Source: Chloroflexota bacterium
GTDB lineage: Bacteria; Chloroflexota; Dehalococcoidia; Dehalococcoidales; UBA5760
Reading direction: 5' to 3'
Length of the DNA: 34,274 nucleotides
Assembly (NCBI GenBank): GCA_015222205.1
Contig: JADFUW010000006.1
Location: forward strand, 1 to 34,274
A model generated the notes under the pieces. The model saw nothing but the letters and a program-made list of their open reading frames with translations. It was not told the origin of the DNA and searched no databases. Each line of letters starts with the position of its first letter. Position 1 is the first letter of the stretch. This document shows, in pieces, positions 1 through 34,274 of this stretch. A program made the translations under genes and the position numbers.

Positions 1-140
1 AAGACCAAACAGAGGGACATAAGGACGCCCGGCCTGTCCCCGGGTAGGTCGCTTGACCCTGATGGTAACATCAGGGCTAGATAAATGGTCACCGCTCCGA
101 CCAGTCGGAGCACAGAACTCGGCTTACAGGTTTACTTGGC
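1..140 (+). ncRNA. rnpB: RNase P RNA (bacterial type A), 3' portion only; truncated by the window start
   Basis: AAGACCAAACAGAGGGACATAAGG...CCCGGGTAGGTCGCTTGA, then hairpin CCCTGATG-GTAA-CATCAGGG (P18-like, GNRA loop), GCTAGATAAATGGTCACC, hairpin GCTCCGA-CCAG-TCGGAGC (P19-like), and the conserved ACAGAACTCGGCTTACAGG 3' signature. The exact 3' end is uncertain. Confidence 0.88.
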
Positions 141-1073
141 CTCTTTCTTGAAGTAAAATCCCCACCACAATACGGTTAAGATATCAAATATGGTGAGGAT
201 AGCGGCAGGAAAGGCTGCCCTGCTACCGAGAAAGGCAATCGCCACCGCGCTGGCCAGTCCAGCATTCTTCTTGGTGCCCATGACCATCCAGCTGATGCTG
301 GTGGGTTGGTTTATGTGCTGTCTCCGGGCGATGAAGTTAATGGCATGTCCCAGCCCGAAAGTAGCTGTGGTGATTATGATGACGACTATAAGTAAAACAT
401 CAAGCTGTTCGAAGAAAACCTGATGGTTTATACCGATGACGATATAAACCACAATGAAAAAGCACCAGTTCACGGCTGTATCCCGCCACTTAGCTGTGCT
501 CGGCGCTAAGCCCTTGAAGAGCAGTATTCGGGATACGAACAGTGGCACTACTATTAGCTGTACCAGCGTAAGCAGTAGCCTAATCGGGTTGATGAACTCA
601 GCACCGAGGAGCAGCATCATTATACTGGGGGTAAGTCCCAGTGCTATCAGATATAGGCCGGTGGTGCCGATTAGTGAAAAGACGGTTTCCCCGCCTAAAA
701 TATAGCTAAAGGGCGTCACAGCAATCGCCGGCGGCATAGCAGCCAGGGTTACGAATCCAGCCCATACTTCGTGGTCGTTTATTAGCCAGCTTGCCATGAG
801 CAGCATTATACCGCCCATGATAACGTAGTTAAGTAGTAATGAAATAAGTATCGGGCGGGGGGTGCTTTTAATAGAGGCAAGGTCACGGTTTGTTATGCTG
901 AGGGTGGATAGGGTCATAGCCACTCCCAAAGCTGGCATTAGCAGCGGCTCTGCCCAAGTAGCCCCCTGACTGATAGCCAGTCCCAGTACAATGCCGAGAA
1001 TAAATATGAAATTTCGGTTTCTCAGCAGGCTACTGATGCTAGCACTTAAACCCTTATTATAGCTAATAGCCAA
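132..1073 (-). CDS. Bile acid:sodium symporter (BASS) family transporter, multi-pass membrane protein
   Basis: 313-aa hydrophobic ORF with about 9-10 predicted TM segments; GTKKNAGLASAVA and AAMPPAIAVTPFSYILGGE resemble BASS motifs. Confidence 0.7.
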   Translation of the reverse strand: MAISYNKGLSASISSLLRNRNFIFILGIVLGLAISQGATWAEPLLMPALGVAMTLSTLSITNRDLASIKSTPRPILISLLLNYVIMGGIMLLMASWLINDHEVWAGFVTLAAMPPAIAVTPFSYILGGETVFSLIGTTGLYLIALGLTPSIMMLLLGAEFINPIRLLLTLVQLIVVPLFVSRILLFKGLAPSTAKWRDTAVNWCFFIVVYIVIGINHQVFFEQLDVLLIVVIIITTATFGLGHAINFIARRQHINQPTSISWMVMGTKKNAGLASAVAIAFLGSRAAFPAAILTIFDILTVLWWGFYFKKEAK

Positions 1074-1272
1074 ATCTTATTACCCTCGGCAGCACGGAAA
1101 CTCAGCTAGCCCGATTGTAGCTAAATTATACCTAGGAGGCAAATAGGCCCCCAGATTTTTAGTCCAATCGGCGTTTGGGAAATCTAATAATCAGGGGGAC
1201 GAAGCACAACGAAGGTTGAATCAGATTACCCGCTTATAAGCCTTGCTGTTGCTTAGTTATGTCTGCCTCAAT

Positions 1273-1278
1273 TATAAT
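1273..1278 (+). promoter_or_regulatory. Putative -10 box (TATAAT) for the S41 protease gene, with a weak -35 TTGCTT at 1249-1254 (18-bp spacer)
   Basis: Perfect TATAAT about 66 bp upstream of the start at 1345. Confidence 0.4.
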
Positions 1279-1344
1279 CTTCATTATTAGCTATAAATAG
1301 TCTATTAAATTTTTTCATGGAGAACTTTATAGGAGAGTAGGCCG

Positions 1345-2487
1345 ATGTCGAAAATGAAAATCATGGTGCTAGCACTACTTCTGGTGGGCCTTACCCTGTC
1401 CTCTGGGGCTGGCTGCTGCTCAGTGACTAATATCCCTGTGCCTTCCAGCTCGGGTCATGGTCTGGATGTAGTGGAGGAGGCATGGGATATCATTTCTCAG
1501 GATTATGTGGAGAAGGATAGTCTTGATGCTGATGCGCTAAGCCGGGGAGCCGTTAGGGGGATGGTAGAGGCGCTGGATGACCCTTATACTGCTTATCTGG
1601 ACCCTGAAACCTACCAGTTGAGCTTGAGTGACCTACAGGGGAAGTTTGAGGGTATTGGTGCCCACGTAGCTATGAGGGACGATGAAGTAGTAGTTATAGC
1701 TCCTATTCCTGGTTCGCCGGCAGATAAGGCAGGTATTAGGGCCGGTGATAAAATTTTAGAAGTTGATGGTGAGCTGACCTTGGGGATGAGCCTGGTTGAG
1801 GCGGTGCTTCTCGTCCGCGGTCCCAAGGGAACTTCAGCCAGGCTCCTTATTCTTCACGAGGGTGAGACTGAACCTGGGGAGATTGATATAGTCAGAGCCG
1901 AAATTGAGTTAACCAGTGTCAACTTTGAGATGAGGGAAGATATTGCATATATTAATATTACCCATTTTTCGGGGCGTACTGATGCTGAGCTATCGCCGGT
2001 ATTAGATAGCTTAGATGATGAAGAGGCTACGGGTATTGTCCTTGACCTGCGCAGTAATCCCGGTGGCATTCTGCCAGCGGTGGTTGATGTCGCCAGCTAC
2101 TTTTTGACGGAGGGTACAGTGGTTGACGTGGTGAATAATCAGGGAGACCATACCCCTATATTGGTTAAACGCAAGGGGGTTACTACCGACCTGCCATTGG
2201 TTGTTTTGGTAGACGGTTTTAGTGCTAGCGGTAGTGAGGTGCTGGCTGGGGCACTACAGGATTATCACCGTGCCATTATTGCCGGCACTAAAACCTTTGG
2301 TAAGGGCAGCGTTAATATTCTGCGCCAGCTTAGTGACGGCTCAGGGCTTTATATTACCACCGCCCGCTGGCTTACCCCTGGTGGTCGTCTCATAGAGGGT
2401 GAAGGGATTACCCCTGACCGTGAGCTTGAGCTTGAAGGCGAAGACGCTATCAGCTGGGCTATAGACTATCTTGAGGGTAATGAATGA
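1345..2487 (+). CDS. S41 family C-terminal processing peptidase (CtpA-like), exported lipoprotein with PDZ domain
   Basis: Lipobox-like LSSGAGC; PDZ region GIGAHVAMRDDEVVVIAPIPGSPADKAGIRAGDKILEVDG; S41 catalytic motif VDGFSASGSEVLAGALQDYHRAIIAGTKTFGKGSV; LDLRSNPGG. Confidence 0.93.
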   Translation: MSKMKIMVLALLLVGLTLSSGAGCCSVTNIPVPSSSGHGLDVVEEAWDIISQDYVEKDSLDADALSRGAVRGMVEALDDPYTAYLDPETYQLSLSDLQGKFEGIGAHVAMRDDEVVVIAPIPGSPADKAGIRAGDKILEVDGELTLGMSLVEAVLLVRGPKGTSARLLILHEGETEPGEIDIVRAEIELTSVNFEMREDIAYINITHFSGRTDAELSPVLDSLDDEEATGIVLDLRSNPGGILPAVVDVASYFLTEGTVVDVVNNQGDHTPILVKRKGVTTDLPLVVLVDGFSASGSEVLAGALQDYHRAIIAGTKTFGKGSVNILRQLSDGSGLYITTARWLTPGGRLIEGEGITPDRELELEGEDAISWAIDYLEGNE

Positions 2488-2518
2488 CGAGCCGGATTGA
2501 AATTCAGGGGGTTAGGCT

Positions 2519-2890
2519 GTGGACAGAGAGAGATTTCGGGAACTGGTGATGAAGGCGGTTGGTAGTCTACCGGAGGAGTTTCGCACTAGACTGGAAAACG
2601 TTGATGTAGTGGTGGCAGACTGGCCGTCTCAAAGTCAGCTGGCTGGTGTAGGACGGGGCCACATGCTGCTGGGTCTTTATCAAGGGGTGCCTCAAATCAG
2701 GAGGGGTAGTCACTATGGACTGGTAGCACCGGATAAAATAACTATATTCCAGAAACCTATTGAGGCCAAATGCAAGTGTGAAACGGAGATTACTGACGAG
2801 ATACACCGGGTGGTGAGGCATGAGATAGCCCATCACTTTGGTACTGGGGAGAGGAGACTGAGGCAGATTGAGCGGGGTGAAGGCTCTTAA
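2519..2890 (+). CDS. Metallopeptidase family protein (minimal zincin-like domain)
   Basis: 123 aa with HExxH-type motif RHEIAHHFG and the LGLYQGVP....I.IF pattern typical of the small zincin-like (DUF1025-type) family. GTG start. Confidence 0.8.
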   Translation: MDRERFRELVMKAVGSLPEEFRTRLENVDVVVADWPSQSQLAGVGRGHMLLGLYQGVPQIRRGSHYGLVAPDKITIFQKPIEAKCKCETEITDEIHRVVRHEIAHHFGTGERRLRQIERGEGS

Positions 2891-4256
2891 CCATATAGTC
2901 TCCCTGTGAAGCGTAGCCGAACTCGGAGCGGTAGTACTCTTTAGCGCCAACGCCGCTTAAAACTACCATCTGTGGCGTCTGGAATTCCTCCTCGGCGATG
3001 CGCTCAGCTTCGGTTAGTAGTGCTTTACCCAGCCCCTTATGCTGAACTGAGTTTGGGTCTCGCTGGCTAAGGGAAACCTCGGGACCATACACATGTAGTT
3101 CCCGTATCAGGGCAACCTTGCCTTCAGTCGTCTGCCCCAATGTGGCTATAGGCTGAGGCTCAATCCTGAGTCGTAATAAGCCAAACAGCGTTTCGTTTTC
3201 ATCTTCAAAGGATAGAAAAATCTCCCTGCCGCCGGAGGCTTCGTAGTCCAGTCTTACCATCCGGGGTTTGCCTATTTCCCAGCCATCCTGTGCTCGGTGA
3301 CCGTACTCCCGGCACCGTATGCACCGGCATTCTATACCCTGCTGCTTCATGCGTTGTTTTGCCACATCTCGCAGCGAATCCTTTAAACCACCGACAATAA
3401 ATTTGGCCGGGATGTCACGCAGCACCCGTGATATTCTGACATATTTGGGTACAATGGACTTAATTGCCATAATCAGGTTAATCATCGTCTCGTCATCATA
3501 TGGTTGATAGCGTCCCTCCCGATACCACTTCTCCAGCCCTGTACCGCTTACTACCATAGTAGGATATAGCTTCAGGCCATCCGGTTTAAAGCAAGAGTCG
3601 CCAAATAGTCTCTCGGACAGTTCCATGTCCAGCTCTGGGGTTGAGCCAGGCAGTCCTGGCATCCAGTGGTAATGCACCTTAAAGCCATGCTCCTTGAGCA
3701 GTGTGGTGGCGGTGACTACATCTTCAATTCGGTGGCCTCTCCTTACCAGCCGGTAGATGTCGTCGTTGAGGGTCTGGACACCGAGTTCCACCCGGGTGGT
3801 GCCGAACTCCAGCATCCTGTCTATTTCCTCTGGGTTACACCAGTCGGGCCGGGTCTCGATGCATAGCCCGGTGCAACGATGGTCTGCCGTTTCGTTAAGC
3901 TTCTTGGCTTCTTCCAGTGTGGCTGTTTCCTTGCCATTTAGGGCATCAAAGCAATCCTTGATAAACTGATATTGATAATCCTTGGGATAGGCGAGGAAGG
4001 TGCCGCCCATTACGATTAACTCAATCTTATCGGTGGGGTGTCCCATCCCGGCGAGGATTCTTAATCTTAGCTCAACCTGTTTCTTGGCATCATAGTCACA
4101 TTTTCTAGCCCGTAATACCGCCGGCGATTCTGGGGTGTAGCTCTGGGGTGTAGCTAAGTAGGTAGGGCAGTAGATACACTGCCCGGGACACTTCAGCGGC
4201 TGGGTCATTACAGCTACCGGGGTAACCCCGGATATTGTCCTGGTTAATTTCTTCAT
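2790..4256 (-). CDS. elp3: Elp3 family radical SAM / GNAT protein (tRNA U34 carboxymethyl synthase type)
   Basis: Radical SAM cluster CPGQCIYCPTYLATPQSYTPESPAVLRA; IETRPDW; RVELGVQTLNDDIYRLVRRGH; C-terminal KAT/GNAT domain QHKGLGKALLTEAERIAEEE...VLSGVGAKEYYRSEFGY..GDYMVKSL. Confidence 0.96.
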   Translation of the reverse strand: MKKLTRTISGVTPVAVMTQPLKCPGQCIYCPTYLATPQSYTPESPAVLRARKCDYDAKKQVELRLRILAGMGHPTDKIELIVMGGTFLAYPKDYQYQFIKDCFDALNGKETATLEEAKKLNETADHRCTGLCIETRPDWCNPEEIDRMLEFGTTRVELGVQTLNDDIYRLVRRGHRIEDVVTATTLLKEHGFKVHYHWMPGLPGSTPELDMELSERLFGDSCFKPDGLKLYPTMVVSGTGLEKWYREGRYQPYDDETMINLIMAIKSIVPKYVRISRVLRDIPAKFIVGGLKDSLRDVAKQRMKQQGIECRCIRCREYGHRAQDGWEIGKPRMVRLDYEASGGREIFLSFEDENETLFGLLRLRIEPQPIATLGQTTEGKVALIRELHVYGPEVSLSQRDPNSVQHKGLGKALLTEAERIAEEEFQTPQMVVLSGVGAKEYYRSEFGYASQGDYMVKSLHPAQSASVSSPQYQSDGLSHASPPGVSRQ

Positions 4257-4322
4257 AGTATACTCATAACCAGTTTAGCAGATTTAAACAGTGGCAACAA
4301 CAAAAAATCTCTTCAGGTTGAT

Positions 4323-4991
4323 ATGGCTGAGACAAAGGGTAAGATAGATATTGATGTATTTAACCAGATAGCCCCGGGCTGGTATAACTTTAGGCACTGG
4401 TCTATATTCCGTAGCGAACTGGAAGCACTGGTGCAGAGGTGGCAGCAGGGCAAGCTACTTAACCTTGGCTGTGCTCACGGTCCTGACTTCCTGCCCTTCC
4501 GGCAAGGCTTTGAGTTATATGGCGTGGATTTTTCTCCTGAGATGCTAAGATTTGCCCGGAGATATGCCCAAAAGTTCAACTTCATCGTGAAGCTATCGCT
4601 GGCTGATGTTGGCCATCTTCCCTTTTCCGACCAGACCTTTGATTGGGCAATTGCCATAGCTACCTACCACCACATTAAGGGTCATAGGGAGCAGCAGATA
4701 GCCCTAAATGAGCTAAGACGAGTGCTAAAGCCGGGTGGTGAAGCCTTTATAACCGTGTGGAACCGTTGGCAGCGCCGGTTCTGGTTTAGGCCGAAAGAAT
4801 TAACTGTGCCCTGGCGGGCCGGAGGTAAGGCGCTGGAGCGCTATTATTATCTTTTTTCTTACTTTGAGTTAGAGAAATTAGCCAGGCAGGCAGGCTTTGA
4901 GATATTAAAGTCCTTCCCCGAAAGCTCCTATCACAATCCGTTTAAGTTCTTCTCCCGGAATATATGTCTACTGGTAAGAAGATTTGACTAG
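4323..4991 (+). CDS. Class I SAM-dependent methyltransferase, Trm9/ALKBH8-like
   Basis: LLNLGCAHGPDFLPF SAM motif; FDWAIAIATYHHI.GHREQQIALNELRRVLKPGGEAFITVWN; LTVPWR...ERYYYLFSYFELEKLARQAGFEI. Organisation resembles eukaryotic Trm9/ALKBH8 methyltransferase domains as recalled (FDFAISIAVVHHWST..R; VPWV; YYHLYREGELEE). Confidence 0.75.
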   Translation: MAETKGKIDIDVFNQIAPGWYNFRHWSIFRSELEALVQRWQQGKLLNLGCAHGPDFLPFRQGFELYGVDFSPEMLRFARRYAQKFNFIVKLSLADVGHLPFSDQTFDWAIAIATYHHIKGHREQQIALNELRRVLKPGGEAFITVWNRWQRRFWFRPKELTVPWRAGGKALERYYYLFSYFELEKLARQAGFEILKSFPESSYHNPFKFFSRNICLLVRRFD

Positions 4992-5112
4992 GGGAGTCAA
5001 GCTGCCCATCTTAGTTTCAGCCATTTACGCTGAAATCATCACATCGTCTTGAAAGGCTTACCTTTGCAGGAATATAATGCAACTATTATAAAAGTCTTGA
5101 AGGAGTGGGAAA

Positions 5113-5985
5113 TTGGAATTGTGGACCAGTTGGCTTTACCAGACAGGGTGGAAAATCCTTACCATCACCGGCATTTGCCTGGGTACATTTCTCATGACAC
5201 GTCACCTTGCCCCCTTAGCTATAAGGCGAACGGTAAAGCATCAGATGAAACGCAAGCGCAAGGTGGAGAGAGAAAAGAGGGTAAAGACACTGGTTCGGCT
5301 TGTAACCACCTCCTCAGGTGTGGGCCTGGGGATGCTGGCCGCCTTCCTGATTTCTCAACAACTGGGGATTAATATTACTGCTGCCCTGGTTGGCTTTGGG
5401 GTGTTTGGGATTGCCGTAGGCTTTGGAACCCAGCACTTGATTCGGGATGTTATTAATGGATTTTTTGTCTACCTGGAAAATCAGTATAATGTTGGCGATG
5501 TTATACAAGTAGGCAGTATTGCCGGGGTAGTTGAGGAGCTATCTTTGAGGCGGACTATCCTGAGGGACCTGGACGGGGCACGTCATGTAATCCCCAATGG
5601 TGAAGTCAGAATCGTAAGTAACCTCACCCAGGAGTGGTCAAGGGCACATCTCAACATAAGCGTGGCTTATAAGGAAGACCTCGACAGGGTTATGGCAGTC
5701 ATGAGGAAAACGTGGGAGGAAATGAGTGAGGACCCTGATTGGGGCACCTCTATAATTTCAAAGACTCCTTCACTTCTTCGGGTGGATAAGTTCGGAGATT
5801 CGGGCATTACTATAAAGATGGTTGGGGAAACCGAGCCCATCAAGCAGTGGGATATCATGGGGGAGTATAGAAGGAGGATAAAGAAGGTCTTCGATAAAGA
5901 GAAAATTGAGATCCCCTGGCCTCACCTCAAGCTGTACTACGGTGATGCCATGTCCTCTCAGGGGAGTCGTAAACCGCCTGGCTAA
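5113..5985 (+). CDS. MscS family small-conductance mechanosensitive ion channel (TTG start)
   Basis: AALVGFGVFGIAVGFGTQHLIRDVINGFFVYLENQYNVGDVIQVG..AGVVEELSLRRTILRDLDGARHVIPNGEV is the canonical MscS pore and beta domain. Confidence 0.92.
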   Translation: MELWTSWLYQTGWKILTITGICLGTFLMTRHLAPLAIRRTVKHQMKRKRKVEREKRVKTLVRLVTTSSGVGLGMLAAFLISQQLGINITAALVGFGVFGIAVGFGTQHLIRDVINGFFVYLENQYNVGDVIQVGSIAGVVEELSLRRTILRDLDGARHVIPNGEVRIVSNLTQEWSRAHLNISVAYKEDLDRVMAVMRKTWEEMSEDPDWGTSIISKTPSLLRVDKFGDSGITIKMVGETEPIKQWDIMGEYRRRIKKVFDKEKIEIPWPHLKLYYGDAMSSQGSRKPPG

Positions 5986-6142
5986 CTGGCGTATTGCTGG
6001 CTTGTGAAGCTGTGCTGCTTCTGATGGTCTCACGTCTATAATATGCCAGTCTGTCATGAGAATGAGGGTTGGTTTAGCGGGCTAGACATATTGCTGATAA
6101 TCTGGTTTAATTAAGTAACGAATTTTAGAGAAGGGGTAATAT

Positions 6143-6631
6143 ATGCCTGAAGATCTTTTTGGTGGAAGCAATCAATGGTTTCTTTTGATACCATTAGTCA
6201 TTATCATAGCCGTGAGTTTTCTCATGAAGCGGCGTAAACAGGAGAAGAATCCTCAGGAGATAGCTATGAGTCTACTCCTTGATTTAAATGCCAATCAGAA
6301 GATTGCGGACGACTTCAATTTTCAGCAGCGTCCCAATAAGCTTAAGACTGGTAGTTGGGATAGGAACAGTATGAAGATTGATTTTCTGGATGATGTAACG
6401 CGTAGTAGTCTGTCTACTTTCTTTAAAATGGCCGAGGATTTCAACCTGCAGGTAGATGCAGCTAAAAGGTATAAATCAACTATCCACCTCTCTGGCATTA
6501 GTGTGGATAAGCTAAAAGGGCCGTTGACCAAGGCTAGAGAGGGGCTTGGTGAATGGCTCAAGACAAATACAGAGCAGGCAGGGCCTGGTGCTGGGCGTAG
6601 CGGTTGCTTGGGCGGTGGTTTCGGCGGCTAA
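6143..6631 (+). CDS. Hypothetical membrane-anchored protein with Gly-rich C-terminus (GCLGGGFGG)
   Basis: 162-aa ORF with one N-terminal TM segment (WFLLIPLVIIIAVSFLM) followed by KRRKQ; RBS-like aggggtaat upstream. Confidence 0.65.
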   Translation: MPEDLFGGSNQWFLLIPLVIIIAVSFLMKRRKQEKNPQEIAMSLLLDLNANQKIADDFNFQQRPNKLKTGSWDRNSMKIDFLDDVTRSSLSTFFKMAEDFNLQVDAAKRYKSTIHLSGISVDKLKGPLTKAREGLGEWLKTNTEQAGPGAGRSGCLGGGFGG

Positions 6632-6676
6632 GACACCCCTATCTAGCTAGTTTGCTTAACCTTAGAGGGTCTGGGA

Positions 6677-7435
6677 TTAGCCTAGCATACCGCCGTCTAT
6701 ACCAATAACCTGCCCGGTGATATAGCTAGCTCGGTCGCTGGCCAGGAAGGCGGCTAGCTCAGCTACTTCTTCTGGCTTACCGTAGCGCCTTAGTGAAATT
6801 AGCGGCAGGACAGCTTCTCTTCGTTCTGGGGATAGCTTATCTGTCATCTCGGTAACAATGAATCCCGGGGCAATAGCGTTAGCTGTTATATTAAGCGAGC
6901 CTACTTCTCTAGCGATACTCTTGGTAAAGGCGATGATTCCTGCCTTAGAGGCAGCATAGTTAGTTTGTCCTACGTTGCCTATTATACCAGCAATAGAGGA
7001 CATACTTATGATACGTCCCCATTGTTGCCTCATCATGGAGCGCAAGGCAAACTTAGTACACGCGTAGGCCCCCCTCAAATTAGTGTCTATTACATTATCC
7101 CAGGCTTCGTCGGACATTTTTAATAAGAGGGTGTCTCGGTTAATACCGGCATTATTTACTAGAATATCTATCTTGTCCCACCGGTTAGTTATTTCGTTTA
7201 CCATGGCTTTTACGGCTTCGCTATCTCTTATGTCTGCTTCCACAGCAAAGGCTTCTCTACCCTCACTTATTATCTCGTTAACTACACTGTTAGCAGCCTC
7301 TTTTATTATGTCGTTGATGATTACTTTAGCCCCCAGGCTTGAGAGCTTAAGGGCTATTGCCCTCCCTATGCCGCGGGAAGCGCCGGTTACTAGTGATACC
7401 TTACCCTCTAATTCTGAAGATGTCTTATTGTTCAT
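6677..7435 (-). CDS. fabG: 3-oxoacyl-ACP reductase
   Basis: SDR: TGASRGIGRAIA, NNAGINRD, S..YAASKAG catalytic triad, IDGGMLG terminus. In the fatty-acid cluster. Confidence 0.95.
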   Translation of the reverse strand: MNNKTSSELEGKVSLVTGASRGIGRAIALKLSSLGAKVIINDIIKEAANSVVNEIISEGREAFAVEADIRDSEAVKAMVNEITNRWDKIDILVNNAGINRDTLLLKMSDEAWDNVIDTNLRGAYACTKFALRSMMRQQWGRIISMSSIAGIIGNVGQTNYAASKAGIIAFTKSIAREVGSLNITANAIAPGFIVTEMTDKLSPERREAVLPLISLRRYGKPEEVAELAAFLASDRASYITGQVIGIDGGMLG

Positions 7436-7437
7436 TA

Positions 7438-8667
7438 TTAAATCTCCTTAAATCGTTTAAAAACAAGGCAGCAATTCTGCCCACCAAGACCAAAGCTCTC
7501 TTTCAGACAGACATTTATCTCTGCTTGGCGAGCTATATTAGGTACATAATCTAAATCGCATTCTGGATCGGGGGTGTCGTAATGTATCGTGGGTGGGATG
7601 ATGCCGTTATTTATGGCTAATATCGCACCGATAGACTCAACGGCGCCACCGGCGGTTACCATGTGACCGAACATAGACTTATGAGCGCTTATAGGTATCT
7701 TATAAGCCCTGTCTCCGAAGACCATTTTAACGGCTTTGGTTTCACTGACATCGTTCAGCTTGGTACTGGTGCCATGGGCGTTGATATAGTCAACCTCTTC
7801 CGGCTTAGCTCCGGCGTTTTGTAGAGCGAGTTTCATAGCCATAGCTTCAGTGTCGGGGTGGGGGGCGGTGGTGTCGTGAGCATCAAATGTCCAGGCGGCT
7901 CCAGCCACCTCAGCTAGGATTGGTGCCCCTCGTTTCTTAGCGTGTTCTAGGCTCTCTAGTATCAATACCCCGCATCCCTCCCCGTAGACGAAGCCGTTGC
8001 GATTAAGGTCAAAGGGTCGGCTAGCCTTATCCGGGTCTGGCTCTTTAGTCAGGGCACCTAGTACACTTAAAGCAGCGATAGCCATTTCACCTAGCGAAGC
8101 ATCAGAGGCAGCCGCTATCATTACATCAGCATAGCCTAAACGGATAAAGTTCATGGCATTGCCTATAGTATCAGCCCCGCTGGCACATAGGCTGTTGACA
8201 CTGGTACTGGGTCCCCTTGCCCCCAATAGCATTCCTAATTGCAGGCATATTGAACTGGGAGCGCCTTTGGTGAAAAACAGTGGGTCAGCCCTTCTTGGCC
8301 CCTTTTTCTGAAGTATTTCCCACCCTTCAGCGACGTACCTGTGGTTTAGCATATTGGAGCTGATGATGCCTACTCGTTCGGATTGTTCCTTGGTCATATC
8401 TAACCTAGCTTGAGCTATGGCTTCCTTGGTTGCTGTGATAGCAAAGTGGACATCTCTCTGAGTGCGTTCCGCAATTTTTAAATCCATATGTTTTGTCGGG
8501 TCAAAGTTCCTTACCTCGGCGGCTACTTTTACCGGGTAGTTAGTTGCATCAAAGCGACTGATAAGGCCCACGCCTGATTTGCCTGCCACCAGGTTTGTCC
8601 AGAATTCCTCTATGTTTAAGCCCAGGGGGCAAACGGTACCCATCCCGGTAACTACTACTCGTTGCAT
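7438..8667 (-). CDS. fabF: Beta-ketoacyl-ACP synthase II
   Basis: VVVTGMGTVCPLG N-terminus; Cys in SVNSLCASGADTIG; catalytic His in NAHGTSTKLND and KSMFGHMVTAGGAVE. Confidence 0.95.
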   Translation of the reverse strand: MQRVVVTGMGTVCPLGLNIEEFWTNLVAGKSGVGLISRFDATNYPVKVAAEVRNFDPTKHMDLKIAERTQRDVHFAITATKEAIAQARLDMTKEQSERVGIISSNMLNHRYVAEGWEILQKKGPRRADPLFFTKGAPSSICLQLGMLLGARGPSTSVNSLCASGADTIGNAMNFIRLGYADVMIAAASDASLGEMAIAALSVLGALTKEPDPDKASRPFDLNRNGFVYGEGCGVLILESLEHAKKRGAPILAEVAGAAWTFDAHDTTAPHPDTEAMAMKLALQNAGAKPEEVDYINAHGTSTKLNDVSETKAVKMVFGDRAYKIPISAHKSMFGHMVTAGGAVESIGAILAINNGIIPPTIHYDTPDPECDLDYVPNIARQAEINVCLKESFGLGGQNCCLVFKRFKEI

Positions 8668-8669
8668 AA

Positions 8670-9452
8670 TTAGTCACCCTCTCCTTTATGCGTAAAACCG
8701 AAGGGTGCTGATGAGGTGCCTCCATCAACGATGACTGTTTGTCCTCTTATCATGAAAGCCTCCTCACTACACAAAAAAGCGACCACATTGGCTATATCTT
8801 CAGGGCTTACCATTCTGCCGGCTGGTGTCGTTTGCCATGTGGAATCGTCTCCTAGCTGTCCCCCCCTGGCGTAGGCTAAGCCAACTTCTGTTGGAACAAG
8901 CGAAGCGCCTACCGCGTTAACACAGATATTCTTAGGGGCTAGCTCTATTGCCAGGTAGCGGGTCAGGGCTTCAAGGGTAGCCTTAGATACACCTATAGCG
9001 ATATAGCCGGGCCATACTAAAGATGAGCCTAAACTGGTGATGGCTACTATTTTACCACCCCTTCCCTCCATAAGCTTAACGGCTCGCTGGGCGCACAGAA
9101 GAAGAGCCCGGGCGTTTATGTCCATCGTCCATTCCCAAACTTTAGTGTCCAGGTCTAGGGCAGAGCGAGGTAGACCGGAGGCAGCATTATTAACGAGTAT
9201 ATCTAAATGACCGAAGCTACTTAAGATGGTATCAAACATCTCATCAATCTTCTCCGGGTTGCCGACATTGGCTCGGATAACCTTGGCTGTTACCCCTAGC
9301 TTTTCAATGTCCTCAGCCGTTTGCTCGGCAGCCTCGCGTCGCCGAAAGAAATTTATAATAATATCGGCTCCTTCTTTAGCCAGCTTCAAGGCTATGGCTC
9401 TGCCAATACCACGAGAACTACCCGTTACTAGAGCTACCTTACCTCTAAGCAT
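8670..9452 (-). CDS. fabL: SDR oxidoreductase, probable FabL-type enoyl-ACP reductase
   Basis: NNAASGLPRSALDLDTKVWEWTMDINARALLLCAQRAVKLMEG, YIAIGVSK (Y-x6-K spacing), TPAGRMVS, MIRGQTVIVDGG; strongly resembles recalled Bacillus FabL. Confidence 0.75.
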   Translation of the reverse strand: MLRGKVALVTGSSRGIGRAIALKLAKEGADIIINFFRRREAAEQTAEDIEKLGVTAKVIRANVGNPEKIDEMFDTILSSFGHLDILVNNAASGLPRSALDLDTKVWEWTMDINARALLLCAQRAVKLMEGRGGKIVAITSLGSSLVWPGYIAIGVSKATLEALTRYLAIELAPKNICVNAVGASLVPTEVGLAYARGGQLGDDSTWQTTPAGRMVSPEDIANVVAFLCSEEAFMIRGQTVIVDGGTSSAPFGFTHKGEGD

Positions 9453-9694
9453 TATTTTTTCTCAGCTATCCGAGCCTCAACGTAGGTAACAAAATCACTG
9501 AAGTTTTTGAATTTCTGAGCATCTTCGTCAGGGATTTCGATACCGAATTCGTCCTCCAAGGCTACCAGTACCTGGACCATATCCAGGGAATCAGCTTTCA
9601 TATCCTGGAAGGTAGACTCAGGGGTAAGGACTTCCCGCTCGCAGTGTACAATCTTGACGACAATATCTTTGATGGTTTCCTCTGTAGTAGACAT
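9452..9694 (-). CDS. acpP: Acyl carrier protein
   Basis: 80 aa, phosphopantetheine site ADSLDMVQVLVALEDEFGIEIPDEDAQ. Confidence 0.97.
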   Translation of the reverse strand: MSTTEETIKDIVVKIVHCEREVLTPESTFQDMKADSLDMVQVLVALEDEFGIEIPDEDAQKFKNFSDFVTYVEARIAEKK

Positions 9695-9706
9695 AAATAG
9701 CTCCTT

Positions 9707-10750
9707 TCACGAATTGATATGTTTTCTAATCTTGCTTAGCTCCGCTTTTAAGCAACTCACCACATTCCTCTCCACAGCCTGCTTAGCTTGCCCTAATTTT
9801 TCAGTTACATCTGCGGCTTGGCTATGGCCATGCATCTTGAGTACCGCGCCATCAATTCCCCAGATAAGACCACCACCAACACTATCAGGTGAAGCTAGCG
9901 ACGCCATCATCTTCTTAGCCTTACCCTTTAGGACCTGATTTACTAGCGGGTAACTTTTCATCTTATCCAAGAAGTAGTTAGCAACAATTTCGCCGCCACT
10001 CTCACTAAGCTTAAAAAGACAGTTACCTACGAAGGCATCACAGACAATGACATTAGCCTGTCCGGTGAGAATTGCACTACCTTCTACGTTGCCGATGAAG
10101 TTCAAGCCGCTCTTTTTCAGTAAAGAATAGGATTCCCGGGCTAATTGATTACCCTTACCCTCTTCCTTACCCACATTTAGTAGGGCTACCGTGGGGTTGG
10201 GAACATCAAGAAACATTCTAGCATAAACGGTGCCTATAACGGCAAAGTTCAGCAGGTGCTGCGGCTTGCAATCCATATTTACCCCAAGGTCAAATATTGC
10301 TGTCTTGGGGGCAATCGTAGAAAGAACCCCGCCGATTATGGGACGGTCTATTCCCTCTATCATACCCAGATGCTGTAGAGCACTGGTAACCAGTGAGCCG
10401 GTAGCGGTAGCCCCAATTAGGGCATCGGCCTCACCGGCTTTCACCATCTTGGTGGCAATGGCTATAGAGGAATTGGGTCTATGGCGGACAGCCAGGGCTG
10501 GATTCTCCTCTTCTCTGATAAAGTCATCCGCATTGACACAGTGAAGGGGTAAGCCGGAGGCATCATATTTAGCTAACTCTGCTTTCAGAATATCTAGGGG
10601 ACCAACTAGTATCGGCTCAATGTCACCCTGCTCGGCAGCAGCTACGGCGCCTTTAACCATTTCTCCAGGGGCATAGTCACCACCCATAGCATCTATGGCT
10701 ATCCTTACCCTCCGCTTAGTCTCTGCCATAAAGTGTCTCCCCTTCTTCAC
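9707..10750 (-). CDS. plsX: Phosphate acyltransferase PlsX; the true start may be the internal Met at MAETKRRVRIAIDAMGGDYAPGE
   Basis: IAIDAMGGDYAPGEMVKGA, ALLNVGKEEGKGN, VCDAFVGNCLFK motifs; directly upstream of acpP. Confidence 0.96.
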   Translation of the reverse strand: MKKGRHFMAETKRRVRIAIDAMGGDYAPGEMVKGAVAAAEQGDIEPILVGPLDILKAELAKYDASGLPLHCVNADDFIREEENPALAVRHRPNSSIAIATKMVKAGEADALIGATATGSLVTSALQHLGMIEGIDRPIIGGVLSTIAPKTAIFDLGVNMDCKPQHLLNFAVIGTVYARMFLDVPNPTVALLNVGKEEGKGNQLARESYSLLKKSGLNFIGNVEGSAILTGQANVIVCDAFVGNCLFKLSESGGEIVANYFLDKMKSYPLVNQVLKGKAKKMMASLASPDSVGGGLIWGIDGAVLKMHGHSQAADVTEKLGQAKQAVERNVVSCLKAELSKIRKHINS

Positions 10751-10761
10751 CGATAGTAGTG

Positions 10762-11187
10762 TTACTGAAGTTTAACTACGGCTCCACCCGTAATTACAAC
10801 CTCTCCCTTCTGATTGCAGCACTCTAGGCTGCAATTTACGTATGAGATACCCTCTTTGAACTCAATGGAATCAATCTTGCCGCTGGTAGTTATAGTATCC
10901 TGCGGGCGGGCGGCGGCTTTGAAGCGCACGGAAAGCTTACCCCCCTCTAGCCAGCTCTTGCCAAAGGCTTTGGTCATCATCTCCGACGCATAGGCTAGAA
11001 TGAGCATACCGTGGGCAATGGTACCACCCAGAGGGGTTTTAGCGGCGAAGGTTTCGTCGATGTGGATGGGATTAAAATCACCACTTGCCTCGGCATACAG
11101 GTTAATTTCCTGCTGCGTGACATGCTTTACCACTGAGGGCAAGCTATCACCCTGGTGAATATCTGAGGGCTTTAGTTTCTCGTTCAA
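10762..11187 (-). CDS. MaoC-like hotdog dehydratase (catalytic, HadB-like)
   Basis: YAEASGDFNPIHIDETFAAKTPLGGTIAHGMLILAYASEM is the canonical hydratase 2 motif. Confidence 0.88.
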   Translation of the reverse strand: MNEKLKPSDIHQGDSLPSVVKHVTQQEINLYAEASGDFNPIHIDETFAAKTPLGGTIAHGMLILAYASEMMTKAFGKSWLEGGKLSVRFKAAARPQDTITTSGKIDSIEFKEGISYVNCSLECCNQKGEVVITGGAVVKLQ

Positions 11188-11211
11188 AGCAGGTATTCCT
11201 CCCCTAAATTC

Positions 11212-11634
11212 CTAGTCTGGCGCGGCTATGGTGGCTTTTCCGGTCAAGACCTTCTCTCCATCTTGGTTCAGAGCGTTGATTTCAAGCACGATGAGGTTCA
11301 GTCTACCGCGCTCCAGCTTTTGGGCTATCTTACCGCTACAGCTTATAGTAGTACCGATGGGCACTAACTTGAGGAATTCAAGCTCCTGGGAGGCATGTAT
11401 CGAGCCCGGAGGTACCGTAAACGATTGCGATGATGCAGTCATAGTGCATGCTGCTATAGCTAGGGGAGGGACGATTCCCGATTTCAGGATATCCGGCTGC
11501 TCGCCCACCGCTTCCAGATACTTAGTTATAACCGAGGCACTCAGTTCATAGCTGACTGAGGGAAACTCATAACCTATAGGTAATTGCTTAAAGCTCACCG
11601 GTGAGCTATTACTCTCTTTATTCTTCATCCACAA
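11212..11634 (-). CDS. MaoC N-terminal-domain-like hotdog protein (probable HadA/HadC-like partner subunit)
   Basis: 140 aa; YEFPSVSYELSASVITKYLEAVGE....PPLAIAA....PPGSIHASQELEFLKLVPIGTTISCSGKI; adjacent to the catalytic MaoC gene. Confidence 0.75.
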   Translation of the reverse strand: MWMKNKESNSSPVSFKQLPIGYEFPSVSYELSASVITKYLEAVGEQPDILKSGIVPPLAIAACTMTASSQSFTVPPGSIHASQELEFLKLVPIGTTISCSGKIAQKLERGRLNLIVLEINALNQDGEKVLTGKATIAAPD

Positions 11635-11787
11635 GCCCTAGCGAGTTAAAAATGAAGCCTTTGGGGAACGGCATACTAGCCTATTTAGGATTTCCTGTAA
11701 CTATAAACTACATCCCGCCTGGATGTCAAGTGTTACGGGTCTTGCTACCCCGAGCAGGTTTGTTATTATCTGTTTGGCAACTGGTAA

Positions 11788-12450
11788 CTAGCGGGCAATG
11801 TGGTAGAGGGCTACCCCCCATCTTCGCGAGTGAGTTTTCTTTAATTGGTTTAGGTGTTTTTGAAACGCTACTGAGGTAATATCTTCGGTGGACAGCACCA
11901 AAGCGTCCTCTTTATCGTCGGTATAATAGCCCTGGCGTACACCTACCTGGGCAAAGCCATACTTGTAATATAGACCCTGAGCCGCGATGTTAGAAGCACG
12001 TACTTCTAGAGTAAGGATATGAGCATTTAGCTCCATAGCCAGGCTTATCATGGATATGAGCAGGAGTTCGCCTATTCCCTGTCGGCGGTAGCTTTGACGC
12101 ACGGCAATATTGGTTATGTGGGCTTCGTCAGCCATCATCCAGAAGCCAGCAAAGCCAACAATGTATTGTCTATCGGTTGGGGATGGCTCTTCAATGCTCG
12201 GGATGCGGTTATGGTTAAAAAACTGCCCTACCCTGGATACCAGGCTGGGGAGGCTTTTCCCTGGAGTGACTGTTACCGCGGGCTCCCCAGCGGTTTTACT
12301 TTCCTCATAGGCGACAATATAATGAGCCAACCAGGTTTGTAGCTCACGCTCATAGTTCGCTGGAGGCCACATAGTAGGGAAGGCTTCGTGGTCAATCTCA
12401 GTGATTAGGGTAACATCCTCCCTGTGCATCAGGCGTACATAGTAAGGCAA
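11788..12450 (-). CDS. rimI: Ribosomal protein S18-alanine N-acetyltransferase (GNAT)
   Basis: ADEAHITNIAVRQSYRRQGIGELLLISMISLAMELNAHILTLEVRASNIAAQGLYYKYGFAQVGVRQGYYTDDKEDALVL. Confidence 0.88.
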   Translation of the reverse strand: MPYYVRLMHREDVTLITEIDHEAFPTMWPPANYERELQTWLAHYIVAYEESKTAGEPAVTVTPGKSLPSLVSRVGQFFNHNRIPSIEEPSPTDRQYIVGFAGFWMMADEAHITNIAVRQSYRRQGIGELLLISMISLAMELNAHILTLEVRASNIAAQGLYYKYGFAQVGVRQGYYTDDKEDALVLSTEDITSVAFQKHLNQLKKTHSRRWGVALYHIAR

Positions 12451-12703
12451 GTTCCTGTTCCCTTCAAGGTAAGTCTAGCTTTGGGTATTATTTTAGCACA
12501 TTCTATTTCGTAATAGCATAGCCGGGGGCACGTGCTAAAATGCTCTCCAAGGTCTTAATTTTTGATTAAGAAAGTAGGGTGGCTAGGTAATCTCTACTAT
12601 GCTTAGCCAAGGACTGAAGCCCTATCTTTTTATCACTCCTTTCGTTATACTTTATGCACAGGGTAATACCCATAATTATCGGTAAAAAGCAGGGGGTTAT
12701 CAG

Positions 12704-13237
12704 GTGCAAGATGAGGAGAGTCTCGTCCGACGAGCAAAGCAGCGTGACGAGGAGGCTTTTACCCAGTTGTATGAGGAGTATTTCGATAAGATTTATCGCT
12801 ATGTAACCCTCAGAGTAGGAGACAGGATGGAGGCGGAGGATATAACCCAGCAGGTTTTCCTCAATGCCATCAAGGCTATCTCCTCTTTCAGGTGGAAGGG
12901 TGTTCCCTTTTCTGCCTGGCTGTTCCGTATTGCCCACAATCAGGTTGTTGACTACTTGAGAAAGAAGGCAAAGCGGGCTACGGTTGTTTTTGAGGAGTCT
13001 CTGTTAACCAGTGATGATGACCCACAGTTAGTGTTTGAGCATAAGCTGGATATTAAGCGGTTGGTCTCGGCAACTAAAAAACTGACCCCAGCACAGCAGG
13101 AGGTTATTTCTCTTCGTTTTGCTGGTGAGATGTCTGTTGCCCGAGTAGCTGAGGTTATGGGTAAGAGTGAGGGGGCGGTAAAGGCATTACAGCATAGCGC
13201 CATAGTAGCCCTGCGTAGAGTATTATCGGTGGCATAG
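12704..13237 (+). CDS. RNA polymerase sigma-70 family factor, ECF type (GTG start)
   Basis: Region 2 FTQLYEEYFDKIYRYVTLRVGDRMEAEDITQQVFLNAIKAI....PFSAWLFRIAHNQVVDYLRKK; region 4 LTPAQQEVISLRFAGEMSVARVAEVMGKSEGAVKALQHSAIVALRRVL. Confidence 0.95.
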   Translation: MQDEESLVRRAKQRDEEAFTQLYEEYFDKIYRYVTLRVGDRMEAEDITQQVFLNAIKAISSFRWKGVPFSAWLFRIAHNQVVDYLRKKAKRATVVFEESLLTSDDDPQLVFEHKLDIKRLVSATKKLTPAQQEVISLRFAGEMSVARVAEVMGKSEGAVKALQHSAIVALRRVLSVA

Positions 13238-13242
13238 AGTAA

Positions 13243-14175
13243 ATGAAGAAGAGTAGTGATTTTGAGAACATCCTGGATGCCTGTCTGGAGCGTCTGGTTA
13301 AGGGTGAGACTGTAGAGCAGTGCCTTGAGAGCTATCCTGAGCTGGCAGTCCAGCTTGAGCCACTGCTTCGGACAGCTCAAGCAGCCAGGGAGGTGTCAGC
13401 CATCCTACCCCGTGCTGAGTTTAAGGCTAGAGCTAGGTACGAGTTCCGCTCGGCACTGCAGGCAGCAACGACCAAGAGAAGATTACCCTTGTTTGGCTTA
13501 AGACGAGGGTGGGTTATGGCATTAATGATAGTCAGTATTCTTTTGGTATCTGGAGGAGGTACGGCAGCGGCGGCTAGTAACAGTATGCCCGATAGTCGCC
13601 TCTACCCGGTGAAACTAGCCACTGAGCAGGTGCAGCTAGCCCTAACCCCCTCTGATATGGGCAAGGCAAGGCTGTGTACTGTGCTGGCTGATAAGAGAAT
13701 AGCCGAGATAATCTATATGGCGGATAAGGGTGATGCCCAATGTGTAGAGGTCATTACCCAGCGCTTGGACGAGCGTTTGACAGAGCTGACAATGTTGGTT
13801 TCAGCCTCGGAGGCAGGTGATACTCCGCAGGTACTGACCGAGGTGCCAGCAGAGCCACCATCTGAATTGCCGGAGGAGTCAACGGTGGCACCCCCTGTGC
13901 CGTCTGAGGAGGTAGAAACGGTACCAGTGCCAGCACCTGTGCCGTCTGACAAGGCTATAGATGACAGTAATAAGGGTGATAGTAATAAGGATGACCATGC
14001 CAAGAACAATAACCGGGCTAAACTGAGGGTGGCGGTGGCAGTTTATGCTGCTGACCACCCAGCCGCTCTCCGCGCTGAGTTGAGAAGGGTCCCAGCCTCG
14101 GTAAGACCAGCCCTGCGCCGGGCAATTTCTGTATCGGAAGCGGGCTATAAAAAAGCCTTGGCTGCTCTGGATTAG
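13243..14175 (+). CDS. DUF5667-like membrane protein, probable anti-sigma or ECF partner
   Basis: Starts 5 bp after the sigma gene; N-terminal LERLVKGETVEQCLESYPELAVQLEPLLRTAQAAREV; one TM segment; AAASNSMPDSRLYPVKLATEQVQLALT (DUF5667-like); Pro/Glu-rich linker. Confidence 0.75.
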   Translation: MKKSSDFENILDACLERLVKGETVEQCLESYPELAVQLEPLLRTAQAAREVSAILPRAEFKARARYEFRSALQAATTKRRLPLFGLRRGWVMALMIVSILLVSGGGTAAAASNSMPDSRLYPVKLATEQVQLALTPSDMGKARLCTVLADKRIAEIIYMADKGDAQCVEVITQRLDERLTELTMLVSASEAGDTPQVLTEVPAEPPSELPEESTVAPPVPSEEVETVPVPAPVPSDKAIDDSNKGDSNKDDHAKNNNRAKLRVAVAVYAADHPAALRAELRRVPASVRPALRRAISVSEAGYKKALAALD

Positions 14176-14258
14176 GTCGAAACTTTTCAAAAATTACCTC
14201 GGATAGCAGCTAACTAAATGATAATTTTCTCTTTATAATTTTAGGTGGAGGGATAAAA

Positions 14259-14690
14259 ATGAAATCAAAGCTAATCTTAATGGGTAGTCTAGCAGTCATC
14301 TCGCTCTGCTTCTTTGGTTGTTCCCCAGTCCCAAAGCAGGTATCTGTGGAGGCTTCCTGTGATGACTTTTATGAACATCAGGTTATTAGCCAAGAAGTGG
14401 AGGTTGCTGTTGACGGCTTATTGACAGTAACCTTGTGCTCCAATCCGTCAACAGGCTTTCAGTGGGAGTCGGCACAAATTAGTGGCCAGGCTGTATTACA
14501 GCAACCGGACCATAAATTCGTGTCCCCTGAAAGCGAACTGCCACCTCCTCCCGGTACTCCCAGCCAAGAAGTGTGGACTTTCCAGGCACTCAACAAAGGT
14601 ACGAGCACCATATCTATGGAGTATAGCCGGCCTTGGGAGGGTGGTGAGAAAGCAGAGTGGACTTTCGTCCTGACCGCAGTTGTTAAGTAG
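14259..14690 (+). CDS. Chagasin-like (I42 family) protease-inhibitor lipoprotein
   Basis: Lipobox LCFFGC; NPSTGFQWE and SRPWEGGEKAEWTFVLTAVV match chagasin loops NPTTG and RPW. Confidence 0.82.
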   Translation: MKSKLILMGSLAVISLCFFGCSPVPKQVSVEASCDDFYEHQVISQEVEVAVDGLLTVTLCSNPSTGFQWESAQISGQAVLQQPDHKFVSPESELPPPPGTPSQEVWTFQALNKGTSTISMEYSRPWEGGEKAEWTFVLTAVVK

Positions 14691-14825
14691 GGTGCTACAA
14701 ATAGAGCCAGGTTAATCCAAACTCTGACGAAAATCCGTAGATGGCAACTAACTAAATGATAATTTTGCCGTTATAACTTTAGTGAAGCGAAATTTTCTAG
14801 TAGGAGTAGTAGGAGGAGGTAGGAA

Positions 14826-15608
14826 GTGAAAAAGAGGTGGTTGTGGGTTATAGGACTGGCACTGGTTGTGCCAATAGTTGCTTTGTGTGGTTGTAGTCCT
14901 GGTGTTACGAGATGGGCTAATATGCCTTCAAGCATGCCCTCGCCTCTGCAGGTTAGCCTGGATGGTCAGCAAGCAGGGATTTGGGTCACTGGGCAGGGTA
15001 AGGTGATGGCTACCCCTGATATTGCTATCTTGAGGCTTGGTATTGAGGTGCAGGAGGCGACAGTGGCTGAGGCTCAGGCCGAAGCGGCGGAGGCTATGGA
15101 TAGGGTGATGACCGCTCTAAAGGATAACGAAATAGACGAGAAGGATATTCAAACCCAGTATTTTAACATCCGCAAGGTAACCAGATGGGACGAGTACAAA
15201 GACCAAGAGATTGTCATTGGCTACCGGGTAACTAATATGGTGAGTGCCAAGATAAGGGATATAGATAATGCTGGTGCCATTATTGATGCTGTTGCTGTAG
15301 CTGGGGGAGACCTCACCCGCATTGACAGTATTGGTTTTTCTATTGATGACCCGTCAGCCTACTATGAAGAGGCCAGGGAGAAAGCGGTGGCGGATGCTAA
15401 AGCCAAAGCCGAGCAACTGGCAAGCCTGGCCGGGGTCAAGCTGGGTAAGCCAACCTATATCTCTGAGGGTATTTCATATCCTCCGCCTGTCTACCGAGAG
15501 GCAATGATAGACATGCCAGTACCAGCACCAGTGTCCGAGACAGCAATCAGCCCTGGAGAGATGGAGATTAGTCTCAGCGTTCAGATAGCTTACGCGATTC
15601 TAGGTTAG
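14826..15608 (+). CDS. SIMPL (DUF541) domain lipoprotein
   Basis: Lipobox VALCGC; VTGQGKVMATPDIAILRLGIEVQEATVAEAQAEAAEAMDRVMTALKDNEIDEKDIQTQYFNI; YRVTNMVSAKIRDIDNAGAIIDAVA; AREKAVADAKAKAEQLASLAGVKLG. Confidence 0.93.
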   Translation: MKKRWLWVIGLALVVPIVALCGCSPGVTRWANMPSSMPSPLQVSLDGQQAGIWVTGQGKVMATPDIAILRLGIEVQEATVAEAQAEAAEAMDRVMTALKDNEIDEKDIQTQYFNIRKVTRWDEYKDQEIVIGYRVTNMVSAKIRDIDNAGAIIDAVAVAGGDLTRIDSIGFSIDDPSAYYEEAREKAVADAKAKAEQLASLAGVKLGKPTYISEGISYPPPVYREAMIDMPVPAPVSETAISPGEMEISLSVQIAYAILG

Positions 15609-15683
15609 TTAGAGATAATTTTAGCTTTATCGTGATAGCTTAAATCATTAGCAAGATTAAATTAGCTGGAAGGGGATAAAACC

Positions 15684-16439
15684 ATGAGAATTTGGAAAGT
15701 AGCTGGAGTCTCGGTGCTGGCTCTTGGTTTGGTGTTAGGTCTAGCGTTGCCGGCGCTGGCAGCGCCCCCAGATTGGGCACCATCGAAGGCAGACCATGTG
15801 CTGCCTAAATTATTGAGGGGTGAAGTAATCGAGGTTGAAGTAATCGAGGTTGACGAAGGCGAAACATTCTTTATTATTCAGTCCCACGGGCAGGAGGTTA
15901 CCATATCGGTTGACGGCGATAATACCCAGTACTTCAAAGTGTCGGTACCTCGGAGAGTTGTCCCTTTAGCCAAACACCAATTGGGGCTGGTAGAGCAAGT
16001 CCAGGAAAACTCGGGGCTGAGGCAGCAGGCTCAAGCAAGATTGGAGCTAAGACTGGAGAGTCAGGAGGGACTTGGGCTTGGAGGATGGCTTCGCCCCTTT
16101 GGTCAAGAGGCTAGTTTTGATAATATTGCCGTTGGGAGCAGGGTCGTGGTGCGAACGGTGCCAGGAGAAGATAACCCGTTGGCTAAACTGGTATTTATTG
16201 TTGAGCCAACCGAATGTGGGCACGTCTTGGGTACGATTACCGATATTTCATCAGGAGATAAGACTATCACTGTAGCCCCGGCTGATGGTGGTGATGATGT
16301 TGTCTTAAGCTATGGTGATAGGACTCACTTTATCCTCCGTGGCGTTCCGGGACTGGAGGGGGGTGAGTTAGTGCGTGTCGTTTATGACGAGGAGAAAATG
16401 GCCAAGGTAGTGTCTATGGTGGTAGAGGACCTGGACTAG
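15684..16439 (+). CDS. Secreted DUF5666-like beta-barrel protein
   Basis: Signal peptide VSVLALGLVLGLALPALAA; two copies of a GxVxxI...TITV-type beta domain (LLRGEVIEVEV...; VLGTITDISSGDKTITVAPADGGDDVVLSYGDRTHFILRG). Confidence 0.6.
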   Translation: MRIWKVAGVSVLALGLVLGLALPALAAPPDWAPSKADHVLPKLLRGEVIEVEVIEVDEGETFFIIQSHGQEVTISVDGDNTQYFKVSVPRRVVPLAKHQLGLVEQVQENSGLRQQAQARLELRLESQEGLGLGGWLRPFGQEASFDNIAVGSRVVVRTVPGEDNPLAKLVFIVEPTECGHVLGTITDISSGDKTITVAPADGGDDVVLSYGDRTHFILRGVPGLEGGELVRVVYDEEKMAKVVSMVVEDLD

Positions 16440-16469
16440 CTGAGTGAGTCACTTAGAGGGCTTTACTAT

Positions 16470-16504
16470 GAGGGAATCTCGGCGGGAGGTTCCCTCTTTA
16501 TTTT
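16470..16504 (+). terminator. Rho-independent terminator downstream of the 15684-16439 CDS
   Basis: GAGGGAA-N13-TTCCCTC followed by TTTATTTT. Confidence 0.75.
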
Positions 16505-16944
16505 GCCCACATTCCACGGCTGGCCTGTCTGGCTGCTGTCTCTAGTTCCTCTAGATAGCCCTGGTATTTTATGTCGGGGGGATAGGCTTTTGCCTGGGCT
16601 AACCCCTGAGTTACCAGTTCGGCATTGACGAATATATCATCAACATAAACATAGCGCAGTAGCCGGCCGTATTTATCGGTCTCAGATATATCTCGCTCCA
16701 GACGGACTACCTTGCCTTCTACCAGCTGGCGATTAGCCTGCCACGCCTCTAAACCGAAGTCTTCTATCTTCGGGTAGGTCTCAGGGGTGTCAATACCAAT
16801 ATATCTTACCCGATAGCCACCTTCGATAGTAATAGTATCACCATCAATTACCTGAGTAACCCTAGCTATGCCGGGTGGTGAACTGCAGCCACATAAGGGT
16901 AAGAGAATAAGGATAGTAGCCAGAAACCAGATTTTCTTGGTTAT
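16498..16944 (-). CDS. Thermonuclease (SNase)-like lipoprotein with non-canonical start; absent from the ORF track
   Basis: Manual reverse-strand translation from ATA: (I/M)TKKIWFLATILILLPLCGCSSPPGIARVTQVIDGDTITIEGGYRVRYIGIDTPETYPKIEDFGLEAWQANRQLVEGKVVRLERDISETDKYGRLLRYVYVDDIFVNAELVTQGLAQAKAYPPDIKYQGYLEELETAARQASRGMWAK*. SNase signatures VIDGDTI, RYIGIDTPE, DKYGRLLRYVYV; lipobox LPLCGC. Confidence 0.85.
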   Translation of the reverse strand: MTKKIWFLATILILLPLCGCSSPPGIARVTQVIDGDTITIEGGYRVRYIGIDTPETYPKIEDFGLEAWQANRQLVEGKVVRLERDISETDKYGRLLRYVYVDDIFVNAELVTQGLAQAKAYPPDIKYQGYLEELETAARQASRGMWAK

Positions 16945-16980
16945 ATCACCCTACCCCCTTTCAAGCGCTCGGCTATTTCT

Positions 16981-18045
16981 TTAAAGTAGGGTTGGCTGAG
17001 GCGGTTTTCCCTTATTATAGGGTAGGCCAAGGTGCTTGTAAGCCAGTGGGGTAGCTAACCGGCCGCGGGGGGTTCTATCCAGAAAACCCAACTGCAAGAG
17101 GTAGGGTTCGTAGACATCCATAATAGTGTCGGCTTCCTCACTGATTGAGGCGGCAATAGTCTCCAGCCCCACCGGGCCACCATTAAACTTGTCAATAATA
17201 GTATGCAGGAGCTTATGGTCTATTTCATCTAAGCCTATGGGGTCGACTTCCAGCTTACCCAGTGCCTCAACTGCCACTGATTGAGTGGCGGTACCATCAG
17301 CCATTACCTGGGCGTAGTCTCTGACTCGTTTAAGCAGTCGGTTGGCCACACGAGGTGTACCCCTAGCCCGTTGAGCTATCTCCTCTAAGCCCTTGTCTTC
17401 GGCTTTTACCCCAAGAATGCGTGCTGAGCGCTTGAGGATGGCTTCAATAGATGTCTGGTCGTAGAAATCGAGGCGGTAGACAGCACCAAAGCGGTCTCGT
17501 AGGGGTGGACTTAGCAAGGCAAAGCGGGTAGTGGCTCCAATGAGGGTGAAGTTAGGCAGGTTTATTCTCAGGTTCTTGGCACCTGGTCCCTTACCGATAA
17601 TAATGTCCAGAGCAAAGTCTTCCATAGTCGGATATAGCATCTCCTCTACTGTCCGGTTGAGGCGGTGAACCTCGTCGATAAAGAGTACATCCTGAGGGCG
17701 AAGGTTAGTTAGGATAGCGGCCAAGTCTCCGGTACGTTCTACTGCTGGGCCAGAGGTAATCTTGATGTTAGCCCCTATCTCCGAGGCGATGATGTGAGCC
17801 AGGGTAGTCTTACCCAGACCAGGCGGCCCATAGAGTAGTATGTGGTCTAGGGCCTCACCTCTATTTTTGGCGGCGGTGATGGCGATGCTCAGATTTTCCT
17901 TGATTCTTGCCTGCCCCACGAAGTCAGCCAAACGCCGGGGCCTTAGGCTACTGTCAAGTGATGTGTCATCAGCGCTGAGTTTACTAGATACGATACGATT
18001 TACTGTCGTCTCACCCATTAGATTTCTGTTTATCTCTTCCCTCAT
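16981..18045 (-). CDS. ruvB: Holliday junction branch migration DNA helicase RuvB
   Basis: [79 protein letters not shown]. Confidence 0.98.
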
Positions 18046-18168
18046 TAACTCTTGATACTTAATCTCATTATATCATATCTTTAATCCTAGCCGTGTTGCG
18101 ATGCGAAGAAACTCAAGTTTACCATTATGCCATTAAATAAGAGCCGGGAGACTCTGTGAAATATGCTC

Positions 18169-18197
18169 TTGACAAAACCAGATTGTCTGCTTAAAGT
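18169..18197 (+). promoter_or_regulatory. Putative sigma70 promoter TTGACA-N17-TAAAGT
   Basis: Perfect -35 (18169-18174), 17-bp spacer, -10 TAAAGT (18192-18197), just before the GTG at 18206. Confidence 0.55.
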
Positions 18198-18205
18198 ATC
18201 TACTG

Positions 18206-18751
18206 GTGAGTTTGCGTGACGAGTGGGTCAATGCTTTCTATGGGGCAGCAACAGGCAGCAGAAAGCTTAGAACCCGTCTTACCCCACTACTAAGCGCTGT
18301 CTTCTTAGGCTCTTTATGGCTTATTGTTTTCATTTCTCTGCAGGCAGATAAACTATTACACTTTCCCGAGCTCCTGCCAGCACCGTTAAATACTATCTTG
18401 TCCATCCCGCTGCTTGTGACGGGGCTGGTGTTAATAGTGTGGTCAATGGTTCATTTCGCTAAGGTGAGAGGAACGCCCATTCCTTCTATCCCGCCGCCGA
18501 GGCTGGTTACTACCGGGCCTTACGCTCGTGCCAGGAATCCTATGCACACTGGGATATATATTCTGCTGTTTGGATTTGGGATTCTGTTCAGGTCAGTTTC
18601 TCTTGTGTTTATATTCATCCCAGTATTTATTCTGCTTGATGTGCTGGAATTAAAGGCAATCGAAGAGACAGAACTGGAGAGGCGTCTGGGCAAGGAATAT
18701 CTTGCATACAAGAAGAAAGTACCCATGTTTTCCCCCAAACTTAAGGGGTGA
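18206..18751 (+). CDS. Isoprenylcysteine carboxyl methyltransferase / phospholipid methyltransferase (ICMT/PEMT) family membrane protein
   Basis: VTTGPYARARNPMHTGIYILLFGFGIL...EETELERRLGKEYLAYKKKVP typical C-terminus; several TM helices. Confidence 0.8.
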   Translation: MSLRDEWVNAFYGAATGSRKLRTRLTPLLSAVFLGSLWLIVFISLQADKLLHFPELLPAPLNTILSIPLLVTGLVLIVWSMVHFAKVRGTPIPSIPPPRLVTTGPYARARNPMHTGIYILLFGFGILFRSVSLVFIFIPVFILLDVLELKAIEETELERRLGKEYLAYKKKVPMFSPKLKG

Positions 18752-18780
18752 GGTATCAACAAAACTGATGTGGCGAAACC

Positions 18781-18812
18781 AAAGCCGCCCTATTTTAACT
18801 AGGGCGGCTTTT
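18781..18812. terminator. Bidirectional intrinsic terminator between the ICMT-like gene and rpoC
   Basis: 11-bp perfect stem AAAGCCGCCCT-N9-AGGGCGGCTTT followed by T on the + strand; lies between two convergent genes. Confidence 0.85.
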
Positions 18813-18851
18813 CCCTGTTGAAAAACCATTCAACCGTGATAAAAAGAGACC

Positions 18852-21800
18852 TTAGATAGTCAATTCCCCCTTATCCTCTTGAGTCGGGGCAGCTAGTTCT
18901 ACCTCGTTCTCCATACTGACGGCTAGCTCCGGTAACTCCCTGGAAGTCTGGCAGTAGGCTGGAATTAGCTTACCGATAATTACGTTCTCTTTAAGCCCAA
19001 CCAGCTTATCTATCTTGCCTGAAACGGCGGCTTCAGTAAGCACTCTGGTGGTCTCCTGAAAGGAGGCCGCAGCTAGCCAGCTATCGGTACTTAGCGAGGC
19101 TCGGGTTATGCCCATTAGAACGACGTGGGCTGTGGCCGGTTCACCTCCCTCAGCCAACACCTTAGCGTTAATATTCTCATAGCGGAACCTATCTACTAGC
19201 TCCCCGGGTACCAGGTCGGTATCGCCTGAAGAATCAATATAGACCTTGGTCAGCATCTGGTGGACAATAACCTCAATATGCTTATCATTTATGCTAACCC
19301 CTTGAGAACGGTACACCTTTTGCACCTCGTCTACCAGGTACCTCTGGGCGGCCTCCTTACCTAGGGTATGCAGTATATCTTGCGGGTTGATGGAGCCATC
19401 GGTCATCTGCTGGCCGGCCCTTATTTTGTCTCCGGTCTGAACACGAATATGAGTGGCTGGTGAGATAACATATTCTCGCATCTCTGTATCTTCATACCTG
19501 ATAGATAGCTGTCCTTTTCGGATAACTACCTTACCGGCGACGCGGGCTAATATAGGCTGACTCTCGGTAGTTAGAGCCGCCGGCTGTGACGTGGCCTCAT
19601 CCTGATGAGGTTCGCCAGCTAACACTGCGCCGACGTCTACCCATTGGCCGTTCTTTACCATAGCTTGCCTGCCTGGGGGCAGTGAATATTCATCATGAAA
19701 TACCTCAGAACTGGTGACCCTGATTCTTTTCTCCTCTTCGGTGTCAATCACCTCAGCTTCACCGTCTATTTCCGAAATAATAGCTTGAACCTTAGGTGGC
19801 CTACCCTCGAAGAGTTCTTCTACCTTGGGTAGACCGGTGGTGATATCAAGTCCGGCTACGCCACCGGTGTGGAAGGTGCGTAGCGTTAGCTGAGTACCCG
19901 GCTCACCAATACTCTGGGCAGCAATTATGCCCGCGGCTGTGTTTAGGTCAACCAGATGTCCCCGGGCAAGGTCACGACCATAGCAAAACTGACAGGCACC
20001 CTGTCGGGATTGACAGGTAAGGGAAGACCTGACGTGGACCTTAGTTAAACCGGCAGCGTTAATTCTATTTGCCTTCGTCTCATCAATTTCCTCATTACGG
20101 TCAACGATGGTTTCCCCAGTTTGGGGGTCAACCATTTTACTAGCGGCGAGTCGACCGATTATTCGCTCAGCAAGTGATGGTAGTAGCCCCTTTTCTTCCG
20201 GCTCGGATATCCATATACCGTCTTTAGTGCCACAATCCTCTTGACGGATGATAACATCTTGGGCAACATCAATGAGGCGCCTAGTTAGGTAACCACTCTC
20301 TGATGTTCTCAGGGCAGTATCGGCCAGTCCCTTGCGAGCTCCGTGGGTAGAGATAAAGTATTCCAGAACACTAAGCCCCTCCCGCAGGCTTGACTTGATA
20401 GGAAAGTCAATTATCTTGCCGGAAGGATTAGTCATTAAGCCCCGTATGCCGGCCATCTGTCTAATCTGAGAAATGTTCCCCTTAGCCCCTGATGTTGACA
20501 TCATGTAGACACTTCCGGAGCGGTCAAGTGACTTAGAGAGGGCATCGGTTATTCGGTCAGTAGTTTCCATCCACACGTTGACAACACCACTGTATCTTTC
20601 ATCCTCGGTGATTAGACCATGGTGATATTGGCCTTCGATAATGGTCTCCCTTTCCTCTGCCTCTTCTATTAGCTTTGGTTTGCTGGAAGGGACCTTAATA
20701 TCGCTCATGCCAATGGTAGTCCCTGATTTGGTAGCATAATGGAAGCCTAATTGTTTGAGACTGTCCAGTACCACTGCCATATCTTGGCTGCTTAGTAGCT
20801 TATAGCAGCTGGCTACTATTTGCTTTAGGCTTGACTTATCAATCACTTTGTCATAGGCCCGTAGCTCCGGGGGCAGAACCTCGTTAAAGATGATACGGCC
20901 GGGACTAGTTTTTATCCTCTGCCCACCATTTTCTCGGTCCCTGACCTCAATCTCAGCCCCAAGGTCAATAGCACCAAGCTCATAAGCGAGCCTTGCCCTC
21001 TCAAAGCTGCCAAAGGTGGTGCCTTCCCCTTTAGCACCAGGTTTAATATTCGTCAGGTAATAGCAACCCAAGACCATATCTAGGGTTGGCGTTACTACTG
21101 GCTCCCCACAGCTGGGAAGCAGCATATTGTGTATGCTGAGCATTATCTCTCTGGCTTCCTTGACGGCGGCTTTAGATAGAGGGATATGGACTGCCATCTG
21201 GTCGCCATCAAAATCAGCGTTAAAAGCAGAACATATCAGGGGATGAAGTTGGATAGCACTGCCATTGATGAGCACTGGCTCAAAGGCTTGGATGCCAAGT
21301 CGGTGGAGAGTAGGCGCTCGGTTAAGCAGTACCGGGCGTTCCTTGATAACCTCTTCTAGTATATCGTATACCTCTGGCTTAGCTCTGGCTACCAGTCGTC
21401 GGGCACTCTTATCACTATAGGCAAGGCCCCGCTCCATCAGTCGGTACACAATAAAGGGTTTAAATAATTCCAAGGCCATACGCCGGGGTAAGCCACACTG
21501 ATGAAGCTTGAGTTCGGGACCAACGACGATAACTGAGCGTCCACTATAGTCAACTCGTTTACCCAATAGATTTTGGCGAAAGCGTCCTTGTTTACCTCGG
21601 AGCATGTCTGAGAGTGACTTCAGTTTGTGGCTACCACCGATAGAGACAGCCCGTCCCCCTCTTTTATCGTTATCGATAAGGGAATCAACTGCCTCCTGGA
21701 GCATCCGCTTCTCGTTGTGGATGATAACCTCGGGGGCACCTATTTCCAGTAGGTGGTGCAATCGATTATTACGGTTAATTACTCGACGATACAGGTCATT

Positions 21801-22763
21801 AAGGTCACTGGTAGCGAATCTATCTCCATCTAGCTGGACCATAGGTCTAAGGTCAGGGGGTAGCACTGGCAACACGGTAAGAATCATCCACTCTGGTTTA
21901 TTACCACTACGACGAAAGGCCTCCACTACCTGTAGTTGTTTACTTGCCTTCTTACGGCGTTGGCCCGAGGTAAGGCGGGTCTCCTGAATTAGGGCACTAT
22001 GTATTTCATCAAGGTTAAGACTCTTGAGGACTTGGAGAATAGCCTCCGCTCCCATCCCAGCCTCAAAAACCGGGCTAAATTTCTGTTCGAGCTCCTGATA
22101 ACGATTCTCGGTGAGTAGTGTACCCTGACGAAGGTCTTCCAGCTCCTCCATATCGTTGGCAAGCTGTTCTCCAAGCTTTGCCTTTTCCTCAACCCAATGG
22201 CGCCGAAGCTGGTTTATTTCCTCTACTGTGGCTCCTGCTGACTCTGCCTCTTTGATTTTAACCTCTAGTGCGCTCTCGCGTTCTGCTATTTCTTGGGCGC
22301 TGCCCTCCCTGAGTTGTTCCCTTGTTTCCTGGCGTGCCTTCTCGTCTATAGAGGTGATGAGATAGTGTGAGAAGTATAGAACGCGCTCCAGATTTCGTGG
22401 TGGCAGGTCGAGTAGCAACCCCAGTCGGCTGGGTATCCCCCGGGCAAACCAGATATGACTTACCGGGCAGGCCAGTTCAATGTGTCCCATCCGTTCCCGA
22501 CGCACCTTAGCCCGGGCTACCTCAACACCGCATTTATCGCAAACAACTCCCTTGTAGCGTATCTTCTTATATTTACCACAGAAGCATTCGAAGTCTTTGG
22601 TGGGGCCAAAGATTCTCTCGCAGAAAAGCCCATCCCTTTCCGGCTTCAGGGTACGGTAATTAATGGTCTCTGGTTTAGTTACCTCACCATAGGACCAGCT
22701 TCTAATCTGTTCTGGTGAAGCCAGGGAGATACGGATAGAATCAAAGTCATTGATTTCAAGCAT
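18852..22763 (-). CDS. rpoC: DNA-directed RNA polymerase subunit beta'
   Basis: [31 protein letters not shown] zinc ribbon; [12 protein letters not shown] catalytic motif; [18 protein letters not shown]. Confidence 0.99.
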
Positions 22764-25700
22764 TGTCTTCTTTCACCTCACTCTGGGTTGAGTCTTCGCT
22801 AAGTTTAAGTGCCGTCTCCAGTTCTGGGGTTTCCCTAGTTTTCTCGGGAGGGGTTACCTTTTCTTCTTCACTAAGTACTTCAACAGCCAGTCCTAGGCTT
22901 CTTAACTCCATAATCAGAACCTTGAATGATTCTGGTACCCCCGATTGAAGAATATCTTCATTCTTGACTATAGCCTCGTAGGTTTTGGCTCGTCCGGTTA
23001 CGTCATCTGATTTGATGGTCAGAATTTCCTGAAGATTATGGGCAGCGCCATAGGCTTCTAGTGCCCATACCTCCATTTCACCAAAGCGCTGACCCCCGAA
23101 TTGAGCCTTACCACCTAGGGGTTGTTGGCTAATCAGGGAATAGGGGCCAGTGGAGCGTGAGTGAACCTTATCTTCAACCAGGTGATTCAACTTCATCAGG
23201 TAGATATTACCTACGGTTATTGGTTGGTCAAATGGCTGGCCACTGTACCCATCGCGGAGCATGACCTTACCCAAAATGGGTGGGGGGAGATTCTTCTCGG
23301 TATTCACTTTGTCCACAGCTTGCTCCAGTTCCTGTTGGTTAAGGTTGCGGCTAGCTATACCCAGGTCTTCAAGCCACAGGCGTAGGCAAACCTCCTTTGC
23401 CCTCCCCGGGTAATTACCACTGAATACCAGGTCACCATCGTAGCCGTGGCTGGTAATCCACGCCTTAGCCGCTTCTAGTTGTACAGTAGGGCTCTTATCA
23501 CTGGGGTCAAGGCTAACTGCCCCCGCTTTTTGGACTAACCAGGCTCTAGCTAGGGCATCTTCTATGGCGGTATCGTCAGCACCATCAAATACTGGTGTCA
23601 GCACCTTGATGCCCAGTGTCTGGGCGGCCCAACCGAGATGAGTTTCAAGCACTTGACCGATATTCATCCGTGACGGGACACCAATTGGATTGAGGATAAC
23701 ATCTACTGGTGTGCCATCAGGCAGGAAGGGCATATCCTCAACCGGGGCTATAATGGAGACGACCCCCTTGTTGCCATGCCGGCCAGCTAGCTTATCCCCG
23801 ACAGAAAGCTTACGCTTCTGGGCGACCCAGACCTGTACCCATTGATTAAGCCTGGCGGGGAGGTCATCACCTTTACTACTGGAGAAGATTTTCACATCAA
23901 TCACTTTACCCCACTCACCATGGGGCATGCGCAGGGAGGTGTCTTTCACCTCTCGGGCTTTCTCGCCAAAAATGGCCCGTAAAAGTTTTTCTTCAGCCGA
24001 GAGCTCAGTTTCTCCCTTCGGCGTAATCTTGCCGACTAGCATGTCACCTGGACCTACTTCAGCACCAATTCGAATAACACCGGTTTCATCAAGTTCACGG
24101 AGGCTTTCCTCACCAACATTAGGTATATCCCGGGTGATTTCTTCCGGCCCCAACTTGGTATCCCTGGCTTCTACCTCATGCTTTGAAATGTGAATCGAGG
24201 TAAATTTATCCTTTTCCACTAGGCGATCACTGATGATAATAGCATCCTCAAAATTATAGCCTCTCCAGCTCATAAAAGCACACAGCACATTCTGTCCTAG
24301 GGCCAGCTCCCCTCGGTCTGTGGACAAACCATTAGCTATGACCTGCCCTGGTTCTATCTGGTCGCCCTTACCTACTAACGGGCGCTGGTTAATACAGGTA
24401 CCCTGATTAGTGCGCACAAATTTCATTAAGGGATATACATCCTTGTCGCCATTATCTTTAGTAACTATTATCTGTGAGCTCGTGGCCGAGGTTACGGCTC
24501 CAGGGTTCTGGGCCAAGAGCATCTCCCCACTGTACCTGGCGGCTTCTGTTTCCATACCGGTAGCTACCAGAGGTGCTTCAGGACGGAGTAGGGGCACGGC
24601 TTGCCGTTGCATATTAGAACCCATCAGAGCCCGGTTAGCATCGTTATGCTCCAAGAAGGGTATTAGGGCTGTGGCCACACTGAATATCTGCTTGGGTGAT
24701 ACATCCATATACTCAATCTCTTCGGGTGCTACTACTAAGTAACGCTCGGCTAATCTTGCCTCGACCTTGTCATGAACAAATTGGTTATTCTGGTCAAGTT
24801 TGACATTAGCCTGAGCGATAGTATATTCGTCCTCTTCGTCAGCGGTTAGGTAAACAATCTCATCAGAAACAAAGGGCTTCACCTTTATGGTTCTGGGTGA
24901 CATGCCAAGTAGCTGGGTAGCTAGGTCTGGTGTAATCGTAGCCCCAGCCTCTACTATAGTTTTATCATGGTCATCAAGCACCGCCTCGCGGGTTGTCTTG
25001 CCCTCAAGTCTGGTATCATTATTGTTCATCTCGGTAATAACCTTCCGGTAGGGTGTCTCAATGAAACCATACTGGTTAATTTGGCTATAGGTGGCTAGAG
25101 AACCAATGAGACCAATGTTTGGCCCCTCTGGGGTCTCAATAGGGCAGATTCTGCCGTAGTGGGAAAAATGGACGTCGCGAACCTCAAAGCCGGCGCGTTC
25201 CCGGGACAAGCCTCCCGGCCCCATGGCGGATAAGCGGCGCTTATGGGTTAGCTCAGCCAGGGGGTTAGTTTGATCCATGAATTGTGATAACTGTGAGCTG
25301 CCGAAGAACTCCCTGATAGCGGCTGATATAGGGCGAATATTGACCAGAGCGGCGGGAGTAACCTCCTCGGTGCTGGTAATGCTCATCCGCTCCTTGACTA
25401 TTCGTTCTAGGCGCAGTAGCCCGATACGAAACTGGTTTTGAATCAGCTCACCAACAGTGCATACCCGCCGGTTCCCCAGGTGGTCAATATCGTCGGGGAC
25501 ATCACTCCCATTATTAATCATGATGATGTGCTTAACAATGGCGACAATGTCTTCTTTGTCTAGGACTCGCTGTTCTTTAGAATTGTCAAGCCCTAATCGC
25601 TTATTAAGCTTGTAGCGACCTACCTCTCCTAGGTTATAACGTTTTGGGTCGAAAAAGAGGTTTTTTATTAATTTGTCCGCATTGTCGATGGTGAGGGGGT

Positions 25701-26466
25701 CGCCGGGCCGTAGTCTTTTATAGATGTCGAGCAGGGCATCAGCCTTGTTCTTAATCAAAAGATCACGCTCTATAGTTGACCGGACAAATTGGTGGTCCGG
25801 AGAGCTATCCTCTTCGGAAAACAGAGTGAATAGCTCTTCATCATTACTACAACCGATAGCTCGCAGGAGCGTAGTGATAGGGATCTTCCGCTTACCATCT
25901 ATCTTAGCTGAGATTACATCCCGGTTGCTGGTCTCAAACTCCAGCCAAGCCCCATGGGTAGGAATTAGCTTAGCGTGGCACAATGAGCGACCACTAGCAG
26001 CATCTTCTTCAAGCGTGAAAAAGACGCCCGGTGAGCGGAGTAACTGGCTTACTACTATCCGTTCGGCACCGCTGATAATAAAGGTGCCTTTAGCCGTCAT
26101 TAGGGGAAGGCTACCGAAAAACAGGTCTTCCTCCTTGATTTCTCCGGTTCCTTTAACCAACAGCCTCGCCCTGACATAAATGGGGATTGAATAGGTCAAA
26201 TCCCGGTGGCGGCATTCTTGCTCAGGGTTACGTGGGGTACGGAACTCGTAATCTACAAAGCTAAGTGCCAGCCTGTTATCGGTGAAGTCCTTTATAGGGG
26301 ATATCTCCTCCAAAAGTCGCCTTAGCCCCTTTTCCTGAAACCAGCGGAATGAATTTAATTGAACCTCAATTAGGTTAGGGACATCCAGTATCTGGGGTAA
26401 CTTGGCGTAAGATTCTCGGGTAACAAGGGGTACATTCTTTTCAGCGTGTGGTGATATAAAGACCAT
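22756..26466 (-). CDS. rpoB: DNA-directed RNA polymerase subunit beta
   Basis: [72 protein letters not shown]; overlaps the rpoC start by 8 bp. Confidence 0.99.
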
Positions 26467-26602
26467 ATCTAGCCCAACTCCTTTTAGATAGACACACGAA
26501 GTTCTACTTTACTATAGCGCTAAAACAGATAAGACCGGCGACTAATGAAGGAATAAATAATATAAATAGAGGTAAGTTCTAAGAGGCATAATACAAACTC
26601 TA

Positions 26603-26631
26603 AGTCTACTATTATTATTTATATTTGTCAA
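26603..26631 (-). promoter_or_regulatory. Putative rpoBC promoter TTGACA-N17-TAGACT
   Basis: On the minus strand TTGACA (26631-26626), 17-bp AT-rich spacer, TAGACT (26608-26603), about 140 bp upstream of rpoB. Confidence 0.5.
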
Positions 26632-26847
26632 GTTTTGGGGGTTCTACATCAACAAGTGTGGAAACAAGCCCCTGTGCCTTTAGAGTTAGCTGCCAATATC
26701 CTCAGCCGGAAGTTATCCATATTGCAGTAGCCATAAGCCATCCTCTTTATGGGCTTGATGCAATTGTTCTCCCCTTTGTTTCAAACGCTAACGGTGTTAG
26801 ATAGCTAGGGTTATTTATAAAATTTTATTAACTTTCTTAATTAAATA

Positions 26848-26876
26848 TTGACATATTCATCCAAGTTATTTATAAT
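26848..26876 (+). promoter_or_regulatory. Perfect-consensus sigma70 promoter (TTGACA-N17-TATAAT) for dnaJ-hspR-clpC
   Basis: TTGACA at 26848-26853, 17-bp spacer, TATAAT at 26871-26876; A/T-tract UP-like region immediately upstream; dnaJ ATG at 26904. Confidence 0.85.
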
Positions 26877-26903
26877 ATTGCTGTAACCTGAGCGGAGAAA
26901 AAG

Positions 26904-27890
26904 ATGGCCCAAAAAGACTACTACGAGATTTTAGGGGTTAAGCGGGATGCTAGTGAGCGGGAGATAAAGCAGGCTTACCGCAGGCTGGCACGTAAGCACC
27001 ATCCTGATGTTAATCCCGGTGATAAGTCGGCCGAGGCAAGGTTTAAGCAGATAAATGAAGCCTATGAGGTTCTGTCGGATAAGGAGAAGCGCCAGAAGTA
27101 TGATAGGTTTGGTGACCAGTGGCAGTATGCCGACCAGTTTACTCAGCGTGGTTATCAGCAAGCGCCTTTTGGTGATTTTAGCCAGGGTGGGGCTACCAAC
27201 TTTCGTTTCGAAGGTGGCGATTTAGGTAGCCTGTTTGAGGAGTTATTCGGGAGTTCTCGTAGCAGAAGTAGCCGCCGCCCCCAATCAAGACGAGGCCAAG
27301 ATATAGAGTATCCGGTGTCAGTAACCCTGGAGGAGGCTTATCACGGGACAAATCGCATTCTGAGTCTTGAGGTTGGGGAGCCTTGTTCTAGCTGTCGGGG
27401 TACAGGTCGGATACAAAATGTGCCTTGCTCGGTATGTCGGGGTTCAGGGGTAGTATCTCGTGTTAGGCGTCTTGAGGTTAAGATTCCGCCTGGGGTCAAG
27501 GACGGGTCCCGGGTGCGTGTTGCTGGTAAGGGGGGACAGGGCTACGGTGGGGCGGCTAGTGGCGACCTTTACCTGGTGGTATCGGTTAAGCCTCACCCTC
27601 TGTTTCAGCGTAAGGGTGATGACCTGTATGTAGAAGTAGGGATTCCGTTAACTGTAGCCGTCCTGGGTGGTGAGATTCAACTGCCTACCCTCAAAGGTAA
27701 GCTGGCACTGAAGGTTCCCCCGGAGACGCAAAATGGGCGTACCTTTCGCCTGACCGGGCAGGGTATGCCCCATCTGGGTAATCGTTCTTACGGCGACCTG
27801 CTGGCTAAGGTTAACGTGATAGTGCCCACTAAACTTTCGGGAAAAGAAAAAGAGTTGTTTAAGCAGCTTAGCCAGCTCAGACCAAACTAA
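26904..27890 (+). CDS. dnaJ: DnaJ-family co-chaperone with a shortened (two-motif) zinc finger
   Basis: J domain [37 protein letters not shown] region; CSSCRGTG and CSVCRGSG; C-terminal client-binding domains. Confidence 0.93.
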
Positions 27891-27946
27891 GAGTTGTGGG
27901 CTTTTTATACCTGCTTTAGCAAAATTAATAGTTTGGAGAGGCTTTT

Positions 27947-28264
27947 ATGGGCTTAGAGGAGAATGAACCGCGTTACGGAATAAGTATTGCTGCCAGAATG
28001 GTTGGTGTTAAAACTTACACCTTGCGCTATTACGAGAGAATTGGCATAATAGAGCCATATCGCTCCCGGGGTAATACCCGTTTATACTCAGATAACGATA
28101 TAGCCCAGCTCTGTCGGGCGAAGACCCTGATGGACGACCTGGGGGTTAATCTGGCGGGGGTAGGGGTTATCTTGAGAATGGCGGGGCGTATGGCTGAGTT
28201 GCAAAACCAGTTGGACGAGATAGAGGCAGATTTGAAAAGACTCAGGGGGGTGGATGACCTATGA
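27947..28264 (+). CDS. hspR: MerR-family heat-shock repressor HspR
   Basis: YGISIAARMVGVKTYTLRYYERIGIIEPYRSRGNTRLYSDNDIAQLCRAKTLMDDLGVNLAGVGVIL; located between dnaJ and a clp ATPase. Confidence 0.9.
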   Translation: MGLEENEPRYGISIAARMVGVKTYTLRYYERIGIIEPYRSRGNTRLYSDNDIAQLCRAKTLMDDLGVNLAGVGVILRMAGRMAELQNQLDEIEADLKRLRGVDDL

Positions 28265-30732
28265 GACAGGAGAGATTTACCGAACAGGCACAGGAGGCGC
28301 TGGCTTTATCTCAAGAGATAGTGCGTCAGTATCACCATAGCCAGTGGGATGTAGAGCATATCCTGCTGGCGCTGCTCCGCCAGGAGGCAGGGCTGGTTGG
28401 TGATATATTACAGGAGCTCGGGGTTAATGGAGACACCGTAAGGCAGCAGGTTGAGGCGGTCTTAGACAAGTCTCCCAAGGTTGCCTATGAGACACCACAA
28501 ATTTATGCCACACCACGTGTTGCCCAACTGTTAACCAGGGCTGGTGAAGAGGCCGATAGGCTTAAGGACGAGTTTATCGGCACCGAGCACCTTCTCATCG
28601 CCATGGCCGGGGAGGAGAAGGGGGATGCCGCCAGTATTCTTCACCGCTCGGGTGTTGACCAGGAGAAGGTCTATTCTGCCCTTCAGAAGCTCCGCGGTGG
28701 ACATCGGGTTACTGATGCCCGTGCTGAGAGCAAGTATCGCTCTTTAGAGAAGTATGGCCGTGACCTGACTGAGCTTGCCCGCCGGGGCAAGCTTGACCCG
28801 GTTATCGGTCGGGATGAGGAGATTAAGCGGATAATGCAGATACTCACCCGCCGAACTAAGAATAACCCGGTGATTGTGGGTGATGCCGGCGTCGGTAAAA
28901 CGGCCCTGGCTGAAGGGTTAGCAGAAAAGATTGCTGCTGATGACGTTCCCGATTCCCTCAAGGGACGCAAAGTAGTAGCCCTGGATATGGGCTCCCTGGT
29001 CGCCGGGAGCAAGTTTCGCGGTGAGTTTGAAGAGCGGCTCAAGGCAGTAATGGACGAGGTTCGTCAGTCACAGGGTGAGGTAATCTTATTTATTGACGAG
29101 ATTCACACGGTGGTGGGTGCTGGCGCTGCTGAGGGGGCTATTGATGCCAGTAATATGCTCAAGCCAGCCCTGGCTCACGGTGAGTTGCAGTGTGTCGGCG
29201 CCACCACCCTTGATGAATATCGTAAGTTTATTGAGAAGGATAAGGCTCTGGAGCGCCGCCTCCAGCCGGTGTTCGTTGGCGAGCCGAGTATTGAGGCTAC
29301 AATTGACATGCTCAAGGGGCTTCGCCCCCGGTATGAGGCCCATCATAAGATTAAGATAAGTGATGAGGCCCTGGAGGCAGCAGCTAAGCTGAGTCAGCGC
29401 TATATTTCTGACCGATTTTTGCCGGATAAGGCGATTGACCTTATTGATGAGGCTGCCTCTAAGCTGCGTATTGATACCGAGAGTGCCCCGCCGGAGGTTA
29501 AGTCACTGGGAAAGAGTCTTGAGCAATTGACCAATGAGGAAGACGCAGCTTCACAGCGGCAGGATTATGAGCACGCTGCCCAGTTTAAAGCGGAGAGGCT
29601 GCGTCTGGATGAGCAGTATAATCAGGCTAAGAGCGATTGGCTCAAGCAGGAGAAGATTAGTGGGGTGGTGGGTGAGGAAGACATCGCCCGTCTAATCTCT
29701 AACTGGACCGGGATTCCCGTATCCCAGATGCTGGAGGGTGAAGCTGAGAAGCTGCTTCATATGGAGGCGTGGCTCCACGAGAGGCTGGTAAATCAGGAAG
29801 AGGCAGTGGTAGCTATTTCTGAGGCTATTCGCCGAAGCCGGGCGGGCTTGAAAGACCCCCGGCGACCTATTGGCAGCTTTATGTTCTTAGGTCCTACAGG
29901 GGTTGGTAAGACTGAGCTGGCAAGGACTCTGGCTTGGTTTTTGTTTGGTGATGAGAATGCCATGGTGCGTCTGGATATGTCGGAGTATCAGGAGAAGCAC
30001 ACGGTATCGCGTCTTATCGGGGCACCACCGGGCTATGTTGGTTATGAGGAGGGGGGACAGCTTACCGAGGCAGTGCGCCGGCGTCCCTACCGGGTAATCC
30101 TGCTGGATGAGATAGAGAAGGCGCACCCTGAGGTATTTAATACCCTTCTCCAGATTCTTGATGACGGGCGGTTAACCGATGGTCACGGACGGACGGTGGA
30201 TTTTAAGAACAGCGTGGTTATCATGACTAGTAATACCGGTGTCGAACTCATCAGGCGTGAGGGGAGTATTGGTTTTGGGGTGCAAAAGGATGAGGCCAAA
30301 ACCCGGAAGCAGAGCTATGAGAGCATGAAGGAAAAGGTGATGGCTGAGGTGAAGAAAACCTTCCGCCCCGAATTCACCAACCGAATAGATGAGATTATAG
30401 TCTTCCATGAGCTAACTGAGGAGCAACTCAGAAGTATCGTTGACCTAATGTTAAAGGACCTGCAGAAGCGTTTGGCTGAACATAAGCTGGGTGTGGAGCT
30501 GACAGAAGCGGCAAAGTCTTGGCTGGCTAAGGAAGGTTACGACCCGGTTTATGGGGCGCGACCGCTGAGACGGGCTATAGAACGGCATATAGAAAATCCA
30601 CTGTCAACCAGGTTACTTAAGGGTGAATTTAGCGAAGGTGATGCGATTATCGTTGACCTTGGTGACGGGGGTTTAACCTTTAATGTTGGGGGGAAAGTGG
30701 AGGCAGTGGTGCAGACGGGAAACCATGTGTAA
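28261..30732 (+). CDS. clpC: ATP-dependent Clp ATPase, ClpC-like (short middle domain)
   Basis: Clp-N repeats; Walker A GDAGVGKT and [11 protein letters not shown]-like [23 protein letters not shown]; sensor [18 protein letters not shown]. No long ClpB coiled coil. Confidence 0.9.
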
Positions 30733-31388
30733 TGGCGGTAACTAGCGTAAGCTCAAATAAGAGAAAATATATCGCTGGCGCCCTTTTTGTAGGCGGGATA
30801 ATTGCCGTCTGTGTTTTTCTGGTTTACCACTGGGAATATGTAGTCCGCTTTCAGAGATTTGGCTATCTAGGCATTTTCCTGATGACCCTGGCGAGTGGCT
30901 ATAGCATACCATTACCGGTTCCCTATATGGTGTTCACCTTCACCCTCGGTGGTGTATTAAATCCGGCATTGACGGGACTAGCCGCCGGCACGGGTCTTGC
31001 TGCCGGGGGTACGCTTCTTTATTTAACCGGTCGTGGCGGGCGTCGGTTTTTTCCGCATTTTAGCATTTCGGACCCGGTTGATGCGGCATACTCTTCCCGC
31101 TGGGCTCGATTTCTAAAACGGATAAGATTTCAGCGAATAATGAAATTTGCCCATCACAGAGGTGCGGTGGCCGTTTTTGTGCTGTCTGTGTTACCTAACC
31201 CCTTTTTTACACCTATGGCGGTTAGTATGGGGACGATGCGTTTCCGTTTGGTGAAATTCTTCTTTGCCTGCTGGGCAGGTCAGACAGCCAAGACTATGGC
31301 TATTGCCTATCTGGGTTATCTGGGCTTGGGCTCTTTCCTGCGCTGGTTAGGCCTGTTTAACATGCCTGACATACCCGGTATATCTTAA
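30732..31388 (+). CDS. VTT/DedA (SNARE-associated)-like integral membrane protein
   Basis: GYLGIFLMTLASGYSIPLPVPYMVFTFTLGGVLNPALTGLAAGTGLAAGGTLLYLTGRGGR; start overlaps the clpC stop (TAATG). Confidence 0.6.
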   Translation: MAVTSVSSNKRKYIAGALFVGGIIAVCVFLVYHWEYVVRFQRFGYLGIFLMTLASGYSIPLPVPYMVFTFTLGGVLNPALTGLAAGTGLAAGGTLLYLTGRGGRRFFPHFSISDPVDAAYSSRWARFLKRIRFQRIMKFAHHRGAVAVFVLSVLPNPFFTPMAVSMGTMRFRLVKFFFACWAGQTAKTMAIAYLGYLGLGSFLRWLGLFNMPDIPGIS

Positions 31389-31396
31389 GAATTAAC

Positions 31397-32050
31397 ATGA
31401 TAGGAGAGCCATCAGTGAAAAGAATTGCCACGGATTGGGATAAGTATCATAGACGTGTCCGGGTTAGCCAGCGTTTTTTATGGACGGTCTGGCGGGCTTA
31501 TGCTGACTTGTTACGTGGGATAGAGTTCAAAGAGCCGATTAGGATAATTGAGCTGGGCTGTGGCACCGGCTATCATACCTTGCAGATGGCTAAACTATAT
31601 CCGGTGTCTAAAGTAACCCTGGTAGATTTCAACGCTAATGTAATTAAGGACACTGAGAGAAGAATGTCCTGCCTTAGGTGCAAAAAGGAGTTCTTGCTGC
31701 GAGATTTATTTAATCTTGGGCTGAGTGAAAAGTATGATATAGTCCATTCCCAGGGACTGCTAGAGCACTATACCCCTGAGGAGCAGGAAAGGCTGATTTG
31801 TTTGCACCGCGACCTTCTGGCTCCCAACGGGATTGCCGTAATCCTGGTGCCCACTCCCAGTCTAACCTATAGATTATGGAGAGGGCTTCTAGAGAAGTTG
31901 CATCAGTGGATTTATACGGATGAGACACCCATTTCCGAGGCGGAGTTTACCCAGCGGTTGGAATCGAGTGGCTTGGAAATCCTAAAAATACAGGGGTGCC
32001 ATCTAATAGAGGTGGGCGCCGTGTGTCGGAGGCGGGTTGACACGGCGTAG
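31397..32050 (+). CDS. Class I SAM-dependent methyltransferase
   Basis: IRIIELGCGTGYHTLQMAKLYPVSKVTLVDFNANVI; YDIVHSQGLLEHYTPEEQERLI. Confidence 0.87.
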   Translation: MIGEPSVKRIATDWDKYHRRVRVSQRFLWTVWRAYADLLRGIEFKEPIRIIELGCGTGYHTLQMAKLYPVSKVTLVDFNANVIKDTERRMSCLRCKKEFLLRDLFNLGLSEKYDIVHSQGLLEHYTPEEQERLICLHRDLLAPNGIAVILVPTPSLTYRLWRGLLEKLHQWIYTDETPISEAEFTQRLESSGLEILKIQGCHLIEVGAVCRRRVDTA

Positions 32051-32104
32051 AAAATAGTGTCTCGGTTACTTGTGGTATGGAGTGGGCTTTAGCTATAATG
32101 CTAG

Positions 32105-32797
32105 GTGAAACTATCTCAGCTTGAAAAGAGGAATGCTGTGCCTAGACTAACCGTTCCGAATATAGGTGATAGTGAAGATATATCACCCTCGGCTCGGATG
32201 CCTAATCCAGAGGCTCCTCAGGCAGCGATGGGTAACTATACAATGGCATTCAATTTTAATTCGGCTATCTTTAGGGTTCTTTTAGGGTATCTAAAACCTG
32301 AAAAGGGAGAAAAAATCCTGGACCTGGGCTGTAGTCGAGGCTTCTATGTTAGAGAACTGGAAGGTTATACCGATGGTGTGATAGGGGTTGACATTAGCGA
32401 GGCTTCCTTGAGAGAGGCGGTTACCCCGAGTGTAGAATATGGTGATATTACCAACCTGGAGTTTGAAGCGAATAGTTTTGATAAAGTCTATTCACTGCAT
32501 ACTATTGAACATATTCCAGATTTACCGCGGTTCTTCTCGGAGACAGCTAGAGTCCTCAAGCCGGGAGGCATAGCTATTATTGTTTATCCCTGGGAGCCGT
32601 TTAGAGGTTTCCAAGCCATAGGTGCCGCCATAAGACAATACAAGAATCCTTTTATGGCGAGGCAGATACATTTACATAGATTAACGCCTAAAAGTGTTAC
32701 GAAACTTATTAAGGGCACTTCTCTGGTTCATGTTGAGAGTAAACTTGTTCTTGCCCTGGGTCTTCAGTATCTTACGGTGCTTTCCAAGAAAGGCTGA
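32105..32797 (+). CDS. Class I SAM-dependent methyltransferase (GTG start)
   Basis: KILDLGCSRGFYVRELEGYTDGVIGVDISEASLREA; FDKVYSLHTIEHIPDLPRFFSETARVLKPGGIAIIVYPWEP. Confidence 0.87.
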   Translation: MKLSQLEKRNAVPRLTVPNIGDSEDISPSARMPNPEAPQAAMGNYTMAFNFNSAIFRVLLGYLKPEKGEKILDLGCSRGFYVRELEGYTDGVIGVDISEASLREAVTPSVEYGDITNLEFEANSFDKVYSLHTIEHIPDLPRFFSETARVLKPGGIAIIVYPWEPFRGFQAIGAAIRQYKNPFMARQIHLHRLTPKSVTKLIKGTSLVHVESKLVLALGLQYLTVLSKKG

Positions 32798-32808
32798 GCC
32801 TTTCTATT
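32788..32808 (+). terminator. Intrinsic-terminator-like hairpin whose triloop is the upstream gene's stop codon
   Basis: GAAAGGC-TGA-GCCTTTC-TATT; the TGA at 32795-32797 is the stop of the preceding CDS. Confidence 0.55.
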
Positions 32809-32891
32809 AAACTTACTTCGGCGGCACTATTAAAAGCTAGGCCTTACATATCAATTTTGCTTTGAGATGGCATTGACCTGCTGCTGCCGGG

Positions 32892-33497
32892 TTATTTCTC
32901 TTCGATGGTTATCTGTATTATTCTATCCCCCACGAAGCCTGGTTTCTGGGGTGGGTCTCTGGGGGTGAGTTTTTCAAGGACATCCATTCCCTCTATTAAC
33001 TGGCCGAAAACGCTGTAATCGCCGTCGAGCTCGTGCCTGGCTTCGTAGGTGATGAAGAACTGGCAGCCGTTGGTGTCGGCACCGGCATTAGCCATGGATA
33101 GAGCGCCGGCGACATGGGTATGCTCCGTGATTTCGTTATCGAAGATATAGCCGGGGCCACCCATTCCGGTGCCGGTGGGGTCGCCTCCCTGGGCCATAAA
33201 GCCCGGCATCACCCGGTGGAAGGTGCTGCCGTCATAAAATCCCTCACGGGCGAGGAAGACGAAGTTATTAACTGTGGTTGGGACATCACTGGCGAACAAC
33301 TCCAGAACCAAGTTTCCTTTCTCGGTTTTAATGGTGGCGGTGTACTCCTTACTCGTATCAATCATCATCGGTGGCGGTGCTGAGTATGTTTTGGGTTTTG
33401 GCTCCGGTGTCGGTGCTTGACTGGCGCATGATAGCGAGAAGATTATGCCCACAATGAGGATAATGGTGGCTACTTTGGATAGGCCATTAAGTTTCAT
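32892..33497 (-). CDS. Cyclophilin-type peptidyl-prolyl cis-trans isomerase, lipoprotein
   Basis: Lipobox FSLSC; ATIKTEKGNLVLELFASDVPTTVNNFVFLAREGFYDGSTFHRVMPGFMAQGGDPTGTGMGGPGY; GALSMANAG.DTNGCQFFIT. Confidence 0.96.
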   Translation of the reverse strand: MKLNGLSKVATIILIVGIIFSLSCASQAPTPEPKPKTYSAPPPMMIDTSKEYTATIKTEKGNLVLELFASDVPTTVNNFVFLAREGFYDGSTFHRVMPGFMAQGGDPTGTGMGGPGYIFDNEITEHTHVAGALSMANAGADTNGCQFFITYEARHELDGDYSVFGQLIEGMDVLEKLTPRDPPQKPGFVGDRIIQITIEEK

Positions 33498-33867
33498 TAC
33501 TATATCTCCAGCGAATGTTTGCTTAGTATTTTAGCCTATTTAGCGGCGATAAGCAATTAGTGGTGAACTCGCTTATGAAATTTGAGTCCTCTTGGCCATA
33601 TTTGGTTTATCTAGGGGGTGAATTGGGTTTATGGAATTTCACAGCACCATAGCGACCTGCTGCCTGATGGCAATGTTTGACTATAGTTAAGCGAGTATTT
33701 CGGGTAGACCTTTTGACCGGCAATCAAGCTGCCTAAGCCTGCCTGCTAAGACCCTAGTACTAAATTCCTATAGCGGCTGAACTTTTGGGTGATTGTGTTC
33801 TTGGCTTGGATGAAGTAATGTAAGGATAGTTTATGTTACGTAATAAAAAGATAGATGGAGGCATGGC

Positions 33868-33999
33868 GTGAGGATGGGAATAGTTAATTATATTAAGCAG
33901 CTTCGGTTTCGTGTAAGATGGCTTATTATGTCTGATAGAGACCGGTATGCGTATCTGTGGTATCGAACCCGAAGTAGCCTGCAGGTATCATATAGGTAG
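33868..33999 (+). CDS. Candidate small protein (43 aa), not in the ORF track
   Basis: GTG (or ATG at 33874) preceded by GATGGAGGCATGGC; translates MRMGIVNYIKQLRFRVRWLIMSDRDRYAYLWYRTRSSLQVSYR*. Confidence 0.45.
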   Translation: MRMGIVNYIKQLRFRVRWLIMSDRDRYAYLWYRTRSSLQVSYR

Positions 34000-34045
34000 G
34001 TTCTAACGCTTATAAGATAGGCCAGTCACTTATCCTCCCTTGGAG

Positions 34046-34074
34046 TTGCTAGCTACCCCATTTTGTGCTACATT
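34046..34074 (+). promoter_or_regulatory. Putative tRNA promoter TTGCTA-N17-TACATT
   Basis: -35/-10-like boxes with 17-bp spacing, ending about 15 nt before the tRNA. Confidence 0.4.
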
Positions 34075-34088
34075 ATGTCTGAACGAGC

Positions 34089-34164
34089 GGGGCTGTAGCT
34101 CAATCGGGAGAGCGTTTGACTGGCAGTCAAAAGGTAGGGGGTTCGAATCCCCCCAGCTCCACCA
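34089..34164 (+). tRNA. tRNA-Ala (anticodon GGC), CCA encoded
   Basis: GGGGCTG TA GCTC..GAGC G TTTGA CTGGCAG TCAAA AGGTA GGGGG TTCGAAT CCCCC CAGCTCC ACCA; full cloverleaf with the G3:U70 alanine identity pair. Confidence 0.97.
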
Positions 34165-34274
34165 AGGGTAACAATAGGCAGAACTTCGGTTACCTCTTTA
34201 CCGCTGCCATATCTCGCAGGTGATGGTGGCTTGTAGTCTACTGTAACCTGATTGCCATTCACTTGGATTCTCTT

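Follow-up and report, generated by a model that had tools for sequence, protein, structure and literature searches.

The elp3 locus

The window analysed here is a stretch of 34,274 nucleotides from a Chloroflexota genome of the class Dehalococcoidia, a group of anaerobes (contig JADFUW010000006.1); its source assembly (G000) measures 941 kb and is 90% complete. Three genes and one intergenic region are considered:

2519–2890, strand opposite elp3: zincin-like metallopeptidase gene (PF06262), overlapping elp3 at the 3' end
2790–4256, minus strand: elp3, 488 aa, radical SAM and KAT (GNAT) domains, predicted tRNA uridine-34 carboxymethylation enzyme (TIGR01211, 5l7j, key residues)
4257–4322, no strand: divergent intergenic region, 66 bp between start codons (sequence)
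4323–4991, plus strand: Trm9-like class I SAM methyltransferase, 222 aa, predicted cm5U34 carboxyl-O-methyltransferase (profile, reciprocal search, residues, AlphaFold2 model)

The elp3 reading frame runs on the minus strand from an ATG at 4256 to a stop at 2790. Its product scores 584 bits against TIGR01211 (family cut-off 350) and 683 bits against the Dehalococcoides mccartyi Elp3 structure 5l7j over residues 1–459, and residues 23–30 form the radical SAM motif CPGQCIYC (CxxxCxxC). The acetyl-CoA pocket of the D. mccartyi enzyme (DmcElp3) is made of K77, K193, E386 and Y441 (PMC6367351), and all four residues are found in the window Elp3 at unchanged positions. The lysine standing in place of R411 is of no concern, as this position varies freely among relatives. 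The identity of the protein is unambiguous, and the first-pass annotation was right to describe an intact Elp3 with both radical SAM and KAT domains. For DmcElp3 itself, weak activity in vitro is reported (PMC6367351, PMC7663514).

Over its final 101 bp (2790–2890), elp3 is antisense to the 3' end of the zincin-like gene. This end of elp3 encodes a C-terminal tail that extends about 29 aa past the D. mccartyi protein; several relatives (L033, L037, L042) seem to share the extended tail as well as the antisense overlap.

At the other end of elp3, the divergent orientation of the methyltransferase gene and the 66 bp between the two starts, as originally annotated, were confirmed. This region presumably holds back-to-back promoters; two sigma-70-like matches lie near it (0.6 expected), both weak and no evidence of function.

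The 222-aa methyltransferase matches only generic class I models (Methyltransf_11, 70 bits) and stays below every cut-off of the curated NCBIfam models among its best 25 of 27 matches. Filing it with UbiE/MenG or other small-molecule enzymes was rejected, the best score being 43.7 bits against a cut-off of 216 (best 25 of 27 family matches). Its AlphaFold2 model has a pLDDT of 91.5. The motifs FNQIAPGWYNFR, YHHI, VPWR and RYYYLF, on which the likeness to the layout of Trm9/ALKBH8 had been founded, are all present.

The two genes are linked and co-occur

We searched 301 Chloroflexota genomes, 38 of which belong to Dehalococcoidia. At a threshold of E <= 1e-15 the methyltransferase was present in 24 genomes, every one from this class, and Elp3 was found in 52, including 24 of the class. 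Both genes thus occur together in 24 class genomes, neither in 14 and one alone in none, in either direction (n = 38; Fisher 1e-10, a value that, like the other Fisher value below, overstates the number of independent events because genomes of one phylum are kin). The direction of the co-occurrence and exclusion results does not depend on these values.

Linkage is just as regular. The genes are divergent neighbours in all 24 class genomes that carry either of them, across many families and genera, with 30–305 bp between match edges. The same pair appears in 25 of 27 independently fetched public loci, mostly from MAGs of Dehalococcoidia/Dehalococcoidales. In one exception (L049) the match begins 33 bases from the locus end, which leaves the upstream side unreadable, and Elp3 was not detected in its draft genome; the second (L053) carries Elp3 elsewhere in its genome, on a separate contig. 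Only some relatives retain the zincin, S41 protease and MscS genes that flank the pair. MnmA served as a negative control: all 24 genomes have mnmA, and it never comes within 10 kb of elp3. We conclude that the arrangement is far beyond chance, and the conserved linkage predicted by the first-pass annotation holds.

Two contigs labelled Deltaproteobacteria (L044 and L049) carry the methyltransferase at 70–73% identity, L044 with a linked elp3. They are either mislabelled MAGs or cases of transfer.

The methyltransferase resembles Trm9

A search of the PDB with the single protein sequence ranked Trm9 (5cm2, Yarrowia) fourth, and a family profile built from an alignment of 46 orthologs ranked it first, with 74.9 bits. 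Among the five best PDB matches, four end near residues 138–151 and Trm9 alone runs on through the VPW..RYY lid. We also used the 193-residue Trm9 sequence of 5cm2, taken from the PDB alignments, as a reverse query against the 301 genomes. The 24 top-ranking places coincided precisely with the 24 Elp3-linked genes (E 3e-18 to 6e-10); ranks 25 and 26 went to genes next to elp3 in two genomes from outside Dehalococcoidia. The comparison of Trm9 with UbiE profiles that had been proposed at the outset therefore came out for Trm9, which is the top PDB profile match and returns the family in the reciprocal search, with UbiE at 44 bits against 216.

Mutation of R29, H115, R241, Y243 or N271 in yeast Trm9 hurts tRNA binding and catalysis (PMC5372719). 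These residues correspond to R24, H116, R173, Y175 and N213 of the window methyltransferase, a mapping that rests on 5cm2, which has identical letters at all five functional positions; the yeast Trm9 sequence used for the numbering is one residue off in its C-terminal part. R24, H116, R173 and N213 are conserved in 46/46 orthologs and Y175 in 45/46. None of the further class I methyltransferases in the alignment, among them E. coli CmoM, UbiE and two paralogs from the same genome, has the full set.

Overall resemblance is lower, with an identity to Trm9 of only 27–37% in the aligned core. A Foldseek search of the AlphaFold2 model against the PDB placed Trm9 eighth by E-value; of the 50 matches listed, it led in target-normalised TM (0.79) and had the lowest rmsd (3.1). 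Because the fold is too common, a fold search alone does not discriminate, and we regard this result from a predicted model as supportive, not decisive. In a reduced tree of 32 rows Trm9 joins the methyltransferase family with moderate support (93/71); a 51-row tree with long branches could not place Trm9 because of them and did not recover the two as one clade. The Trm9 reading passes every computational test run except robust tree placement. Given the tree and fold results, we call the protein Trm9-like and do not assert strict orthology.

Trm112 is not a general partner

Eukaryotic Trm9 and ALKBH8 require Trm112 (PMC5372719), and a Trm112-like partner had been suggested here too. This suggestion failed as a general rule: stand-alone Trm112 was not found in the genome of the window (G000) or in the complete, single-contig relatives G007, G020 and G048. 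It is present in about 10 of the 24 methyltransferase-bearing genomes, and this presence is unrelated to that of the methyltransferase, which leaves Trm112 unsupported as its partner. In genomes where Trm112 is missing, the methyltransferase must act alone or with another partner, and we expect it to work Trm112-free there. The absence of Trm112, which defines the eukaryotic holoenzyme, is a further reason to name the protein Trm9-like and not Trm9.

Elp3 and the usual bacterial U34 enzymes do not co-occur in the genomes sampled

Bacteria usually modify U34 through MnmE and MnmG; Elp3 is a tRNA-modifying enzyme more typical of archaea and eukaryotes. Across the 301 genomes MnmG occurs in 122 and Elp3 in 52, and no genome has both (p 6e-14). 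MnmE was above cut-off in four of 28 genomes tested, exactly the four with MnmG; weaker matches in the remaining ones cover mainly the GTPase domain. From this exclusion, Elp3 appears to replace MnmE/MnmG, with the methyltransferase accompanying Elp3. MnmA, found in 28/28 genomes, leads us to expect a 2-thio derivative.

Neither Elp3 nor MnmG was detected, at the thresholds used, in 127 of the 301 Chloroflexota genomes, including 10 of the 38 from Dehalococcoidia. Four relatives (G039, G178, G186, G249) have two complete mnmA genes per genome; the second copy could possibly serve a second U34 or another thiolation specificity.

Other Elp3-bearing Chloroflexota mostly pair elp3 with a second methyltransferase family

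Outside the class, 23 of 28 Elp3 loci have a divergent methyltransferase at most 4 kb away (L099–L122). These proteins form a distinct, more diverged clade (support 100/99 in the 32-row tree) with the motifs FS(A/T)TR, HHIP, PW and LRYVH. They retain R29, H115 and R241 of Trm9 and are without Y243 and N271. Five genomes have no linked copy; two of them encode a member of this family elsewhere (L131 in G240 and L136 in G144). The pairing of Elp3 with a methyltransferase therefore has a second form, which, judging from these residues, possibly leads to a different end product.

A PAPS-reductase-like gene sometimes sits between elp3 and the second-family gene. Three loci from other Chloroflexota (L129, L130, L133) encode methyltransferases in which an N-terminal zinc-knuckle of Trm112-like look is joined to a class I domain that has HH and a C-terminal N.

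A predicted two-gene route to mcm5U34

The first-pass annotation read the pair as a two-gene U34 pathway. Linkage, co-occurrence, the exclusion of MnmG/MnmE and the conserved Trm9 residues support this reading, and we consider it probable that the pair is a minimal bacterial wobble-uridine pathway, with Elp3 making cm5U34 and the Trm9-like enzyme converting it to mcm5U34, in place of MnmE/MnmG. On its own, Elp3 would carboxymethylate U34 at C5 by radical SAM chemistry, drawing on acetyl-CoA. The Trm9-like enzyme would then take cm5U34 as its substrate and methylate the carboxylate with SAM. MnmA could add the 2-thio group, and the likely product, as predicted from the gene content, is mcm5U34, or mcm5s2U34 with MnmA. 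Such a route would take over from MnmE/MnmG.

The broader version of this proposal extends to the phylum. We lean, with some reserve, towards the view that Dehalococcoidia make mcm5(s2)U34 through Elp3 and a Trm112-independent Trm9-like enzyme, with MnmE/MnmG displaced, and that other Chloroflexota run a parallel version in which the second, diverged family was recruited beside elp3.

Linkage and mutual exclusion assign the methyltransferase to the U34 pathway and leave its reaction unfixed. The enzyme could therefore belong to the same pathway with another end product, either by methylating another position or by making the ester as an intermediate to the amide (ncm5U). ncm5U is among the archaeal U34 derivatives (PMC5372719), and the residues lost from the second family suggest that products may differ between lineages. 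We nevertheless think this unlikely for the window's family, which retains the complete set of five Trm9 substrate-site residues, arguing for the same reaction at the cm5U carboxylate.

That the gene encodes a tRNA or small-molecule methyltransferase with no relation to U34, merely sharing a divergent promoter with elp3, is more doubtful still. The domain has the generic Methyltransf_11 fold, and the structure search also returned UbiG, glycine and other small-molecule enzymes; however, no small-molecule family model reached its cut-off among the matches listed. The linkage to elp3 holds while the other neighbours change, the two genes co-occur without exception even in altered neighbourhoods, and a related family lies beside most other Elp3 genes, likewise divergent.

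The carboxylate of cmo5U34 is methylated in a SAM-dependent reaction by CmoM, giving mcmo5U34. A CmoM-like role would have the appeal of a known bacterial carboxylate methyltransferase at U34, but we rejected it as very unlikely, since CmoB, which makes the substrate, was above cut-off in 0/28 genomes (E. coli control positive) and CmoM is without HH, VPW and RYY..N in the alignment.

Comparison with known systems

Our preferred reading, the Elp3/Trm9-like route to mcm5U34, bears on a concrete gap, as direct evidence for the U34 derivatives of Elp3-bearing Dehalococcoides is lacking (PMC7663514). The pair offers a testable answer to this question. It also points to the swap of a whole pathway between bacterial and archaeal/eukaryotic wobble decoding, and provides a small, possibly Trm112-free Trm9-like enzyme as a subject for biochemistry. 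Relatives of Trm112-dependent methyltransferases were described as not detectable in bacterial genomes (PMC5372719). A full-text literature search, largely limited to papers outside subscription, turned up neither a bacterial Trm9 nor bacterial mcm5U.

E. coli CmoM (mcmo5U34 synthase) shares with the predicted enzyme the SAM-dependent methylation of a U34 carboxylate in a bacterium. It differs in its residues and in its substrate, cmo5U; CmoB, the synthase of cmo5U, is missing from the 28 genomes. The MnmE/MnmG system, which yields cmnm5U and nm5U, serves the same nucleotide position and decoding role (PMC7663514), whereas its enzymes and chemistry are others; MnmG was never found with Elp3 (301 genomes), and MnmE only in genomes with MnmG (28 genomes).

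The likeness to eukaryotes is closer. Elp3, the catalytic subunit of Elongator, is common to both systems, Elongator acting with Trm9-Trm112 or ALKBH8, and the methyltransferase shares with Trm9/ALKBH8 the class I domain, the N-terminal R, HH, VPW, RYY and the C-terminal N. The other Elongator subunits, Elp1/2/4-6, are not expected in bacteria (PMC13315578). The Chloroflexota pathway would differ from the eukaryotic one in that many genomes do without Trm112, the genes are adjacent and divergent, and thiolation is probably carried out by bacterial MnmA.

Archaea provide the nearest precedent. Haloferax volcanii has Elp3 and predicted Trm9 homologs (HVO_0574/HVO_2888), and the Elp3 and Trm9 genes are clustered in Sulfolobus solfataricus (PMC2584109). 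The arrangement seen at this locus is therefore not unique to bacteria. Both systems combine a stand-alone Elp3 with a predicted Trm9-type enzyme; they differ in that the archaeal control genomes have Trm112, while here the host is bacterial and the pair appears in place of MnmE/MnmG. We conclude, as a prediction with good support, that the elp3–methyltransferase pair is a new bacterial version of a pathway known from archaea and eukaryotes.
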